Assembly (NCBI GenBank): GCA_007695115.1
Contig: REEK01000121.1
Location: 1-58,855 of the forward strand
Origin: Sphaerobacteraceae bacterium
GTDB taxonomy: Bacteria > Chloroflexota > Chloroflexia > Thermomicrobiales > Thermomicrobiaceae
Length of the DNA stretch: 58,855 bases
Direction: 5' to 3'
Positions 1-58,855 of this stretch are shown in pieces. Each line of letters begins with the position of its first letter. Within the stretch, counting starts at the first letter, position 1. The position numbers were made by a program, and so were the translations under genes. Below the pieces are notes generated by a model. The model was not told where the DNA came from, did no database searches, and saw only the letters and a list, made by a program, of their open reading frames with translations.

Positions 1-1048
1 CACGTTCGGTGAAGATGACGGTCTGATTGTCGAGCCAGCCGGCGAAGTTCCGGGTTCGGAGTCCGAACCACCGGTGGATGAACTGCCGCTCCCCCTGCAG
101 GTCGAACACGCGCAGCGAACCTACCCGCTCTTCGACGCGGCTGTATTCCTCCCATCGGACCACCAGATCGCCGTCCGGTGACACGATGATCGGGTTCCAC
201 CAGTCGTGAGCTGGATGACTCATGACGTTTCTGCGGGAACCGGATGCCAGATCGAGCGCGATGACCTCGGCGTCTGTCGACACGAGAAGCCATCCCGGGT
301 GCTCCTCCTCGATCTCTGCACTGTTCAGCAGCGGTGCCGCCCCGGATTCCCGGGCAGCCCCATACCCGACAACCAGCAGCGTCACGATCGCGATGATCAC
401 CACCGCGAGAATGCCGATCAACAGCAGCATCGGGTTCCGGTTCAGACTGGCCCGGTGGTTGTCGTCTGCGGGAACGATGGCCGGTGAGGTTCGAACGGTC
501 TCGCGTAATCGTTCATCGAGCGCACGGGAGTTCTCCAGCGCTGCGGAGCAGACGTCGCAGGAGCGCGAGTGGTTGGCCAGCGAGATCAGGGCTTCGGCTT
601 CGAGTGCCGGATCATCGTAGCGCCCGATCGCATCCTGCATGTGAGGGCAGGCGGATTCCTCTGGCGTGGTGACGGACATTCTCGCCTTGAAGAGTGCTGA
701 TCCTGCATCAGCCGGATTGATCCCCAATGCGTGAGACAGGGTTTCGAGATCGATCCGACCACCGGCGTGAAACGCGAGCAGGACCGCGCCTGTGGATGAG
801 ATTCCGCTTGATGGATCGAGCGCTTTGCCGGTGGCTCCAGTCCCAAATGGAATCCGGGAAAAGACGCCAGTCGCCTGATGCCGTTGATGGACCCGGCGAA
901 GGAGTGATCGGAGTTCATCGGCGTCCAGGATCTCTTCATTGCCGAGATCGATGGCGATCTCTTCCTGGCGCTGAAGCAGGGCGAGTATCCGGGAGACGGT
1001 GTCGCGCTCGATCCGGAATGCCCGCCCGTTTCCCGGGGTCTCGCTCAT
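1..1048 (-). CDS. Membrane protein with HTH-like and zinc-finger N-terminus and extracellular propeller (partial)
   Basis: Open minus-strand frame from ATG at 1048 to the window edge (349 codons, C-terminus missing). Residues about 75-105 look like a degenerate sigma-70 region 4 helix-turn-helix (LLAFHAGGRIDLETLSHALG, then a KAR ending). This is followed by an anti-sigma type zinc finger ending HSRSCDVC (HxxxCxxC), one TM segment (LLLIGILAVVIIAIVTLLVV), and an outer part with propeller-like strands (VSPDGDLVVRW, GWLDNQTVIFTE). It starts 7 bp after the stop of the similar 1004-residue gene upstream, so the two are probably co-transcribed tandem paralogues. A membrane-tethered regulator or sensor is inference; no ligand or partner is known. 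Reading frame checked codon by codon. Confidence 0.75.
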   Translation of the reverse strand, partial: MSETPGNGRAFRIERDTVSRILALLQRQEEIAIDLGNEEILDADELRSLLRRVHQRHQATGVFSRIPFGTGATGKALDPSSGISSTGAVLLAFHAGGRIDLETLSHALGINPADAGSALFKARMSVTTPEESACPHMQDAIGRYDDPALEAEALISLANHSRSCDVCSAALENSRALDERLRETVRTSPAIVPADDNHRASLNRNPMLLLIGILAVVIIAIVTLLVVGYGAARESGAAPLLNSAEIEEEHPGWLLVSTDAEVIALDLASGSRRNVMSHPAHDWWNPIIVSPDGDLVVRWEEYSRVEERVGSLRVFDLQGERQFIHRWFGLRTRNFAGWLDNQTVIFTER

Positions 1049-1055
1049 CTGAGGA

Positions 1056-4000
1056 TCACTCCGGGTATCTGATCCGGTAGACGGTGGCATCATCGTCCTC
1101 GCCGATGTTGAACCAGAGTTCGGAATCACTCAGCCAGACCGGGTATTTCGCCGGTGTCCGGTTTCCGGAAACGGCCTGCAACCGGTGATTGGCCATGTCA
1201 TAGACACCGACACGTTCGCCGATTCCAACTGCCAGCGCTCCGCCGTCTGGCGCCCAGTCGAGTCCAGTCGATGGTGAACTGCGGTCGATCTCCAGCGGAT
1301 CGCTGAGATCGGTTGCCCGTGCAATGGAGATACTGTCGATCGCGTCGTCAAGGTCGTTCCGGCTGCTGTAGTGGCGGGCTCGCCAGGCAACATACTCTCC
1401 GCCCGGCTGGATGGCGAGATCGATCATCTCGATGCCGCGCTCCCGACCACGGGGAATAAGATTCAGGATTTCTTCGACCTCGATTCCGTCGTCGCTGAAG
1501 GTTGTCCGGTGCAGTATTGACTGTCCTGGAACGGATCGATTCCACTCCGCCGGCTCCAGGAAGATCAGTGTGCTGTTGTCGATCCACTGGCTGAACGGTG
1601 CAAACTCGTCGATGCGCTCATCCGGAACCTCGAAGCTGGAGACCTCGATCGGTTCGTCATCTGCCGGGTAGGCCCAGAGTGACACGGACCCGGTTTCGGT
1701 GTCGACCGTGAAATAGCTTGTGGTCAGTGCATCCGGGCTGGCCGATGGGGCCGCATATCGAATATGGAGATCGTCGGCTACGCCGTATGGATCAAAAAAT
1801 CCGTCTACCGATGCGCCGCCTCGCTGGCTGGCGCTCAATTGGCTCAGTCGAGATGCTTTGTCGTCGCTCGGGCCGACCGAGGTCACTCCGTACATTGCGT
1901 GGCCGCCGGTGTGCCAGGTCTGTTCGACTGTGCCAGTGGCGACCCACCGCCCGGTCTCGACAAGCGGGAACCAGAGGTAGGGCCGTAGCTCGTCATCATT
2001 CTGTTCCACCATTGGAAGTGCAGCGCCATCGGGGCTGAGCGCGGAATCCGGGCCAAGCTGGGCGTAAGGCCGAAGCTCGTCCACCGTTTCCATCTGCCCG
2101 GGCTCGGCGTAGTCGATCGGTGGGGTATCGGGCAGCATTTCAGCAACCTCGTCGGGAGACATCCAGCGCAGCGGGGTCAGTCTCCACCGGTCAGACATCA
2201 TGGTCGAGACACGCAGGTCCAGTGCGTCATCTACCCAACTCAGATGGATCGTTCCGGGGGTCTCTTGCGCGTGATACGACATGTCTGACGGGAGATAGTG
2301 ATTGTTCCCGAGATGGAGCAGGAACGATCGATCGATGGGCGAGGCCGCGAACCCTGCCTGGTAGCCGAGCGTTCCGGCCATTGTCGGGCGGAATTGCATG
2401 TCATCTTGCGGAAGTTCGATCTCACTGGACTGCCCGGTCGATAGATCCTGCCGGTAGAAACGATAGTCTGAATCAGGATCCTCGAGCAGGATCTGGGTGT
2501 AGATGAGATCGTTGTAGGCATCGTGAAATCCGGAGATCTGCGCGGCATATCCGTGGCCCGGTTCGACCACGGTCTCCAGGTTCCCATTCCGATCGAGCTG
2601 GCTGATTGCAATCTCTTCGATCTCTCCACGAAACGCGGAATCCCGTGAGGTCTCGTCGCGATCATCCTCATAGCTGGTGATTTCAGCGAGATAGACGGCC
2701 TCGCTGTCGTCTCGCCAGAGAAGCCTGCCGGTCCAGGTGAAGGTGTCGTCCAGACTGCCAAGCATCTCGATGGCAACGCCGTCCTCGACTGACCAGAGCT
2801 CGACCGACGGGCCGGGCTCAACTGGATCACGGGGACGGACAATCGCCAGACGGGAACCATCCGGCGACGGAATGACCTGGGCTACTGGTCCCTGATACAC
2901 CGTGCGTTGTTCGCCGGTCAGGACGTTGGTGGCGTTCAGTTGGCTGTCATTCTCCAGACGTTCCAGAAACTGCTCGTTGGATTCTCCGGTCTGGTAGGTC
3001 GGTATCGCAACCGAGAGCAGTTCCTCGTCGGTGAGCCACCCGGTCGGCCATCCGGCGTCTGGTGAATCGTGCCACTCGAGTTCGTTGATCGGTTCTCCGT
3101 CGATTCCGGCAATCGTGACGTGACGGGTGGCCCAGTGCAGACCGGGAACCTCGCCCTGCGCGAAGATGGCTACGCGGTCTCCGCCCGGCGATATCAGATA
3201 GTTGGCTCCGTCGTGCAGATGGGCGGTGTAGTACTCGGGACGGACCACCTCACGGCTCCCTGAGACCGGATCGAAGGCGATCATCCCGCCATCCCATGTG
3301 CCGTAGATGATTCGACCGTGATCCTCGGGTTCGTCGCTCGATACCTGAGACAACAGTGGCGACGCGGCCGGGCTGCTGAGGGCGCTTACCAGTCCAGCAC
3401 TGGCCAGCACAACAGCGCTGATTGCCACAACCACGAGGGCGATCGGCACGAACCCGTAGAGCGACCGTCCGACGAGTGCGGTCCCACCCCGGCGCACGTC
3501 TTCCTGACCGGCCAGTATGTCGATGTGCCTCGCGAGCGTGTCATCCAGCGCCACACAGGCGTCGAGTTCATGCTGGCAGGCTTCGCATTCGGCGATTTGC
3601 CGGTTGATCGACGCGACGACAGCCCGATCAGTCGAACCATCCCGATAGCCAGCCAGAAGCGCCGAATCGTGCTCGGTGCAATGATCGGCGGACTCGGTAA
3701 ATGTGTGGCGAGCCGTTGCCAGTTGCTGGAGAATGGATTCTGTGGTCTGACTGGTGATGGGTGCGAGGCGTTCTGCAGTCAGATTGCAGCCGACGTGGAG
3801 CGCCAGGAGCAGGGTGTCGTTTGCAGGGTGTGAGCGAAGAGATTCGGGAAACTCGCGGGCATCGGTCTCGCCCGGAGACCACCACCGTTGCAGGCTTGAT
3901 CTGAGAAGTCTGGCCCGGGACGATCGGATGACGTTGGCCAGCGCGTCGTCATCGACCTGTTCGGGTAGTCCAGCAGTAATGGCGTCGACCTGGTCGATCG

Positions 4001-4070
4001 GTAGCAGGGCATGAAGCGATGCCCGAAGCGTAACAAGGCTGACCCTGTCGGAGCTGATGGAAGATGTCAT
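1056..4070 (-). CDS. Large membrane protein: HTH-like region, zinc finger, TM, WD40-like propeller
   Basis: 1004 residues. N-terminal about 130 residues are helical with a sigma region 4-like stretch (TLLLALHVGCNLTAERLAPI). A Cys/His segment follows (CTEH, then CEACQHELDAC), resembling anti-sigma zinc-finger domains. One TM helix lies at about 210-235 (FVPIALVVVAISAVVLASAG). The remaining roughly 760 residues contain repeated beta-propeller signatures (SPGGDRVAIFAQGE, SPDGSRLAIVRP, WAPDGGALAVGIG), typical of PD40/TolB-like propellers, and are predicted to lie outside the membrane. It is the upstream member of a tandem pair. No sigma-factor gene adjoins, which is unusual for a classical sigma/anti-sigma pair. 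Function unknown; perhaps a one-piece membrane regulator that senses an extracytoplasmic signal. Confidence 0.8.
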   Translation of the reverse strand: MTSSISSDRVSLVTLRASLHALLPIDQVDAITAGLPEQVDDDALANVIRSSRARLLRSSLQRWWSPGETDAREFPESLRSHPANDTLLLALHVGCNLTAERLAPITSQTTESILQQLATARHTFTESADHCTEHDSALLAGYRDGSTDRAVVASINRQIAECEACQHELDACVALDDTLARHIDILAGQEDVRRGGTALVGRSLYGFVPIALVVVAISAVVLASAGLVSALSSPAASPLLSQVSSDEPEDHGRIIYGTWDGGMIAFDPVSGSREVVRPEYYTAHLHDGANYLISPGGDRVAIFAQGEVPGLHWATRHVTIAGIDGEPINELEWHDSPDAGWPTGWLTDEELLSVAIPTYQTGESNEQFLERLENDSQLNATNVLTGEQRTVYQGPVAQVIPSPDGSRLAIVRPRDPVEPGPSVELWSVEDGVAIEMLGSLDDTFTWTGRLLWRDDSEAVYLAEITSYEDDRDETSRDSAFRGEIEEIAISQLDRNGNLETVVEPGHGYAAQISGFHDAYNDLIYTQILLEDPDSDYRFYRQDLSTGQSSEIELPQDDMQFRPTMAGTLGYQAGFAASPIDRSFLLHLGNNHYLPSDMSYHAQETPGTIHLSWVDDALDLRVSTMMSDRWRLTPLRWMSPDEVAEMLPDTPPIDYAEPGQMETVDELRPYAQLGPDSALSPDGAALPMVEQNDDELRPYLWFPLVETGRWVATGTVEQTWHTGGHAMYGVTSVGPSDDKASRLSQLSASQRGGASVDGFFDPYGVADDLHIRYAAPSASPDALTTSYFTVDTETGSVSLWAYPADDEPIEVSSFEVPDERIDEFAPFSQWIDNSTLIFLEPAEWNRSVPGQSILHRTTFSDDGIEVEEILNLIPRGRERGIEMIDLAIQPGGEYVAWRARHYSSRNDLDDAIDSISIARATDLSDPLEIDRSSPSTGLDWAPDGGALAVGIGERVGVYDMANHRLQAVSGNRTPAKYPVWLSDSELWFNIGEDDDATVYRIRYPE

Positions 4071-4101
4071 GCCGGGGTGTCCTCAGTGCGCTGGTAGCAA
4101 C

Positions 4102-4129
4102 ATTGTAAGCTGGTACGTTACGTCGATAA
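4102..4129 (-). promoter_or_regulatory. Possible promoter of the tandem propeller genes
   Basis: On the minus strand TTATCG (4129-4124), a 16-bp spacer and TACAAT (4107-4102) lie about 30 bp upstream of the ATG at 4070. The -10 is good and the -35 weak. Inference from motif and position only. Confidence 0.35.
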
Positions 4130-4161
4130 GCCTACCATGCGACAGGGACAACCCGACCCTC

Positions 4162-5292
4162 TCAGCTGAACCGTTCGAGGCTGAAGTGTTCCAGTAGCTC
4201 GTCCGGTTTTCCGGTCGCAATCGCATCGGCAACCAGCACTGCGCTGCCCGGGGCGAGCTGGATGCCTGTCCGATGATGGCCGGTCGAAACCCAGAGCCCG
4301 TCGTAACCAGGCACTGGTCCCATCAGCGGGGTATCGTCGGCGGTGCCGGGACGCAATCCGGCCCAGGTGCTGACGACTTCTGCGTTGCGCAGGCCCGGTC
4401 CGAGGCTCTGCATCAGCTCCATCGCGTACTCCAGCCCGAACGCCGTGACCCGCTTGTCGAACCCGATGTCTTCCAGCGAGGCGCCGACCGCAACGCTGCC
4501 ATCGATGCGCGGCACCAGATAGCCGCCGGTGATCTTGCCGATTACATGACGGGGTCGATCTGCGGCGGATTCCGGCAGGACTCCGATCATCTGGCCCTTG
4601 AACGGGATCAACGGCAGGCTTCGTTCGATAGCCGGGCCGAGGAACCGGGTCCAGGCTCCGGCGGAGAGAACGACTGTGCGTGTACTGATCGGACCGTCTG
4701 GCGTATCGACGCCGGTGACTCGTTCGCCATCGGTCAGGATCGAGACTGCTGGACAACGTTCCCGGATCTGGCCACCAATCGCTTGAAATGCCGCGGCGAC
4801 CGATTCTGTCCAGCGATGTCCGGTGAGCGTTCCGCCGTCCGCGCTGTAGAAGGCACCGAGAATGTCGTGCGGGATCATCGGTTCGAGTTGACGAACTTCA
4901 TCTGGTTCGATCCAGGTGGCGTCGATCCCGTGATTGATCTGCCAGTTGATCTGTGCCTGAGCCAGTTCGACTTCGTCTTCAGTTCGGGCAATCAGCACCT
5001 TGCCGATCGGCAGATAGCTGCTGGGTACGCCGCCGTCTTCTTCTACAGACTCGAGTAGTGCCGGGAAAAGCTTGTGGCTGATCTCCGCCAGCGCTGCCCG
5101 GTGTAATGGCAGCCCGGCGGCACTCGGTGGGCCCATGATTCCGGCGGTAGCCCAGGAGGCTTCGCGCCCGATCTTGCCGTGCTCCAGCAGCAGCGTATTG
5201 ATCTTTCGTTTCTGGAGTTCGTAGGCAAGGGTGCATCCGATGATTCCGCCACCGACGACGATGGCATCCGGGGCTGGTTGATGTTCGATCAC
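4162..5292 (-). CDS. FAD-dependent amino-acid oxidase, glycine oxidase (ThiO)-like
   Basis: 376 residues from GTG at 5292, preceded by GGAGAGG at good spacing; the longer open frame upstream has no family similarity. The N-terminal Rossmann FAD site reads AIVVGGGIIGCTLAYEL, followed by the DAO-type loop (REASWATAGIMGPPSAAG). The C-terminal FAD region reads GLRPGTADDTPLMGPVPG and GHHRTGIQLAPG. The family (DadA/ThiO/SoxB) oxidises glycine, sarcosine or D-amino acids to imines, releasing H2O2. No thiamine genes are nearby, so ThiO is only the best family guess; a sarcosine or D-amino acid oxidase is equally possible. It is cytoplasmic, with no signal peptide, and diverges from the crcB pair. Confidence 0.85.
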   Translation of the reverse strand: MIEHQPAPDAIVVGGGIIGCTLAYELQKRKINTLLLEHGKIGREASWATAGIMGPPSAAGLPLHRAALAEISHKLFPALLESVEEDGGVPSSYLPIGKVLIARTEDEVELAQAQINWQINHGIDATWIEPDEVRQLEPMIPHDILGAFYSADGGTLTGHRWTESVAAAFQAIGGQIRERCPAVSILTDGERVTGVDTPDGPISTRTVVLSAGAWTRFLGPAIERSLPLIPFKGQMIGVLPESAADRPRHVIGKITGGYLVPRIDGSVAVGASLEDIGFDKRVTAFGLEYAMELMQSLGPGLRNAEVVSTWAGLRPGTADDTPLMGPVPGYDGLWVSTGHHRTGIQLAPGSAVLVADAIATGKPDELLEHFSLERFS

Positions 5293-5402
5293 TGAATCGG
5301 TCCTCTCCGGGTGCTGTGATAGTCTGATGTGCGAGTTTCGGCTATTGTGTTTCGTCACGTCACCATACGGGAGATCAGGGTGAGTCGTAAAGACATGCTG
5401 AC

Positions 5403-5777
5403 ATGTTGATTCTGTTGCTGGTGGGGCTGGGTGGCGCAATCGGCTCGGTTGCCCGCTATCTGGTGTCGACCAGAATCCAGCAGGCAAGCCACAGCGGATT
5501 CCCCTGGGGCACCTATGTGGTGAATGGCACCGGTTCGCTGCTGATCGGAATCGTCTACGCATTATTCGATAATGGACTCTACGGCGACGATCTGCTGGTG
5601 TTCCTGGTGGCTGGAATTTTTGGTGGCTACACGACATTCTCCACGTTCGCTGTCGAAAACCTGAAGCTGATCGAGAATCGTCGCTATGGCTGGTTGCTGC
5701 ACAACAGTGTCGGCCAGATCGCTGGTGGGTTGCTGTTCGCAGCAATTGGCTACTGGCTCGGATCGGTGGTCGCCTAG
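5403..5777 (+). CDS. crcB: Fluoride channel Fluc/CrcB, first subunit
   Basis: 124 residues, four predicted TM helices. Family hallmarks are GGAIGSVARYLVS near the N-terminus, WGTYVVNGTGSLLIG in TM2 (conserved Asn) and GGYTTFSTFAVE in TM3 (the break and phenylalanine track of Fluc channels). CrcB exports F- passively as a dual-topology dimer. It abuts a second crcB (TAG then ATG with no gap), so the pore is probably an obligate heterodimer, as known for some Gram-positive paired genes. ATG at 5403 is the only sensible start because an in-frame TAA sits at 5388; the Shine-Dalgarno is weak. I looked for a fluoride riboswitch in the 110 bp upstream and did not find one. Confidence 0.93.
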   Translation: MLILLLVGLGGAIGSVARYLVSTRIQQASHSGFPWGTYVVNGTGSLLIGIVYALFDNGLYGDDLLVFLVAGIFGGYTTFSTFAVENLKLIENRRYGWLLHNSVGQIAGGLLFAAIGYWLGSVVA

Positions 5778-6179
5778 ATGGCGAGGGCAATCTTCAGCGT
5801 TGCAGCTGGTGGGGCGCTGGGAGCTATCGGGCGCTATCTGCTGCTCGCCTGGCTGGGCGGTGTCGATGATGGTTTCCTGCCATGGGGTACGGTTGCCGCC
5901 AACATCGCTGGTGCGTTGTTGCTTGGCATCGTGGTGAGACTGGTGGAGCGTGGCGCGTTCGGGGAAGGCACCCGCCTGTTTCTGGCGGTTGGCCTGCTGG
6001 GTGGATTTACCACGTTCTCGTTCTTCACGATCGAGAACTTCGATCTGCTGCGGGATGATCGCTATCTGGCATTGATGATCAACGCTGGCGGTCAGCTGAT
6101 TGTCGGCACCCTGTCGGCGATACTCGGGTACTGGCTGGCTGGACGCCTGCGGAGCTCAGCTCCACATTCAGAAGATTGA
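5778..6179 (+). CDS. crcB: Fluoride channel Fluc/CrcB, second subunit
   Basis: 133 residues, four TM helices, same family as the preceding gene: GGALGAIGRYLLL, WGTVAANIAGALLLG and GGFTTFSFFTIENFDLL. It starts directly after the stop of the first crcB, consistent with translational coupling and 1:1 heterodimer assembly. The two copies are clearly diverged rather than a recent duplication, with different loops and a longer C-terminal tail here. A strong hairpin terminator lies 18 bp after the stop. Confidence 0.92.
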   Translation: MARAIFSVAAGGALGAIGRYLLLAWLGGVDDGFLPWGTVAANIAGALLLGIVVRLVERGAFGEGTRLFLAVGLLGGFTTFSFFTIENFDLLRDDRYLALMINAGGQLIVGTLSAILGYWLAGRLRSSAPHSED

Positions 6180-6196
6180 TGCGCGGTGCAGCATGT

Positions 6197-6230
6197 CGAG
6201 GCAGGGGCAACTGGTCCCCTGCCTCGTTCT
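6197..6230. terminator. Hairpin terminator between convergent crcB and dehydratase genes
   Basis: Perfect 11-bp inverted repeat (CGAGGCAGGGG / CCCCTGCCTCG) with an 8-nt loop, followed by TTCT on the plus strand. It lies in the 59-bp gap between convergent genes and can serve both. Confidence 0.75.
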
Positions 6231-6238
6231 ATGCCTGT

Positions 6239-7432
6239 CTAGATCTCCCAGACTATGTCGCGTTCGCTTTCGATCTTGTCCGGATCGAGCTCCATACCCA
6301 TACCAGGGCCGGTTGGCACGCTGATCATGCCGTTGACCGGTTTCACCGGGTTCTTCCAGAAGAACTGGTGGATCTCATTCCACTTCACCAGATATTCCTG
6401 CAATGGCGACGCCAGATGCGGCACGGCGGCATTGACATGCGCCACCGCCGGTACCGAGTGACCGTGCGGAATGACTGGCAGGTTGTAGGTCGAGGCAATA
6501 GCGATGATCTTCATCGTCTCCGAGATACCACCGCACCAGTAAACGTCTGGCTGCAGGACATCCACGGCCCCAGCGTCCATGAGCTCTTTCAGTCCCCATC
6601 GGGTGTACTCATGCTCGCCACCGGAGATCGGAACCACCGAGCGTGCCCGGACTTCGGCATAGACATCGATCAGATCCGGCATCACCGGCTCTTCGATCCA
6701 GCGTGGCGACAGATGGACGATCCGGTTGGCGATCGTCTCGGTGTACGGGGCATCCCAGCTCATCCAGGCATCCAGCATGAAATCGACATCCGGCCCGATC
6801 GCCTCGCGCAGCGTGTGGGCCAACTGAACGTTCTTCTCGATGCCGGCCTTGCCGTCGGCCGGGCCGTAGCGGGGGAACCACTTGGTGGCGGTATAGCCCT
6901 GCCCGGCAACCTGGCCAGCCCGCTCGAAGACCTTTTCATCGTCTAGCGAATAGCCGAGCATACTGGCGTAGGCCGGGAACTCCGTGCGGATCGGCCCGCC
7001 AAGCAGTTCATAGACCGGTGCGTTGTAATGCTTGCCCTTGAGATCCCAGAGTGTGCAATCGATGGCACTGATCGCCAGCATCGACGGTCCCTTGCGGCCG
7101 TGGACCAGGTACCGGTACATCTTGTCCCAGATGCGTTCGATTGCCAGCGGGTTTTCGCCGATTAGGATCGTCTTGAGCTGTCGATCGATAATGTAGGCGA
7201 CGTCGTCGGACACCGGGCCACCGATGCCAGTGACGCCCTCGTCGGTCTTGATCTCGACGTAGATCGCTGAGACCTTGTAGTTGCCGGTGCCATCCTGCCC
7301 GAACCACGGCGGCGGATCGACTTTGTGCTCGGGATAGACGTCGATCGGACGGATCAGACGTTCTTCCCAGAAATCGCCCTCGAACTTCATCGTTCCGGTC
7401 AATTGCCGGAGGCGGATCTCGGTGATCTTCAT
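6239..7432 (-). CDS. Enolase-superfamily sugar-acid dehydratase, L-rhamnonate dehydratase-like
   Basis: 397 residues from ATG at 7432 with AGGAAG just upstream; an extension to 7480 is possible but lacks a ribosome site. It has the MR/MLE fold: N-terminal capping domain (VSAIYVEIKTDEGVTGIGGP), then a barrel with metal ligands in DFMLDAWMSWD, WIEEPVMPD and SGGEHEYTRWG, a VLQPDVYWCGGISE strand and VIPHGHS. These motifs match the RhmD group (WGPxDGxAGI, LDxWMS, SGEH, QPDVxWCGG, PHGxS), which removes water from L-rhamnonate and similar acid sugars using Mg2+. No other sugar-catabolism gene is adjacent, so the exact substrate is uncertain. It diverges from the fdh operon. Confidence 0.85.
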   Translation of the reverse strand: MKITEIRLRQLTGTMKFEGDFWEERLIRPIDVYPEHKVDPPPWFGQDGTGNYKVSAIYVEIKTDEGVTGIGGPVSDDVAYIIDRQLKTILIGENPLAIERIWDKMYRYLVHGRKGPSMLAISAIDCTLWDLKGKHYNAPVYELLGGPIRTEFPAYASMLGYSLDDEKVFERAGQVAGQGYTATKWFPRYGPADGKAGIEKNVQLAHTLREAIGPDVDFMLDAWMSWDAPYTETIANRIVHLSPRWIEEPVMPDLIDVYAEVRARSVVPISGGEHEYTRWGLKELMDAGAVDVLQPDVYWCGGISETMKIIAIASTYNLPVIPHGHSVPAVAHVNAAVPHLASPLQEYLVKWNEIHQFFWKNPVKPVNGMISVPTGPGMGMELDPDKIESERDIVWEI

Positions 7433-7622
7433 TGATCTTCCTGCCTGTCTATTTTGCTGCGCGACCTGCCAACAAAACATGTCGCATATGTATTGACTGT
7501 GCGCGATAGTAGCGGGAATCTGCGATGCTGTCCAGAGCGCCCCTTTTTCAACGCGATGGGTTTCGGTAGGCTACGTCTAACCGTTTTGCCCTGATCAGCC
7601 CGGGTTCGGAAGAGGAACATCG
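7433..7622. other. Divergent intergenic region before fdhA
   Basis: 190 bp separating the dehydratase and fdhA. It should hold promoters for both. A good Shine-Dalgarno (GAAGAGGAAC) ends 8 bp before the fdhA ATG. I do not see a consensus promoter or riboswitch here. Confidence 0.4.
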
Positions 7623-10600
7623 ATGGGACTGTTGACGCAGCTTCGAAACCATATCGGCATGAAGCCGAATCCGATCAGCCGATCGACCGACGAGATGCGC
7701 CCCCGGACCGATGGCGCCGACGTGACGGTCAGTGTCTGCCCGTACTGCGCGGTGGGCTGTTCTCAGCTTGTCTACGCCAAGCAGGGCCGGATCATCGATA
7801 TCGAGGGCAACTACGACAGCCCGATCAATGGCGGAACGCTCTGCCCCAAAGGTGCGGCCACCTACGGCCTGCTCCACAATCCTCACCGCGAGACCACGGT
7901 CAAATATCGCGCACCGTATAGCGACCACTGGGAAGAGCGGCCGCTCGAGTGGGCGATGGACCGTATCGCCGAGCGCGTGAAACAGACCCGCGACGCCACC
8001 TATGAGGAGACTGACGAGAACGGCGTTCCGGTGATGCGGACGCTGGGGATCGGTCATCTTGGCGGGGCCACGCTGGACAATGAAGAGAATTATCTGATCA
8101 AGAAGCTCTTCACCGGCGGTCTGGGGATCGTTGCCATCGAGAATCAGGCCCGGATATGACACTCCAGCACGGTGCCCGGTCTGGGCGCCAGACTCGGACG
8201 CGGCGGGGCAACCATGCCGCAACAGTCACTGGCTGATAGCGACTGCATCGTCATCATGGGCTCGAACATGGCCGAGAATCACCCTGTCGGGTTTCGCTTC
8301 GTAATGAAGGCGAAAGAGCGCGGAGCGACGATCATCCATATCGATCCCCGCTTCTCACGGACATCGGCGATGGCTGATCTTCACGTCCCGATTCGTGCCG
8401 GGTCCGACCTGGCGTTCCTCGGCGGGTTGATCAACTACGCGCTGTCGAGCGATCGCTGGGAGAGCGTGCCGTTCTTCCGCGAGTTCGTCCAGAGCTACAC
8501 AAACGGCCCAACGATTATCGGAGACACATTCAAAGACACCGAAGACCTCGCCGGGATGTTCTCGGGCTACGATCCAGAATCCGGCGCGTATGAATCCTCC
8601 ACCTGGGCCTACGATGAGGGCCACCTCGATCCGGAGATGACCGATCCTCGCTGCGCGTTCCAGATCATCAAGCGGCATTTTTCCCGCTATACCCCGGAGA
8701 TGGTGGAGCAGGTCTGCGGTGTGCCGCAAGAGCTCTTCGAGCAGGTTGCCGAGGCGATTCTGACGAGTTCCGGGCCAGATCGGACCACCGCGTTCTGTTA
8801 TGCCGTGGCCTGGACCCAGCACACCACCGGCACACAGATCATCAGCTGCTGCGCGCTGTTGCAGTTGCTGCTGGGGAACATGGGTCGGCCGGGTGGTGGG
8901 ATTCTGGCCCTTCGCGGCCACGCCACGATTCAGGGCAGCACCGATATTCCGACGCTCTACCACCTGCTGCCCGGCTACATATCCATGCCGATGGTCGATG
9001 CCGGTCACCTCGATCTGCAATCGTTCATGGACGCCATCCAGCAACCGAAAGGCTGGTGGCACAACGCCCCGAAGTACATAGTGAGCTTCCTGAAAGCCTG
9101 GTACGGGGATGCCGCGACCGGGGAGAACGACTACTGCTTCGACTATGTTCCGAAGATTTCCGGCGACTACTCCTTTGCGGCGATGATGCCGATGATGAAG
9201 GACGGGACCATCAAGGGGCTCTTCTGCATGGGAATGAACCCGGCGGTCGGTGGGCAGAACTCGAAGCTGATCCGGGAAGGTCTGGCCAATCTCGACTGGA
9301 TGGTGATGCGGGACCCATATGAGATCGAGACGGCCGCCTTCTGGCACGATTCGCCGGAAGTTCGTAGCGGGGAGGTTCGCCCTGAAGACATCAAGACGGA
9401 GATCTTCTTCCTGCCTCCGGCCGTGACACCGGAGAAAGACGGCTCTTACACGAACACGCAGCGGCTGGTTCAGTGGCACGAGAAGGCGGTCGATCCGCCG
9501 GAAGATTGCCGCTCCGAGCCGTGGTTCATGTACCACCTGGGACGGCGCCTGAAAGCTCTCTACGCCGACGAAGAGACCCCACAGGCCCGTCAGCTCCAGG
9601 TGCTGACCTGGGACTACGACACCGAAGGGATCTACGATGACCCGCGTCTGGAGCAGGTGATCGAGGAGATCAACGGCTACACCGTGAGAGATCGGAAACT
9701 CGTCTCCGGATTCGCCGAGTTGAAAGACGACGGCTCGACGGCCTGCGGATGCTGGATCTATTCCGGGATCATGCCGGAACCGGGGCTGAATCTGGCGCGA
9801 AACCGGAAGGGCGACGATGCGGCATCGCTCGAGTGGGGCTTCGCCTGGCCGGCCAACCGGCGGGTTCTCTACAATCGCGCCTCGGCCGATCCGTCCGGTA
9901 AGCCGTGGAGCGAGCGCAAGCGCTGGATCTGGTGGGATGAAGAGCAGGAACGGTGGACTGGCTACGATGTGCCCGACTTCCCGGCTACCAAGCGTCCCGA
10001 CTATCGACCCGGGCCAGATGCCGTCGGTATCGATGCCCATCGCGGCGATGCACCGTTCATCATGATGCCGGACGGCCATGGTTTGCTCTTCGCTCCGGCC
10101 GGACTCGTGGATGGTCCGATTCCGACGCATTACGAACCGTGGGAGAGCCCGGTGACCAATCTGCTCTACCCGGAGCAGGTGCGTTCTCCGGTGGTTCCGA
10201 CGTTCGATCGGCCAGACAATCAGTATCACGAGATCGGCGATCCACGATTTCCCTATGTGCTGACCACCTATCGACTCACCGAGCATCACACCGCTGGTGG
10301 GATGAGTCGATTCGTTCCCTGGCTGGCCGAGCTTCAACCTGGCGGATTTGCCGAGATCAGCCCGGAGCTGGCCGGTGAGTTCGGAATCGACAATGGCGAC
10401 TGGGTAACGCTCACCACCTTACGTGGGGAGATCGAAACCCGGGCGCTGGTGACCGAGCGGTTGCAGCCATTGACGATTCATGGTCGGCCGGTTCACCAGA
10501 TCGGGATGCCGTGGCACTATGGCTGGGGTGGCATGGCCACGGGCGATATCGCCAACGATCTGAGCGCCCTGATCGAGGATCCGAACTCCCGCATTCATCA

Positions 10601-10676
10601 GGCAAAGGCGTTTACCTGCGATCTGAGTCGCGGACGCCTGCCCCGGACGAACGGAGCTTCAGGCGATGATGAGTGA
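7623..10676 (+). CDS. fdhA: Formate dehydrogenase catalytic subunit, selenocysteine-containing
   Basis: 1017 residues when the in-frame TGA at 8157-8159 is read as selenocysteine (residue 179). The N-terminus binds a [4Fe-4S] cluster (C39, C42, C46, C74 in VCPYCAVGCSQ and LCPKGA). The Sec context is ENQARI-U-HSSTVPGLG, the signature of Sec-type formate dehydrogenases, where Sec ligates Mo/W and Cys is the usual substitute. Bis-MGD binding motifs follow (IVIMGSNMAENHPVGF, HIDPRFSRTSAMAD), and a C-terminal molydopterin dinucleotide domain (NGDWVTLTTLRGEIETRALV). Length matches FdnG/FdoG, but there is no twin-arginine signal, so the active site may be cytoplasmic. It is the first gene of fdhA-fdhB-nrfD. 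The enzyme oxidises formate to CO2 and passes electrons to the beta and membrane subunits. A standard gene caller would split it at 8159. Confidence 0.96.
8171..8189 (+). promoter_or_regulatory. SECIS hairpin of fdhA
   Basis: In the mRNA, 11 nt after the UGA, GGUGCCC (8171-8177) pairs with GGGCGCC (8183-8189) over 7 bp around the loop GGUCU (8178-8182). The loop begins 19 nt after the UGA, the same place as the GGUCU of E. coli fdhF. This matches the bacterial SECIS bound by SelB. Confidence 0.9.
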
Positions 10677-11490
10677 ACCGAGAACCGGCGCCCGTGAGGG
10701 AGCGATGGGCTTCCTGACCGATACCACGCTCTGTATCGGCTGCAAGGCGTGCGAGGTGGCCTGCAAGCAGTGGAATCAACTGCCGGCGGACAATTTCGGT
10801 TACACCGGTAACAGCTACGACAACACCGGCGATCTGGCTGCCGAGACCTGGCGGCACGTCTCCTTTGTGGAGCAGTTGGCCGATGACTCCGGCGCCCGTC
10901 CGACGTCGCTCAATGCGTTCCAGAGCAACTGGCTTATGATGAGCGATGTCTGCAAGCACTGCGTCAATGCTGGCTGTCTGGAAGCGTGCCCGACCGGGGC
11001 GATCGTGCGCACCGAGTTCGATACGGTGATCATCCAGCAGGATATCTGCAACGGCTGCGGCTACTGCGTTCCGGCATGCCCGTTCGGGGTTCCGGCGCTC
11101 AGCCCGATCGACCACAAGGCTCACAAATGCACCCTCTGCTACGACCGTCTTCGCGGCGGGATGGAGCCAGCCTGTGCCAAAGCGTGCCCCACCGATTCGA
11201 TCCAGTTCGGGCTGGTTGAAGATCTTATGGAGCGCGCCAGTGATCGAGTCGAGAATCTCCGCGGGCGCGGAGTCGACGGTGCCTATATCTATGGCGATCG
11301 GGAAACGGGCGGAACCCACGGAATCGATGGACTGAACGCCTTCTTCATCCTGACTGCTCCGTCGGAGACCTACAATCTGCCGGCCGAACCGGAACTGCCG
11401 CAAGACAAGACGTTCCCGAGTTATGCATCGACGATTCTGGCTGCGGCGGCGTTTGCAATCGGTGCGGCGCTGTCGCTGAGAGGCAAATAG
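10666..11490 (+). CDS. fdhB: Formate dehydrogenase iron-sulfur (beta) subunit
   Basis: 274 residues (or 273 from ATG 10669), overlapping the fdhA stop by 11 bp, so translationally coupled. Four cysteine groups bind four [4Fe-4S] clusters in the FdnH/HybA pattern: CIGCKACEVAC (C23-C33), CKHCVNAGCLEAC, CNGCGYCVPACPFG and CTLCYDRLRGGMEPACAKAC. Near the C-terminus a hydrophobic helix (YASTILAAAAFAIGAALSL) should anchor it to the membrane, as in FdnH. It carries electrons from the Mo/W site to the NrfD-like membrane subunit. No Tat signal is seen. Confidence 0.93.
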   Translation: MMSEPRTGAREGAMGFLTDTTLCIGCKACEVACKQWNQLPADNFGYTGNSYDNTGDLAAETWRHVSFVEQLADDSGARPTSLNAFQSNWLMMSDVCKHCVNAGCLEACPTGAIVRTEFDTVIIQQDICNGCGYCVPACPFGVPALSPIDHKAHKCTLCYDRLRGGMEPACAKACPTDSIQFGLVEDLMERASDRVENLRGRGVDGAYIYGDRETGGTHGIDGLNAFFILTAPSETYNLPAEPELPQDKTFPSYASTILAAAAFAIGAALSLRGK

Positions 11491-11491
11491 C

Positions 11492-12516
11492 GTGGTAATT
11501 GAGTCCAGTGGCTTCCAGCGCCGGTGGGAGAATCGACGAGCCAGAGCCCGAACCGCTGGAGATGAGGCGAAGGAGAGCTACTACGGCCTGCCGGTGATTC
11601 ACAAGCCGCACTGGGACTGGTGGATCATCGTCTACTTCTTCGTGGGTGGCATCTGCGGGGCGGCCAACGCGATCGCCACGCTGGCCCGCTGGCACGGTGG
11701 CAAAGAGGGGGAGTCGATCTCCCGGGTGGCCCGGTATCTGTCCTTCGGGATGGTCATCCCGAGCACCATCTGCCTGATTCTGGACCTCGGGCGACCGGAG
11801 CGCTTTCTGAACATGCTCCGCGTCGTGAAGCTGCGTTCTCCGATGTCGATGGGTACCTGGATTCTGCTCAGTTCCAGCTTCTTTCTGTCGCTGCTTACCG
11901 TTGATCAGGCCCGTCGAGACGGACTGCTGGGGCAGGACAACCCGCTGGTGCGAATGCTCCGGTGGATGCCAGTCCGGCTGATCGATGCGCTGGGTGTGGT
12001 GCCTTCGCTGATGCTGGCCGGTTATACCGGGGTGCTGCTGGCAGCCACTGCGGTGCCGCTCTGGACCCGGAATCATCTGGTGATGGGGCCGCTCTTTCTG
12101 GCCTCGGCGTTCTCCAATGCGGCGGCAGCGATAACGCTCATCCTCGGGCTTCGAGGACGTTCTGTGGAGGGTGCCCGGCATCGCATCGAGCGTCTCGATT
12201 TGCTGGCGATGTTTGCCGAGGTCGCGCTGCTGGTGGTGTTCAAGCGAGGTCTCACCCGAACCGTGGCCGATCCACTGGAGACCGGACAGACCGGCAAGCT
12301 CCATCGCTACGGCGTGCTTGGGGCTGGTATCGGCCTGCCACTGTTGTTGCACGGCAAGTCGATCATCGGACGGTCGTCCAGTGGGCGGGGTGTGTCGATC
12401 ATCGCCTCGGCACTGGTGCTGATCGGCGGCCTCGCCTTCCGATACGTGATGGTGATGGCCGGGCATCGATCGGCCGACGATCCGAACGCGACGTTCGAGA
12501 TGACGCGCAAGCGAGA

Positions 12517-12520
<4 letters not shown>
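11492..12520 (+). CDS. nrfD: NrfD/PsrC-like membrane subunit of the formate dehydrogenase
   Basis: 342 residues from GTG at 11492, one base after the fdhB stop. About eight TM helices, starting WDWWIIVYFFVGGICGAANA and continuing with the NrfD-family motif ILDLGRPERFLNMLRVVK. NrfD proteins hand electrons from a four-cluster ferredoxin subunit to menaquinone without haem. This replaces the FdnI cytochrome b556 of proteobacterial FDH-N, so the operon encodes a quinone-linked formate oxidase. The C-terminal tail is charged. Its stop codon overlaps the stop of the convergent M14 peptidase gene by 4 bp. Confidence 0.92.
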
Positions 12521-15009
<2,489 letters not shown>

Positions 15010-15181
15010 CGAATTGCTCCGAACTGCACATACAACGGTCAGGATCGTGACGCCGGGCCGAACGAGAGTTGACGAGATCACAACGAAACGACGCCTGCAT
15101 CATAGTAGTACACAACTGGCCGTCCCGGTTTATGATTGGCCGTCGAATCGTGCAACTCGTGCGATGACCACTGGAGGGTAG

Positions 15182-16045
15182 ATGCCGCGCTTACTGGTAC
15201 TGGATATCGATGGAACGCTTCTGAACTCGGAGGATATCGTTACTCCGATTGTGAAACAGGCGATCGCTGACGCCCGCGAGCTTGGCGTCGCGGTGGCATT
15301 GGCGACCGGGCGACGTGTCGGATCGACGCGTGGGGTGGTCGAGGAGATCGGGATCAGCCTGCCGATCGTGACCTTCAACGGGGCGCTGGTCTGGGATACT
15401 GCCACAGAATCGGCAATTCATGAGCTGGCGTTCAGCCCGGCGGTCATTCGCCGGATTGTCGAACTGAGCCATCAGGCAGGACTGGCGCCGATTCTGCTGC
15501 AGGGCCCGGGACATGGTGAGCGCATCTTTGTTCAGGCGGAGAACGGGCTTCGTCCGGAGTATCTGGAGTGGTTCCTCGATCCACGCCGGAGCGAGGTCGA
15601 TGAGCTACCACTCGAGGAACTGGTAGACATCCCCGGAATCCTGACTATCGACCTGTTCGGGCCGGAGGAAGCGCTGAAAGAGCTTGGACCGCAACTGGAC
15701 GAGCTCGAGGTGCAGGTCTACGATGTCGGGCAGGTCAGCACGCAGACGCACCCGCCGAACTGGGCACTCAACGTTCACATGCCGGGAGCCTCCAAGGCTG
15801 CCGGGGTGCAGGTTCTGGCACAATCGCTCGGTTGTACGCTGCAGGATGTTGTGGCGATCGGTGATGGATACAATGACCTGCCGCTGCTGGAAGCCGCCGG
15901 AATTGGTGTGGCAATGGGCAATGCCCACGACGAGGTGAAGCGGCGGGCCGACGTGGTGGTCAACGGACACGATGAGGACGGGGTAGCCGAAGCGATCCGG
16001 CGGTTCGTGCTGGAGCCGTTGCGAAGCGGGGCTGCCGGCCATTGA
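15182..16045 (+). CDS. HAD-superfamily phosphatase, Cof-type
   Basis: 287 residues with a good Shine-Dalgarno (GGAGGG). Cof/YidA subfamily motifs: nucleophile D8 and acid D10 in LVLDIDGTLLNSED, motif II in VALATGRR, then a C2B cap domain, a Lys in PGASKAAGVQ, and motif IV in AIGDGYNDLPLLEAAG. These Mg2+-dependent cytoplasmic phosphatases act on sugar phosphates, FMN, PLP or similar small molecules; the substrate cannot be told from sequence. It diverges from the M14 gene and precedes the secreted glycosidase by 22 bp. Confidence 0.93.
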   Translation: MPRLLVLDIDGTLLNSEDIVTPIVKQAIADARELGVAVALATGRRVGSTRGVVEEIGISLPIVTFNGALVWDTATESAIHELAFSPAVIRRIVELSHQAGLAPILLQGPGHGERIFVQAENGLRPEYLEWFLDPRRSEVDELPLEELVDIPGILTIDLFGPEEALKELGPQLDELEVQVYDVGQVSTQTHPPNWALNVHMPGASKAAGVQVLAQSLGCTLQDVVAIGDGYNDLPLLEAAGIGVAMGNAHDEVKRRADVVVNGHDEDGVAEAIRRFVLEPLRSGAAGH

Positions 16046-16067
16046 CCAATCGGCACAACCACGTGCT

Positions 16068-18119
16068 GTGTCAATCGTTGGCAATATCAGGGAGCGTGTT
16101 TCAGGGGGAACGGGAGTTGGAACAGAATTGCGTGTAGCGCCATCATCACGGTTTCGTGTGCGGCAGATCGGGCTTGTTCTTCTCGTAATGGCGCTGGTGA
16201 TCCCATGGACGATGGGGTCGTCCGCCGAGGCACCAAGATCGATCGTGATTGCCTCAGCTCCGGAGATGTCCGGGCCAGAAGAGGTTGCGGACTCTGGTGA
16301 TGAGTCGGTTGATCCGGTGGAACTGGATTCCGACGACGACTCCCCTGCGTACTTCGCGGTCGAAGACCTCGACAACTGGATGACCGTCTCCTCTGAAGAT
16401 CTCGTTGCAGAGGTAAACCCGGATCGTGACCCGGCCGAATTCTTCGGTATGGTGGGGCGTGATCCGTGGTACGAGTATGGAACCAATCCCGAGGATCATC
16501 CCAACGACGTGAATCGGACGTTCCTCGAAAACATGGTCGCCGATATGGCCGATATGGGTGTGCGCTGGATCCGGTTCGAGTTCCGTGCCGAAACGGATGT
16601 TCCGGAAGGCCCCGGCCCGATTGACTGGTCGAAACACGACTGGTTCATCAACGAGCTCCTGCCCTCCTATGATATTCAGGCGCTGGCGCTCCTCGGCTCC
16701 GGACTGGTTGGCGACAAAGACCGTACCTATCAGTTCAAGCACATTAATGACCGCCCAAACCAGATCGGACGAAACAGCTATACGCAGGTCTTCATCAAGC
16801 ATGTCGAGCAGATTGCTGATCGATACGGCGACAACATCGCGGCGTTCGAGATCCTCAACGAGCCGAACAATAACCAGATCTTGAGCTGGGAGACGAACGG
16901 CCAGGTCGAGGAGGTGGACCCGTTGATCTACGGTCGCCTGGTCATCGACAGCTACAACACCATCAAGGAGATCAGTCCAGATTCGCAGGTGGTGGCAGGG
17001 GCACTGCTGCATCATCATCTTGATGGGGTTGATCAACATTTCGACTGGATGGATCGGGTCTATGATTCGGTGCATGTTCGAACCTACAAGAGCACCCACG
17101 GCAAGCACCCGTGGGACGCTGTGTCGATTCACCCGTACTTCCTGACAGCTGACGGGGTGATCGATCACATGCACGAGTTCCGTGATTTGCAGAGCTCGTA
17201 TAACGACAGCAGTCCGCTGTGGCTGACCGAGATTGGACTCGAAGCGCATCCGCCGCGCTGGACGAGCTTCGGCATCATGGACCCGACGGACAGTGAGCTG
17301 GCACAGGCTCAGTTCATGGAAGAGGTCTACACCCGACTGCCTGAGGAGACTCCGTTCGTCGAGCGAGCATTCTGGTTCAAGTACGAGGACTTCGGCAATC
17401 CGCGGGATAGCTATGCGGGTTGGGGGCTGGTTCGTCTGCGCGCCAGTGGATATCAGTATGGCCCGGAGGCAACGCCATGGCCACGCAAGCTCGGACACTT
17501 CGTGTATCAATCGATGGCTCGACCGGAGATGGTGCCGACCCATCCTGTACCGACCCCCGACGATGAAGGAGATCGCGTTCGCTACTTCGAGTCGACCGGT
17601 CAGGAGCTGCGTGATCCGTTCCTTCAGTACTGGGAGGATCATGGCGGATTGTCGATGTTCGGCTATCCAGTGACCCGGGTGTTCGAAGTACGGGGGCGTC
17701 AGGTTCAGTATTTCGAACGGGCACGCTTCGAGTTCTGGCCGGAGAACACGGGCACCCAGTGGGAAGTCCAGTTGGGGCTTCTGGGCCGCTACGAGACACG
17801 CTATCACTCGTTCGAGCGCCAGGACCCGCCTGATGGTGAGACCGCGACCGACGAATGGATCTACTTTGACCAGACAAGACAGTTTCTGGCCGGGGCATTC
17901 CGGGATTACTGGGAATCAAATGGCGGCCTGGACATTTTCGGGTATCCGATCAGTCCGGAGTTCGAGGAAGAAAATCCGGCAGACGGTGAGACCTATGTGG
18001 TGCAGTACTTCGAGCGAGCCCGGTTCGAATGGCATCCGGATCTCGCCGGTACCGACTATGAGGTCCAGCTTGGGTTGCTGGGCAACCAGGTGCTCGATCA
18101 ACCAGGCTGGCGTCGCTGA
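16068..18119 (+). CDS. Secreted glycoside hydrolase-like protein with two C-terminal GYP repeats
   Basis: 683 residues from GTG. An N-terminal signal or anchor helix at about 34-52 (IGLVLLVMALVIPWTMGSS) is followed by an acidic linker. A TIM barrel of clan GH-A type follows, with a likely acid/base Glu265 in FEILNEPNNN and nucleophile Glu388 in WLTEIGLEAHP, plus VSIHPYF. The last about 165 residues hold two copies of a domain with the pattern YWxxxGGLxxFGYPxxxxFE, then VQYFERARFEWxP and VQLGLLG. The repeats are common in Chloroflexota extracellular proteins and may bind polymer or cell wall (inference). It probably degrades or remodels a polysaccharide outside the cell. Confidence 0.82.
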   Translation: MSIVGNIRERVSGGTGVGTELRVAPSSRFRVRQIGLVLLVMALVIPWTMGSSAEAPRSIVIASAPEMSGPEEVADSGDESVDPVELDSDDDSPAYFAVEDLDNWMTVSSEDLVAEVNPDRDPAEFFGMVGRDPWYEYGTNPEDHPNDVNRTFLENMVADMADMGVRWIRFEFRAETDVPEGPGPIDWSKHDWFINELLPSYDIQALALLGSGLVGDKDRTYQFKHINDRPNQIGRNSYTQVFIKHVEQIADRYGDNIAAFEILNEPNNNQILSWETNGQVEEVDPLIYGRLVIDSYNTIKEISPDSQVVAGALLHHHLDGVDQHFDWMDRVYDSVHVRTYKSTHGKHPWDAVSIHPYFLTADGVIDHMHEFRDLQSSYNDSSPLWLTEIGLEAHPPRWTSFGIMDPTDSELAQAQFMEEVYTRLPEETPFVERAFWFKYEDFGNPRDSYAGWGLVRLRASGYQYGPEATPWPRKLGHFVYQSMARPEMVPTHPVPTPDDEGDRVRYFESTGQELRDPFLQYWEDHGGLSMFGYPVTRVFEVRGRQVQYFERARFEFWPENTGTQWEVQLGLLGRYETRYHSFERQDPPDGETATDEWIYFDQTRQFLAGAFRDYWESNGGLDIFGYPISPEFEEENPADGETYVVQYFERARFEWHPDLAGTDYEVQLGLLGNQVLDQPGWRR

Positions 18120-18215
18120 GCCAGTGTGCGCTCCAGTGCTACAATCGATGTCAGAAGAGCAGCCAGGTTCCGGACCTGGCATAGCCGGTATTACGCGATT
18201 GGTGGGGAGCAAACC

Positions 18216-18800
18216 GTGAGCCAGGATGCCCAGGTGCCAGATACGGATACGTCGACCGATATTGCCGTTCCCGTGGCGGAACCAGCCGTTGCACCGGTCC
18301 ACCCGCTCACCGAGTTCGGCATCACCATTCCGTCGACCGCGCCGATCGCCGTTGCCGAACGTGACCTGAACATTGGCGGCGAGGTTGTCTTTGCGCTCGA
18401 TGTTGCCCGAATCGATCGAGCCGAGAGCTTCTATCATGATCTGTTTCAACTCGATATCATCTGCAGGGCCTGGCGCCAGGACGATGGCTCCTGGCAAGTC
18501 TCGACCGATGAGGTCAACTGGGCCCGGGAGCTGATCAATGGCTACTATCCTGAGCTGGTGGTCCTGCAACGACCACGCTGGACGCTGGTGCTGCATGGGA
18601 TTGGCCGGGGACAGGTCCTGACAACTCCGAAGCTCGGCGATGCCGAGGTGCCAGTCTCTCCGGCAGCGATGCGAAAGCTCCGCGCCAAGATTCTGATGAA
18701 GTCCTATACAGTGGTAACTGATGAGCCGGACAGGTTTGCGTTCCGGGATCCCTTTGCCATGGTCTGGACCCTGATTGCGAACGAATCCCTGTCGAATTGA
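18216..18800 (+). CDS. Glyoxalase/VOC-superfamily protein
   Basis: 194 residues from GTG at 18216, chosen for the GGGGAG 7 bp upstream; an open extension to 18126 is not supported. After a low-complexity Val/Ala/Pro N-terminus, residues about 65-190 read like a VOC domain: VVFALDVARIDRAESFYHDLFQLDI, a second half with LVLHGIG, and FAFRDPFAMVWTLIANES as the terminal strand. Members are metal-dependent lyases, dioxygenases or binding proteins. The usual metal-ligand His/Glu residues are not obvious. Function not assigned. Confidence 0.68.
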   Translation: MSQDAQVPDTDTSTDIAVPVAEPAVAPVHPLTEFGITIPSTAPIAVAERDLNIGGEVVFALDVARIDRAESFYHDLFQLDIICRAWRQDDGSWQVSTDEVNWARELINGYYPELVVLQRPRWTLVLHGIGRGQVLTTPKLGDAEVPVSPAAMRKLRAKILMKSYTVVTDEPDRFAFRDPFAMVWTLIANESLSN

Positions 18801-18831
18801 ACCTTAGTTCCGCCAGTAATCGGAGATCGAT

Positions 18832-19284
18832 GTGATTGATGCCGTCAACGAACTGATCGAAGAGTTGAGTGATACGCCAGAGGCACTGAAGCGCAAACTC
18901 GGTGACCGAACTGATATCAAGCCGCAGACTGCCGAAGACTGGGGGCCGGTCGAGATCATTGGCCATATGGCGACCACTGAGCAGATCCAGCGGAACCGAA
19001 TGCAGGAGATGCTCACGAAGCACGTGCCCTATCTCAAGGACTGGGACCCGATCGAAGCTGCTCGCCAGAAGGATTACTCCTCGATGGACCTGAGCGCCGT
19101 GCTGGCGGAGTTCGTCGATCAGCGTGGGGACACGCTTGTTCTGCTGGTGAACCTGGCCTTGAAGGACTGGGATCGCACCGGTATGAGCGACACGATGGGC
19201 GAGGTGTCGCTGGAGGATCTGGCCGGTGATCTGATCGACAATGATCAGAAATGCATGGCCCAGATCGAAGAACATCTGGGGTAA
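18832..19284 (+). CDS. DinB-like four-helix protein
   Basis: 150 residues from GTG at 18832 with CGGAG 6 bp upstream; the ATG at 18830 is out of frame. The family signature is WGPVEIIGHMATTEQIQRNRM near residues 37-57, with helices and a late SLEDLAGDLIDNDQKCMAQI. DinB/YfiT-like proteins are metal-binding four-helix bundles, often thiol transferases or of unknown function. It follows the VOC gene by 31 bp, so the two may be co-transcribed; the final codons lie in a hairpin. Confidence 0.75.
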   Translation: MIDAVNELIEELSDTPEALKRKLGDRTDIKPQTAEDWGPVEIIGHMATTEQIQRNRMQEMLTKHVPYLKDWDPIEAARQKDYSSMDLSAVLAEFVDQRGDTLVLLVNLALKDWDRTGMSDTMGEVSLEDLAGDLIDNDQKCMAQIEEHLG

Positions 19285-19297
19285 TGATCCCCCAGAT
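19274..19297. repeat. Inverted repeat across the DinB-gene stop codon
   Basis: ATCTGGGG (19274-19281) pairs with CCCCAGAT (19290-19297) around an 8-nt loop that contains the TAA stop. There is no T tract, so it may stabilise the mRNA 3' end or support the terminator that follows. Confidence 0.5.
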
Positions 19298-19318
19298 AAA
19301 GAACGAGAACCATGATTC

Positions 19319-19347
19319 ACGGGCGTCGAGAAATCGACGCCCGTTCT
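19319..19347. terminator. Hairpin terminator between convergent DinB and luciferase-like genes
   Basis: ACGGGCGTCGA (19319-19329), GAAA tetraloop, TCGACGCCCGT (19334-19344), then TCT. The 11-bp perfect stem lies between convergent genes. The T tract is short, so strength is uncertain. Confidence 0.65.
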
Positions 19348-19371
19348 GCATTCCAGTAGATGTTTCGCGGA

Positions 19372-20163
19372 TCAGGAAGGTCTGGCGGCTTCCACCAGCT
19401 CCATGAGCTGCTCGTGGGAGTCGTCGGGCGTAATCGAGCGAACTACGATCTCGTCGAGTACCCCGTCCCAGGCCTTCAGGCGTTCCTGAATCTCGGCGGC
19501 ATCAGTGGCGGCGATGCTGGCATCGACTCCGCCGAGTCCCATGCGCTCGAAGTGCGCGGCGTACTGCGGGATGCTCTCGTAACGGGCGGCCTCCTGCTTC
19601 AGTTTCTCCAGGCCATCCTCGCGCAGTGAAACCCGCACGTAGGTCATCAGACGCGGGCACGGTCTTCCGGCTGCCTCGGCGCCCTCACGGACCAGGTCTG
19701 CGGATTTGCGGGCGAATTCCGGGGTGAGCCAGTTGAAGAGCACGCCATCGGCAACCTCACCCGCCGTGCGACACATCTTCGGACCGAGTGCCGCCAGATA
19801 CACCTTGCAGCCGAGTTCGTTCCTCAGCTGTTCGATGTGGTCCTTCGCTGTCTGCAGGGCGCCTTTGCCAGACGCGCCAATGCCGAGCAGGAGACGACCC
19901 ATTGGCAATTCCTCGTCAGTCCCTTTTCCGGTTCGCTCCACGATCTGTTCGGTGGTGTGTCGCGGAACCGGGATCACGCCGACCCCGAGGTTGAGCGATG
20001 ATGAGTTGTTGCCGGCCACTCGCAGGATCTGCAGCCCGTCTGAGCCGGGCCGGTTGTTAGTCCAGTAGGAAGAATAGCCAAGCTCGTCGGCTCGCTTCGC
20101 CGTAGCGGCCACGACCGACTCTTCAACCTCGACGGCGATTCCGAATCCGCGTGGTGTTGTCAT
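19372..20163 (-). CDS. Luciferase-like (LLM class, F420-type) oxidoreductase
   Basis: 263 residues, shorter than the usual 300-350. ATG at 20163 has GAGGGAGC upstream. LLM-fold features: RADELGYSSYWTNNRPGSDGL, LGVGVIPVPRHTTEQI and MGRLLLGIGASGKGALQ, then a C-terminal LVREGAEAAGRPCPRLMTYVRVSL. Enzymes of this bacterial luciferase superfamily use F420H2 or FMNH2. The absence of a dedicated flavin reductase partner favours F420, as does the presence of two more LLM genes in the window. Substrate unknown. Confidence 0.82.
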   Translation of the reverse strand: MTTPRGFGIAVEVEESVVAATAKRADELGYSSYWTNNRPGSDGLQILRVAGNNSSSLNLGVGVIPVPRHTTEQIVERTGKGTDEELPMGRLLLGIGASGKGALQTAKDHIEQLRNELGCKVYLAALGPKMCRTAGEVADGVLFNWLTPEFARKSADLVREGAEAAGRPCPRLMTYVRVSLREDGLEKLKQEAARYESIPQYAAHFERMGLGGVDASIAATDAAEIQERLKAWDGVLDEIVVRSITPDDSHEQLMELVEAARPS

Positions 20164-20318
20164 GAATTGCTCCCTCTTTTGTCAGATCTGGTTCTGCGGC
20201 GTGAACGTGTTATCCGTTGACCATAGCCGAAGCCGGACAACGCGACAACAGGGACAGTCGGAAGGAACACCCGATGCCAGGGCATCGGACGCGAGTCAGT
20301 TCACGGTGGGTACGTTGT

Positions 20319-20684
20319 TCAGGAGTTGAAGGGAAGCGTGACACGAACCCGGGAATATTCGAGCGATGCAGATGACACGCGAACGTATCGTGTCCGATGA
20401 AAGCAGATGTCGAGCGCAACGGCCTGGACGCCGAAGAACAGGGCAAGACCGACCATCGGAGATGTAATAGCTGAGATGAGCACCATTGTACCGATACCGA
20501 GTCCGACGGCAATGGTAGTCATGACCATTCCGTATCCCAGGAGAGAAAGTCGGGAGCCGGTTAGCGTAACCAGATAGGGTGAGCTAGCGTTGCGGAAGAT
20601 GTGGGTGAGTGCGGTGCCGGTTGCGGCGATTACCAGAGAGATCGTAATCAGGCCCTCAAGTGACATCATTGCTTCCAGGTTCAT
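20319..20684 (-). CDS. Small hypothetical membrane protein
   Basis: 121 residues from ATG at 20684 (GAAGGG upstream; a GTG at 20699 is less likely). Three hydrophobic helices: LITISLVIAATGTALTHIF, LLGYGMVMTTIAVGLGIGTMVLISAI and PMVGLALFFGVQAVALDICF. The C-terminal tail is basic. No family recognised. It stands alone between convergent and divergent neighbours. Confidence 0.6.
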   Translation of the reverse strand: MNLEAMMSLEGLITISLVIAATGTALTHIFRNASSPYLVTLTGSRLSLLGYGMVMTTIAVGLGIGTMVLISAITSPMVGLALFFGVQAVALDICFHRTRYVRVSSASLEYSRVRVTLPFNS

Positions 20685-20866
20685 GATCTGCCCTTCCACT
20701 GGTCAGGGAACCAGCACTTGTCCATGTTCAATGGCCACTTGAAGTGTGCGACGTGAGCAAGTGTTGGGTCTATAGCGTTTGGGTACCAGTTTGCGTATCC
20801 ACTTATCCCAGTACAACCGGACGGTACGCGAGTACCTGGATGGGGCTCTGGTCATCTGAGGAGCAG
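20685..20866. other. Intergenic region upstream of the small membrane protein
   Basis: About 180 bp that should contain the promoter of the small membrane protein gene. I see no credible ORF, RNA structure or repeat. Confidence 0.3.
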
Positions 20867-20901
20867 AAACGGCCGGGCAGCATGCGCTGCGCCGGCCGTT
20901 T
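20867..20901. terminator. Terminator downstream of osmC
   Basis: AAACGGCCGG-GCAGC (20867-20881) pairs with GCTGC-CCGGCCGTTT (to 20901) around ATGC, with one bulged G. It begins 25 bp past the osmC stop on the minus strand, and the stem ends in a T/A run, as expected for an intrinsic terminator. Confidence 0.75.
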
Positions 20902-20925
20902 ACCTGTGCGGATAAGTGTCGTGAA

Positions 20926-21369
20926 CTAGCCTTCGAGGGTGGCGGTTACGGAGATCTCCGCACCGTGGCGAACCAGGTTGGAGATCGGGCAGCCTTGCTC
21001 GGCCTGCAAGGCCAGACTTTCGAACCCGGACTGATCGAGGCCCGGCACCTTGCCCAGCACGGTGAGGTCGACCTTTGTGACCTTCGGGCCGCCGTCAACC
21101 ATGTCAAGGGTGCAAACGGCGTCGACCTTCAACTGCTCTGGGCCGTGGCCGGCCTGGCCGAGAACGTTGGAAAACGCCATCGCGTAGCAGCTTGCGTGCG
21201 CTGCAGCGATCAATTCTTCCGGGCTGGTATTGCCACCGGCCTCCTCGACCCGGGCTGGCCAGCTGACCGGCAGCTCGGCGGCTCCACTAGTCTCCAGCTT
21301 CAGCGTACCCTTGCCATCCGCCAGTCCACCGTTCCAGACAACGCTCGCGTTACGTTCTGCCATCGGCAT
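20926..21369 (-). CDS. osmC: OsmC-family organic hydroperoxide reductase
   Basis: 147 residues. The two redox cysteines are both present: C61 in AAAHASCYAMAFSN and C127 in AEQGCPISNLV. Order and spacing fit OsmC/Ohr, which reduces organic hydroperoxides and is recycled by a lipoylated or thiol partner. Start ATG 21369 (alternative 21363) has GGAAGG upstream. It follows the Sec peroxiredoxin-like gene on the same strand, 76 bp away, so two peroxide-defence genes sit together. Here both active residues are Cys, so it is not a selenoprotein. Confidence 0.92.
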   Translation of the reverse strand: MPMAERNASVVWNGGLADGKGTLKLETSGAAELPVSWPARVEEAGGNTSPEELIAAAHASCYAMAFSNVLGQAGHGPEQLKVDAVCTLDMVDGGPKVTKVDLTVLGKVPGLDQSGFESLALQAEQGCPISNLVRHGAEISVTATLEG

Positions 21370-21445
21370 GGTTCTGTACCTTCCCTGTTCGTGTCATTTA
21401 GCGTCAATTGACGTTACTTTCGTTGTTCTTGCAGATTATCTGCCA

Positions 21446-21934
21446 TCAGGATAGCTGTCGAACGATCTCCGGAATTTCCGTGGTAACCGGCCTGTCCCGA
21501 GAGCCCGTACCAACGTACCGGTAAAGGATCTCGCGTTGCGGTCCCAGAATGTAGACCGTCGGTCGGCAGATCTGTCGATTCTTTGGCTCGTCATCGTGAA
21601 AGATGCCGAGTTCGTGAATCGACTTGCAGTTCGGGTCAGAGAATACCCCATAGGGGAGTTCAAGCCGCTTCTTCAGATCCCGGCAGGAATCGAACGAATC
21701 GCTGGAGATCGCGATGATCTCCGCATCTTCGGCGGTGGTGGCTTCGTAGATGTCGGCGAACTCGACGAGTTGCCCCCGACACGGTGGTCACCAGTGTCCA
21801 CGAAAGAAGATGACGACCAGCCTGGATCCGGGAAGTTCATCGAGCGTTACCGGATCGCCCTGATCGGTCAGAACGCTCAGATGACCGATGCGGTCTCCGA
21901 GGTCTGGTCCGTCGATTTCGAGTCCAAAACGCAC
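21446..21934 (-). CDS. Peroxiredoxin-like thioredoxin-fold selenoprotein (UxxC)
   Basis: 162 residues when TGA at 21788-21790 is read as selenocysteine (residue 49). The sequence runs RLVVIFFRGHW-U-PPCRGQLVEFADIY, then AEIIAISSDSFDSC, LPYGVFSDPNC, RPTVYILGPQREILYRYVG and ends EIPEIVRQLS. It is the AhpC/TSA-like family whose usual motif is FxRGxWCPxC, so Sec replaces the peroxidatic/redox Cys and the resolving Cys is kept two residues later. GTG at 21934 has GAGAGGAA 6 bp upstream. It starts 21 bp after the M20 dipeptidase stop, so the two are probably an operon. No single ATG/GTG-to-stop frame covers it. Expected role: peroxide or thiol-disulfide redox in the cytoplasm. Confidence 0.92.
21751..21781 (-). 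promoter_or_regulatory. Candidate SECIS hairpin of the Sec peroxiredoxin-like gene
   Basis: In the mRNA, 7-37 nt after the UGA, UGUCGG pairs with CCGACA. Inside, AACUC pairs with GAGUU around the loop GUC, 22-24 nt after the UGA. Distance and a G first in the loop fit bacterial SECIS rules, but it lacks the GGUC of the other elements. Confidence 0.65.
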
Positions 21935-21955
21935 AGTCGTTCCTCTCTGCTCGAA

Positions 21956-23326
21956 CTATCGAGCCAGCGCCTGAAGATACCGGCAATAGCCTTCTCGCAT
22001 CTTCTGGAAATCGACCAGTCGGTACGATTCGTTCGGTGCGTGCATGCCGTTTTCCGGCAGGCCCCAGGAGAAGAAGACCATGTCCGAGCCGAGCTCGCGC
22101 TGGAAGAGCTCCGCCACCGGTACGGTGCCGCCGACTCGGGTAACCAGCACGTCCTTGTCGTACATGTCCTCCAGGACTTCCATCGCCGTCTTGAGTCCCG
22201 GATGTTCCCGGCTGATGCTGAATGGGAACGCCTTGCCCTGGGTTGGTTCAACGGTGACCGTGGCACCTGGCGGGCAGTGCTTCTGGCAGTGGGCGTCGAT
22301 GAGCTTCACGATCTCTTCCGGGTTCTGATCCGGAACCAGCCGGCAGGTGATCTTCAGATGGGCTTCGTTTGGCGTCACGGTTTTGACGCCCTCGCCCTGG
22401 AATCCACCCCAGACCCCGTTCATGTCGAGCGTCGGGCGTGCCCAGGCGCGTTCGTTGGGGGTATAGCCTGCTTCGCCTTTGAGTTCGGAGACGCCGACCA
22501 TTTCCTTATAGGCATCCTCGTTGTACGGAACGGCGGCGATGTCTTCTTTGTCGCCGTCGGTCAGGTCCACGACGTGATCGTAGAAGCCGTCGATGGCGAT
22601 CTTGTGGTTCTCATCGTGGAATGTGGCGGCCAGTTCGATCAGCGACTGCACCGCGTTGGGCACGTTGGCGCCGTGGACCCCGGAGTGCAGATCGGTGGCG
22701 GCCGTCTTCAGATTCACCTGGCAGGCACCGAGGCCCTTGCTGGAGATGGTCACCGATGGTTGATCGGCGGCGTGCATGCCGCCATCCGCCGAGATGACGA
22801 AGTCACAGCTGAGTTTGTCTTTGTACTGCTGAATCACTGGACCCATCGACGGTGAGCCGATCTCTTCTTCACCTTCGAAGAAGATTTTGACGTTGACTGG
22901 CGGCTGGCCATCGGTCTTGTAGAGCGCTTCGATCGCCTTGACCGTTGCGTAGGAGTTGCCCTTGTCGTCCGAGGCACCGCGGGCGTAAAGACGGCCGTCG
23001 CGCTCGGTTGGTTCGAACGGGGGCGTTTCCCAGAGTTCGAGAGGATCCGGCGGCTGGACATCGTAGTGTCCATAGATCATCACCGTTGGCTGGTTGTCAT
23101 CGACATGCCAGTGGGCGAAGACGATTGGATTGCGATCCGTGGGGATCAGTTCTACCTCCGGGAACCCGGCATCCTTCAGTTTGGCGGCTACCCAGTCAGC
23201 CGCTGCCCGGACATCGGCATTGTGATCTGGAAGGGCACTGATGCTGGGAATTCGCAGGTATTCTTTGAGCTCTTCGACGTGGGAATCGTAGTTTTCGCGC
23301 AGGTATGCGCGCCATTCAAACGACAC
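21956..23326 (-). CDS. M20-family metallopeptidase (dipeptidase)
   Basis: 456 residues from GTG at 23326 (AAAGGGACC upstream); the longer open frame to 23515 crosses a hairpin and has no family similarity. It shows M20 zinc-peptidase motifs: MIYGHYDVQPPD (zinc His and Asp), LYARGASDDKGN (bridging Asp), IFFEGEEEIGSP (catalytic Glu pair), a dimerisation domain, and ENGMHAPNESYRL (C-terminal zinc His). This is the CNDP/dipeptidase-type M20 group; no signal peptide, so cytoplasmic. It probably hydrolyses dipeptides. It lies upstream of the Sec peroxiredoxin gene and 63 bp downstream of the DapA-like gene. Confidence 0.93.
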   Translation of the reverse strand: MSFEWRAYLRENYDSHVEELKEYLRIPSISALPDHNADVRAAADWVAAKLKDAGFPEVELIPTDRNPIVFAHWHVDDNQPTVMIYGHYDVQPPDPLELWETPPFEPTERDGRLYARGASDDKGNSYATVKAIEALYKTDGQPPVNVKIFFEGEEEIGSPSMGPVIQQYKDKLSCDFVISADGGMHAADQPSVTISSKGLGACQVNLKTAATDLHSGVHGANVPNAVQSLIELAATFHDENHKIAIDGFYDHVVDLTDGDKEDIAAVPYNEDAYKEMVGVSELKGEAGYTPNERAWARPTLDMNGVWGGFQGEGVKTVTPNEAHLKITCRLVPDQNPEEIVKLIDAHCQKHCPPGATVTVEPTQGKAFPFSISREHPGLKTAMEVLEDMYDKDVLVTRVGGTVPVAELFQRELGSDMVFFSWGLPENGMHAPNESYRLVDFQKMREGYCRYLQALAR

Positions 23327-23347
23327 GAAGCGGTCCCTTTCATGAGG

Positions 23348-23373
23348 CAGTGCGCGGCATACGCCGCGCACTG
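23348..23373. repeat. Perfect inverted repeat between the DapA-like and dipeptidase genes
   Basis: CAGTGCGCGGC (23348-23358), loop ATAC, GCCGCGCACTG (23363-23373). It lies in the 63-bp gap of a same-strand pair and has no T tract on either side. It could be a leaky terminator or an mRNA processing site. Confidence 0.6.
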
Positions 23374-23388
23374 AGGAGATGCTGAATT

Positions 23389-24297
23389 CTAGAGTACGCC
23401 GAGGGCGTTGAGGCCCTTGCGGGTGCGTTCCATCTGATCGGAAGTGAGCCACTGCAGTGGGTGGGTCATATACCCGCCACAGAGACCACGGAGAACGTGT
23501 GGAGCCTTGTAGCAAGCCGGGCCAGGTCCGATCTTGCAGACATCGACGACCTGCGTCAGCACGCGCTGTCGATCGGCTGCCTTGGCGAAATCGCCCGCTT
23601 TATAGGCATCGAAGATCTCGCGCTCAAGGGCCGAGGCTGCGTTCACGGTTCCACCGATGATGCCGTGTCCGCCGATCATCAGGTTGCCGAACAGGGTGCC
23701 ATCGGCACCGGTGAACAGGGTGAAACCTGGAGCCTGTTTGGCGACACGAGCGTAGTGGGTATAGCCGACATAGTTGCCGCTGCTGTCCTTGATTCCCATG
23801 ATGTTGCGGTGCTGGGCGAGCTTCTCGAGTGCCGCTGGCGAGATGGTGACCTTTGTGGTCTGCGGGATGTTGTACATCATGATCGGCAGCGGGCTCTCGT
23901 CAGCCAGGTGCTCGTAGAATTCGATCACGCCCTGGTCATCGAGGTTGTAATAGAAGGGAGGCGGAACCAGTGCCGCGACGACACCCGGCTTATCCATCTT
24001 CTTGAGATCTTCGATGATGTCGACCGCAACCGTTCCAGCCGCACCGGTCATGATCACGCCCGGGTTCTCGCGCGCAGCGTTCGCTTCGAGGACGACCTCG
24101 AGAACTTCCAGCCGCTGGTCACGGCGAAGGCCGTTGCATTCGCCGGTTGTGCCGAGGATCGACAGCCCGTGGCAGCCGTTATCGAGCAGGTTGTTGACGA
24201 TGTTCTTCAAGCCGTCATGATCGACCTCTCGCTCAGCGGTGAGCGCGGTCGACATTGCGGCGTAAATGCCTTCGTAGACCTCTTTGGTGTCCGACAC
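23389..24297 (-). CDS. DapA-like class I aldolase / N-acetylneuraminate lyase family
   Basis: 302 residues from GTG at 24297 with GGGAGG 5 bp upstream. DHDPS/NAL-family TIM barrel: GTTGE (about 50-54) binds the pyruvyl carboxylate, Tyr142 is in IMMYNIPQTT, and Schiff-base Lys170 is in IMGIKDSSGN. It then runs ALEREIFDAYKAGDFAKA. The family includes dihydrodipicolinate synthase and several aldolases/dehydratases acting on 2-oxo acids. With no lysine genes nearby, a catabolic aldolase is as likely as DapA. The 3' hairpin separates it from the dipeptidase. Confidence 0.88.
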   Translation of the reverse strand: MSDTKEVYEGIYAAMSTALTAEREVDHDGLKNIVNNLLDNGCHGLSILGTTGECNGLRRDQRLEVLEVVLEANAARENPGVIMTGAAGTVAVDIIEDLKKMDKPGVVAALVPPPFYYNLDDQGVIEFYEHLADESPLPIMMYNIPQTTKVTISPAALEKLAQHRNIMGIKDSSGNYVGYTHYARVAKQAPGFTLFTGADGTLFGNLMIGGHGIIGGTVNAASALEREIFDAYKAGDFAKAADRQRVLTQVVDVCKIGPGPACYKAPHVLRGLCGGYMTHPLQWLTSDQMERTRKGLNALGVL

Positions 24298-24443
24298 GGT
24301 TACCTCCCGGAATAATTCAGCGCAAGCTCGTTCGACGGGTCGCCGATGCGATCCCGTTTGCTGGCATCGTAGCATAGCCCGGTGAATCGTTGGTATCAGG
24401 CATACTTGGAATTGATGTTTCCGATGCTTGTCCAGGAGGCCCA

Positions 24444-25049
24444 ATGATCGATGAACAGCAAATCGACGATACGAATGACGCAAATGAAGAAGAGTTGGCA
24501 GACGAATCTACCGAGCAGACGTCCGAACGGTTGACACAGGCCATGCGCAAGGAACGGCTAGGACAGCTTCGTACCCGGATTGGCGATCAGGCACAGCTGG
24601 ACGGTGATGTGGTGGTCGTTGAGGTTGGTGAGCCGGTAGTGCTCCACATCGAGCTCGATCGGGACGGCGTTTACACACTGACCTGGTGGGCTACTCAGTT
24701 GACTGAGAGTTCCCATCATCGGTGGCGTGAAGCCGCAGCCTCGATCCTCCGCGATGGCGAGGAAATCCATACGTCTGCGCTGGGTGGCGGCTATCTCATC
24801 GAGTTCGACCAGACGGTCGACAGTCACGATGATGCAGTGACTCTGGCTCGGGATACCGTTCGTGTGGAACGCGTTCGAGAACTGGTGACAGCATTCCCGG
24901 AAGCGGTGGCCGCATTGCCGCCGGAACCGGTCCCGGACTACCTCTTGCCACCGGAGCCGGAACTTCCACCTCTCGGCGAGGCCGAAGCGGAGGATGTGGA
25001 GACTGATCCGGAAGGTTTTGGAGATGAGGAGTCCGAGACCGCCGGTTGA
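24444..25049 (+). CDS. Hypothetical acidic protein
   Basis: 201 residues, ATG at 24444 preceded by a near-perfect AGGAGG. Very acidic N-terminus (residues 1-40) and a Pro/Glu-rich C-terminal tail (PPEPELPPLGEAEAEDVE). The middle (about 65-150) is a compact alpha/beta region: VVVVEVGEPVVLHIELDRDGVYTLTWWATQL. No TM, signal peptide or known motif. It may be an operon leader for the two small genes downstream (64 bp gap). Function unknown. Confidence 0.65.
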   Translation: MIDEQQIDDTNDANEEELADESTEQTSERLTQAMRKERLGQLRTRIGDQAQLDGDVVVVEVGEPVVLHIELDRDGVYTLTWWATQLTESSHHRWREAAASILRDGEEIHTSALGGGYLIEFDQTVDSHDDAVTLARDTVRVERVRELVTAFPEAVAALPPEPVPDYLLPPEPELPPLGEAEAEDVETDPEGFGDEESETAG

Positions 25050-25113
25050 TCGTTTAGACTGGGAGAAGGGGTTCTCAACACATCGGTCTAATGATTGCTG
25101 AAGAGGTAGTGTG

Positions 25114-25413
25114 ATGACTATCGCGCACGCCGAAACTGCGGAACAGGTGGGGGAGTACCTCGCATCGTTGCTACGAGGCCGTGGTGACGTATCAAAGTTG
25201 TACGTCCTGCGATCGCACGAGCTTATCGAACTGTGGTTGCTGATTGCCCCCGCAACCATCGATGCGGAAGTGGAACTTCATTCGCTTCAGCGACGACTAC
25301 TGGAGCGATTCCCCAGTAACAGTCTCGACTTGAGGATCCTCGACGTCTCGAGACTTGGCCATGGTGGGGTTTACGCAGCAGTTCCCCGCGATGCAATTCA
25401 GATCGAGATTTGA
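25114..25413 (+). CDS. Small hypothetical protein paired with a HEPN-like gene
   Basis: 99 residues from ATG 25114 (GTG at 25111 is also possible) with AGAGG upstream. Predicted alpha/beta: VGEYLASLLRGRGDVSKLYVLRS, IELWLLIAPATIDAEVELHSLQRRLLERFP, LDLRILDVS. The strand-helix-strand order is faintly like small nucleotidyltransferase-type partners of HEPN proteins, but the GSxxxG and DxD catalytic signature is absent. Its stop overlaps the start of the next gene, so they are translationally coupled. Function not assigned. Confidence 0.6.
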   Translation: MTIAHAETAEQVGEYLASLLRGRGDVSKLYVLRSHELIELWLLIAPATIDAEVELHSLQRRLLERFPSNSLDLRILDVSRLGHGGVYAAVPRDAIQIEI

Positions 25414-25811
25414 GTCCTGTGGGCTTCGAGGATCATCCTGACGTCGCCGCATCCGATCGCAATCTGGCAATCGCCGACCATCTTCTGGACAACCGTCCCG
25501 CTGGCCTTGATGGACCTGCCTATGAGTGGGCTGTCATCGTTAGCTTCTATGCAGCAGTCCGGTGCATCAACGCGTGGATTCATGAGAATCACGATCGGCA
25601 ACCGGTAAATCACGGGGAGCGATTCAGGGAGATTCTCAATGATCCATCGCTTCAGGAGTTGCTCGAACGATACTCTCTTCTTCGGAGCTGGTCTGAGCAA
25701 GCCAGATATACGGCGCCAGCCAGCGAGTTTTCGTCAGATCATGCCCGTATGGCTCTCGACTTCGCGAAATCGATTCGAAATCATTTGCAGTCCAGTACTG
25801 AACCTTCATAA
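25410..25811 (+). CDS. HEPN-like helical protein
   Basis: 133 residues from TTG 25410 overlapping the preceding stop by 4 bp (GTG 25419 is an alternative start). All-helical with a HEPN-type layout: AIADHLLDNRPAGL, YEWAVIVSFYAAVRCINAWIHE, NHGERFREIL, then YSLLRSWSEQARYT and a last helix ARMALDFAKSIRNHL. HEPN proteins are often toxin RNases with an RxxxxH motif, which I do not see. The pairing with a small upstream gene recalls HEPN/MNT modules. Assignment rests on fold-like patterning only. Confidence 0.55.
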   Translation: MSPVGFEDHPDVAASDRNLAIADHLLDNRPAGLDGPAYEWAVIVSFYAAVRCINAWIHENHDRQPVNHGERFREILNDPSLQELLERYSLLRSWSEQARYTAPASEFSSDHARMALDFAKSIRNHLQSSTEPS

Positions 25812-25897
25812 CGCTGAGACTGGTATCGTTTCTGCAGGGAAACATGTCGAAATAGAGGTGTGGGCGCGGCTGAAGCGCCCCGAAGAAAGGATTGCCT

Positions 25898-26800
25898 GTG
25901 TCTAATGGCGTAACTGGACCGACAATGGGGAAGAACCCACCCAACGACAAAATACATTTCGGAATCGTTACCGGGCAGCACTGGCTGACCTGGGAAGATC
26001 TCCAGTATCAGTGGAGCTTTGCAGAAGAATCCGGGCTCGATTCAGCCTGGGGTTTCGATCACTTCTACTCGATGTACAACGGTGATCAGGGACCATGTTT
26101 CGAAGGCTATACGATGCTTGCCGGCCTGTCGCAGAATTTCCATCGCCTGCAGATGGGGCTGATGGTCACCGGCCTGACGCATCGCAACCCGGCGATCATG
26201 TTCAAGGAAGCGGTCACCATTGACCATATGTCCGGTGGACGGATGATCCTCGGCATCGGTGCCGCCTGGAACGAGCCAGAGCATCGCTGGTTCGGGATCG
26301 ATTTCCCGTCGCCGCGGGATCGTGTCGATCGATTCGGCGAAGCGATGGAGATCTTCCGTCGTCTGGAAACCCAGGAGCACACCACTTTCGAGGGTGAGCA
26401 CTACAAGCTCGATAACGCGCCGTTCCAGCCGAAGCCAGTCTTCGGTCACATGCCGGTTCTCGTTGGCTCACGTGGAAAGCGAATGATGCGCCACATTGCC
26501 AAGTACGCCGATCAGTGGGACGGCCGTGGCACTCCGGAAGAGTATGCCGAGCACTCGAAGCGTCTCGATGATCTCTGCAAGGAGATCGGTCGTGATCCGT
26601 CAGAGATTCGACGTGTTCTGGCTGGCGGAGGACACAACCTCGAGAGCGAAGACGTCTTCCGAAACCACGTCAAGGCCTACCACGCAGTCGGCGTTCGGAC
26701 GTTCCTGTTCGACATGCCGCTCGGCGAGGTCAGCCCGACGATTCAGAACATCGCCGACAAGGTGATGCCGGAACTTCGTGAAGAGCTGGACGGCAAGTAG
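25898..26800 (+). CDS. Luciferase-like (LLM class, F420-dependent type) oxidoreductase, copy 1
   Basis: 300 residues from GTG 25898 with AAAGGA 7 bp upstream. LLM-fold: HFGIVTGQHWLTWEDL, SGLDSAWGFDHFYSM, LMVTGLTHRNPAIMFKEAVT, SGGRMILGIGAAWNEPEH, PVLVGSRGKRMMRHIAKYAD and GVRTFLFDMPLGEV. The family (MER/FGD/luciferase) binds F420 or FMN. It is 52 bp upstream of a close paralogue. Reactions in this branch include oxidation of unknown alcohols or carbonyls. Confidence 0.87.
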   Translation: MSNGVTGPTMGKNPPNDKIHFGIVTGQHWLTWEDLQYQWSFAEESGLDSAWGFDHFYSMYNGDQGPCFEGYTMLAGLSQNFHRLQMGLMVTGLTHRNPAIMFKEAVTIDHMSGGRMILGIGAAWNEPEHRWFGIDFPSPRDRVDRFGEAMEIFRRLETQEHTTFEGEHYKLDNAPFQPKPVFGHMPVLVGSRGKRMMRHIAKYADQWDGRGTPEEYAEHSKRLDDLCKEIGRDPSEIRRVLAGGGHNLESEDVFRNHVKAYHAVGVRTFLFDMPLGEVSPTIQNIADKVMPELREELDGK

Positions 26801-26852
26801 CACGCTGTTTGCCTCGACAGGATTTGCATGCTGAACAGGGAGAGGAAACCAG

Positions 26853-27743
26853 ATGATCGGTGGACCAACACACGGGGGCAACCCTCCGGCAGATACGATC
26901 ACCTTCGGGATTGTGGCTGGTCAGCATAACCGCACACTGGCGGAGATGCGCGAGCAGTGGCAGTTTGCCGAGGATACCGGATGGGATTCCGCCTGGGCCT
27001 TCGATCATTTCTTCTCCCTGCGTGACGACGAGATGGGCCCATGCCTCGATGGCTGGACGCTTCTCGGGGGAATGGCCGAGCGAACCGAGCGCGTTCAGAT
27101 GGGGCTGATGGTCACCGGTCTGACGCATCGCAACCCGGCGGTCCTGTTCAAGCAGGCCGTCACGGTGGATCACCTCTCCGGTGGGCGTCTGATCTTCGGT
27201 ATTGGTGCCTCCTGGAACGATCGCGAACACGAGGCCTACGGCATCGAATTCCCATCACCGAAGGTCCGGGTCGACCGCTTTGGTGAGGCGATGGAAATGT
27301 TCCGGCAACTCGAAACTCAGGAGCGAACCACGTTCGAGGGTGAACACTACTCGCTGGTCAATGCGCCGTTTGAGCCGAAGCCGGTGTTCGGGCATATGCC
27401 AGTGCTGGTTGGCTCCCGTGGCAAGCGGATGATGCGGTACATCGCAAAGTACGCTGACCAGTGGGATGGCAACGGCAGCCCTGAAGAGTACGCTGAGCAT
27501 TCTCGACGTCTGGACGAGAACTGCCGGGAGATCGGTCGAGATCCCTCGGAGATCCGACGGGGACTGACCACTGATGCTGGGCTGGAGAGCGAAGACGCGT
27601 TTCGCCAGCATGTGGCTGACTACTGGAAAGCAGGGGTCCGGACGTTCCTGGCCCGAATCCCCACCGGTTCGGTGAACCAGACCCTTCAGAATATCGCTGA
27701 GAAGGTGATTCCCGAACTCCGTGAGCAGTACAACGGCTCCTGA
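26853..27743 (+). CDS. Luciferase-like (LLM class, F420-dependent type) oxidoreductase, copy 2
   Basis: 296 residues with AGGGAGAGG upstream. A tandem paralogue of the preceding gene: shared runs include MGLMVTGLTHRNPA, RVDRFGEAMEMFR, EPKPVFGHMPVLVGSRGKRM and CREIGRDPSEIRR. The regions differ mostly at the N-terminus and around the substrate loop (FFSLRDDEMGPCLDG against FYSMYNGDQGPCFEG), so the pair has probably diverged in substrate. Cofactor F420 is inferred from family. A strong sigma-70-like promoter for the topoisomerase operon begins 84 bp past the stop. Confidence 0.87.
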   Translation: MIGGPTHGGNPPADTITFGIVAGQHNRTLAEMREQWQFAEDTGWDSAWAFDHFFSLRDDEMGPCLDGWTLLGGMAERTERVQMGLMVTGLTHRNPAVLFKQAVTVDHLSGGRLIFGIGASWNDREHEAYGIEFPSPKVRVDRFGEAMEMFRQLETQERTTFEGEHYSLVNAPFEPKPVFGHMPVLVGSRGKRMMRYIAKYADQWDGNGSPEEYAEHSRRLDENCREIGRDPSEIRRGLTTDAGLESEDAFRQHVADYWKAGVRTFLARIPTGSVNQTLQNIAEKVIPELREQYNGS

Positions 27744-27820
27744 TTTCGCTTCCAGAAGCAGATCGACCGCCGCGCCGGGCAGACTATCGTCAAGCCGGCG
27801 CAGATGCGTACGTATGCACC

Positions 27821-27855
27821 TGTCAATTGACAGTGTGGCACAATGGGCGTATAAT
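27821..27855 (+). promoter_or_regulatory. Consensus promoter of the topoisomerase operon, overlapped by a palindrome
   Basis: TTGACA (27827-27832), 17-bp spacer, TATAAT (27850-27855): an exact sigma-70 consensus. The -35 is the right half of a perfect 12-bp palindrome TGTCAATTGACA (27821-27832), a possible operator. Start of transcription expected near 27862, giving a 140-nt leader. Confidence 0.88.
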
Positions 27856-27863
27856 GCTCAGGT

Positions 27864-27974
27864 GGCGCGAACACATGTTCTATTCCCGGAATTCCAGACA
27901 GGTTTCGCGCCGATTGAACTGATGAGTAGAATCACGCGTCTGGGAACACGATCCCGTTCCCTGCGACTCTGCAG
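27864..27974 (+). other. Structured 5' leader of the topoisomerase operon
   Basis: Three hairpins in the 140-nt leader: GGCGCGAA (27864-27871) with TTCGCGCC (27904-27911); GGGAAC (27942-27947) with GTTCCC (27956-27961); CTGC (27961-27964) with GCAG (27971-27974). The first is long-range. Role unknown; a supercoiling or translation control is possible. Confidence 0.45.
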
Positions 27975-28001
27975 GTAATTGACGACGGAGAACCAATAAC
28001 G

Positions 28002-29948
28002 GTGGCAACAGAAACACGAACCTACACTAGCGCTGATATCCGCGTGCTCGAAGGCATCGAAGCGATTCGCACCCGGCCGGGAATGTATATCGGTTCGACT
28101 GGCTCGACCGGCTTGCATCACCTGATCTGGGAAGCGGTGGACAACGCCACTGATGAGGCGATCGCCGGATATGGCCAGAATATATGGGTGGAGATCGATC
28201 CCAAGGGGTGGGTCACTGTCCGGGATGAAGCACGGGGTATTCCGTTCGATCCGAAGAAGATCAACGGTAAGAGCCTGCCCGCCGCTACCGTGATTCTCAC
28301 TGTGCCGCACTCGGGCGGAAAGTTCGACCAGGGAGCCTACAAGACGGCTGGCGGACTGCATGGCGTTGGTGCGACGGTCATTAATGCGCTCTCCGAAGTT
28401 CTGGAATTGACGATCTGGCGTGATGGTCAGCAGTTCGTCCAGATTTTTAAGAAGGGCGTCCCGAGCAAGCATGTGATTTCGGAGTGCGACCCGAAGAAGA
28501 CGGGTACCCAGTTCCGGTGGAAATACGATCGAGAGATCTTCACCGAAACGATCGGGTACCAGCAGGAAGTCGTCGAGAGCCGGCTCCGGGCTGCCGCCTA
28601 TCTGAACCGGGGGATCTCGTTTCATCTCAACCTCTGGGACGATGACGCTGGCGAAATGGTTTCCCAGACGTTTCTCTCCGAGAACGGGTTGCCAGACTTC
28701 ATCGAAGAGTTGCGTCCCCGTGACCGAGACAGCGTGCCCGTGTTCAACACGGCGGTCAGTGCCACCGAGACACGAGATGACGTACTGGTGGAAGTTGCTA
28801 TCCAGCCGAACAAGGGCGAACGCACCCGGATCGTCTCGTTCGCCAACGGCGTCCGCACCATCGAGGGCGGTAGCCACGAGAGTGGTTTCCAGGCCGCGAT
28901 GACCAAGGTCCTCAACGATCAGGCGGTCAAGACCGGCATCACCAAAAAGCGCGAGTTCGATGGTGAGCTGATCCGTCAGGGTCTTGTTGCAGCGATCTCC
29001 GTGAAACTGCCGAATCCTCAGTTCGAGGGACAGACCAAGAACCGGCTGACCAATCCGGGGCTGGACAGTATCGTGCGCTCCGTGGTCAACGACGCGATGA
29101 CCACCTGGTGCGCTGCCAACGAACCCTCGGTCAAGGACTGGGTGCGTACCCTGGAACAGCGTCGCAAAGCCCGTGACGCCGCTAAAGCGGCCGCTCGCCT
29201 GGTGATGACCGGCAAGGGCAAGCGCAGCGGCACGATTATGGATGCGGGGATCTCCGAGAAATTCATCCCCTGCAACTCCAAGGAGCCATCCCGATCCGAG
29301 CTGTACATCGTTGAGGGTGACAGTGCCGGTGGTTCAGCCAGTCAGGGTCGCTATTCGGATTTTCAGGCGATTTTGAAGTTACGCGGCAAGCCGTTGAACG
29401 TTGCCCGGGCCAACATCGAGCGAATCGCCAAGAATGAAGAGATCCGGACCCTGCTGCAGGTGATCGGTACTGGCTCCCGACAGGCGTTCGATATCTCCCG
29501 CCTGCGGTTCCACAAACTCATCATCATGACTGACGCTGACGTTGACGGCATGCACATTCAGGCGCTGCTGTTGACGCTGTTCCATCAGGAGTTGCCGGAG
29601 CTGATCGATGCCGGGCACGTCTACATGGCGGTTCCCCCGCTCTACTCGGTCAAAACCAACGGTAAATCGACCTGGTTGCGTGATGATGAAACGCTCCGTA
29701 CCTGGCTGAAGAATCGCAAGAACGACAACTACGAGATCAAACGCTACAAGGGTCTCGGCGAGATGAACCCGCGCGAGCTTCGGGAGACGACGATGGACCC
29801 GGAGAAACGCCGGCTCAAGCAGGTGACCATCGAGGATACGATCATCGCAGACCGGATGGTTCAGGAGTTGATGGAAGACACCAATGCGGAGGGTCGCCGG
29901 ACGTTTCTGGCGCAGCGGGCTCGCAAGTACACCGAACTGGATGTGTAG
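28002..29948 (+). CDS. DNA topoisomerase subunit B (GyrB/ParE)
   Basis: 648 residues from GTG 28002. GHKL ATPase domain: VLEGIEAIRTRPGMYIGST, EAVDNATDEAIAG (Mg/ATP), GGLHGVGATVINAL; transducer NKGERTRIVSFANGV; Toprim metal sites YIVEGDSAGGSA and MTDADVDGMHIQALLL; C-terminal YKGLGEMNPREL. It makes the ATP-driven strand gate of a type II topoisomerase with the GyrA-like gene 9 bp downstream. The Toprim segment reads QGRYSDFQAILKLRGKPLNVARA rather than the usual gyrase wording, so a topo IV-like (ParE) role cannot be excluded; whether the genome has a second B subunit is unknown. Confidence 0.95.
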   Translation: MATETRTYTSADIRVLEGIEAIRTRPGMYIGSTGSTGLHHLIWEAVDNATDEAIAGYGQNIWVEIDPKGWVTVRDEARGIPFDPKKINGKSLPAATVILTVPHSGGKFDQGAYKTAGGLHGVGATVINALSEVLELTIWRDGQQFVQIFKKGVPSKHVISECDPKKTGTQFRWKYDREIFTETIGYQQEVVESRLRAAAYLNRGISFHLNLWDDDAGEMVSQTFLSENGLPDFIEELRPRDRDSVPVFNTAVSATETRDDVLVEVAIQPNKGERTRIVSFANGVRTIEGGSHESGFQAAMTKVLNDQAVKTGITKKREFDGELIRQGLVAAISVKLPNPQFEGQTKNRLTNPGLDSIVRSVVNDAMTTWCAANEPSVKDWVRTLEQRRKARDAAKAAARLVMTGKGKRSGTIMDAGISEKFIPCNSKEPSRSELYIVEGDSAGGSASQGRYSDFQAILKLRGKPLNVARANIERIAKNEEIRTLLQVIGTGSRQAFDISRLRFHKLIIMTDADVDGMHIQALLLTLFHQELPELIDAGHVYMAVPPLYSVKTNGKSTWLRDDETLRTWLKNRKNDNYEIKRYKGLGEMNPRELRETTMDPEKRRLKQVTIEDTIIADRMVQELMEDTNAEGRRTFLAQRARKYTELDV

Positions 29949-29957
29949 GGCGTATCG

Positions 29958-32426
29958 ATGTCGACATCTACTTCCAAGACCAACGGCCACAACGACGGGT
30001 TCGAGCAGGAAGATTTTTCCAGTCTGTTCGAAGACGCGTTTACCCAGTATGCACTGGCGGTCGTCACCAGCCGGGCTCTCCCGGATGCCCGTGATGGCCT
30101 GAAACCGGTCCAGCGCCGGATTCTCTACTGCATGTTCGATAACGGCTATCGAACGACTCGTTCGACTGTCAAGAGCGCGTCGGTTGTCGGTGATGTGTTG
30201 AAGCATTACCACCCGCACGGCGACAGTGCGGTCTACGATGCTGCCGTCCGGCTGGCTCAGCCGTTTTCCATGCGCTATCCGATGATCGAGGGTCAGGGAA
30301 ACTTCGGCTCCATCGACGGAGATACCGCCGCCGCCTACCGGTATACCGAGATGCGCCTGTCCGCGATCGGTGAGCTTCTCCTTCGGGACATCGAGCAGGA
30401 AACGGTCGAGTTTCATCAGACGTATCTGCAGGATCCAAAAGTTCTCGAGCCGACCTATGTCCCTGCACGGATTCCGCCGGTCTGTAACCCGGCATCGGGA
30501 ATTGCAGTGGGACTATCCACGGAGATCCCGCCGCACAATCTGACGGAAGCGTCCGAGGCAGCAATCGCGCTGCTGGACAATCCGGAGATGGATGTTGACG
30601 CCCTGATGACGATCCTGAAGGGCCCCGATTTCCCCTCCGGTGGTCGGGTGATCGGCACAGACGGAATCCGGTCGTATTTCGAGACCGGCAAGGGCCGTAT
30701 TGTGATTCGTGGTGAAGTTCGGCTCGAAGAGGAACTCCGCCAGAAGAACCTGGTTATCACCGAGGTGCCACCGGTGTCCCGTGCCCGACTCGTGAAGTCG
30801 ATGATCAACGCCGTCAACGATGGCAAGGTCTCGGGGGTCACTGACATCCGGAACGAATCCGACGAAGAAAAAGGCACCCGGGTGGTGATCGAGCTCGAAC
30901 GCGGTGCCACGCCGGAAGTGGTTCTCAACAAGCTCTACCGATTCAGCGATCTCGAGACGGCCATCACGGTCAATATGGTGTACCTGTTTGGTGATCCCGG
31001 CCAGCCGGCCCGCCAGCCCCGCCAGACCGGGATGATCGATCTGCTGAACTACTGGAATCGCCATCAACTGGATGTAATCACCCGCCGGTCTCAGTATCAG
31101 CTCCGCAAAGCGCAGGAGCGATTGCACGTCGTCGAAGGTCTGATTATCGGTGCGGCGAACGCCGATGAGATCGTCAAGATCTTCCAGGCCGCCCGTGACC
31201 GGAATGTGGCAAAAGAAGAGATCCGCACGAAGTACGACCTCAGCGAGATTCAGGCAGACGTCATCGCCAACATGACGCTGGCGCAGGTGACGAGGCTGGA
31301 TGCCAGCAAGTATGACGACGAGAAGCAGACGCTGATCGAGCGAATTGCCTGGCTGGAAGACCTTCTCGCGAGTGAACCGAAGAAGATTCAGCTGCTGAAA
31401 GACGAACTGCGCGAGATCATCAACGAACACGGTGATCAGCGCCGGACGGTGATTGCCCATGCCGACGAGGGCGGCGAGGTTCTTCAACTGGAGAATCTGG
31501 TGGAAGAGCAGCCGATCCTCCTGCTGGTATCGGAGAACGATCGCGTCAAGGCGGTCGCCGCTAACGCGTTCAAACGTTCCCGGCCGGGTAGCAAGAACGC
31601 CCGGAGAGAAGATGCCCTCAGCCGGATTGTTCCCGCGGTGACGACTGACTACCTGCTGGCGTTGACCCGCGGCGGTCGAGTCTATCTGGCGCGGGGACAT
31701 GAGATCCCGCTCGGGACCCGGGGGTCCAGCGGCGAGTCTCCGTCAAAACTGTTCGGTCTCAAACCAGATGAAGTGCTTGTGGATGTGGCGCCGGTTCAGG
31801 AGCTGGACGAAACCTGCTGGTTACTCTGGATTACCGAGCGCGGCCGGGCCAAGAAGACTTCGCTGGTGGATTACCAGTCGGTCAACGCGGCCGGATTGAA
31901 CGATGTGAAGCTGCAGAGTGGTGATCGGATCGCCAGAACGTTGCTCATACCGGCATCATCGGCTGACCACGAGATTCTGTTGACCAGTAAGAACGGGCAG
32001 GCACTTCGGTTCAGTCACAGCGAGATCAGAGCGACTGGCCGGGATGGTCAGGGCGTCAACGCGATGTCGCTGAAGAACGATGATGTGATCGTGAGCGCAT
32101 CGCTCATCGACCCCCGATCCAGCACCGACGTTGTTGTGGCGACGAGCGATGCAATGATCAAGCGGTCCGCCCTCGACGAGTATCCGCTCCGGAAACGTGG
32201 TGGCGCTGGTGTGGCAGCGATCGGTCTGATCGACACAGATACGATCGTTGGGGCCATGGCGCTGGGTGAATCGAACGATCTTGTGGCGTCGTGTGCCAGC
32301 GGCCAGAGCCGGCAGGTGCCGGTCTCCGAGCTGCGGCAGCAGAATCGGGTCAGCAAGGGCGTGCGCCTGTTCGAATTGACCGATGAGGATCGCCTGACGG
32401 TACTGAGCGTGGCACCGAATTCCTGA
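29958..32426 (+). CDS. DNA topoisomerase subunit A (GyrA/ParC)
   Basis: 822 residues. Catalytic tyrosine Y129 in AAAYRYTEMRLS, quinolone pocket HYHPHGDSAVYDA (S90, D94), coiled-coil tower in the centre, then a C-terminal beta-pinwheel of about 300 residues (LLALTRGGRVYLARGHEIP, ILLTSKNGQALRFSHSEIRA, LVASCASGQSRQVP). It cleaves and rejoins DNA together with the B subunit encoded 9 bp upstream. The gyrase-specific QRRGGKG box is not evident in the pinwheel (nearest is KRGGAGV), so it may be a topoisomerase IV-type enzyme. It ends the operon. Confidence 0.95.
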   Translation: MSTSTSKTNGHNDGFEQEDFSSLFEDAFTQYALAVVTSRALPDARDGLKPVQRRILYCMFDNGYRTTRSTVKSASVVGDVLKHYHPHGDSAVYDAAVRLAQPFSMRYPMIEGQGNFGSIDGDTAAAYRYTEMRLSAIGELLLRDIEQETVEFHQTYLQDPKVLEPTYVPARIPPVCNPASGIAVGLSTEIPPHNLTEASEAAIALLDNPEMDVDALMTILKGPDFPSGGRVIGTDGIRSYFETGKGRIVIRGEVRLEEELRQKNLVITEVPPVSRARLVKSMINAVNDGKVSGVTDIRNESDEEKGTRVVIELERGATPEVVLNKLYRFSDLETAITVNMVYLFGDPGQPARQPRQTGMIDLLNYWNRHQLDVITRRSQYQLRKAQERLHVVEGLIIGAANADEIVKIFQAARDRNVAKEEIRTKYDLSEIQADVIANMTLAQVTRLDASKYDDEKQTLIERIAWLEDLLASEPKKIQLLKDELREIINEHGDQRRTVIAHADEGGEVLQLENLVEEQPILLLVSENDRVKAVAANAFKRSRPGSKNARREDALSRIVPAVTTDYLLALTRGGRVYLARGHEIPLGTRGSSGESPSKLFGLKPDEVLVDVAPVQELDETCWLLWITERGRAKKTSLVDYQSVNAAGLNDVKLQSGDRIARTLLIPASSADHEILLTSKNGQALRFSHSEIRATGRDGQGVNAMSLKNDDVIVSASLIDPRSSTDVVVATSDAMIKRSALDEYPLRKRGGAGVAAIGLIDTDTIVGAMALGESNDLVASCASGQSRQVPVSELRQQNRVSKGVRLFELTDEDRLTVLSVAPNS

Positions 32427-32626
32427 ACCAGGCTCCATTTTTGCTGTCGGTAGCTGGGCAGCGGAGCCTGCACTGAGCCTGCCGAACGTGTCTGCCCCGG
32501 ATCCACCGAATCGTTCGCCACGGGTCCGATAGCTGTTCAGGGCCACACGGAGAGCCTGCCCTGAGCGAAGCCGAACGGGTGGCCGCCTACCGGCTGTCAT
32601 CTCTAATTTGGCATGCGCCTGCCTGG
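32427..32626. other. Intergenic region with repeat copy A
   Basis: About 200 bp with no gene between convergent topoisomerase and kinase-like genes. It holds one copy of a dispersed repeat at 32545-32592, and a related, decayed block near 32463-32490 (GAGCCTGCACTGAGCCTGCC). Confidence 0.5.
32545..32592. repeat. Dispersed repeat, copy A
   Basis: 48-bp element: ACACGGAGAGCCTGCC (32545-32560), then CTGAGCGAAGCCGAACGGGT and GGCCGCCTACCG. Nearly identical to copy B at 36645-36693, about 85-90% over 48 bases by eye. Both copies lie between genes, both beside convergent ends. Confidence 0.75.
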
Positions 32627-33511
32627 TCAGGAGAGGTGAGCCAGAGCTCGCCAGTCTGCCGTTTTCTGCACGATGCGGTCTCGGAGTCGCAGTGGGTTGG
32701 CGACAGGTAGCTGATCGAGGATCGGACCAAGATCTTCCAGCATCCATTGGCCAGCCCAGACCATGAATGGCGCGAGGTCTTCAACTGATCCAGCGTTTCT
32801 CTGATACCCCTGCATAAACGCCCTCGTGAACAACCCGAGCGTCATTCGACGGGCCCCATGTTCAGCGATGAACAACGGCGCAGAGACCTGCAGAATGGTG
32901 AGGGCTCGAGCGACGTCTGCTCGCGGGTCGCCGACGGAGCTGTTGGTCCAGTCGAGAACTCCGACGATTCGTCCACCTTGAGCAACCAGGTTGAACGGGT
33001 GAAAATCGAGGTGGAGTAACGATCCAGCACGGACTGAGAGCCGGGTGAGACTTGCTACCAGCGCAGGGTCGTTGCGGGCACCCCGGGCGATCCAGTTGTC
33101 GCTGCCCGGAATTACTGGATCCGGGATAGCATGAATCTTTGCCAGACAATTCCCGGCCTGTGCACCAAGTCGGCGAGCCAGGTGAGGCTTCTGGAGCAAT
33201 ACGTCACCGACTGACTCTCCGGCCATCCACTCGATGGCCATCGTCGGTCGCCGTCCATCGATCATGGCAGTGCTGACGATGGCTGGTGCTGGAACTCCGG
33301 CGGAGCGCACCAGATCCATCGAGCGGTGCTCGATTTCCATCACCGAGGTCTGTTCTTCCCGCAGTACACGAATCGCGAGTAACCGACCATCGTGCCTCAC
33401 TTGCCAGACACTGGCGTCCGTTGCACGTGTTTCGGCCGAAACGAGTTCGGCCGACGGTAGCCCTAGCACGTCCAATGCTGAGTGGAGAAGACCATCGTTA
33501 CCGGACTCCAC
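32627..33511 (-). CDS. Aminoglycoside phosphotransferase-family (APH) kinase-like protein
   Basis: 294 residues from GTG at 33511, preceded by a G-rich ribosome site. Protein-kinase-like fold: beta-lobe with Lys-equivalent LLAIRVLREE, hinge MAIEWMAGES, catalytic loop LLHLDFHPFNLVAQ (Asp and Asn) and metal site GVLDWTNSSVGDPRADVARA. These are the APH/choline-kinase motifs, for ATP-dependent phosphorylation of small molecules; substrate unknown. It follows the phosphatase gene by 18 bp on the same strand, so the kinase-like and phosphatase genes may form an operon. Confidence 0.85.
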   Translation of the reverse strand: MESGNDGLLHSALDVLGLPSAELVSAETRATDASVWQVRHDGRLLAIRVLREEQTSVMEIEHRSMDLVRSAGVPAPAIVSTAMIDGRRPTMAIEWMAGESVGDVLLQKPHLARRLGAQAGNCLAKIHAIPDPVIPGSDNWIARGARNDPALVASLTRLSVRAGSLLHLDFHPFNLVAQGGRIVGVLDWTNSSVGDPRADVARALTILQVSAPLFIAEHGARRMTLGLFTRAFMQGYQRNAGSVEDLAPFMVWAGQWMLEDLGPILDQLPVANPLRLRDRIVQKTADWRALAHLS

Positions 33512-33529
33512 GTAATGATCCCCCCGGCG

Positions 33530-34312
33530 TCAGATCGAGCGAGGCTGCGTCAGTACCTGCCGCAGGTGATTCATCGTCGAGACATCGACACCGATGGCCT
33601 GCATGTAGCCACAGGCGCTGCCGTACTCCTGGTCGATGTGTGCCAGCGCATCCCGCATGAAATCGGCCGGCGAGATCAGGAAGTTGCGCCGGTAGAAATC
33701 CCAGTCGTTTCCGCGCGCCAGAATGTGTGCCTGCTGAAAGTTGATGAACTCTTCGGACTCCATGCTTTTCTGGCTGAGTGCGTAGTCGTAGACGATAGTG
33801 TCGTCCGGAACGCCGGCCACACGGAGCAGCAGGGCGATGATTATTCCTGTACGATCTTTCCCGGCTGTGCAGCGTACCAGTGCCGGGAAGGCGTTCGGTT
33901 CGGCCAGAATGCCGATCGTCTCCGCAACTTCACTCTGTGCGGTATCGATCATTGCTCGATAGATATCCGGGAGCAGGTAGTTGTTGGCCTTGCGAGCTGC
34001 CTCGATATCGTCGGTTAGCAGCGAGACGTTGTGATAACTTGCGGTACCCGTCTCGGAGATGAGTGGGGGCTGGGGGTCATTGGTTATCTCGCTAGGCCGT
34101 CGAAGATCCACGATGGTGCGCAGCCCGATCCTTTGCAGCGGATTGGACTGGTCCGGGTTCAGCCCGTTCATCGTGCCACTGCGTAGCAGGGTTCCCCAGC
34201 GGGTCAGGGCCCCGTTGCCTGCAGGGTAGCCGCCGGTATCGCGGAGATTGGTGACGCCTGGCAGATTGATGACACGGCTCTCGTTGACGCTTCGTGTTGA
34301 CTGCAGACCCAA
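33530..34312 (-). CDS. Tyrosine-type phosphatase (PTP family)
   Basis: 260 residues from TTG at 34312, chosen because a perfect AAGGAGG lies 8 bp upstream. Upstream in-frame starts (GTG 34336, GTG 34363) have no such site, so the protein may be up to 277 residues. N-terminal LPGVTNLRDTGGYPAGNG and TIVDLRRPSEI match the Tyr/Ser phosphatase family of bacterial type. The signature P-loop is VRCTAGKDRTG (C148, R154; CX5R). It dephosphorylates proteins or phosphoinositides in the cytoplasm; no secretion signal is evident, so it is unlikely to be an effector. Confidence 0.87.
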   Translation of the reverse strand: MGLQSTRSVNESRVINLPGVTNLRDTGGYPAGNGALTRWGTLLRSGTMNGLNPDQSNPLQRIGLRTIVDLRRPSEITNDPQPPLISETGTASYHNVSLLTDDIEAARKANNYLLPDIYRAMIDTAQSEVAETIGILAEPNAFPALVRCTAGKDRTGIIIALLLRVAGVPDDTIVYDYALSQKSMESEEFINFQQAHILARGNDWDFYRRNFLISPADFMRDALAHIDQEYGSACGYMQAIGVDVSTMNHLRQVLTQPRSI

Positions 34313-34483
34313 ATTGAATGCCTCCTTGATAAACACGCTCTGGAATGAATCTCTGCGTTCCACTTGATATGTCAGTATACGGAACTGAGACGAATGGCAT
34401 GTTACTACGCTGTTGGGTCATGCGAAAAGCCGTAAGATGGGGCCACGACGCCAGATCGACGCGCGAGGGGATGACGCACAACG

Positions 34484-35296
34484 GTGATTGACTGGTTTCT
34501 GGAACTCGGCCCTGTCTGGCAAGCGGTTCTGGCAGGAGCCTTTACCTGGGTAACGACGATCATCGCGGCGGCATCGGTATTTCTGACCCGATCGATCTCG
34601 CGAACCTTGCTGGATATGATGCTCGGCTTTGCCGCCGGGGTGATGATCGCAGTGGCGGTGTTCTCGTTGCTGGTTCCGGCAATCGAACTCTCCGACGATT
34701 CCGGGTTCCCTCCCTGGGTGGTTGCTGCTGGCGGCGTGTTGATCGGGGCCGGGTTCCTCCGGGTGATCGACGGGCTACTGCCTCACCTGGCACCGAGCAG
34801 ACCACCGGAAGAAGCTGAGGGGCCGGCGACAACCTGGCGCCGGGCAACGCTTCTGGTCTCGGCAATTACGATTCACAACATCCCCGAAGGCCTGGCAATC
34901 GGGATCGCCTTTGGCGCTGCTGCGGCTCACGGAGCTGAGGGAGCGTTAGCGGCGGCTGTGGTGCTGACGATCGGCATCAGCCTGCAGAATATGCCGGAAG
35001 CACTTGCGGTAGCCATGCCGCTGCGACGCGATGGATTCTCCAGACTGAAATCGTTCTGGTATGGGCAGTTGCCGGCATCGGTTGAGCCACCGGCCGCGCT
35101 GATCGGGGCCGCGGCGGTCGTGTTCATCGAGCCGATTCTGCCGTTTGCCCTGGCCTTCGCCGCCGGAGCGATGCTTTACGTGGTTATCGAGGAACTCATC
35201 CCGGAATCACAGCGAGCTGGCGATACCGACCGGGTAACGCTGGCGACGATTGTCGGCTTCGTCGTCATGATGTCGCTCGATGTTGCGCTCGGTTAG
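34484..35296 (+). CDS. ZIP-family metal transporter
   Basis: 270 residues from GTG at 34484, about eight TM helices. TM4 has the metal-binding motif HNIPEGLAIGIAF, TM5 has QNMPEALAVAMPL, and the later helix has VIEELIPES. This is the ZIP (ZupT-like) arrangement importing Zn2+, Fe2+ or other divalent metals. The variable loop at about 105-120 is Pro/Glu-rich with no His tract. No Fur/Zur box recognised upstream. It diverges from the phosphatase gene. Confidence 0.9.
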   Translation: MIDWFLELGPVWQAVLAGAFTWVTTIIAAASVFLTRSISRTLLDMMLGFAAGVMIAVAVFSLLVPAIELSDDSGFPPWVVAAGGVLIGAGFLRVIDGLLPHLAPSRPPEEAEGPATTWRRATLLVSAITIHNIPEGLAIGIAFGAAAAHGAEGALAAAVVLTIGISLQNMPEALAVAMPLRRDGFSRLKSFWYGQLPASVEPPAALIGAAAVVFIEPILPFALAFAAGAMLYVVIEELIPESQRAGDTDRVTLATIVGFVVMMSLDVALG

Positions 35297-35305
35297 CTGG
35301 CTGAA

Positions 35306-35333
35306 TTGACGGCGCCCGCTGGTCGGCTACAAT
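35306..35333 (+). promoter_or_regulatory. Promoter of the D-threonine aldolase-like gene
   Basis: TTGACG (35306-35311), 16-bp spacer, TACAAT (35328-35333), 68 bp before the ATG at 35402. It begins just after the ZIP gene stop. Confidence 0.6.
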
Positions 35334-35401
35334 CGTCGAGGCGAACTGAATGCGCAAACGATTGACACGTTTTGATAAATCGATAGAGCGAAGGGAACAC
35401 C

Positions 35402-36511
35402 ATGTTCGGGGCAGATCTAATCGGACGGGCGATGTCGGAAGTCGACACCCCGGGACTGGTCATCGATGCCGACGCGATGGAGAAGAACATCGCAGATATG
35501 GCGGAGTACATTTCTTCGGTTCCAGCGGGATTGCGTCCGCATGCAAAGACCCACAAGTCGCCGATCGTGGCCCTGAAACAGATCGAAGCGGGAGCAATTG
35601 GCTCGACCTGCGCCAAACTGGGAGAGGCTGAAGCGCTCCAGCGAGGCGGTGTGCGAGATATTCTGATCGCAAACCAGATTGTGGGGCATCGCAAGATCGC
35701 CCGGCTGGTCGGGATGGCTCGCCATTGCGATATCGCTGTGGCGGTCGATACCGAGGAGAATGCCCGGCAGATCTCTGAGGCTGCGATCGCGGCGGGATCG
35801 AGCGTCCGGGTACTGGTTGAAGTGAACGTGGGCATGGATCGATGCGGAGTCGAAGCCGGAGAGGACGCGATTGCGCTCGTCAAGAAGGTCTCCAGTATGC
35901 CGGGACTCCGGTTCTTTGGTTTCCAGGCCTATGAGGGCCACCTGGTGATGTACGGAACGCGCAGCCAGCGTGAGGAAGCGGTCAAGAGCGCATTCGCTCC
36001 ATTGATCGAGACCCGCAAGCAGCTGGAATCATCAGGCATCGAGGTGCCGGTGATCAGTGGTGGCGGCACGGGAACGTTCGACATCACCTCGCAGATCGAG
36101 GGCGTCGATGAGGTCCAGGCCGGTTCCTATGTGTTCATGGACGCCAAGTACGGCACGGTGGATGGTCCGGATGCGCGCTTCAACCCGGCGATTTACCTCT
36201 GGGCGACCGTGGTGAGTCGACCGGTACCGGATCGGGCAGTACTTGATATCGGACTGAAGACGGCCACGCCAGAGATGGGCCTGCCGAAGTTCCTCGATAT
36301 CGAGGGTACCGAGATCACCGCGCTCTCGGAAGAGCACGCCAAGGTGACGCTGACCAGCGAGGATGCCCGCCAGCTCGCCGTCGGAGACAAGGTCCGTATT
36401 CAGCCGGGCCACGTCTGCACCACTGTCAACCTGCACGACAACTATGTGGTGGCTCGCAACGGCGTGGTCGAGGCGGTCTGGGAAGTTGCCGGACGAGGTC
36501 GATCCCAGTAG
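35402..36511 (+). CDS. D-threonine aldolase / D-serine dehydratase-like PLP enzyme
   Basis: 369 residues. Fold type III (alanine racemase-like) barrel. TPGLVIDADAMEKNI leads to LRPHAKTHKSP (PLP Lys in HAKTHK), then LVEVNVGMDRCGV and VISGGGTGTFD (phosphate site). The C-terminal domain has the metal-binding PGHVCTTVNLHD (HxC) that marks D-threonine aldolase and D-serine dehydratase (DSD1). The enzyme needs PLP and a divalent metal, and cleaves or dehydrates a D-3-hydroxyamino acid. The exact substrate is uncertain. A strong terminator follows. Confidence 0.88.
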   Translation: MFGADLIGRAMSEVDTPGLVIDADAMEKNIADMAEYISSVPAGLRPHAKTHKSPIVALKQIEAGAIGSTCAKLGEAEALQRGGVRDILIANQIVGHRKIARLVGMARHCDIAVAVDTEENARQISEAAIAAGSSVRVLVEVNVGMDRCGVEAGEDAIALVKKVSSMPGLRFFGFQAYEGHLVMYGTRSQREEAVKSAFAPLIETRKQLESSGIEVPVISGGGTGTFDITSQIEGVDEVQAGSYVFMDAKYGTVDGPDARFNPAIYLWATVVSRPVPDRAVLDIGLKTATPEMGLPKFLDIEGTEITALSEEHAKVTLTSEDARQLAVGDKVRIQPGHVCTTVNLHDNYVVARNGVVEAVWEVAGRGRSQ

Positions 36512-36538
36512 AGATTCCCCCAGCAATAGTCACAAACC

Positions 36539-36578
36539 AGCCCCTTCTCCGGTTTGCCGGGAGGGGGCTTCCTTTTTT
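36539..36578 (+). terminator. Strong intrinsic terminator after the D-threonine aldolase-like gene
   Basis: GC-rich hairpin: AGCCCC...CCGG, TTTG loop, CCGGGAGGGGGCT, followed by TTCCTTTTTT. The stem has one mismatch region. The T run is on the plus strand. Confidence 0.85.
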
Positions 36579-36644
36579 CTGCTGCGTGTTGTGCTGGTCG
36601 ATCGGGCAGCCACGCCCACCAGAGAGGTTCGCAGGACGGGGCGG

Positions 36645-36693
36645 ACACGGACAGCCTGCCCTGCGCGAAACCGAACGGGTCGCCGGTCTACCG
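36645..36693. repeat. Dispersed repeat, copy B
   Basis: ACACGGACAGCCTGCC, then CTGCGCGAAACCGAACGGGT and CGCCGGTCTACCG. Same unit as copy A at 32545-32592, with about six differences. It lies just before the hemA stop, on the convergent boundary. Confidence 0.75.
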
Positions 36694-36694
36694 A

Positions 36695-38004
36695 TCAATA
36701 CTCATCTGAACGAGTCTGGTTGTACGGGATGTCGAAGAGCTTGCTGATCATGCTGGCGTGATCGTCCGATTCACCGGCTGATTTCAGGCGAGTAACCGGC
36801 TTGTGCAGCATTTTCTGGGTAATCCCGTAGGCCATCGCCCTGACTACCTCTTTGTCACGCTCATCGAGATGACTCAGCCGGCGTAGCGCTTTCTCGAGCT
36901 CGGTATGCTGAATGCTCGATGCCTGGCTGTAGAGGTCGGAGATCACCGGAGCAAGTCTCCGGCTGCTGAACCAGGTGCAGAATTCCTGCAACTCCTCGTC
37001 GATGATCGCTTCAACCTTCGGAATTTCTGCACGACGCTGCTCGATACCGCGCGTTTGCACGGCGTGAAGGGCATCGATGTCGAAGAGTTGAACATGTGGA
37101 AGCGAATCAACCTGTGGATCAACATTTCGCGGAACCGAAATATCGATGATCAGTGTCGGGGTCGAGTCATAGCAGTTCGTCGGGCGAAGATGGTCGAGGG
37201 TCAGGACGTAGTCCTCGGAGCCTGTTGCCGTGATCACGATGTCGGCTGAACGGACCGCACTCTCCAGTTGTGACCACGGGATGGCCTGGCCACCGATCTC
37301 ACTGGCGGTAATCTGCGCTCGTTCCATGGTGCGGTTGCAGACATCGATCGATCCGACGCCATTGGCGTAGAGGTTCCGGGCGACGAGGCATCCCATCTCG
37401 CCGAGTCCGACAGTTACGGCTCGCTTGTCGCTCAGGTTTCCAACGGTATCCTGAGCGAGCTTGACGGCCGCATGACTGATCGATCCAGCTCCACGGCTGA
37501 TGCCGGTGCGGGAGCGGGCACGCTTTCCGGTGGCCAGTGCCCGCTGAAACATGCGCTCCAGAATCGGCCCGCTGGTCTCCTGCTCGTGTGCCTCGAGCAT
37601 GGCATCCCGAACCTGCCCCAGAATCTGTGGCTCACCGAGGATGGCGGAATCAAGTCCACTGGCAACCCGGAACAGGTGGCGAATGGAGTCGTCATCGGTC
37701 TGACACCTCGATGCGGTCGCCAGTTCACGGGGATCAACGTCTCCGTGACGAGCCACCGTCTCGTTGAGATGCCTCATTGTCTGCAGGCCGTGATGCTCCA
37801 GAAGCAGGTAGAGCTCGGTACGGTTGCAGGTGGTGATGCTGACCGCCTCGGATGCGATCTGCTTGAGGTCACGGAGCAATGCGGCGCGCTGCTCGTCGCC
37901 GAACGCGAGTTGCTCCCGGATCTCGACGGGTGCGTGATGGTGGGACACACTGAACAGAGCCAGTGTCCCGGTGCTGGAAGGGAGAGTTCCGTTTGTGTCG
38001 CTCA
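36695..38004 (-). CDS. hemA: Glutamyl-tRNA reductase
   Basis: 435-436 residues from ATG 38004; GTG at 38035 would add ten residues and cannot be excluded. FSVSHHHAPVEIREQL and catalytic Cys in ITTCNRTELY; FRVASGLDSAILGEPQILGQV; NADPH domain TVGLGEMGCLVARNLYANG; late helix dimer LSHLDERDKEVVRAMAYGI. It reduces glutamyl-tRNA(Glu) to glutamate-1-semialdehyde, the first step of the C5 haem pathway. It is the last gene of the hemC-hemD-hemB-hemL-hemA operon here, downstream of hemL by about 79 bp. Confidence 0.95.
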
Positions 38005-38082
38005 TAGCAGTATGCTCATCTCGATCGTGATTCACTCGTTGCCATTCCCCGATCGTCCGTGGCTGCGTGGTTCGCGTCGCGC

Positions 38083-39369
38083 TCAGGCAATCGCCTTCAA
38101 GGCGGCTGCCGCTGCGTCCCCTGCAGTGGCGATGTCTGCTTCAGTATGCGCCAGTGAGACGAATGTTGCTTCGAATTGCGACGGTGCCAGGTAGATCCCG
38201 CTCGCCAGCATCTTCTGGTGATAGGCCCCGTAGCGATCCGTGTTGGATGTGGCAGCCGTTTCGAAGTTGGTTACCGGTCCTTCCTGGAAGAACCCGGTCA
38301 TCATCGATCCAACCCGGTTGATGTGAACCGGAACGCCGGCGCTTTCAGCTGCGCTGCGCAGTCCGTTCTCCAGCTGCGAACCGAGCTGGTCCAGCTTCTG
38401 GTAGGAGTCCGGGTTAGCGAGTACTTCCAGTGTTGCGATGCCCGCGCCCATCGCCAGCGGGTTACCCGAGAGGGTCCCGGCCTGATAGACCGGCCCGTTG
38501 GGTGCCAGATGGTCCATCAGATCTTTTCGGCCACCGAATGCGCCAACCGGCAGGCCACCACCAACGATTTTCCCGAGACAGGTCAGATCCGGCGTGACGC
38601 CATAGAACTCCTGCGCGCCACCCGGTGCTACCCGGAAGCCGCTGATGACCTCGTCGAAGATCAGGAGAGCGCCGTGCTCACGGGTCATGTCTCTCAATCC
38701 TTGCAGGAATCCAATGGCTGGCGGAATCACACCCATGTTCCCGGCGATCGGCTCCAGAATCACCGCCGCGACCTGGTCGCCAATCTGGGTGAACATATCC
38801 CGGACGGCCGGCAAGCTGTTGTACGGCAGGGTGATGGTATCGGCAACGGTTCCTTCGGTGACTCCGGGACTGCTCGGGATACCGAGTGTCATCACTCCGG
38901 AGCCAGCGTTGGCCAGAAGTGAATCGGAGTGACCGTGGTAGCAACCGGTGAATTTGATGATCTTCGGGCGCTCGGTTACTGCCCGGGCCAGCCGGATTGC
39001 GGTCATGGTGGCCTCGGTGCCGGAGTTGACGAACCGGACGCGCTCGATCGATGGCACCATGCTGACGACACGACGGCCAAGCTCGGTTTCGAGTTCGGTC
39101 GGGGTGCCGAAACTGGTTCCACGCGCCACCAGTGTATGGAGCATGCTCACCACTTCCGGGTGGGCATGACCGACGACCATCGGCCCCCAGGAACCGACGA
39201 AATCGATGTACTCATTGCCGTCGATGTCCTTGATGCGGGCACCGCTCGCTTCGTTCATGAAAACTGGCGAACCGCCAACCGCCTTGAACGCGCGAACCGG
39301 GCTGTTGACTCCGCCGGACAGAATCTCCCCGGCTGCTGCGAATGCTGCTTCGGAACGTGAATGATTCAT
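38083..39369 (-). CDS. hemL: Glutamate-1-semialdehyde 2,1-aminomutase
   Basis: 428 residues. Fold type I PLP enzyme: SGGVNSPVRAF near the N-terminus, FVNSGTEATMTAIRLARA, FTGCYHGHSDSLL, LIFDEVISGFRV, and the PLP lysine in LTCLGKIVGGGLPVGAFGG. It converts GSA to 5-aminolevulinate, completing the C5 route with HemA. GAGGGGAACC sits upstream of ATG 39369. It lies 57 bp downstream of hemB. Confidence 0.96.
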   Translation of the reverse strand: MNHSRSEAAFAAAGEILSGGVNSPVRAFKAVGGSPVFMNEASGARIKDIDGNEYIDFVGSWGPMVVGHAHPEVVSMLHTLVARGTSFGTPTELETELGRRVVSMVPSIERVRFVNSGTEATMTAIRLARAVTERPKIIKFTGCYHGHSDSLLANAGSGVMTLGIPSSPGVTEGTVADTITLPYNSLPAVRDMFTQIGDQVAAVILEPIAGNMGVIPPAIGFLQGLRDMTREHGALLIFDEVISGFRVAPGGAQEFYGVTPDLTCLGKIVGGGLPVGAFGGRKDLMDHLAPNGPVYQAGTLSGNPLAMGAGIATLEVLANPDSYQKLDQLGSQLENGLRSAAESAGVPVHINRVGSMMTGFFQEGPVTNFETAATSNTDRYGAYHQKMLASGIYLAPSQFEATFVSLAHTEADIATAGDAAAAALKAIA

Positions 39370-39426
39370 CGGTTGGTTCCCCTCTGGTTCGAATCGGCGA
39401 CAACTGTGATCAGTTGCCTGAATCAG

Positions 39427-40443
39427 CTAGTCGGCGAACGCCTCGACACTGAGCTGCTGCCCCTGCAGCCAGGCGGCGACCTCTTTTGCGTGATAGGAAA
39501 TGATCAGGTTGGCCCCGGCGCGTTTGATCGAGGTCATTGTTTCCAGAATGACGCGCTGCTCATCGATCCAGCCGTTTCGGGCGGCGGCCTTGATCATGGC
39601 GTACTCACCGCTGACGTTGTAGGCGGCAATCGGGACGTCGTATCGCTCGCGTGCGCCCGAGACGACATCGAGGTAAGTCATGGCTGGCTTGATGATGATG
39701 CCATCGGCTCCTTCGTCCAGATCGGCCTCGATCTCCAGATACGCTTCACGACGGTTGGCCGGATCCATCTGGTGGGAGCGACGATCGCCGAAGGAAGGCA
39801 CCGACTCGGCTGCATCACGGAACGGGCCGTAGAATGCCGAGGCGTACTTGGCGGCATAGCTGAGAATCGGTGTGTTGATGAATCCGTTCTGATCGAGGCC
39901 CTGACGGATTGCGCCGACACGACCATCCATCATGTCCGACGGAGCCACCACATCGGCTCCTGCGGCGGCATGGGAGATGGCTGACTTGACCAGCAGGTCC
40001 AGCGTCTCATCGTTCAGGATCTCCTCGCCATTCATAATCCCGCAATGCCCGTGCGAGGTGTACTCGCAGTTGCAGACATCGGTGACCACGACGATCTGAT
40101 CGTCGATCTCCTTGATCGCCCGCACGGCTTGCTGAATGATGCCGTTCTCGGCGTAGCCGGAGGATCCAATTTCGTCTTTGTGATCCGGAATGCCGAAAAG
40201 GAGCACGCTGGAGAGCCCCAGGGATTGCAATTCGTACATCTCACGGGGCAGCTGATCGACGCTCACCTGAAATACGCTAGGCATCGACGGCACTTCCCGA
40301 CGAACGTTGGTTCCGGCGGTAATGAACATCGGATAGATGAAGTCGTCCGGATTGATGACGGTCTCCCGAACCATCCTGCGCAGGCCCTCGGTTCTGCGGA
40401 GTCGCCGGAATCGCCGGAATGGTGGATAGCCGTTGTTATTCAT
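39427..40443 (-). CDS. hemB: Porphobilinogen synthase (5-aminolevulinate dehydratase)
   Basis: 338 residues from ATG 40443 (AGGAGGGGGC upstream). Zinc cysteines in VVTDVCNCEYTSHGHCG mark the Zn-dependent type. Lysines in LSYAAKYASAFYGPF and IIIKPAMTYLDVV form the Schiff bases. It condenses two ALA into porphobilinogen. Start overlaps the end of hemD by 8 bp, so it is translationally coupled. Confidence 0.96.
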   Translation of the reverse strand: MNNNGYPPFRRFRRLRRTEGLRRMVRETVINPDDFIYPMFITAGTNVRREVPSMPSVFQVSVDQLPREMYELQSLGLSSVLLFGIPDHKDEIGSSGYAENGIIQQAVRAIKEIDDQIVVVTDVCNCEYTSHGHCGIMNGEEILNDETLDLLVKSAISHAAAGADVVAPSDMMDGRVGAIRQGLDQNGFINTPILSYAAKYASAFYGPFRDAAESVPSFGDRRSHQMDPANRREAYLEIEADLDEGADGIIIKPAMTYLDVVSGARERYDVPIAAYNVSGEYAMIKAAARNGWIDEQRVILETMTSIKRAGANLIISYHAKEVAAWLQGQQLSVEAFAD

Positions 40444-41815
40444 CAGGTGCCCCCTCCTCCTGTGCTTCACAGAGCGCGTTGATCAGCCCCGGAATCGAGT
40501 ATTCACCCGCCGTGATGCTGACCTCCAGCCCGTGCTGAATTGCCGTAGCTTCGGTAATCGGTCCGATGCAGGCGATTCTGGCCGATGACAACCGGCTTGC
40601 ATCGCCGTCCAGCATATCGATCAGGTTCGTGACCGTTGATGAGCTGGTAAATGTGACGATGTCGATCTCTCCGGCATCGATTCGTTCGATGACCCGCGGG
40701 TCCGGAGTGCCGGGAATTGTTCGATAGACAGGCACGACGTCGACGGTTGCCCCTCGTTCACGCAGGCCGTCTGGCAAGGTGGTCCGGGCGACTTCGGCCC
40801 GAGGAATCAGCACCTTTGCCCCATCGATTCCTCGCTCGAGCAGGCCATCGAGCACGGCCTCGGCAACGAACTCGTCGGGCACGAAATCGGGCTGGATCAT
40901 CGAGCGGCGCAATCGCTCGGCAGTTGCGTTGCCGATCGCGGCCACTTTCGCCTGTCCGAAGTGACGGGCATCCCGGCCGGTCTGTCGCAGCGCATCGATG
41001 AAAACATCCACGCCGTTGGTGCTGGTGAAGATCACCCAGTCATAGGTCGGAAGATCGGTAACAGCTGCCTCGGTCTGTTCCGGGAACGGATTGGGGATGA
41101 TGTCGATCGCCGGAAGCTCAATCGGTTCAGCGCCAAGTTCCCGCAGTGAGCGGGAGAGTATCGGCGCCTGAGAGATCGTCCGGGTCACCAGAATTCTCTG
41201 GCCGAAGAGCGGCAGCGATTCGAACCAGTTCGGATCGAGTCGATTCTCTGAGCCGGGGCCGCCAATGCCGAGCGCTTCAGGCTGGAACACGCCGCCGGCC
41301 GTGACCTGTTGCGGCGTTCCGGCCCGGGAGATCGTCAACCTGGTGATGTTGTCCTCACTCTGGTGGCCGGAAATCCAGACATCATGCGAAGAATCTTCGC
41401 TGGACACCAGCGCCATGGTGCGGGATTGCACCGGCAACCAGACACCGGCAAATGTGGTCGCGATAATCTCATCGGGTACGACGGGGATCAGCTCGATCGG
41501 GATTCCGGCTTCCTGGATCGCTGAAGCATCGGCCTGTCCGGTTGAGGTGGCGAGCGGATTATCGGGATACCATCGTAGAACCGTGCCGCCTGCCTCGACG
41601 GCCTCCAGCATCGTCTCCCAGAGATCGTCATCAGCCGAGATCGGGGTCCCGGAATCGACCCAGCTGGTTGCCCGGTTACCCATATCTCTCGGAAGGTCAG
41701 GCGGGGCGATGATCAGGCTGGATGCGATGGCACGATCAAGCGACCGGACCGATACAAGGTCCGGAAGATCGGGCGGGTATCCTGCCAGTACCACGCGACC
41801 GGTGCGACGACTCAT
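40436..41815 (-). CDS. hemD: Uroporphyrinogen-III synthase fused to a degenerate methyltransferase domain
   Basis: 459 residues. The C-terminal about 250 residues are HemD: ILVTRTISQAPILSRSLRELGAEPIELPAI, DWVIFTSTNGVDVFIDAL, ACIGPITEATAIQHG, cyclising hydroxymethylbilane to uroporphyrinogen III. The N-terminal about 200 residues look like the SUMT/CobA tetrapyrrole methylase fold (RVVLAGYPPDLPDLVSVRSL, then AIQEAGIPIELIPVVPDEI). The SAM-binding GAGPGDPE and GGDPFVFGRG motifs are replaced (GYPPDLP, YPDNPLATSTG), so methylase activity is unlikely. It abuts hemC (TAG then ATG) and overlaps hemB. Confidence 0.9.
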   Translation of the reverse strand: MSRRTGRVVLAGYPPDLPDLVSVRSLDRAIASSLIIAPPDLPRDMGNRATSWVDSGTPISADDDLWETMLEAVEAGGTVLRWYPDNPLATSTGQADASAIQEAGIPIELIPVVPDEIIATTFAGVWLPVQSRTMALVSSEDSSHDVWISGHQSEDNITRLTISRAGTPQQVTAGGVFQPEALGIGGPGSENRLDPNWFESLPLFGQRILVTRTISQAPILSRSLRELGAEPIELPAIDIIPNPFPEQTEAAVTDLPTYDWVIFTSTNGVDVFIDALRQTGRDARHFGQAKVAAIGNATAERLRRSMIQPDFVPDEFVAEAVLDGLLERGIDGAKVLIPRAEVARTTLPDGLRERGATVDVVPVYRTIPGTPDPRVIERIDAGEIDIVTFTSSSTVTNLIDMLDGDASRLSSARIACIGPITEATAIQHGLEVSITAGEYSIPGLINALCEAQEEGAPDE

Positions 41816-42745
41816 CTAACGATGCCTGACTTCCATTGAAAGCTCTTCGAGCATTCCAGCGGCCATAAGGTGCGCGCGATCGGCAAGTTCGAACGGCTTA
41901 CAGTTGATCGTGTCGATGCACATGTGTTCCAGGTTTTCGGTTGCCAGCATTCCGGTCAGCGTTGCCACGTCGCCTTCGATGCGAGCGTGAGCGCCAATCG
42001 GCGATGTACAGCCGCCACCGACCGCCCGCAGGAATGCTCGTTCGGCCTCGACGCACATGGCTGTCTGTGGCTCGTTTAGCTGTTCCAGAAGCTCGAGTAC
42101 CCGATGGTTGTCGTCGCGTACTTCGATCCCGAGCGCCCCCTGGCCTGGGGCCGGGACGAACTCTTGAATCGAAAGGTGCTGGGTCACGGAATCGGTCCAG
42201 CCCATGCGATCAACTCCAGCTGCGGCAATCACGGCTGCGTCCAGCGGTCCTTCGGTGGCTTTACGGATCCGGGTGTCGATATTGCCGCGGAGATCGGCGA
42301 TCTCCAGATCAGGACGGAGACGTTTGATCAGCGCGATTCGTCGTCGAGAACTGGTGCCGATTGTGCTGCCAGCCGGAAGTTCTTCCAGTCTGCCGCGATT
42401 GCTGATGATGACGTCACGGGGATCTTCACGCTCGAGGATCGCGCCCAGCTTGAGGCCGGGCGGGAGGATCGAGGTCAGATCCTTGACGCTGTGAACGGCC
42501 ATATCGATTTCGCCGGTCGTCAAAGCAAGTTGCAGCTCTTTTGCGAAGATTCCCTGTCCCCCAAGGATCTGCAATGATGTCTGCTTATCCCGATCTCCGG
42601 CCGTCGACACGACCTGGACGTCGCAAATCAGATCGGGAAAATGCTGATTGAGAAGCTCGACGACTCGTTCGGTCTGGCGTAGCGCCAGGGCACTACCGCG
42701 AGTGCCGACTCGGAGTGTGCCGTTGTTCGGGAACACCTGCCCCAC
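41816..42745 (-). CDS. hemC: Hydroxymethylbilane synthase (porphobilinogen deaminase)
   Basis: 309 residues from GTG 42745 (GAAGGG just upstream). LRVGTRGSALALRQTERV, HSVKDLTSILP, GTSSRRRIALIKRLRPDL, LRGNIDTRIRK, and the dipyrromethane cofactor cysteine in AVGGGCTSPIGAHA. It polymerises four porphobilinogens into hydroxymethylbilane. It is the first gene of the haem operon, opening at a 644-bp intergenic region shared with rplU. Confidence 0.96.
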   Translation of the reverse strand: MGQVFPNNGTLRVGTRGSALALRQTERVVELLNQHFPDLICDVQVVSTAGDRDKQTSLQILGGQGIFAKELQLALTTGEIDMAVHSVKDLTSILPPGLKLGAILEREDPRDVIISNRGRLEELPAGSTIGTSSRRRIALIKRLRPDLEIADLRGNIDTRIRKATEGPLDAAVIAAAGVDRMGWTDSVTQHLSIQEFVPAPGQGALGIEVRDDNHRVLELLEQLNEPQTAMCVEAERAFLRAVGGGCTSPIGAHARIEGDVATLTGMLATENLEHMCIDTINCKPFELADRAHLMAAGMLEELSMEVRHR

Positions 42746-43290
42746 TGTCCCTTCGGTAACAACGTTCGATCGGTATTCGGTTGAGAATTACTGGCGCAAC
42801 TCTGGGTGGTCCGGGCATAATCAAAGTGACCACGGAACACGAGCTGGCGGATCATCCTCTGCTTCGCGTGAAGGTGGCAAGTCCGCAAAAGTCTTGGTAA
42901 ACCTTTATAAATCTATGCAAACCTGCACATCTACTGAATTCTACGCACCTCACCGCTACCCTGTCAATTACCTGTATTGCTGAATCGCTGGCGGGTTTTC
43001 CCCGCCCGCACGGGAAACGTGCAATGTTCATCGATCATGTTGCGCGGCTGAATGGGTAATCTGCCTGACAACGTAGCGGAAAAATCCCGTCATTTGCTGA
43101 ATCTGCCTGATACGGAACCTCTGGAGATTTCAGGGTCAGCGCGGTGATCGTTTCTTTATACTGGTCGCGTAGAATGAGTCATCGATTCTGTTCCGCGCTA
43201 TGATGTGTGTGATCTGGAGACCCCGATCCAGGTGCTGAAGAGCAACCGGGTCAGGGCTGCTTCTTATGGGGCCGTGGCAGGCCTGCCGCG
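42746..43290. other. Long divergent intergenic region between hemC and rplU
   Basis: About 545 bp with no credible ORF in any frame. It should hold the hem operon promoter; I see no clear consensus. Notable: an AT-rich block at about 42890-42945; small hairpins at 42990-43006 (GGCGGG/CCCGCC) and 43008-43022 (GCACG/CGTGC); and a roughly repeated CTGAATNNNTAATCTGCCTGA motif near 43046-43115. No tRNA, riboswitch or small RNA identified. Confidence 0.4.
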
Positions 43291-43319
43291 TTGACCGTGG
43301 GGCAGAAATCTGGTAATCT
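43291..43319 (+). promoter_or_regulatory. Promoter of rplU-rpmA-rpmE
   Basis: TTGACC (43291-43296), 17-bp spacer, TAATCT (43314-43319). Start of transcription expected near 43326, 64 nt before the rplU GTG. Confidence 0.75.
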
Positions 43320-43326
43320 TGACGGT

Positions 43327-43345
43327 CGTGGGTCTCGCACCCACG
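43327..43345 (+). other. Hairpin at the start of the rplU leader
   Basis: CGTGGGT (43327-43333) pairs with ACCCACG (43339-43345) over 7 bp around CTCGC. It lies at the predicted 5' end of the transcript and could protect it or form a ribosomal-protein binding leader. Confidence 0.5.
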
Positions 43346-43389
43346 CATTTGTGTTGTCTTTTATACGCACGACGCGGGGAGATGTTCAG

Positions 43390-43704
43390 GTGTACGCTGT
43401 TGTAGAAACTGGCGGTAAGCAGTACCGCGTCAAAGTTGGCGATTCGATCAAGGTCGAGAAACTCGATGCCGAACCGGGTGACGATGTCACACTGGATCGC
43501 GTGCTGATGGTCTCTGACGAAGGCTCAGTGACGGTTGGTCGTCCGACAATCGGCGGCGCGAAAGTCGTTGCCAGTGTCGACGAGCAGGGCAAAGGCGAGA
43601 AGCTGCGTATCTTCAAGATGCGACCGAAGAAGCGCTATCGCAAGGCCCAGGGCCATCGCCAGCGTTTGACGACGTTGACGATCAAGGATATTGTCGGCGC
43701 CTGA
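43390..43704 (+). CDS. rplU: Ribosomal protein bL21
   Basis: 104 residues from GTG at 43390 (GGGGAG 8 bp upstream). [19 protein letters not shown], then [15 protein letters not shown] and [19 protein letters not shown] near the C-terminus, a complete bL21. It is the first gene of the usual rplU-rpmA pair. An upstream extension in the open frame does not match the family. Confidence 0.97.
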
Positions 43705-43786
43705 TTGCTGACGCAGAATCATCTCCGCGCTCGACGGTACCTGAACGAAACGTTGAGATTTTGGACCATGCCAGAGGAGGAATGTT

Positions 43787-44056
43787 ATGGCTCATAAGAA
43801 AGGTGTCGGCAGTTCGCGTAACGGACGCGATAGCCGTTCAAAGCGTCGTGGCGTAAAGCGCTACGATGGCCAGGTTGTAACCGCTGGCTCGATTCTGGTT
43901 CGCCAGTCGGGCACGCAGTTCCGGGCTGGTAACAACGTAGGTATTGGTAAGGACTACACTCTGTTTTCGCTGGTCGACGGCGAAGTGAAGTTCGAGCCGG
44001 TGCGTCGTGACAAGAAGCAGGTGAGCGTCTACCCGGCCGTTGAGGTGCAGGCGTAG
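43787..44056 (+). CDS. rpmA: Ribosomal protein bL27
   Basis: 89 residues starting [16 protein letters not shown], the typical direct N-terminus without the Firmicute cleaved leader, so no Prp protease is needed. The N-terminal tail reaches the peptidyl-transferase centre. GAGGAGG upstream gives strong initiation. In operon with rplU. Confidence 0.98.
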
Positions 44057-44077
44057 CGTTCCCAACAGGGGAGAATC

Positions 44078-44413
44078 ATGAGAGCCGGAATTCATCCGAA
44101 TTACACCGAAGCAACAGTCTCCTGCGCCTGCGGCAACAGCTGGCAGACACGCTCCACCAAGTCCGAGATTCGTGTGGAGCTTTGCCCGAAGTGCCATCCG
44201 TTCTATACGGGTGAGCAGCGTATTGTTGACTCTGCGGGTCAGGTCGAGCGCTTCATGCAGCGAATGCAGAATGCCGCCGAAGCGCCGCGCCGCAAGAAGG
44301 CCGAGCGCCGGCAGGCCAAACTGGATCAGCGCCAGCGTCAGCGCCGGAGTGGTGATCAGTTGCTGGAATCAGATGCCAGTACTGATGACAGCACTACCGA
44401 GAACGAGAGCTAG
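44078..44413 (+). CDS. rpmE: Ribosomal protein bL31 with C-terminal extension
   Basis: 111 residues against about 70 usual. Zinc-type: C16, C18, C36, C39 (SCACGNSW and [12 protein letters not shown]). The extra about 40 residues ([19 protein letters not shown]...) are basic, then acidic and Ser/Thr-rich. Zn-binding bL31 can also act as a zinc store. Third gene of the ribosomal-protein run. Confidence 0.95.
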
Positions 44414-44467
44414 GAGCGAATTCGCTCATTCCTCGTTCGACAGGTCCAGGATTTCAAAGGCTGAGAT

Positions 44468-44496
44468 AACGCGACGGTATGTAATGCCGTCGCGTT
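44468..44496 (+). terminator. Terminator-like hairpin after rpmE
   Basis: AACGCGACGG (44468-44477), loop, CCGTCGCGTT (44487-44496): 10-bp perfect stem about 55 bp past the rpmE stop. Its T tract is weak (TTTGG). Confidence 0.6.
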
Positions 44497-44658
44497 TGGC
44501 CGTCTGGTCCCGGTTCCCATAGCCGTTGGTCCCTGATGGAATCTTCTGGCGTGTTCGGTGCGTTAATATAAGTAGTGAAAGCGACTGGACGCTGGAGCGC
44601 ATCGGTATCCCCCAGTTTGAACCGATGCAGATCAACCAGAGACAGGAGCGTACAGCAT

Positions 44659-44865
44659 ATGTCCGGACAGAAGTCCGTTTATCCTCGCCCCGATGATGTC
44701 ACCGAAGAGACACTCCGTGAATCCGGTTTCAGTGACGACCAGATCAGCCAGCTTCAGCAGATGCGTGAGATGTACCCGTTCATCGAGTACGTCGATTCTC
44801 GCCGCGAATGGCATCGATTGCGCTTCGTGAAATGGCTCTATCACAAGGGTGAAATCACCCGATAG
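44659..44865 (+). CDS. Small conserved hypothetical protein
   Basis: 68 residues from ATG 44659 with AGGAG 11 bp upstream. It reads as a short helical protein: TEETLRESGFSDDQISQLQQMREMYPFIEYVDSRREWHRLRFVKWLYHKG. No motif recognised. An open upstream extension (96 residues) begins without a ribosome site. It is about 200 bp before the ferredoxin gene. Confidence 0.6.
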   Translation: MSGQKSVYPRPDDVTEETLRESGFSDDQISQLQQMREMYPFIEYVDSRREWHRLRFVKWLYHKGEITR

Positions 44866-44956
44866 CACCTGCAGCGACGGCTGATCGCTTCGCACGGTAT
44901 CCGAGTTTCGAAACATAGAGGTTGGGAAACCGCATAGGGGTGCAAGTTCTGGCCTC

Positions 44957-44984
44957 TTGCGAAGGTGTTGCGGGGTGATATACT
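44957..44984 (+). promoter_or_regulatory. Promoter of the ferredoxin gene
   Basis: TTGCGA (44957-44962), 16-bp spacer, TATACT (44979-44984), 85 bp before ATG 45069. Confidence 0.55.
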
Positions 44985-45068
44985 CCCGTGGAAACGTACT
45001 ACGAGTTGTGCGGTGGAACACGGGGGACGCTGACCACGGTGCCCATCGCAGGAAGGAAACCAGATTCG

Positions 45069-45311
45069 ATGACCTATGTAATTGCCCAGCCGTGCATCGG
45101 GACCAAGGATGCGTCCTGTGTAGAGGTCTGCCCGGTCGACTGCATCCACTCGACTGACGATGCCGAGATGTACTACATCGATCCGAATGAGTGCATCGAT
45201 TGTGGCGTTTGTGCCGAGGTCTGCCCGGTTGAAGCAATCTTCTTTGAAGACGATCTCCCGGAGCAGTGGTCCGAATACCTGAAGATCAACGCAGACTACT
45301 TCGAAAAGTAG
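45069..45311 (+). CDS. Two-cluster ferredoxin (seven- or eight-iron type)
   Basis: 80 residues from ATG 45069 with AGGAAGGAA upstream. Cysteines C9, C17, C21, C25 and C42, C45, C48, C52. The long first gap (C9-x7-C17-x3-C21-x3-C25) resembles 7Fe ferredoxins; the second group is the classical CIDCGVCAEVCP. The C-terminal extension (LPEQWSEYLKINADYFEK) is like mycobacterial FdxA and those from thermophiles. A cytoplasmic electron carrier. A strong terminator follows. Confidence 0.95.
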   Translation: MTYVIAQPCIGTKDASCVEVCPVDCIHSTDDAEMYYIDPNECIDCGVCAEVCPVEAIFFEDDLPEQWSEYLKINADYFEK

Positions 45312-45334
45312 CTCTTTCTGACGGTCAATGATAG

Positions 45335-45373
45335 CGAGCGCCGGACATCTGTTCCGGCGCTCGTTCTGTTTTC
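45335..45373 (+). terminator. Intrinsic terminator after the ferredoxin gene
   Basis: CGAGCGCCGGA (45335-45345), 7-nt loop, TCCGGCGCTCG (45353-45363), then TTCTGTTTT. 11-bp perfect stem with T tract, about 24 bp after the ferredoxin stop. Confidence 0.85.
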
Positions 45374-45414
45374 GCTCGATGAATCGCGATGCGCGATGAA
45401 AGGCAGGATCAGTG

Positions 45415-46896
45415 ATGACCGGATACGCGGGAACGGTTCGCGCTCCAGAGTTTCCGGAGCGGCTCGAATGGTTCAACTCGCAACGACCACTTCGCCTGGC
45501 AGACCTCCGGGGCAAGGTAGTGATTCTCGATTTCTGGACGTTCTGTTGAATCAACTGCTTGCACATGCTTCCCCAGTTGGAGAAGCTGGAACAGCAGTTT
45601 CCGGATGAACTGGTGATCGTCGGCGTCCATTCGGCCAAATTCCCGGGAGAGCGGCCTGGTGGGAGCCTCCGGAGCGCCGTGCAGCGAAACCGGATCCAGC
45701 ACCCGGTGGTCAACGACGCCGATTTCCAGATATGGCAGGAGTACAGCGTCCGGGCCTGGCCAACGCTGATGTTTCTCGATCCGTCCGGCATGGTGATCGG
45801 CAAGCACGAGGGTGAAGCTCCTGCGTCTGCGTTGATCGCGGCAGTCGGCGAACTGATCACTGAATATGACCGAATGGGGATGATCGATCGATCTCCGATC
45901 GAGCCACTGCAGCGAGATGCGCTTCCGACCAGCTCACTGGCGTTCCCCGGCAAAGTGCTAGCTGACGACGTCAGCCAGCGACTGTTCATCGCTGACACGG
46001 GGCATGATCGCGTTGTGGTCACGTCGCTCGATGGCGAGGTTCAGCAGGTCATTGGGTCCGGCCAGCGGGGCACGACTGATGGAGCGTTCGCAGAAGCAGA
46101 ATTCTGGCAGCCACAGGGGCTGGCACTGAATGGCGATACGCTCTACATCGCTGACACCGGGAATGGCTCGATCCGGGCGGCGGATCTGGTTGGCGGAGAG
46201 ATCCGGACGGTTGCGGGAACCGGCGAGCAGGGCCACGGCATGCCCGAGGCCGGTGCGGCGCTGGAGACGGCGATTCGGTCTCCGTGGGACCTTGAGCTGG
46301 TCGACGGCTGGCTCTACATCGCGATGGCCGGAACGCATCAGATCTGGCGGCTCGACCTCGATTCCGGGCGCATCGAACCGTATGCCGGTGATGGTGTGGA
46401 AGCGATCCGGGATGGGGATCGCGCCCGCGCATGGCTGGCACAGCCGAGCGGACTCGCCAGTGGAAACGACCGTCTGTACTTCGCTGACAGCGAGACAAGC
46501 GCTATCCGCTATGTCGAACTGCCACCAGGCGATCAGGTAAGCACGCTGGTGGGTACTGGGCTGTTCGATTTCGGTGATGTTGATGGAGCGGGTGACCAGG
46601 CTCGTCTACAGCACCCGATCGGGCTGACGGTTCACGCCGGAACGGTCTACGTCGCCGACAGCTACAACCACCGGATCAAACGGTTGAATCCGGAGACGCG
46701 GGAAGTTGCGGCCTGGATTGGCTCTGGGGAGCCGGGAGATGACGATGGCGTCGGGAGCGATGCCAGTTTCGATGAGCCAGCCGGTCTGAGTGTAGCCGGA
46801 GGCACACTCTACGTTGCCGATACGAACAATCACCTGATTCGGGCGGTTGGGCTCGGTTCGGCAGATGTCCGGACGCTAGAGATCACCATTGATTGA
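45415..46896 (+). CDS. Thioredoxin-NHL-repeat selenoprotein (CUINC)
   Basis: 493 residues when TGA at 45547-45549 is read as Sec (residue 45). The thioredoxin-like N-terminus reads [26 protein letters not shown], where the family (NHLRC2-like) normally has CCINC. The domain then continues [31 protein letters not shown]. From about residue 190 on are NHL beta-propeller repeats ([67 protein letters not shown]). Without Sec readthrough the protein would stop after 44 residues; the remaining frame starts only inside it. No signal peptide. Sec replaces the Cys before INC, so the redox pair is Sec45 and Cys48. Confidence 0.93.
45567..45586 (+). promoter_or_regulatory. Candidate SECIS of the thioredoxin-NHL gene
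   Basis: GCUUC (45567-45571) with CC (45572-45573) pairs with GG (45579-45580), bulged A, GAAGC (45582-45586); loop CAGUU at 25-29 nt after the UGA. An alternative CAACUG/CAGUUG pairing (45552-45579) exists. Weaker than the other elements. Confidence 0.45.
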
Positions 46897-46951
46897 CGTT
46901 CTGGAACGCTGGTTTGCCGGCAGGCAGGGGCCAACCCGTGGCCAGGCACAC

Positions 46952-46980
46952 TTTACAGAATGCGGGTCTGGTGCTAGGCT
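46952..46980 (+). promoter_or_regulatory. Candidate promoter of a small RNA
   Basis: TTTACA (46952-46957), 17-bp spacer, TAGGCT (46975-46980). Nothing downstream is a protein gene until csoR, which has its own promoter. Confidence 0.5.
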
Positions 46981-46986
46981 AGGATT

Positions 46987-47184
46987 ACGTTTTGCGTCAG
47001 TGCAAGTGTTGCATTCGGCTGTCACAGGTCGTCGAGAACGATGCTTGCACGTAGGGATTCCGTCGACGCCATTGGCTTCGCGCGAGAAGCAATCGTGGCG
47101 TGCCAGGAAACTGCGTGAGCCCGATAACTCCCAACCCCCGCAGGCGAGCGGCAGATGATACCCCATCTGCCGCTCGTCTTTTTC
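46987..47184 (+). ncRNA. Candidate structured non-coding RNA (about 198 nt)
   Basis: Bounded by a promoter-like sequence ahead and a strong intrinsic terminator behind. Hairpins: GTGCAAG (47000-47006) with CTTGCAC (47044-47050); CGCCA (47067-47071) with TGGCG (47096-47100), enclosing GCTTC (47075-47079) with GAAGC (47086-47090); and the terminator. No credible ORF fills it. It does not match 6S, SRP, RNase P or tmRNA signatures that I can recognise. Could also be a long untranslated tail of the upstream gene. Confidence 0.4.
47145..47184 (+). terminator. Strong intrinsic terminator upstream of csoR
   Basis: CGAGCGGCAGATG (47145-47157), loop ATACCC, CATCTGCCGCTCG (47164-47176), then TCTTTTTC. 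13-bp perfect stem plus T tract. Confidence 0.93.
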
Positions 47185-47249
47185 ATATAACGTTCAACTC
47201 GGGCTGATGGTTGCTCCAATCCCACAGGACATGGGGATCGTTTCAATGG

Positions 47250-47278
47250 TTGCATGGTATACCCATAGGGGGTATAGT
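47250..47278 (+). promoter_or_regulatory. csoR promoter with CsoR operator in the spacer
   Basis: TTGCAT (47250-47255), 17-bp spacer, TATAGT (47273-47278). A near-palindrome TATACCC (47258-47264), ATAGG, GGGTATA (47270-47276) fills the spacer. This is the GC-tract pattern of CsoR-type operators, so copper-free CsoR should block RNA polymerase and Cu(I) should release it. Confidence 0.85.
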
Positions 47279-47312
47279 TATCTCACGATGATTGATTATG
47301 AAGGAGTACCGC

Positions 47313-47624
47313 GTGAACCATGAACAGACCGGAATCGACACCCCTGAAACCAGCGATTCCTATCAACAGGACAAGGCTCGTATTCTGGCCCGATTGCGCC
47401 GCATGGAGGGGCAGGTACGTGGCGTGCAACGAATGGTCGAAGAGGACAAGTACTGTGTCGATATTCTGACGCAGATCTCCTCGATCATGGCCGCCGCTCG
47501 TGGAATCGGCCTGGTGATTCTCGAGGATCACATCCGTGGATGTGTCACCAACGCCGATGATCAGGAAGCTGCCTTGCAGGAAGTGATGGACGCACTGGAG
47601 CGATTTACGAAGAGTGTTGGTTGA
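47313..47624 (+). CDS. csoR: Copper-sensing repressor CsoR
   Basis: 103 residues from GTG 47313, selected because AAGGAG lies 8 bp upstream; ATG 47298 is an in-frame alternative. DUF156/CsoR fold. Cu(I) ligands are C48 (EDKYCVDIL), H73 and C77 (LEDHIRGCV). An Arg in RLRRMEGQVRGVQR fits the DNA-binding face. It represses the copper efflux gene immediately downstream (85 bp), with its operator at 47257-47277. Confidence 0.93.
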   Translation: MNHEQTGIDTPETSDSYQQDKARILARLRRMEGQVRGVQRMVEEDKYCVDILTQISSIMAAARGIGLVILEDHIRGCVTNADDQEAALQEVMDALERFTKSVG

Positions 47625-47709
47625 TCGCGGAATCGATGGATCCCGGCATCTCTGAATCGGGATGGACCATCATTTCGATCAGCGCACGTAGTGAACCCGG
47701 TAGTGAACG

Positions 47710-50511
47710 ATGACCAGTACACCAACCAAGACTGACCAGAACCAGACTGAAGAGCAGGCTCACGAGGCGACGTTGCTCGTCTCCGGAATGACCTGTGCCT
47801 CCTGCGTCCGGCGAGTCGAGCGCGGCCTCGAAAAGCTCGACGGTGTGGGATCGGCCAGCGTCAATCTGGCGACTGAGCGGGCTCGTGTCTCCTATGATCC
47901 GTCTACGCTGTCTCCTGACGATCTCCGGGCTGCGGTCGAAAAGGCAGGCTACGGAGTCGATCAGATCGATGCTGGCGATCCTTCGCCTGCCTCGAACGGG
48001 CATGCGCCGGCGTCGGCCGCTCCCGAGCCTGGCGAGATCACGCTCGATGTCGAGGGAATGACCTGCGCATCGTGTGTCCGCCGTGTCGAGCGCTCATTGA
48101 GCCGGGTGGACGGAGTCAGCCAGGCGAGCGTCAACTTCGCCACCGAGCAGGCCACCGTCTCCTATGACCCGGCATCGGTCGATATCAACGCACTGACGGC
48201 GGCGGTTGAGAAGGCGGGATTCGGCGCAAGCGTTCCGCAGGCACGCGAGTCTGCGAGCTCTGCGCAACATGCCCAGTCCGCTCAGGAACAGGTTGACCCG
48301 CGAGAAGCGGCCCGAGAGCGGGAGATGAACGATCTCAAGCGCAAGTGGATCGTCGGTCTGGCGATCGGCGCGGTGATGATGATCGAGATGTATGTCCCGC
48401 TCGGGATCGACATGGAGTATCTGGCACCGCTGATGCTCATTCAGGCGGCGATCGTGCAGTTCTGGGCTGGCTCGATCTTCTACAAGGGCGCCTGGGCTGC
48501 CGCAAAACATTTCACGACCAATATGAACACGTTGGTGGCTATCGGCACCAGTGTCGCGTTCGGCTACAGCGCATTCGTGACGCTCTGGCCCGGCCTGGCC
48601 GCACAATGGGGATTTCCGTTCCATCTCTATTTCGAGACTGCGGTGGTCATCATCGCGCTCGTCCTGATGGGGCGCTGGATGGAAGCCCGAGCCAAGAAGC
48701 AGACGAGCTCTGCCATCAAGGCGCTGGCCGGATTGCAGGCACGCACGGCACGGGTCATTCGTGATGGTGTGGAACAGGATATCCCGATTGAGTCGGTTCA
48801 GGCTGGTGATCACGTCCGAGTTCGACCGGGCGAGAAAGTGCCGGTCGACGGGGTGATCGTCGAGGGCGCATCGGCACTCGACGAGAGCATGCTGACTGGC
48901 GAGAGTGTGCCGGTGGAAAAGAGTGCCGACGACCAGGTGATCGGTGCCACGATCAACAAGACCGGAAGCTTCGTGTTCCGGGCAACCAAGGTTGGTCGAG
49001 ATACCACGCTGTCTCAGATCATGCGTATGGTCGAAGAAGCACAGGGGTCGAAGGCGCCGATGCAGGCGATGGTCGACACCATCTCGAGCTACTTCGTGCC
49101 GATCGTGCTGGTGGCGGCCTCACTCGCGTTTGCTGTATGGCTCGCCTTCGGACCCGGACTGATCTTCGCGCTGACCGTGATGATCGCGACACTGATTATC
49201 GCCTGCCCGTGTGCGCTCGGACTGGCTACGCCGACGGCGATTATGGTCGGAACCGGAAAAGCGGCCGAGAACGGCATTCTGGTGCGCGGTGGAGAAGCGC
49301 TGGAGATGACTCGCCGCATCGACACGATCGTGCTAGACAAGACCGGCACCCTGACACAGGGCAAGCCGACGGTAACGGAGATCGTTACGGCCAACGGAAT
49401 GCCGGAGTCCGACGTTCTTGGTCTGGCCGCTGCCGCGGAAGTCGGCTCAGAGCATCCCCTCGGTGAGGCGATCGTCAATCGAGCGCAGGAACTGGGGCTC
49501 GATCTATCGCAATCAGAAGGTTTTCAGTCGATCACCGGCAAGGGTATCGAAGCTCGTGTCGACGGACGTCAGGTGCTGATCGGCAATCGGGCACTGATGG
49601 ATCAGTACAGCATCGAGTTGGATGGGCTGACGGCCCGGGCGACCGAGATGGCTGCTGGAGGCGTCACGCCGATGTATGTGGCGGTTGACAACACCGGAGC
49701 CGGGATCATCGCTGTGGCTGACACGCTGAAGCCGGAGTCGACCGAAGCGGTCGCCAAGCTCAAGGCACTCGGCCTGGAAGTCTGGATGATCACCGGCGAT
49801 AACCAGGCAACCGCAGAAGCGATTGCCCGGCAGGTCGGTATCGATCACGTCCTGGCTGAGGTCCTTCCGGAACAGAAGGCCGAGAAAGTCGTCTCATTCC
49901 AGGATGAAGGCCGTACGGTGGCGATGGTCGGCGACGGGATCAACGACGCCCCGGCGCTGGCTCAGGCGAACCTCGGCATTGCGATCGGCACCGGAACTGA
50001 CGTCGCAATGGCGGCATCGGACATCACGCTGATTGGTGGCGATCTCCGGACGATCGTAACCGCGATCGCCCTCTCCCGGAAGACGGTTGGCGCGATCAAG
50101 CAGGGTCTGTTCTGGGCGTTCGGGTACAACACGCTGCTGATTCCAGTGGCGATGGGAATTCTCTATCCGTTCTTCGGATTGCTGCTGAATCCGGTTCTGG
50201 CCGCCGCAGCGATGGCGATGAGCAGCGTCTCGGTGGTAACCAATGCGTTGCGCTTGCGAGGCTTCCGCCAGCCAGACACGGCGGAGGAGATCCTGAACCC
50301 GCCCCTGAAGGCTCGGATTGGCGAATATGCGTACCTGGTCGCGATCGGCGTGGTGGCGATCATCGTCGGTGGCTTCGCGCTGGTGTTGGCGAATCCAGAT
50401 CATGCCGAGGGACATGCCCCAGGCGGACATTCTGATCACGGCGCAGTGGTTGAGCCGGCGCCAGTAGCGGATCACGGACAGCCCGGGATCGTCCTGGAGG
50501 ATGAGCGGTAG
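47710..50511 (+). CDS. copA: Copper-exporting P1B-type ATPase
   Basis: 933 residues. Two N-terminal HMA domains, each with GMTCASC (about residues 26-32 and 116-122), then eight TM helices including the ion channel [14 protein letters not shown] (about 497). Cytoplasmic motifs: GESVPVEK (A-domain), phosphorylated Asp in [10 protein letters not shown] (about 543), SEHPLGEAI, and [10 protein letters not shown]. The C-terminus ends in a His/Asp-rich tail ([17 protein letters not shown]). It exports Cu(I). Directly regulated by the upstream CsoR. Note that its HMA pairs are CxxC, in contrast to the UxxC of the Sec-HMA protein elsewhere in the window. Confidence 0.96.
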
Positions 50512-50538
50512 TCGATTGAAAAGTGGCCCTCACCCCGA

Positions 50539-50566
50539 CCCTCTCCCAATACTGGGAGAGGGAGAG
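50539..50566. terminator. Hairpin between convergent copA and larC
   Basis: CCCTCTCCC (50539-50547), AATACT, GGGAGAGGG (50554-50562). 9-bp perfect stem. The surrounding CCCTCACCCCGACCCTCTCCC pattern is also a common dispersed sequence in many bacterial genomes. Confidence 0.6.
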
Positions 50567-50624
50567 ATTTAATCGATTGCCATTTGATTGAACAAAACAG
50601 TTGGTCAATTTCGCTGTGCGGAGT

Positions 50625-51869
50625 CTATGGCCGCCAGCCGGTGAGTTCCCCAGCCTGATCGACCTGCCGGCCGATGAACGCCTCGGCGATGCGTGCGGCT
50701 TCTCCGCTTACGAGGCGAATCGGAACGTCGTGTTCCTGAACGATGGCCAGGCAGTCGACATACTCCGGAGCAACATCCGTTACTCGACCTCCCCAGATCT
50801 TCAACTTGACGCGAACTTCTCCCCACCGGGTGGTGACGGTCTCGATGCGTCGTCCGGCTTTGACTCGCTCGATCGGGGTCATCCGCACGCCGAGCGTCGT
50901 TGAATGCTCCATTAGCACGGACTCGAGCACGGTTCGGTGGGGGAGATCGCAGATGACGCTGACTTTGGTTGCCGGCCGGCCCCGCTTCATGGTGATGGGG
51001 GTGAGGTAGACGTCGAAGGCGCCATGCTGGAAGAGCAGATCGGTCAGTGGTTCGAAGAATTCCGGGTTCATGTCGTCGATATTCGTCTCCAGCAGGACTT
51101 CGATCTCTCCGGCTTCAGCGGGAGCAGGTTCCGGGCTGATTTGCGACTCAGGAACCAGTTCTCCGATCCAGACCCGCAGCGCATTCGGCCAGTCGAACTC
51201 CTTGCTGCCGTAGCCATAGCCGACAGCCGTAGTGGTCATCTCCGGTCGCTCAAATTTCGCCAACCGGGTGAGGATTGCCGCACCGGTGGGAGTGAGCAGT
51301 TCGGATTCCACGTCCCGTTGTTTGAGTGGCGCTTCAGCCATCGCAATGAGTTCCGCGGTGGCCGGGGCAGGGACCGGTAACAGACCATGGGCTGCCCGCA
51401 CGAACCCGGTGCCATCTCTCAGTGTCCCCGAATAGACCTGTTCGATACCGAGGAGTTCCAGTCCGGCGGCGGCACCAACGATATCCACGATGGAATCCAC
51501 CGCCCCGACCTCGTGAAAATGCACGTCCTCGACCGGCATCCCGTGAACTCTGGCTTCGGCCTCGGCGAGTCCCTGAAAGATATGCAGGGCGCGTCGCCTG
51601 GTGCCATCACGCAGGCTGGAGTTCTCGATCATCGAACGGATGTCACGCCAGTGGCGGTGGTGATGTTCTTCCCGGGTGGCGATCACCTGAACTCTGATCC
51701 CGGTGATGCCGTGCTGCGCCCAGGGCTCAGCCGTGAGTTCGTATCCGTGGAGATCGAGGTTGGAGAGTTCACTGCGGAGCGCATTGAGGTCCAGGCCAGC
51801 GTCGATGAGCGCTCCGAGCGTCATATCTCCGCTGGCACCGGAGAACGGATCGAAGAACGCGACGGGCAT
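50625..51869 (-). CDS. larC: Nickel-pincer cofactor biosynthesis protein LarC
   Basis: 414 residues from ATG 51869 with GGAAGG upstream. FDPFSGASGDMTLGALIDAGL at the N-terminus, HFHEVGAVDSIVDIVGAA, LLTPTGAAILTRL, ETNIDDMNPEFFEPL and MKRGRPATKVSVI are the LarC hallmarks. LarC inserts Ni (CTP-dependent) into the SCS-pincer cofactor for lactate racemase-type enzymes. LarB, LarE and LarA are not in the window. It is the last gene of the rraA-merR-ccdA-hma-rlmN-larC run. Confidence 0.95.
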   Translation of the reverse strand: MPVAFFDPFSGASGDMTLGALIDAGLDLNALRSELSNLDLHGYELTAEPWAQHGITGIRVQVIATREEHHHRHWRDIRSMIENSSLRDGTRRRALHIFQGLAEAEARVHGMPVEDVHFHEVGAVDSIVDIVGAAAGLELLGIEQVYSGTLRDGTGFVRAAHGLLPVPAPATAELIAMAEAPLKQRDVESELLTPTGAAILTRLAKFERPEMTTTAVGYGYGSKEFDWPNALRVWIGELVPESQISPEPAPAEAGEIEVLLETNIDDMNPEFFEPLTDLLFQHGAFDVYLTPITMKRGRPATKVSVICDLPHRTVLESVLMEHSTTLGVRMTPIERVKAGRRIETVTTRWGEVRVKLKIWGGRVTDVAPEYVDCLAIVQEHDVPIRLVSGEAARIAEAFIGRQVDQAGELTGWRP

Positions 51870-51889
51870 CGGCTGGCCTTCCGGTGGTA

Positions 51890-53020
51890 TCAGGTAGTGG
51901 CGGGTTCGGTGCCGCCCTCATGCTCGATCCGTAGCTGACCGCAGGCAGCGGCGATATCGACTCCCCGGGAGTAGCGTACCGAGGTCGGGATTCCACTGTC
52001 GTCGACTATGTCGGCAAACCGCTTGATCTGGTCTTCTGTCGGTCGCTCGTAGGATGGTTCAGCCGGTGTCGGGTTGAGCGGAATGATATTGACGTGGCAG
52101 AGCAATCCCTTGAGCAGGCGTGCCAGCTCACGAGCGGTCTTCTCCGAGTCGTTGACATCCCTGATGAGGCAATACTCGAATGAGATCCGGCGCCCGGTCG
52201 TATCGACGTATCGCCGGCAGGCACTGATCAGTTCCTGGACATTCCATCGACGATTGAGCGGCACCAGCGTGTCTCGCTGCTGATCGGTTGGCGCGTGAAG
52301 TGAGATCGCCAGTTTTACCTGCAACGGATCTGCGGCGAGTCTGTCGATGAACGGCACCAGGCCAGACGTTGAGACGGTGATCCGGCGTGCGCCGAACTTC
52401 ATGCCTTCTGGATCATTGAGAATCCGGGCCATACGCATCGTGGAATCGTAGTTCTGGAACGGCTCGCCCATTCCCATCATCACGATGTTGGTGAGCTGAC
52501 GATCGAGCTCCTGCGTTCGCCGGGCTGCCGCGACGACCTGCCCGACCATCTCTCCGGTCGAGAGATTCCGGGTCAGCCCCATCATGCCGGTCGCGCAGAA
52601 ACTGCAGCCGACGGCGCACCCGATCTGGCAGGAAACGCATACGGTCACCCGGTCCGGGTAGAACATCAGGACGGTTTCAATGTGATTGCCATCGTGGGTG
52701 CGGAAGAGCAGTTTCAGCGTTTCACCGTCATCGGTCTGAATCTCCTGTACCGGCTCCAGCTGCGTCAGCGGAAGCTCGTTTGCCAGATCATCCCGAAGCG
52801 CTTTCGGCAACACGGTCATCGTATCGTAGTCCGGTGCAAGCTGCTGGTAGGCCCAGTGATACAGCTGGCGAGCACGATAGGCGGGATGCCCTGATTCGCC
52901 CAGTTTCTCTGTCAGTTCGTCCAGTGTCAGATCGTAGAACGTCTGTGGCGTACCGCGACGAACCCGCACTGGTGTGGCTGGTTCCTGATTGATAATTGTC
53001 GGGTCGTCGCTGGTCATCAT
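51890..53020 (-). CDS. rlmN: 23S rRNA (A2503-C2)-methyltransferase RlmN
   Basis: 376 residues. Radical SAM cluster in CAVGCSFCATG (CxxxCxxC), preceded by VCVSCQIG. Further motifs: NIVMMGMGEPFQNYDSTMRM, RRITVSTSGLVPFI, LAISLHAPTDQQRDTLVPLNRR, VNIIPLNPTP, and a C-terminal VRYSRGVDIAAACGQL with the methyl-carrying Cys. It methylates 23S A2503 and some tRNAs. Starts 6 bp after the Sec-HMA stop, so co-transcribed with it; that association may be incidental. Confidence 0.95.
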   Translation of the reverse strand: MMTSDDPTIINQEPATPVRVRRGTPQTFYDLTLDELTEKLGESGHPAYRARQLYHWAYQQLAPDYDTMTVLPKALRDDLANELPLTQLEPVQEIQTDDGETLKLLFRTHDGNHIETVLMFYPDRVTVCVSCQIGCAVGCSFCATGMMGLTRNLSTGEMVGQVVAAARRTQELDRQLTNIVMMGMGEPFQNYDSTMRMARILNDPEGMKFGARRITVSTSGLVPFIDRLAADPLQVKLAISLHAPTDQQRDTLVPLNRRWNVQELISACRRYVDTTGRRISFEYCLIRDVNDSEKTARELARLLKGLLCHVNIIPLNPTPAEPSYERPTEDQIKRFADIVDDSGIPTSVRYSRGVDIAAACGQLRIEHEGGTEPATT

Positions 53021-53026
53021 TTAGCC

Positions 53027-53392
53027 TTAGTCACTCATATCTTCCCAGGAATCGGGCCGATAGCCGATCCCTTCGAGTTCATCCATGATCTCGTCGATCG
53101 AGACGTGATCGGCATCGTACCGGAGTTCGACCACATCGCTCTGAAAGTCGGTGCTGTGGTCCAGAACGCCGTCAATGCTGTTCAACTCGGACGCGACCGC
53201 GCCCGCGCAAGACTGTCAGGTCATGCCCAGATTCTGGAGCATGACGTGTTGTTCACCAGATGCTGAAGCTCCGGGAGAGACTGATTCTTCGTCGTCACCC
53301 GATAGAGCCGTTGTCGCAATCAGGAAGGCGCCAGCGCCGACCATGAAAAATGCGCCGAGTGCAAGCAAGATCGTACTGAAAGATTTCCCCAT
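53027..53392 (-). CDS. Membrane-anchored HMA metal-binding selenoprotein (GMTUxxC)
   Basis: 121 residues when TGA at 53216-53218 is read as Sec (residue 59). N-terminal helix (FSTILLALGAFFMVGAGAFLIATTAL) is a signal anchor, followed by an acidic linker. Then the HMA domain: MLQNLGMT-U-QSCAGAVASELNSIDGV, LDHSTDFQSDVVELRYDADHV, EIMDELEGIGYRPDS. In MerP/CopZ/Atx1-like domains this motif is GMTCxxC, so the first metal ligand is Sec and the second is Cys62. ATG at 53392 has GGAG 9 bp upstream; ATG 53401 is possible. It lies 6 bp before rlmN and 187 bp after the Sec-CcdA gene. Likely partner or substrate of CcdA outside the membrane (inference). Confidence 0.93.
53189..53204 (-). promoter_or_regulatory. 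SECIS hairpin of the Sec-HMA gene
   Basis: GGGCGC (12-17 nt after the UGA) pairs with GCGUCC (22-27) around the loop GGUC at 18-21. Same loop and spacing as the FDH and CcdA elements and as E. coli fdhF. Confidence 0.88.
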
Positions 53393-53579
53393 CGATGTCA
53401 TCTCCGTCAATCAGTAGAAGGGTCTGGAACATCCGGTCGATGTACTGGTATTAATCTTACCCTGTGTAGCCGGGTTATGCTGCGCAACTACTACCAGGGC
53501 GATGACCGGACACTGCGACGCTGAAATGCTGGCTGTACCGGGGTAGCCGCATCACAACATCGTAGTGGTTATCTGGAGA

Positions 53580-54461
53580 CTAAACCGGGAATACCGTCGC
53601 GAAGTAATCCGCCCAGATAGCGAGGGCGAGGAACCAGATGCCAACTCCGATGAGGACCATCCCGCCAAAGCGTTTTGCGCTTGATGAAGCGATTCGAAGT
53701 GAACGAATCGTCTGTTCGCGAGCGGTCGTCACCAGTATCGCGAGGGTGAACATCAGTGCGAGGATGACGATGCTTGCCGTGAGGAAGGCTCCGATCGCGG
53801 CGGCAGTTCCTCCGATGACGAGAGCATAGGCGGCCAGACCGGCCAGAATCGGCCCTGTTCAGCCGAAGCCCGCCACCAGGTATCCGAAGCCGAAGAGTGA
53901 GATTCGCCCGATCCCGGCGTTGGCTCCACGTTGTTTGACCGCCCCAACGAGCGGGTCAGCCAGATCCTGAACGGGTGGGATACGGAAGGGAAACACTCCG
54001 AGTTGAACCAGTCCGAGAAGGATCAGCAAGGAGCCAACAACGCTCCGCAGGATGACCCCTTCGGTACTGGCGAACACGACTCCTTCGAACACCTGTGTTC
54101 CCGCCACCGCGATAATCCCGCCGATTATCAACAGGAACGCTGTGGCACCGCCTGACAGGGCCATCGCAAACGGTAGCGTCTGGCGCCATGATGGGCGATG
54201 TCCGCTCCGCTCCTGGCTGGGTGATCTCCCGAACAGACTGATGAGCAGCGGAAACGAACACGGTGAAAAGAAACTGGCGATGCCAGCTCCGGCAGCCAGC
54301 ACGAAGAGCCCGGCAACAGTGACTCCCGGCAGATCAAACCGTGGATAGATCACATATCCCAGATAGCCGACGAGACTGGCCAGGATCAGCCCGACGAGGA
54401 TCGCACCGTAGCCGATGATTGAGCGGCTGGTCAGGGTGGACAGAGTGTTGTGCTGTTTCAC
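53580..54461 (-). CDS. CcdA/DsbD-like membrane redox selenoprotein
   Basis: 293 residues when TGA at 53859-53861 is read as Sec (residue 201), from GTG 54461 with AGAGG upstream. About seven TM helices. The first redox Cys68 lies in GIASFFSPCSFPLLISLFG, the second position in the later half reads ISLFGFGYLVAGFG-U-TGPILAGLAAYAL. In CcdA this is GCxGPIL or similar, so Sec replaces the second of the two intramembrane cysteines that shuttle electrons from cytoplasmic thioredoxin to outer-side proteins. The frame continues without interruption to TAG at 53580. It is just downstream of merR, with a MerR-type promoter between. Confidence 0.92.
53831..53845 (-). promoter_or_regulatory. SECIS hairpin of the Sec-CcdA gene
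   Basis: UGGCC (14-18 nt after the UGA) pairs with GGCCG (24-28, one U-G) around GGUCU at 19-23. The loop sequence and distance are identical to the fdhA element. Confidence 0.88.
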
Positions 54462-54502
54462 GGTGCCTCTCACCTTGTGGCGTTCCTTCGAACTCTGATG
54501 AG

Positions 54503-54534
54503 AGGCTACCGTCTCCACTCGACTGGAGAGTCAA
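54503..54534 (-). promoter_or_regulatory. MerR-type promoter/operator inside the merR 3' end
   Basis: On the minus strand TTGACT (54534-54529), 20-bp spacer, TAGCCT (54508-54503). The spacer holds an imperfect dyad, about CTCTCCA-GTCGAG-TGGAGA. The over-long spacer (20 bp, as for ZntR-type sites) with a central dyad is the hallmark of MerR-family activation, and the transcript would start about 35 nt before the Sec-CcdA GTG. The site overlaps the last nine codons of merR. Confidence 0.8.
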
Positions 54535-54955
54535 GGACTTCTGGGGTTCCTGCATTGAGGGACTCTATGGCCGGGCAGACCACCTCAACGAGTGATCCAT
54601 CCGAATGCTCCGCGTTGTCCAGTTCGTACAGTGTTCGAGACAGATTATCGCGCATCGCCTGAAGCTGGACGATACGGTCATCGAGTTCCTGCATATTCTG
54701 TTCGACAGCCGAGCGAACACAGGGGCAAGGTGAGTGTTCAGTGGAGGCTGAAGCGAGTATCCGTCTGATCTGCTCCAGCCTGAGACCAAGCCCCTGCGCC
54801 GCACGAATGAACGCCAGTTGCTGCTGGTGACGATCGGTGAACAGGCGGTAACCGGACTCTGTCCGGGATGCCGTCCCAAGCAACCCGATATCTTCGTAGT
54901 AGCGGATCGTCCGCACCGGGACGCCAGTTTTTTCCGCCAGTTCTCCGATTCGCAT
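54506..54955 (-). CDS. MerR-family metal-responsive regulator (ZntR/CadR-like)
   Basis: 149 residues from ATG 54955 with GGAGACC upstream. N-terminal winged helix RIGELAEKTGVPVRTIRYYEDIGLL, dimerisation coiled coil (SAVEQNMQELDDRIVQLQAM), metal-site candidates C77 and C79 (SPCPCV) and C127 (VVCPAIESL). Compared with ZntR/CadR (several Cys/His) and MerR (three Cys), the exact metal cannot be assigned. It follows rraA by 20 bp and probably controls the downstream Sec-CcdA/Sec-HMA genes through the operator that overlaps its own 3' end. Confidence 0.9.
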   Translation of the reverse strand: MRIGELAEKTGVPVRTIRYYEDIGLLGTASRTESGYRLFTDRHQQQLAFIRAAQGLGLRLEQIRRILASASTEHSPCPCVRSAVEQNMQELDDRIVQLQAMRDNLSRTLYELDNAEHSDGSLVEVVCPAIESLNAGTPEVLDSPVEWRR

Positions 54956-54975
54956 AGCGATGGTCTCCGTATGTT

Positions 54976-55653
54976 CTACCCGTACAGCTTGCTGAGTTTG
55001 TCGATCGTGAAATCGGGTCGCTGGCACGTCTCGATGATCTTCGCCTCGCGATCTTCCACCTGTTTGACTCCGTCGTAGACTTTGTCGGCGATCTCATGTG
55101 GAATCTCGCAGATGCCGTGCTTGTCGCCATGAAGCAGGTCTCCTGGCTTCACGGTCAATCCGCCGACGGTGACCGGTGTGCCGACTTCAACGACATGAAC
55201 ATAGGCGTGAGACACCTGCAACTGTGCCGAGAAGAAGTGGAACCCGAGCGCATGAACCTCGTCCAGATCGCGGACACCACCATTGGTGACGGTGCCAATA
55301 CAGCCGAGTGCGCGGTGGATATTGGCATTCACCTCACCCCAGAAAGAGCCAACGGGCGGATCATCAAGGTCTTCGATGACCACGATCCTCGGCCCGGGAA
55401 TCGACAGGATATGCTCCCACATCTCTCGTCGGGCGACTGCTGATCCCTCGGCCGGCTTCTGTGCTGCACGGATCTTTGCGGTGACGGCGTAGCCGACCAT
55501 CGGGGGGAGATCGGGAAATCGGCAGGCGATCTCCGCAGACATGAACCCCTCGTTGCGTGGCCGGATATCGAAGGTCTCGATTCCGTTGGCGATGGCGGGC
55601 GATGGAATGGTCTCCAGCGTCTTGAGCACTGCTGGATCGACTGGATTCGTCAT
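54976..55653 (-). CDS. RraA-like / 4-hydroxy-4-methyl-2-oxoglutarate aldolase family protein
   Basis: 225 residues from ATG 55653 with GGAGATTCA upstream; an open extension to 55737 is not needed. RraA fold: IPSPAIANGIETFDIRPRN, PMVGYAVTAKI, VVIEDLDDPPVGSFWGEV, IGTVTNGGVRDLDEV, VKPGDLLHGDKHGICEIP. The divalent-metal Asp/Gly patch of HMG/CHA aldolases is present. RraA proper binds RNase E; most such genes in bacteria encode aldolases. It leads the minus-strand run that includes merR (20 bp downstream). Function in this context unknown. Confidence 0.85.
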   Translation of the reverse strand: MTNPVDPAVLKTLETIPSPAIANGIETFDIRPRNEGFMSAEIACRFPDLPPMVGYAVTAKIRAAQKPAEGSAVARREMWEHILSIPGPRIVVIEDLDDPPVGSFWGEVNANIHRALGCIGTVTNGGVRDLDEVHALGFHFFSAQLQVSHAYVHVVEVGTPVTVGGLTVKPGDLLHGDKHGICEIPHEIADKVYDGVKQVEDREAKIIETCQRPDFTIDKLSKLYG

Positions 55654-55816
55654 TGAATCTCCTTCATATGCTTCGACAGATTCGGTGCAGGCAGAATACC
55701 GGATCAGAGAATGTTCGTCTATGCCTGTTGTCCGCAAGTCCCCTGGGTGCTAGAAACGATTCATGCAGTGACTCCGGCAAGCCGGTTGAGCCGGTCTACG
55801 AAGGGAATGCAGCGCG

Positions 55817-57457
55817 ATGGCAGATACCGACAACCTGGTAAAGCAGATGCAGCTGAATCTTCAATCGGTGGGAATTCCGGTCCGTGACGATGATCTGGAA
55901 GAGATGCGATCCCGGGGATTTCTGGAGCAGGTGGAGGATTTCGAGGAGTACGCACGATCGGTGTCCTCTGAGCCGGTTCCCGATTTTCTGGCGCAATGGG
56001 GTGAAGATGTCCCGACGACCGACACGGCTGGATCCGGCAGGCGTGGAGATCTCACGGCTGGTCCACTGTTCGGAAAGCCACACAGTGACGCCGATGCCAG
56101 CGGAATTCGCTACGCCAGCATCGTCGAGGTGGCTGGCATGCTCAAACGACGGGAGGTCTCGTCCTACGAGCTGACGGTGCAGGCGATCGAGCGGATCTCC
56201 GAGCGGGATCCGGTGCTGAACGCGTTTCAGTCGGTGATTACCGGACAGGCACTGAAAGCCGCCCGACGAGCGGACCAGGAGATGGAAGCCGGAATCGAGC
56301 TTGGCCCGTTGCACGGCGTGCCGATCGCGATCAAGGATCTGATGGCGAAGCGAGGAACGGTTACCACGGCCGGGTCACTGATCCATGCTGGCCGGGTCAC
56401 CGACTACGATGCTGATTCGGTTGAACGACTGGAAGCGGCCGGTGCGGTGATCGTCGGTAAGACCCGTATGTCGGAGTTTGCCTTCTCTCCCGGTTCGAAC
56501 AATGAACACTACGGGCCGACCAGGAACCCATGGAATCTGGAGCGGGATACCGGCGGGTCGAGTAGTGGATCCGGAGCCTCGGTGGCTGATGGTCTGGTTT
56601 ACGGGGCGATCGGCTCGGATACCGGTGGATCGATCCGCATGCCGGCTGCGCTCTGCGGTATCGTCGGGCTGAAACCGACCTTTGGGCGGGTCAGCCTCTA
56701 CGGGGTGGATTCCCTGGCCTGGTCGCTGGATCATCTCGGCCCGATGACCCGTACTGTGGCTGATGCGGCCCTGATGATGAATGTGCTGGCCGGTCACGAT
56801 ACGCGGGATGTCCGGACCCGCCGGGTGCCGGTGCCAGACTACACGGCAAACTTGAACGACGGTGTGCAGGGGTTGCGAATCGGTGTCTTGACCGATGATG
56901 GCTCATCCGGTCCGATGGCTTCGAACGAGGTGATGGATGCCTGGCATCAGAGCCTGCGGATGCTCCGGGATCAGGGTGCGGAACTCGTCGAGATCGCGAT
57001 GCCGGAACTTGATGCGTTGCGGCTGGTCAACGGCGCGGTGGTGCGGAACGAGGCCGCCGTGTATCACCAGGCGAATCTGGCAGCAAAGTATGATCTCTAC
57101 AGCAGGTTCATGCGGCAGCGGGTGATGTCGGCCTATGCGGCAAGCCCCACATCACTCGGTCGGGCGAATCAGGTCCGGGCATTGCTTCGGCGGGCGTGTG
57201 ATCGAATCTGGTCACAGGTTGATGTGTTGTCGACACCGGCAATGGCGTATGAGGCTCCGATGCTCGGAGATCCATCGCGGAATACTCTGTTCACTGGGCC
57301 GTTCAATACATTGGGATGGCCAGCTGCGGTGATCCCGATTCGGGTGAGTGACAACAACCTGCCGCTCTCCTCCCAGATCATTGGCAAGCCGTGGGATGAC
57401 GCCCGGGTATTGCGGGTTGCTCACTCGCTGGAAGCAGGTCGGGGGACTGTCCGGTAG
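55817..57457 (+). CDS. Amidase-signature family hydrolase
   Basis: 546 residues from ATG 55817, with an N-terminal segment of about 100 residues that includes a Glu/Asp-rich helix. The amidase core has the Ser-cisSer-Lys triad: Lys in [13 protein letters not shown] (about 172), [10 protein letters not shown] (about 248-257) and [16 protein letters not shown]. It then ends [14 protein letters not shown] and [14 protein letters not shown]. The family hydrolyses amides (e.g. indoleacetamide, glutaminyl-tRNA amidotransferase subunit A). The absence of GatB/GatC partners suggests a stand-alone amidase. Cytoplasmic. Confidence 0.92.
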
Positions 57458-57465
57458 TTTTCCGC

Positions 57466-57493
57466 TTGCTGGCAGCCATTTTGCGGGTATGAT
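57466..57493 (+). promoter_or_regulatory. Probable promoter of sodA
   Basis: TTGCTG (57466-57471), 16-bp spacer, TATGAT (57488-57493), about 130 bp before the sodA ATG. Confidence 0.6.
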
Positions 57494-57623
57494 TGGGGAC
57501 AGAGAGGGCGTGGTTGATCCTCGTGCTCACGAGGAACGTCGCCATGTCCGCTCGAACGACGACTCCGTTGACACGGATTACTGTCCGAATTGTTTCGATC
57601 AAATCCAGGGAAGGATCAGATTG

Positions 57624-58232
57624 ATGGCTTTCAAGTTGCCAGATCTGCCGTATGCTCACGACGCGCTCGAGCCGCATATCGATGCCCGCACGATGGAGAT
57701 CCATCACGGCAAGCATCACAACACCTATGTCAACAATGCCAATGCGGCACTCGAGGGCAAGTCTGAACTCGACTCGATGAGCGTTGAAGAGATGCTGCGG
57801 AACTTCAACAAGGTTCCGGACGAGATCAAGACTGCCATCCGCAACAACGCTGGTGGACACGCCAACCACTCACTGTTCTGGCAGATCATGGGCCCGAACG
57901 GTGGCGGCGAGCCAGGCGGCGAGCTGGGTGAAGCAATCAACAGCACGTTCGGCGGCTTCGATAAGTTCAAGGAGCAGTTCAAGGCAGCTGCAACCGGACG
58001 GTTCGGCAGTGGCTGGGCCTGGCTGGTAGTCTCCGGTGGCAAGCTCGAGATTATGAGCACCCCGAACCAGGATAGCCCGCTGATGGACGGCAAGACGCCG
58101 ATCCTGGGCCTGGACGTCTGGGAGCATGCCTACTACCTCAAGTATCAGAACCTTCGCCCGGACTATGTCGACGCTTTCTGGAATGTCGTCAACTGGGATG
58201 AAGTCTCCAAGCGGTATACTGCCGCCAAGTAG
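57624..58232 (+). CDS. sodA: Superoxide dismutase, Fe/Mn type
   Basis: 202 residues from ATG 57624 with AGGGAAGGATC upstream; a longer open frame upstream is spurious. Motifs: [29 protein letters not shown] (first metal His), [29 protein letters not shown], and the C-terminal metal residues in [16 protein letters not shown]. Whether it prefers Fe or Mn cannot be decided from sequence. No signal peptide, so cytoplasmic. Confidence 0.96.
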
Positions 58233-58272
58233 CCAGAAACCGCACGACTGGCACATGCACAGTAGCTGAATT

Positions 58273-58304
58273 CTGGCCGGCCCTTGTGGGTCGGCCAGTT
58301 TCTC
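58273..58304 (+). terminator. Intrinsic terminator after sodA
   Basis: CTGGCCGGCCC (58273-58283), TTGT, GGGTCGGCCAG (58288-58298), one G-U pair, then TTTCTC. Lies 40 bp after the sodA stop, between convergent genes. Confidence 0.75.
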
Positions 58305-58324
58305 TGTTCAAAGTTCAAATCTGT

Positions 58325-58819
58325 TCAAAACAGAGGCTTCTGCTGAGGCGTGCTCTCTCCAGGTTCCACCGAACCATCTCCCCGGATGTGCGCGATCTGT
58401 GCTCGCGATCCGTTGATCAGAGATTGCCCGACCAGCAGGTTCCGATGACACTTCGCCGGGTTCTCTTCACTGCACATGATGGCGCAGGAAGATTCCCGGG
58501 TGATGTCGAGCAGTTCGTCCAGTCCCTGCTGATACCACGCCTGTTCAGAGATCCAGCCGTAGTCGATCAGATCTTCTGGTCGGAAGCCGCGGCTCTCCCC
58601 CGGTCGACCACCAAGTGACTCCCCGAGATAGACATAGCCGATCCCCGCTTCGGTCAGAGTGGCCTCGAGCGCGCGTTTTCGATACTGCGGGTTGAATCGG
58701 CTGTAGGGAACGCTTCGGACGTCAACCAGCGTCTCTATCGCGTTCTCCCGGAGCAGCCGGATGAACCGGTCGATGGGGTGGGTGCTGTGGCCGATGGTGT
58801 AGATCATTGGTGGGCTCAT
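58325..58819 (-). CDS. DUF488-family protein
   Basis: 164 residues from ATG 58819 (MIYTIGHS at 58807 is an alternative). Family signature: IYTIGHSTHPIDRFIRLLREN, LVDVRSVPYSRFNPQYRK, YVYLGESLGGRP, CAIMCSEENPAKCHRNLLVG. Two conserved Cys lie in the last motif. The family is widespread with unknown function. It is convergent with sodA, separated by the terminator. Confidence 0.92.
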   Translation of the reverse strand: MSPPMIYTIGHSTHPIDRFIRLLRENAIETLVDVRSVPYSRFNPQYRKRALEATLTEAGIGYVYLGESLGGRPGESRGFRPEDLIDYGWISEQAWYQQGLDELLDITRESSCAIMCSEENPAKCHRNLLVGQSLINGSRAQIAHIRGDGSVEPGESTPQQKPLF

Positions 58820-58855
58820 GAGAACGATCCAGAAACTATCCCGGGTGGCTCAGTC

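Follow-up and report, generated by a model that had tools for sequence, protein, structure and literature searches.

The question raised by this locus is whether a UGA codon that interrupts a small reading frame between an M20 dipeptidase gene and osmC is read as selenocysteine (Sec), and, if so, what kind of protein would be made and whether it has any functional tie with its neighbors. The window, that is, the whole stretch of 58,855 nucleotides that was analyzed, belongs to the genome designated G000, and G001 to G004 are congeners of this source genome. The features concerned are collected in Table 1. The positions, the 21-bp gap and the osmC neighbor given in a preliminary description were all correct, to which we add the assignment to the minus strand.

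Table 1 Features of the locus, in window positions, with the evidence on which each assignment is based.
Feature	Positions	Strand	Evidence
Predicted Sec-containing Prx-like thiol oxidoreductase gene, 162 aa	21446–21934	−	TGA=U translation; PF00578; orthologues
In-frame UGA, predicted Sec, residue 49, first position of UPPC	21788–21790	−	TGA in orthologues; Cys homologues
Cys52 codon, predicted Sec partner in UxxC	21779–21781	−	Alignments; PrxQ/Bcp peroxidatic Cys column
Candidate SECIS hairpin, GGCAACTCGTCGAGTTCGCC core, loop GUC	21755–21774	−	Folds; shuffles; Sec versus Cys comparison
M20 dipeptidase, PRK08201 (start placed at 23326, inside a 519-aa ORF)	21956–23326	−	Domain matches; orthologues; nearest solved relatives CNDP2, Sso-CP2 and DUG1
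osmC, TIGR03562 OsmC family, ordinary Cys protein	20926–21369	−	Domain matches

The gene starts with GTG at 21934, preceded by the stretch AGAGAGGA, and stops with TGA at 21448-21446. When TGA was translated as U, positions 21934-21449 gave 162 residues with a single in-frame UGA in the context FFRGHW-U-PPCRGQL, the N-terminal part reading VRFGLEIDGPDLGDRIGHLSVLTDQGDPVTLDELPGSRLVVIFFRGHWUPPCRGQLVEF... The Pfam AhpC-TSA domain (PF00578) covered residues 14-139 of this read-through frame and spanned the UGA (2.2e-23; 83 bits against a Pfam cut-off of 26). Standard annotation would truncate or drop UxxC Prx-like Sec genes, and here it would split the gene in two. The dipeptidase stop (21958-21956) lies 21 bp upstream of the Sec gene, osmC begins 76 bp 3′ of it at 21369, and no promoter-like site was found in 20800-23600. 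The palindrome TAGCGTCAATTGACGTTA (window 21399-21416) between the Sec gene and osmC, the core of which is kept in G002, is a possible operator or a chance occurrence. A further Sec at the second UGA (21448-21446) was also considered and rejected: G004 ends two codons beyond it, so that the extended reading is not conserved, and in the short stretch after it most codon differences between G000 and G002 are non-synonymous.

The interrupting codon is likewise TGA in G002, G003 and G004, where protein identity is 97, 59 and 40%, respectively, the G003 contig ending inside the gene. Given that the same codon occurs in three congeneric assemblies, the UGA is not a sequencing error, and a misread TGC or TGT is effectively excluded. 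Distant homologues from the order and the phylum carry mostly UxxC, several CxxC and a few UxxU; a pattern-based count gave 25 UxxC, 8 CxxC and 2 UxxU rows, the 25 including two loci fetched twice and a few further Sec rows having escaped the pattern. As is expected of a selenoprotein gene, the column aligned with Sec is a redox Cys in homologues (L017, L019, L027, L029-L031, L040 and L094), and the UGA is conserved among orthologues. Between G000 and G002 the gene shows 11 synonymous and 5 non-synonymous codon changes, with 0 at second positions, and dN/dS was about 0.16 before the UGA (0.009/0.057) and about 0.11 after it (0.016/0.147); purifying selection acts on either side of this codon. 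SelA (524 bits), SelB (361 bits), SelD (367 bits) and tRNA-Sec(UCA) (74.7 bits) are all present in the genome, and SelD, the gene of which has its own in-frame TGA (L102, G000 contig C39:27511-28437), is probably itself a selenoprotein.

Were the UGA a true stop, the gene would be a decaying pseudogene or the base an assembly error. Nothing favors such an explanation except that in-frame UGA codons are rare in general, and we give it practically no chance against a UGA shared with other assemblies down to 40% identity, the purifying selection 3′ of it and a full Sec machinery. Very probably, this is a selenoprotein gene in which the UGA is read as Sec to give a Prx-fold product with a UxxC center. 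The frame, the conservation of the UGA and the machinery were established computationally, and we infer that the ribosome would decode UGA 21790-21788 as Sec by means of the SelA, SelB, SelD and tRNA-Sec of this genome. The Sec that the preliminary description placed here is strongly supported, as is its view of a Prx-like protein with Sec first in a CPxC-type motif.

A candidate SECIS hairpin with GU in its loop lies 21 nt 3′ of the UGA in G000 and G002, and the four congeneric genomes G000 and G002 to G004 carry CAACTCGT(C/T/G)(G/A)AGTT 3′ of the UGA, which forms this hairpin. The G000 fold was stronger than 98% of 1000 codon-shuffled versions encoding the same peptide (p=0.018), the synonymous-shuffle p for G002 was 0.07, and the hairpin was weak and not exceptional in G003 and G004 (p of 0.46 and 0.56). 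The mean z of the fold was -1.33 in 21 Sec homologues versus -0.15 in 8 Cys homologues (Mann-Whitney p=0.008, an optimistic value because the sequences are related). The upper stem is largely forced by the amino acids QLVEF. No SECIS match was obtained from Rfam, the SECIS_1 (RF00031) search being silent on its controls too, and the Rfam scan of 21400-22000 returned a chance match only. On this moderate evidence, drawn from sequence and folding, the hairpin is likely a SECIS element, and, lying just 3′ of the UGA, it would probably guide Sec insertion.

To describe the product, an AlphaFold model was built from eight aligned sequences (pLDDT 86.8). The best solved matches of this predicted model were PrxQ/Bcp peroxiredoxins, with ResA-type reductases ranking lower in the Foldseek list, and a Z of 20.7 to Bcp4 (3hjp; VIA Z, 153 residues) identifies the predicted fold as that of a peroxiredoxin. 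The active site is UPPC, a UxxC motif in which Cys52 is invariant. In a profile alignment with 2cx3 and 2ywn, Cys52 fell in the peroxidatic Cys column and Sec49 took the place of the S/T of S/TxxC. In place of the Prx motif PxxxT/SxxC the protein has RGHWUPPC, with R45 for Pro and U49 for Thr, and the column of the active-site Prx Arg (KRAVFIV in 2cx3) holds Pro in most members, a Pro at this place being the cis-Pro of thioredoxin-like reductases. The earlier peroxiredoxin-like label holds, but a peroxidase is only one possible reading, as the canonical active-site residues Pro, Thr and Arg are all replaced. The protein thus seems to combine a peroxiredoxin fold with an active site of thioredoxin type, in agreement with the published name Prx-like thiol:disulfide oxidoreductase. 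Since the signature has changed from PxxxTxxC to RxxxUxxC and the Prx Arg to Pro, the Sec protein may serve as a thiol-disulfide reductase and not as a peroxidase.

The same selenoprotein could still be a genuine peroxidase, with H2O2 or organic hydroperoxides reduced by Sec49 and its gene forming an oxidative-stress cluster together with osmC. This would agree with the peroxiredoxin/PrxQ fold, the membership in the AhpC-TSA family and the position of osmC, which follows at the same 76 bp in G002 and is also the next gene in G004; it sits poorly with RxxxUxxC and the thioredoxin-type Pro in the Arg column, and the adjacency of osmC is seen only in this genus. We consider it a serious possibility, though we lean slightly against it. 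Whichever substrate applies, we infer the chemistry from the computationally predicted fold and motif. The product would be a presumably cytosolic, peroxiredoxin-fold protein with a thioredoxin-type UxxC center, in which Sec49 would most likely be the nucleophile attacking a peroxide or a disulfide. Cys52, possibly Cys85, would then resolve Sec49 as a selenenylsulfide, which thioredoxin or another thiol would reduce; six of the eight sequences in the alignment have Cys85, a possible second resolving residue.

The conservation of gene order, which had been suggested as a check, proved partial. The order dipeptidase, Sec gene, osmC is found in G000, G002 and G004, and its first two members in G003; it is absent from G001 and from other genera with readable flanks. 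Although 98% complete and with SelB present, G001 has no Sec gene here, its dipeptidase gene and osmC being 104 bp apart. In the dipeptidase tree, G004 lay outside the other four (100/99) and G001 beside G003 (82/87), a topology that makes loss of the Sec gene in G001 the simplest history; the gene was probably lost there. The dipeptidase occurs at >40% identity in most searched genomes of the family and the order, and it is followed by genes other than the Sec gene and osmC in those other genera of which the flanks were readable. Given that the dipeptidase has other neighbors elsewhere, the pairing is young and local. The placement of the Sec gene beside the dipeptidase seems to be a genus-level accident, and the dipeptidase gene and osmC are most likely just neighbors, perhaps co-transcribed. 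Within the genus, the Sec gene evolves much faster than the dipeptidase gene: identity in G003 and G004 (L053 and L054) is 59 and 40% for the Sec protein and 87 and 80% for the dipeptidase, and OsmC identity in G004 is 60%.

The preliminary description had also speculated that the dipeptidase might concern gamma-glutamyl or other small thiols. The closest solved relatives of the dipeptidase are CNDP2, a Sulfolobus carboxypeptidase, a beta-Ala-His dipeptidase and DUG1. CNDP2 and DUG1 can cleave Cys-Gly, and through its relationship to these two the small-thiol idea is not absurd: the M20 dipeptidase would release Cys, Cys-Gly or some other small thiol, which would serve as the reductant of the selenoprotein. 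Besides this kinship, one can point to the 21-bp spacing, to the pair in four of five congeneric genomes and to eleven matches in G000 to the gamma-glutamyltranspeptidase family (PF01019), seemingly a large set, which fits general peptide scavenging equally well. Against such coupling, the pair was found in this one genus alone, the dipeptidase is kept without the Sec gene across the family and the order, G001 has the two flanking genes but lacks the Sec gene, and a GCS2-type search found no GCS2 ligase in the genome; we regard the coupling as very improbable, and the link is not supported. A narrower version, in which a genus-specific module has the thiol from the CNDP2/DUG1-like dipeptidase directly reduce the Sec Prx-like enzyme while OsmC handles organic hydroperoxides, appears a shade more improbable still. 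A literature search for a selenoprotein with a dipeptidase and a Prx-like protein found no report.

Other genes of related type were seen. G000 has a second in-frame-UGA Prx-like gene (MLRGLWUPVCRGHL, L021:1501-1782, contig C106:8899-9180), which adjoins an isoaspartyl-peptidase-like gene and belongs to a family-wide type (L039, L041-L043, L048-L050). In a neighboring family of the order, peroxiredoxin-like genes have two UGAs in a UxxU motif (WUPTURLYL; L032:1501-1953, L037:1501-1926, L038:1501-1950); their proteins are related to SelL models, under the cut-off, and may constitute an additional subfamily, possibly with a diselenide. A plasmid tblastn gave no match, and a scan of viral contigs gave no relative with a pattern that used Cys codons and would miss Sec versions. 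Only three selenoproteins were recorded for Chloroflexi in an early survey (PMC1794560). With the present gene, a Chloroflexota lineage gains a well-supported selenoprotein, UxxC Prx-like selenoproteins are frequent in this order, and the fast divergence together with the apparent clean loss within one genus offers a natural example, on a small scale, of how selenoproteins turn over.

Compared with known systems, the top NCBIfam model for the Sec protein was SelL/SelL-related (NF040769; 46.4 bits, E 3.3e-12), but this score is far under the cut-off of 120 and SelL has UxxU where the Sec protein has UxxC, which places it outside SelL. It shares with PrxQ/Bcp proteins (Bcp4 3hjp, Aeropyrum PrxQ 2cx3) the fold, the length and the position of Cys52, and differs from them by Sec in place of the Thr/Ser of T/SxxC and by the absence of the active-site Prx Pro and Arg. 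With PrxU of the Eubacterium acidaminophilum type it has in common a Sec within a peroxiredoxin fold, whereas its motif is UxxC, not TxxU, with Sec three residues earlier, so that it does not belong to PrxU; NF040737 (PrxU) was absent among its NCBIfam matches. In the Sargasso Sea set, Prx-like proteins with UxxC or UxxU were treated as separate from the TxxU peroxiredoxins (PMC1088965), Prx-like selenoproteins are abundant in GOS (PMC2398784), and the ‘Prx-like thiol:disulfide oxidoreductase’ is a PF00578 selenoprotein family with UxxC/UxxU (PMC13188914, PMC9312934). Compared with other members of that family, the present protein forms a divergent, Chloroflexota-type branch (its best homologues outside the genus have about 30-36% identity in the aligned part) and has an M20 dipeptidase neighbor. 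With its AhpC-TSA domain, Sec first in UxxC and common Cys homologues, it joins the known Prx-like thiol:disulfide oxidoreductase selenoproteins.

Follow-up and report, generated by a model that had tools for sequence, protein, structure and literature searches.

A MerR-type operon with two predicted selenoproteins, a CcdA-like membrane protein and an HMA-domain protein, as a candidate selenium-based metal-handling relay

The 2026 inventory of selenoproteins (PMC13188914) lists 119 families, among them an HMA protein with two selenocysteines (Sec, UxxU), Sec forms of MerT and of P-type ATPase, and a Sec rhodanese/DsbD fusion, TsoB, with the motif UxxxxU. No CcdA protein whose redox site holds one Sec is listed among these 119 families (PMC13188914). 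The 2025 deep-Sep paper makes no mention of CcdA or DsbD, and novelty relative to Haft & Gwadz 2023 and Haft & Tolstoy 2025 is judged from the tabulation in the 2026 review (PMC13188914). Like the system described here, TsoB (NF045694) belongs to a selenoprotein operon and has a membrane part resembling DsbD. However, TsoB has two Sec in UxxxxU and is grouped with rhodanese domains (PMC13188914), whereas the present protein has a single Sec. The UxxxxU pair cannot correspond to the two CcdA cysteines, since those positions are 133 residues apart in the Sec-containing CcdA-like protein (Sec-CcdA), and no match of Sec-CcdA to NF045694 (curated cut-off 805 bits) was obtained. The SAO and Tso operons (cited in PMC13188914) likewise hold several selenoproteins per operon, with possible metal(loid) chemistry, but their families are different, and here the genes are CcdA and HMA under MerR control. 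HMA proteins with Sec as a metal ligand are represented by NF041115, a UxxU metal-binding (seleno)protein, and the MerT/CopZ fusion-like NF045683; in contrast, the HMA protein of this locus is UxxC and anchored at its N-terminus. An earlier note, made from the sequence alone, knew of no description of this three-gene Sec set. None appears in the 2026 inventory, but Sec-HMA proteins were already known (NF041115, NF045683).

Two Sec-free systems are also close. The mer operon (merR-merT-merP) joins a MerR-type operator, a membrane protein and an HMA protein in the same way; here, however, MerT and MerA are absent, the membrane component resembles CcdA and the MerR protein has no third Hg-binding Cys. 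A canonical mer operon was rejected, with no MerT in the operon and no MerA over the cut-off in the genome. CcdA and DsbD (PF02683; structure 5vkv) share with Sec-CcdA both intramembrane redox positions, the core helices and the overall core length. They differ in that the second redox residue of Sec-CcdA is Sec, with FGUTGP where CcdA has TPCxGP (a Gly replaces the Pro preceding the second CcdA Cys), in an extra N-terminal helix of Sec-CcdA with a conserved YPRFxLP loop, and in company: CcdA goes with cytochrome c maturation, Sec-CcdA with HMA and MerR.

The locus lies in a stretch of 58,855 nucleotides (the window) on contig REEK01000121.1 of a Sphaerobacteraceae bacterium. Its order on the minus strand is merR, ccdA (GFG-U-TGPIL), hma (GMT-U-QSC), then rlmN. 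Genes, operator and the two TGA codons were all confirmed at the places given by the earlier note:

54506..54955 (-), merR, MerR-family regulator of 149 aa, uninterrupted frame
54503..54534 (-), MerR-type promoter/operator: TTGACT, 20 bp with the dyad TCTCCA-GTCGAG-TGGAGA, TAGCCT; inside the 3' end of merR
53580..54518 (-), ccdA-like gene, frame uninterrupted except for a single TGA; assigned from its translation, homologues with the conserved TGA and the CcdA profile match
53859..53861 (-), TGA of ccdA, predicted Sec at residue 220 (numbered in the drawn ORF); in the alignment this residue falls on the second redox Cys of CcdA
53831..53845 (-), SECIS-like hairpin of ccdA, TGGCC-GGTCT-GGCCG, apical loop 18 nt after the TGA
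53027..53392 (-), hma, 121 aa, GMT-U-QSC, frame uninterrupted except for a single TGA
53216..53218 (-), TGA of hma, predicted Sec; residue 59, by alignment the first metal ligand of the HMA CxxC
53188..53205 (-), SECIS-like hairpin of hma, CGGGCGC-GGTC-GCGTCCG, apical loop 17 nt after the TGA

Since the first codons of the drawn ccdA frame fall within the operator, translation probably starts at the GTG at 54461, with AGAGG preceding it in the sequence; the product would then be of 293 aa.

A strong case can be made from sequence that both TGAs are selenocysteine codons. The genome of the window encodes tRNA-Sec (selC, 74.7 bits), SelA (524), SelB (361) and SelD (367), all above cut-off, and its selD itself carries an in-frame TGA. 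An internal control for SECIS shape and spacing is provided by fdhA, for formate dehydrogenase alpha, at 7623-10676 (+) of the window; its in-frame Sec TGA is at 8157, and the 1018-aa readthrough product scores 1513 bits against the formate dehydrogenase model. As an Rfam scan of the window gave no match, the bacterial SECIS elements were examined by hand. The fdhA hairpin (GGTGCCC-GGTCT-GGGCGCC) has the same shape as that of ccdA, and in fdhA, ccdA and hma alike the GGTC apical loop lies 17 or 18 nt after the TGA. Only 7 of the 2001 TGA trinucleotides in the window have GGTC on a stem of at least 5 bp at that distance (chance about 0.35%). Among ten Sec-HMA genes from several families the hma stem covaries, with 13 two-sided compensatory cells, a value reached in 0 of 500 shuffles. 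Covariation of the ccdA hairpin is weak by itself (48 of 500 shuffles), because the hairpin core hardly varies.

Beyond its TGA, ccdA is under purifying selection: in same-genus pairs dN/dS is about 0.08-0.11 (0.083/1.033, 0.151/1.329 and 0.132/1.661), and the other reading frames do not have this low pattern. For hma, dN is 0.25-0.31 with dS of 0.86 or saturated, so that dN/dS, about 0.35, comes from the single unsaturated pair. Across 158 genomes of the class, the intact CcdA-like homologues, from the genus of the window and from other families, have TGA at the same site (AGFG-U-TGP) and share the C-terminus FPV; two further single-TGA ccdA homologues come from another class (G688 and G645; genomes are denoted G, loci L). 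tRNA-Sec was detected in 11 of the 13 genomes of the class with a TGA copy, the two others being G107 (84% complete) and G119 (62% complete). The earlier note had read both TGAs as Sec at positions held by Cys in their families and had described GGUC-loop SECIS hairpins. The hairpins were found 18 nt (ccdA) and 17 nt (hma) after the TGA, and the Sec machinery and the conserved TGA agree with this reading. Orthologues ending at the TGAs, TGC or TGT in their place, or genes that do not occur together would have spoken against the note; instead, the orthologues read past the TGA and keep it, and the genes co-occur. Decaying Sec-ccdA copies, with frameshifts and the TGA changed or lost, were seen in the genus-level group g5 (G120, G123 and G124; L071, L072 and L073).

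Sec-CcdA on its own gave no direct match in Pfam or NCBIfam. When the single protein was searched against genome contigs no related loci were found, tblastn of plasmids gave no matches, and an alignment query of genome contigs returned a single relative with Cys, whose MAG carries the label Euryarchaeota. Relationship to CcdA is seen at the level of profiles. The Sec-CcdA profile aligns with a generic CcdA alignment at 99.2% probability (hhalign, E 1e-19) with the Cys columns matched, and when 31 CcdA relatives are aligned, the columns of C87 (SPCSFPL) and of position 220 hold Cys or Sec throughout and fall on the two redox Cys positions of CcdA. The profile of these 31 relatives, in which generic members dominate, finds Thermus CcdA (5vkv) at 1.6e-41. 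Cys relatives of the same subfamily (L111, L112) exceed the cut-off of Pfam DsbD_TM (PF02683). In the tree, ten Sec proteins group together (support 85/91) next to a set of four Cys proteins (94/92), and the two sets jointly stand apart from generic CcdA (100/100). Thus C87 and U220, 133 residues apart, occupy the two intramembrane redox positions of CcdA. The AlphaFold model is moderate (pLDDT 77 with the 31-sequence alignment, 57 with 8 sequences), and its match to 5vkv (Z 7.8, rmsd 4.1 A, 192/224 aligned) is within noise because other helical bundles, unrelated transporters and NqrE, score alike. A solved-structure search with the Sec subfamily alone gave a chance match only. By these sequence comparisons the membrane protein is related to CcdA but divergent, and its predicted Sec takes the place of the second redox Cys. 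Judged by the 2026 inventory, it belongs to a new selenoprotein family, within a metal-responsive thiol system whose arrangement is also new. As gene finders will have truncated both proteins at the TGA, annotations probably under-represent the family.

The hma product contains an HMA domain (PF00403; Pfam E 2.1e-11, above cut-off) in which the first Cys of GMxCxxC is Sec, i.e. UxxC. It also matches CopZ (47 bits), HMA domains in the PDB and MerP; against NF041115 it scores 42 bits, below the curated cut-off of 95, the motif being UxxC and not UxxU. In the genus of the window the protein has a single N-terminal hydrophobic segment with Lys before it and acidic residues after it, from which the HMA domain is predicted to lie outside the membrane. 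In contrast, the HMA partners in G101 and G104 (NMHUAGC, GMHUAGC) and in G715 are without a membrane anchor and, to judge from their sequences, should be cytosolic. The membrane-anchored HMA of the earlier note is therefore supported in this locus by the one N-terminal hydrophobic segment, but HMA partners in other genomes do not generally have such an anchor. Sec-HMA genes with this SECIS are also present elsewhere in the class, a number of them next to genes for HMA-bearing P-type ATPases and DUF7482. L154, L155, L156 and L157 hold further small UxxC HMA genes with a SECIS hairpin of this kind; none adjoins a Sec-CcdA gene, and several are close to genes for HMA-bearing P-type ATPases and DUF7482.

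The regulator matches Pfam MerR_1 (2.4e-20) and MerR-DNA-bind (2e-14). Its best NCBIfam models are ZntR, CueR and CadR, each below cut-off, as is the MerR model, and the nearest structures are CadR, the Hg-binding MerR 4ua1 and CueR. It does not have all three metal-binding Cys of an Hg(II)-sensing MerR (79, 114 and 123 in 4ua1): by alignment the equivalents of Cys79 and Cys123 are kept, that of Cys114 is absent, and the score is below the MerR cut-off. The MerR proteins of all these operons keep the Cys79 equivalent and the Cys123 equivalent near the C-terminus. In MerR sensors, a Cys at the first of these positions points to divalent ions, not Cu(I). Both the MerR DNA-binding domains and a promoter with 19-20 bp spacing and a dyad are present, and the −10 hexamer of the operator contains the merR stop codon. 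The MerR-type control proposed in the earlier note is thus borne out by an operator inside the 3' end of merR (54503-54534), and the same layout recurs at the merR/ccdA junction of G107, G101, G104 and G151 (loci L062, L064, L043 and L065). In G101, G104 and G151 the operator has the more common form TTGACCTTCCAG-nnn-CTGGAAGGT. By eye, an operator-like sequence also follows merR in G688, and another lies just before ccdA(U) in G645 (L165, about 5100-5200 (-)), where no merR is adjacent.

In the neighbourhood survey CcdA and HMA are repeatedly found as a pair, both as Sec and as Cys proteins, and in most lineages they are under MerR-type control. The order merR-ccdA(U)-hma(U)-rlmN is found in the window, G107 and G110, and G108 has ccdA(U)-hma(U)-rlmN from the contig end. 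In another family (G101, G104) the order is merR-ccdA(U)-DUF7482-hma(U), and G153 has ccdA(U)-DUF7482 from the contig end. In G151 the operon reads merR-thioredoxin-ccdA(U)-DUF7482-arsR-aquaporin, with arsR and aquaporin assigned by eye and the ccdA frame broken by an apparent frameshift; its gene between merR and ccdA(U) is of the ArsE/MTH895 thioredoxin-like type, a direct hint of a thiol-redox partner. Cys forms are merR-ccdA(C)-DUF7482 in G369 and, in G715, an hma(C) that overlaps ccdA(C) by 4 nt; the neighbour of Cys relatives is a TlpA/DUF3179 or DUF3179 protein. The earlier note had proposed to look for Cys orthologues and for conservation of the merR-ccdA-hma order: Cys forms exist, and the order is kept in the genus and, with DUF7482 inserted, in another family. 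In group g5, Sec-CcdA stands beside an OsmC-like gene (by eye) between rraA and rlmN, without adjacent merR or hma.

Other genes of these neighbourhoods deserve mention. DUF7482 genes recur beside ccdA or hma (L111, L043, L064, L065, L067 and L157); PF24298 was confirmed for L111 and L064, and the others were assigned by eye. The copy in G101 lacks Cys but contains many Met and a few His residues, which suggests a metal-binding envelope protein. The metal locus of G715 (L166, 1-7136) holds part of a P-type ATPase, DUF7482, three small HMA genes (one with Sec) and two CcdA-like genes, so that Sec and Cys versions stand side by side. In G688 a small Cys-rich gene (GDCCVICSYG; L164, about 1000-1250 (-)) lies between merR and ccdA(U) and has an in-frame TGA (DY-U-LVFHTC); it is perhaps a third selenoprotein of such operons, and no GGTC hairpin was found at the usual distance from this TGA.

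We consider it fairly probable that the locus encodes a selenium-based metal-handling relay, with a Cys-Sec intramembrane redox (or metal-transfer) centre in a CcdA-type protein and a Sec-ligated HMA domain, both MerR-induced. More tentatively, though as a plausible form of it, we propose that MerR controls a pair of selenoproteins that handle a soft metal (or metalloid) in the cell envelope, in which CcdA acts as an electron conduit and, as the earlier note had suggested, keeps the HMA protein reduced. Metal bound to MerR would switch the operon on, and the selenol/thiol pair of HMA would bind metal more tightly, and at a lower pH, than a pair of thiols. Electrons from cytosolic thioredoxin would pass the CcdA-type protein by way of a C87-U220 selenenylsulfide, and the exposed HMA selenol would thereby stay reduced and could bind again. 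Electron transfer is favoured on two grounds: Sec-CcdA shares its family and both redox positions with CcdA, and one of the operons includes a thioredoxin gene. Several observations argue against this model. The unanchored, apparently cytosolic HMA proteins of G101, G104 and G715 would not need CcdA to stay reduced; the Sec-CcdA copies of g5 stand without merR or hma beside them; the residue before the second redox position is Gly where CcdA has Pro; and Sec-CcdA has no direct Pfam or NCBIfam match and a moderate model whose resemblance to CcdA is within noise.

The same apparently cytosolic partners make a metal hand-off of the MerR-MerT-MerP kind a close rival. HMA would here give a soft metal to, or take it from, a CcdA-type protein with intramembrane C87 and U220 as ligands along a transport path, the CcdA fold thus serving anew as a transporter, a reading that is possible, if on the doubtful side. 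Its operon logic is that of merR-merT-merP, it allows for both anchored and unanchored HMA partners, and Sec-HMA genes elsewhere in the class adjoin HMA-bearing P-type ATPases and DUF7482. Sec MerT and a Sec MerT/CopZ fusion are moreover catalogued (PMC13188914; NF045683), and MerR keeps two of the three Hg-binding Cys. However, by sequence the membrane protein belongs with CcdA, an electron conduit, and it keeps both of the CcdA redox positions; each protein offers only one Cys and one Sec, far apart in sequence; a thioredoxin-like gene lies in the G151 operon; and no gene in the genome is above the MerA cut-off.

It is unlikely that the system gives general thiol/peroxide protection of the envelope, with Sec-CcdA reducing whatever thiol proteins are present, HMA as one client among several and MerR sensing metal or thiol stress. 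The solitary g5 copies beside the OsmC-like gene and the TlpA/DUF3179 neighbours of relatives would fit such a role, but the MerR operator and HMA recur in other lineages. Handling of arsenite or organoarsenicals instead of a metal ion seems quite improbable: the ArsR-family and aquaporin genes (by eye) that follow in the G151 operon, and its extra thioredoxin of the MTH895/ArsE type, belong to one contig only, and elsewhere the HMA pairing and MerR suggest a metal cation. That both TGAs are true stops or assembly errors, with accidental frames downstream, is scarcely credible: the evidence is genomic DNA alone, but the same TGA stands in many independent assemblies, dN/dS beyond it is about 0.1, and SECIS hairpins and Sec machinery are present.

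If the relay reading is true, the two proteins would form a selenoprotein pair of a new functional class, and Sec-CcdA would be the first CcdA with Sec. Single-Sec intramembrane electron conduits are absent from the catalogued families, and a buried Cys-Sec pair therefore lets one ask why selenium pays there. Two Sec proteins under one metal sensor would also offer a clean test of Sec as metal ligand versus Sec in redox catalysis. Elsewhere in the window, about 2.5 kb from the operon and on the opposite strand, a gene for a CsoR-type repressor is followed by one for a P-type ATPase with two Cys-type HMA domains (47292-50511 (+)), a possible partner metal exporter.

Follow-up and report, generated by a model that had tools for sequence, protein, structure and literature searches.

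An HMA-domain protein with a UxxC site and an adjacent CcdA-like protein as probable selenoproteins of a MerR-controlled module in Chloroflexota

A small HMA-domain gene of this contig carries an in-frame TGA at the first position of a CxxC metal site. Is this codon read as selenocysteine (Sec, U), and what would selenium do there, with which partners and with which metal? In the window (the whole stretch of DNA that was analysed, 58,855 nucleotides), the initial annotation had described a membrane-anchored HMA domain with a UxxC site, without naming its strand, which is minus. The features of this gene are as follows.

53027..53392, minus strand: gene of the HMA selenoprotein, which has a single transmembrane helix at the N-terminus, a short acidic linker and an HMA domain with UxxC
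53216..53218, minus strand: TGA as Sec, first position of the CxxC site (GMT-U-QSC), from frame, alignment, selection and hairpin
53315..53371, minus strand: predicted transmembrane segment of 19 residues, ILLALGAFFMVGAGAFLIA, with a mean Kyte-Doolittle value of 2.45
53060..53227, minus strand: HMA domain, Pfam match PF00403; pLDDT of the predicted model ~95 there
53188..53205, minus strand: SECIS-like hairpin behind the HMA TGA, with a GGUC loop at +20 on a stem of 7 bp

With TGA translated as U from 53392 to 53027, the gene gives MGKSFSTILLALGAFFMVGAGAFLIATTALSGDDEES...HVMLQNLGMT-U-QSC-AGAVASELNSIDGV...SWEDMSD followed by a stop, and its start, MGKSF, is common to the same-genus homologues. 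Read with C for U, the protein scored 44.2 bits in the Pfam HMA family (PF00403), whose cut-off is 24.8. In the predicted model, the HMA part follows the beta-alpha-beta-beta-alpha-beta order of such domains; confidence is high there and low at the N-terminus. Moreover, in the alignment U61 and C64 occupy the two Cys positions of CxxC, giving UxxC, and column 61 is invariantly Cys or Sec in 11/11 chosen rows. The anchored HMA domain with a UxxC site is thus borne out by a predicted transmembrane helix, a Pfam match over the cut-off and a TGA in register. Lys before the helix and Asp/Glu after it suggest that the HMA domain lies on the outer side of the membrane.

A homologue search for GMTU, as proposed in the initial annotation, found TGA at this exact HMA codon in at least 14 genomes, our own included. 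The homologues continue past the TGA, and do not all end before it, which was the outcome named there as contrary to a Sec reading. Among the 61 genomes of the order, at least 11 carry this form, HMA-U (own, G385, G409, G410, G316, G365, G415, G414, G403, G406 and G401; G and L numbers are our handles for genomes and loci), and at least three more (G329, G029 and G229) were found in a 400-genome draw of the phylum; these counts leave out the TGA-flagged G012, G238, G403:C124 and G253. The second Cys of UxxC is kept in all 14 HMA-U genes, and the residues between U and C vary. In addition, a pattern scan of genome contigs gave nine loci, of which three were true (L094, L096 and L098); at the other six, an HMA protein around the match was not found. 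The TGA near the HMA of G330 (L039) was rejected as a Sec site, as it lies upstream of the ATPase start, and those of G446, G440 and G424 were rejected as lying outside a Cys-form HMA domain.

Selection on the frame was compared on both sides of the codon in three same-genus sequences (own, G385 and L094). Past the TGA, pN was 0.21-0.25 and pS 0.64-0.83; before it, pN was 0.17-0.24 and pS 0.72-0.82. These values indicate purifying selection that is equal before and after the TGA. The source assembly (3.68 Mb in 186 contigs) also has the Sec machinery, with selA at 524.5 bits, selB at 361.3 bits and tRNA-Sec at 74.7 bits. Each of the 11 HMA-U genomes from the order has selA over the cut-off, as does G229. 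In G029 and G329, both of them incomplete assemblies, selA and selB over their cut-offs were not found, and tRNA-Sec was over the cut-off in both.

Directly upstream, on the same strand, lies a second gene with an in-frame TGA.

53580..54518, minus strand: CcdA-like membrane protein with in-frame TGA, directly upstream of the HMA gene
53859..53861, minus strand: TGA (GFG-U-TGP) aligned with the second of the two membrane Cys of CcdA-family proteins
53831..53845, minus strand: SECIS-like hairpin behind the CcdA TGA, with a GGUCU loop at +21 on a stem of 5 bp

Twenty chosen CcdA-family rows were aligned, namely 18 of the 41 matches listed and two CcdA-family neighbours of HMA-U genes. P86-C87 is invariant in 20/20 of these rows and so is C/U220, where 16 ordinary relatives have Cys and four close ones have TGA. 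Past the TGA, pN was 0.136 and pS 0.623 over 92 codons (own against G385). The best PDB match of the predicted model by Foldseek was CcdA, 5vkv, with probability 1.00, a weak E of 0.023 and a TM of 0.44 on the query. The protein itself had no Pfam (PF02683 included) or NCBIfam match at 0.001, and a Cys relative in G240 matched PF02683 with 29.6 bits against 27.1. Thus the likeness to CcdA (5vkv; DsbD_TM, PF02683) consists in the fold match and the two invariant membrane Cys positions, whereas the second Cys is here Sec. Intact CcdA-U genes were found in our genome, G385, G409, G403, G406, G126 and G174. Degraded copies were also observed in the same-family genomes G182 and G190 (L087:5726-6652(-) and L088:3547-4265(+)); both genomes still have selA, so that the gene was lost and not Sec decoding. 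The CcdA-like gene therefore appears, from its alignment and the selection past the TGA, to be the second selenoprotein of a pair, one that the initial annotation had overlooked.

Both TGAs are followed by a hairpin of the same kind, as is that of a further gene of the window.

7623..10676, plus strand: formate dehydrogenase alpha subunit with TGA 8157-8159 (ARI-U-HS); hairpin stem 7, GGUCU at +21

This subunit is a standard selenoprotein and provides, within the window itself, a positive control for both Sec use and the hairpin. In the window scan, a strict hairpin was defined as GGTC-capped, with a stem of at least 5 bp, at +18..24 from the TGA. Only 4 of the 2002 TGA trinucleotides of the window (both strands) were followed by one: the HMA TGA, the CcdA-like TGA, the formate dehydrogenase TGA and a TGA at 33046(+), which is antisense to a gene called at 32627-33511(-). 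The strict hairpin was present in 10/14 HMA-U genes, in 8/9 CcdA-U genes (two of the nine degraded) and in our own FdhA, and in 0/9 Cys homologues. Among the four HMA-U genes without it, those of G409 and G365 retain GGTC on a mismatched stem (continuous over 3 bp and 1 bp, respectively), that of G329 has GATCA on 6 bp, and that of G029 has no GGTC-type loop. Since the motif was picked after sight of the HMA and CcdA genes, it is the Cys controls, the distant genomes and the formate dehydrogenase that carry independent weight. The HMA hairpin showed modest covariation (0.230; mean of the shuffles 0.112), and 10/500 shuffles were as high. Rfam at curated thresholds gave no match in the whole window, and with E up to 5 it gave only two chance-like matches in 53000-54600. 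A joint alignment of the HMA and CcdA hairpins was misaligned.

Could the HMA TGA simply be an ordinary stop, a sequencing error or the mark of a pseudogene, leaving a 58-residue membrane peptide (from MGKSF) and a dead HMA part? TGA is indeed a normal stop in this window too, where it ends 16 of the 38 genes picked, and by this count a general reassignment of TGA was rejected. However, TGA recurs at the same codon in the genomes counted above, purifying selection continues after it, a hairpin follows it and the Sec machinery is present, so that we regard a stop as extremely improbable; recurrence, selection and hairpin refute it at the sequence level. By the same evidence, the observation of the initial annotation is correct and well supported, and the HMA TGA appears to be read as selenocysteine.

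Contrary to the initial annotation, Sec is not specific to this protein, for the adjacent CcdA-like gene and the formate dehydrogenase, and possibly a thioredoxin-like protein, also have in-frame TGA codons. The last of these is a thioredoxin-like/NHL-repeat protein at 45418-46896 (+), with a TGA at 45547-45549 inside FWTFC-U-INC (Pfam Thioredoxin_8 and NHL). A GGUC hairpin behind this TGA was not found, and Sec in this protein is possible.

The two genes belong to a larger set, which opens with a regulator.

54506..54955, minus strand: metal regulator of the MerR family, with which the set begins, from profile and solved-relative matches

In our genome, G385 and G409, the order is MerR, CcdA(U) and HMA(U) followed by two further genes, which we take to be rlmN and larC. 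In G403 and G406, it is MerR, CcdA(U), DUF7482 and HMA(U), and the HMA(U) protein there is without the anchor helix. G229 has MerR, a P-type ATPase, HMA(U) and CcdA(Cys), and G029 has HMA(U) and CcdA(Cys). In G240, another Chloroflexota genome and Sec-capable, the order is MerR, HMA(Cys), CcdA(Cys) and DUF7482. Gene sets of Sec/Sec, Sec/Cys and Cys/Cys make-up thus represent one module in which two sites, one site or neither holds selenium. HMA-U and CcdA-U genes adjoin, or stand one gene apart, in five genomes (own, G385, G409, G403 and G406). The pairing is not strict: a genome-wide search with the CcdA-like protein found no match in the HMA-U genomes G316 and G365, CcdA-U was not found in the stretch examined in G415, G414, G401 and G329, and G126 and G174 have CcdA-U with no HMA-U detected. 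The contig of G410 ends before the place of CcdA-U. DUF7482 (PF24298) was seen to recur in MerR-CcdA-HMA operons, in Sec and Cys versions (L136:3365-3922(-), L137:643-1203(-) and L089:5942-6538(-)). P-type ATPases adjoining HMA-U genes were observed at L054:5022-7550(+) and L141:5277-8067(+); L047, the same ATPase gene as L054, has GYPCAVG instead of the usual CPC, which may mean an unusual metal.

With regard to the metal, the window also holds a transport locus on the strand opposite to the HMA gene.

47313-47624, plus strand: metal-sensitive repressor, PF02583, ahead of the copper-type ATPase
47710-50511, plus strand: copper-type P-type ATPase with two CxxC domains

The statement of the initial annotation that this ATPase keeps its CxxC sites was confirmed. 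A repressor of this family ahead of an ATPase suggests copper; a PF02583-like repressor stands ahead of the ATPase in L094 as well. Solved relatives nearest to the MerR regulator are CadR, PDB 4ua1, 5gpe and CueR, and a Cys of the regulator (near position 78) aligns with the Cys of CadR, 4ua1 and 5gpe. Cys at this position points to a divalent soft metal; CueR has Ser77 there. MerA over the family cut-off was found in two of the ten genomes searched (G401 and G329). In G401 it lies at G401:C37:93-1478, on the same contig as HMA-U at 8183-8413 and ~7 kb apart, and our genome had no MerA over the cut-off (best 387.7 of 454.45 bits).

These data bear on three other accounts of the protein. The initial annotation had thought of a mercury-specific MerP-like carrier or trap, with Sec/Cys binding Hg(II) outside the membrane. 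Weak matches to the MerTP fusion and MerP models, the MerA genes of G401 and G329, and a regulator whose best matches include CadR and 4ua1 with the aligned Cys speak in its favour; however, most of the genomes searched, ours among them, had no MerA over the cut-off, the HMA selenoprotein scored 23.5 bits in the MerP model (TIGR02052), below its curated cut-off of 92.55, the nearest metal ATPase of the window, 3 kb away, stands behind a PF02583 repressor, which suggests copper, and a trap leaves out the co-encoded CcdA-like partner. We consider mercury specificity rather unlikely, and the earlier soft-metal proposal stands in part, through the HMA fold, the MerR-type regulator upstream and the MerA ~7 kb from the G401 relative. 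Copper(I) is quite unlikely in the form of an outward-facing CopZ-like chaperone that partners the window ATPase. CopZ (NF033795) was indeed the best NCBIfam match, at 47.2 bits and so below its curated cut-off of 91, and the CxxC ATPase and its PF02583 repressor lie 3-6 kb from the HMA gene, but this ATPase is on the other strand with a repressor of its own, and the MerR regulator aligns its Cys with those of CadR and 5gpe at the position of Ser77 in CueR.

Metal might also play no part. The HMA fold would then serve the CcdA-like protein as a thiol/selenol carrier based on selenium, in accordance with the electron transport by CcdA in its known system (5vkv), with the positions of both U residues at redox-type Cys sites, and with the statement in the available part of PMC2398784 that most known selenoproteins are thiol oxidoreductases. 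Against this, the HMA profile matched 58 solved chains whose names denote metal transport, metal binding or chaperones, the genes are preceded by a MerR-type regulator and the Cys homologue of G240 is a CopZ-like HMA; a redox relay free of metal transport is thus unlikely in our judgement.

As the best explanation of the whole, we suggest that the genes probably encode two neighbouring selenoproteins that belong to a soft-metal module under MerR control, as far as sequence comparison can tell. SelB and tRNA-Sec would insert Sec at both UGAs. The N-terminal helix would hold the HMA domain outside the cytoplasmic membrane, and its Sec/Cys pair could bind a soft ion, for example Cu(I), lead, Hg(II) or another ion of group 12. 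Selenolate binds soft metal ions more tightly than thiolate, and the Sec/Cys HMA would bind such an ion tighter than the CxxC form. With less certainty, the CcdA-like protein may work with the HMA protein via its Cys87/Sec220 pair. It would more likely pass electrons across the membrane and keep the easily oxidised HMA selenolate reduced, because electron transport is the known work of CcdA; less likely, it would carry the metal ion across, for which MerT, which takes mercury from MerP across the membrane, is an analogue. The full picture of a two-selenoprotein membrane relay, with an extracytoplasmic UxxC metallochaperone and a CcdA-type Cys/Sec protein under MerR control and selenium on both sides of one hand-over (of electrons or metal), is a plausible but tentative proposal.

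Sec in HMA domains is already known, from the GOS MerP, NF041115, NF045683 and a P-type ATPase. From marine metagenomes (GOS), Table 2 of PMC2398784 lists a Sec-containing MerP and a putative mercuric transport protein. What these share with our protein is Sec in a MerP-type protein, reported there in 2008 with two sequences from one sample; the table entry, which allows comparison by description only, has neither a motif nor a CcdA-like partner. Table entries of PMC2398784, PMC9312934 and PMC13188914 contain a UxxC cation-transporting ATPase E1-E2, also a heavy-metal transport protein with UxxC, where the motif is part of a P-type ATPase, as against a separate anchored domain here. A UxxU putative mercuric reductase is among the entries of PMC9312934. 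The 2026 review PMC13188914 lists, in its available part, the metal-binding (seleno)protein NF041115, which likewise has Sec in the metal site of an HMA-type domain, and all 11 HMA alignment members (three with Cys) match this family at E<=0.001. However, NF041115 has UxxU, whereas our protein has Cys as second ligand, a membrane anchor and a CcdA-like neighbour, and with ~42 (41.9) of 95 bits it is below the cut-off. The NCBIfam family NF045683, MerT/CopZ fusion-like heavy metal transport selenoprotein, combines by its name a membrane part and a Sec HMA and matches 7/11 HMA alignment rows at E<=0.001; our protein has no match at 0.001 and a single anchor helix in place of a MerT-like membrane part.

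A named selenoprotein to compare with the neighbour is the rhodanese/DsbD fusion-like TsoB (NF045694), given in the available part of PMC13188914, also a selenoprotein with a DsbD-type part; TsoB has UxxxxU and a rhodanese fusion, and our CcdA-like protein has no NF045694 match. A description of a CcdA-like selenoprotein was not found in the available parts of PMC2398784, PMC13188914, PMC9312934 and PMC12013277 or in a literature search, sources of partial coverage that make earlier publication possible. The novelty appears to lie in the adjacent CcdA-like selenoprotein, in its pairing with the HMA protein and in the occurrence of a single operon in Sec and Cys variants. A stop-to-stop list of open reading frames cuts both genes at UGA, and such pairs are therefore easily missed.

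The Sec/Sec, Sec/Cys and Cys/Cys forms of this operon in related Chloroflexota are a natural experiment on selenium in metal sites, in which metal affinity, oxidation rate and hand-over could be compared between natural Sec and Cys forms. Moreover, Sec in the membrane pair of a CcdA-type transporter would offer a test of whether this pair carries electrons or metal, because selenolate changes the carriage of electrons and of metal differently.

Follow-up and report, generated by a model that had tools for sequence, protein, structure and literature searches.

What is a UGA codon doing in the middle of a gene for a CcdA-like membrane protein, and what would such a protein gain from a selenocysteine (Sec) at that position? 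The gene lies within the 58,855-nucleotide stretch of DNA analyzed here, hereafter called the window. It runs on the minus strand from 54461 to 53580 (293 codons, ending with TAG), and it starts either at the GTG at 54461 or at an in-frame GTG at 54518. Its frame, alignments and Foldseek comparisons mark it as a candidate CcdA-like membrane selenoprotein gene encoding 293 amino acids. The frame contains exactly one TGA, at codon 201 (53859..53861, minus strand), in the context YLVAGFG-U-TGPILAGL; upstream of it, the codon for Cys68 (54258..54260, minus strand) falls in the sequence FFSPCSFP. A sequence-only reading of the window had placed these two residues at the positions that form the intramembrane disulfide of CcdA and DsbD, and had proposed an electron conduit with lower redox potential and faster exchange.

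The in-frame UGA of that reading proved real: 14 genomes have homologs in which codon 201 is likewise TGA. These belong to the organism's own genus (G000, G107 and G110, plus a contig-cut copy in G108), to further genera and families within the order (G118, G122, G101, G104, G151 and G153) and to a different class of the phylum (G771, G688, G645 and G803). Some of the 14 homologs are cut by contig ends, and in that of G151 the frame is broken close to the 5' end. The sequence AGFG-U-TGPI-x-AGL is invariant across the first ten aligned homologs. Five further homologs, one of them from an archaeon, carry cysteine at the position of residue 201; the single contig scan used a query with Sec back-translated as Cys and could find Cys homologs only. 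In a phylogenetic tree, 13 Sec sequences fall on one side of a well-supported branch (95/97), the five Cys sequences are their sister group, and canonical CcdA stands apart, a topology that fits a single origin of Sec in the sampled CcdA-like family. When plasmids were searched by tblastn, the Sec protein had no match, and a Cys homolog used as the query recovered nothing but short segments of CcdA genes, most of them haloarchaeal. Decayed copies of the Sec-type gene were also seen in four members of one genus (L044, L045, L046 and L053, from G119, G120, G123 and G124), the copy in G123 having the motif GIGR in place of GFGU.

The sequence directly past the UGA has the form of a bacterial SECIS. 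A stem-loop with the loop GGUCU lies 18 nt after the codon (53829..53847, minus strand), the same spacing and loop as in Escherichia coli fdhF. The window offers an internal control outside the operon, a gene for an FdhA-like selenoprotein (7581..10676, plus strand; motif UHSSTVPGLGA, UGA at 8157), whose SECIS also has this loop and spacing. A SECIS-type hairpin follows 18 nt past the UGA in every CcdA-Sec homolog, and its loop is GGUCU in 14 of 16 UGA loci; the deviant loops of G688 (GGUUU) and G803 (AGUCU) keep the spacing. Among 15 distinct sequences, 90.5% of the stem cells pair and both partners have changed in three stem pairs; pairing falls to at most 46% once the partner strand is shifted by 1–3 columns. 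The outer two stem pairs are weak in the organism's own genus, and the innermost pair is U-A in G803 versus C-G in the others. In the loop, glycine is encoded by GGT in 10 of 10 sequences versus 22% elsewhere in these genes, which does not amount to ten independent events because the sequences are related. When the 2002 TGA triplets of the 58.9-kb window were filtered for a spacing of 17–18 nt, a GGU loop and a stem of at least 5, four sites remained: those in the FdhA gene, the CcdA-like gene and the heavy metal-associated (HMA) gene next to it, and one within a 44-codon frame, which was taken as noise. The genome itself (3.68 Mb, 98.5% complete) encodes SelA (429 bits), SelB (361 bits) and a tRNA-Sec with a TCA anticodon.

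Could the UGA instead be an ordinary stop or a sequencing error, leaving a truncated 200-amino acid protein or a pseudogene? TGA does serve as a normal stop elsewhere in this genome, and a related genus has decayed copies of the gene. The use of TGA as a sense codon throughout can be rejected because genes here end in TGA, as the adjoining RlmN gene does. Yet an ordinary stop would have to account for a UGA held at one codon across 14 genomes, with cysteine at the same position in homologs, a covarying hairpin behind it and the Sec machinery in the genome. It would also have to account for the substitutions downstream: in pairwise comparisons, codon positions 1, 2 and 3 after the UGA differ 11, 3 and 46 times between this gene and that of G107, and 17, 7 and 51 times between it and that of G110. 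Such a third-position-heavy pattern indicates that translation continues past the UGA without a change of frame; the concern that the C-terminal part belongs to a separate gene is thereby removed. On the hairpin covariation and the codon-position bias, we rejected both the canonical-stop and the pseudogene readings, which we regard as very improbable. What is expected of a selenoprotein gene was found here, namely a conserved in-frame UGA where homologs have Cys, a bacterial SECIS directly past it, and SelA, SelB and tRNA-Sec in one genome. On these sequence grounds, UGA codon 201 is predicted to encode Sec and not to be a stop.

The relationship to CcdA was evaluated by several routes. When the Sec proteins were aligned to canonical CcdA proteins from the same phylum, residue 201 fell on the TM4 cysteine and Cys68 (SPCxFP) on the TM1 cysteine. 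A profile of the Sec proteins aligned to one of canonical CcdA with an hhalign probability of 98.7%, and a profile built from the combined alignment found the Thermus thermophilus CcdA (5VKV) by hmmsearch with E=1e-30, both redox columns being aligned. Single Sec sequences had no match to the Pfam family DsbD_TM (PF02683) when scanned one by one. A first structure model, made from 10 sequences, was poor (pLDDT 62) and was replaced by an AlphaFold model with a mean pLDDT of 73. As regards the CcdA fold, with its six helices and inverted repeat, Foldseek ranked CcdA 5VKV first for this model (prob 0.99, TM 0.43/0.53, E 0.054), and a VIA-align comparison of the model with CcdA gave a Z of 7.2, a value on par with those for unrelated helical proteins and transporters. 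Profile–profile alignment, the profile match to 5VKV and the multiple alignment thus agree that residue 201 lies in the redox column and that Cys68 and Sec201 occupy the CcdA/DsbD redox positions, as had been proposed. Very probably, then, the gene encodes a CcdA-related membrane protein in which one of the two working cysteines is now Sec. In common with CcdA (TtCcdA 5VKV; PF02683) are the SPCxxP motif in TM1 and the C-x-GP motif in TM4; unlike CcdA, the protein has Sec as the second redox residue and an additional N-terminal helix, falls with the other Sec proteins in a separate clade, and is encoded beside an HMA gene rather than a gene for a thioredoxin-like protein. A PF02683 scan found no match elsewhere in the genome, and therefore this gene may be its only CcdA-type conduit.

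The gene is the second of an operon ordered MerR regulator, CcdA-Sec, HMA-Sec. The first gene (54506..54955, minus strand) encodes a MerR-family metalloregulator, relatives of which retain two cysteines, one in the Cys79/82-type position and the other near the C-terminus. The gene directly downstream of CcdA-Sec (53027..53392, minus strand) encodes a protein in which an N-terminal membrane anchor precedes an HMA domain (PF00403; 44.4 bits, E=2e-11) with the motif GMT-Sec-QSC; against the MerP model TIGR02052, the protein scores 23.6 bits, below the curated cut-off of 92.55. Its in-frame UGA (53216..53218, minus strand) takes the first cysteine position of GMTCxxC and is followed after 17 nt by a SECIS-type stem-loop with a GGUC loop and a 7-bp stem (53188..53205, minus strand). 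The hairpin is present in six of six copies, with one mismatch within the stem in G107. Copies in the organism's own genus have an N-terminal transmembrane anchor and then acidic residues, and the anchored HMA domain of the window probably lies outside the cell, given that the N-terminus is positive and that acidic residues follow the helix. Encoded on the other strand, some 2.5 kb away from the operon, is a P-type ATPase with two HMA domains (47710–50511, plus strand), both with CxxC and without Sec.

Gene surroundings in relatives vary. The HMA-Sec gene adjoins CcdA-Sec in the four members of the genus that carry it and in two genomes of another family, where the order is MerR, CcdA-Sec, DUF7482, HMA-Sec. 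An all-cysteine version of the operon occurs in G369 (MerR, HMA with CxxC, CcdA with GMGC, and a DUF7482-like gene), and in G803 an HMA domain (CxxC) is fused to CcdA-Sec itself (L076 89–1162). A cluster in G715 (L074 3800–7140) encodes several HMA proteins, one with CxxC and two apparently exported with an apparent UxxC (UGA at 5036 and 5733), as well as, in a different frame, a second CcdA-like protein (TPC ... LDVPACTSPL); the hairpins of the UxxC genes are weaker or not clear, the UGA at 5036 lacking a clear one. In G793, a merA fragment frameshifted over two frames and ending in SCCAG (L077 3–1156) lies about 2 kb upstream of an HMA-CcdA(Cys) pair, and the archaeal Cys homolog lies near genes for a CopZ-type metallochaperone and ArsR. 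The HMA proteins of G101, G104, G369 and G793 have no visible anchor or signal and look cytosolic. A strict need for an adjacent HMA-Sec gene was rejected: CcdA-Sec genes are solitary in several relatives, and seven genomes with CcdA-Sec (G118, G122, G151, G153, G771, G688 and G645) gave no HMA-Sec match. A thioredoxin-fold partner encoded near the CcdA gene is common but not strictly defining for CcdA; in the loci examined, no gene for a TlpA/ResA-like or other thioredoxin-fold partner was found, and several have HMA domains instead. Wherever a partner can be identified, it is a metal-binding domain and not a thioredoxin. DUF7482 proteins (PF24298) adjoin the CcdA gene in three loci (L024 643–1203, L038 6864–7421 and L039 1854–2405), and a fourth gene beside a CcdA gene (L060 5942–6538) was assigned to DUF7482 by position and likeness only; some of these proteins have short Met-rich stretches and are possibly metal-binding exported partners. 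An OsmC-family gene (L042 8007–8522, plus strand) is divergent from the solitary CcdA-Sec gene of G118, and a similar gene lies by the decayed copy of G120.

CcdA moves reducing equivalents outward via a cysteine pair, for which a TM1/TM4 elevator has been proposed (PMC7329351). By analogy, Cys68 and Sec201 would be the intramembrane pair of a CcdA-fold thiol/selenol relay, reduced from the cytoplasm, swinging over the bilayer and re-oxidized by an extracytoplasmic partner. In known CcdA proteins the pair is reduced by thioredoxin, and the extracytoplasmic partners are anchored and thioredoxin-like. Here an anchored HMA protein stands in the place of that canonical partner, and we therefore favor, tentatively and with somewhat less than even confidence, a relay that sends reductant to the Sec-x-x-Cys site of the adjacent, N-terminally anchored HMA selenoprotein, its most likely partner. 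That site would have to stay reduced outside the cell for soft-metal binding, and the MerR-type regulator would switch on both selenoproteins when metal is present. Electron conduction is plausible, as are the lower potential and faster exchange that the sequence-only reading had ascribed to the Cys-Sec pair, which follow from general selenium chemistry; the electron flow, the role of the HMA protein as its client, the metal involved and the sidedness of the HMA domain are all inferred. The placement of Sec201 and Cys68 on the CcdA redox columns, the Foldseek rank of 5VKV, the adjacent HMA-Sec gene with its anchor and acidic stretch in the own genus, the lack of a PF02683 match elsewhere in the genome, and the Sec machinery together with a UGA and hairpin at fixed spacing in all homologs count for reductant delivery. 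Counting against it are the failure to find a thioredoxin-fold partner in the loci examined, the seven CcdA-Sec genomes with no HMA-Sec match, and the cytosolic-looking HMA proteins, including the one fused to the cytosolic-looking N-terminus of CcdA-Sec in G803, since a cytosolic HMA domain would be an odd client for an outward flow of reductant.

The same HMA neighbor ties the system to metals and so makes direct metal transfer a serious alternative and a close rival of reductant delivery. The Cys-Sec pair would then bind a soft metal (Hg2+ or similar) within the membrane, MerT-like in role, and relay it from HMA domain to HMA domain across the bilayer, with the CcdA fold reused as a carrier. 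The cytosolic-looking HMA proteins, the G803 fusion and the merA neighbor in G793 favor this, and the MerR/HMA operon of the window, in which the identifiable partners are HMA domains, agrees with it, as do the all-cysteine operon of G369, the G715 cluster with its two UxxC proteins, the CopZ-type and ArsR neighbors of the archaeal homolog and the cysteines retained in the MerR copies. In actinomycetes, moreover, CcdA proteins carry annotations as mercury transporters (PMC12195606). Against metal transfer stand the many CcdA-Sec genomes without an HMA-Sec gene and the organism's own genome, which has no merA above the curated cut-off; its two best MerA matches are of the disulfide-reductase type and lack the C-terminal CC, so that classical MerA mercury resistance was rejected. 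To our knowledge, furthermore, every characterized CcdA/DsbD protein moves electrons. We hold direct metal transfer to be possible, though doubtful, and regard as unlikely the broader proposal of a complete selenium-based transmembrane metal relay, in which a Cys-Sec pair in a CcdA-type carrier would supply HMA selenoproteins with soft metal, or with electrons whose transfer is coupled to the release of metal. If the HMA gene were incidental, the protein might simply be the genome's sole CcdA-type conduit, serving cytochrome c maturation or extracytoplasmic thiol homeostasis; the solitary CcdA-Sec genes of several relatives and the lack of PF02683 matches in the genome would suit such a role, but its clade lies far from canonical CcdA and the MerR-HMA linkage recurs in three lineages, and we consider it improbable.

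Known systems resemble parts of this one. An inventory published in 2026, which covers 119 families and subfamilies of prokaryotic selenoproteins, includes no CcdA (PMC13188914), and a search of the openly licensed literature brought up no previous description of a CcdA with Sec, though it may be mentioned elsewhere. The nearest listed family is TsoB (NF045694, rhodanese/DsbD fusion-like), likewise a selenoprotein with a DsbD-type membrane part, which we compared by profile. Its model spans 572 positions and has two Sec residues (UxxxxU), whereas the window protein has one and does not match NF045694; TsoB had no match in a 400-genome sample of the phylum. HMA selenoproteins were already known (PMC2398784; PMC13188914), and the families NF041115 (UxxU_metal_bind) and NF045683 (MerT_CopZ_Se), as well as MerP proteins from an ocean survey (PMC2398784), have Sec, as here, within the metal motif of an HMA domain. 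In contrast to these MerP/CopZ-type proteins, the HMA protein of the window has a single Sec (UxxC) and an N-terminal anchor, is linked to a CcdA-like protein instead of MerT, and scores far under the cut-offs of NF041115 and NF045683. MerT/MerP import likewise pairs a membrane protein bearing a thiol pair with an HMA protein under a MerR regulator, but the membrane part here is CcdA-like and the genome has no MerA above the cut-off. No description of an HMA selenoprotein paired with a CcdA-like protein was found in the openly licensed literature.

Genes of this type are expected to be truncated or broken in standard annotation, because it ends genes at UGA. A conserved intramembrane redox Sec would make it possible to test directly how the pair of CcdA is moved: 77Se NMR or X-ray absorption can trace a selenenylsulfide, and replacing Sec with Cys alters a single atom. 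CcdA-Sec beside HMA-Sec suggests a selenium-based transmembrane relay for handling soft metals or for protecting proteins that bind metal, and the pairing would connect the use of selenium with the handling of heavy metals in these bacteria.
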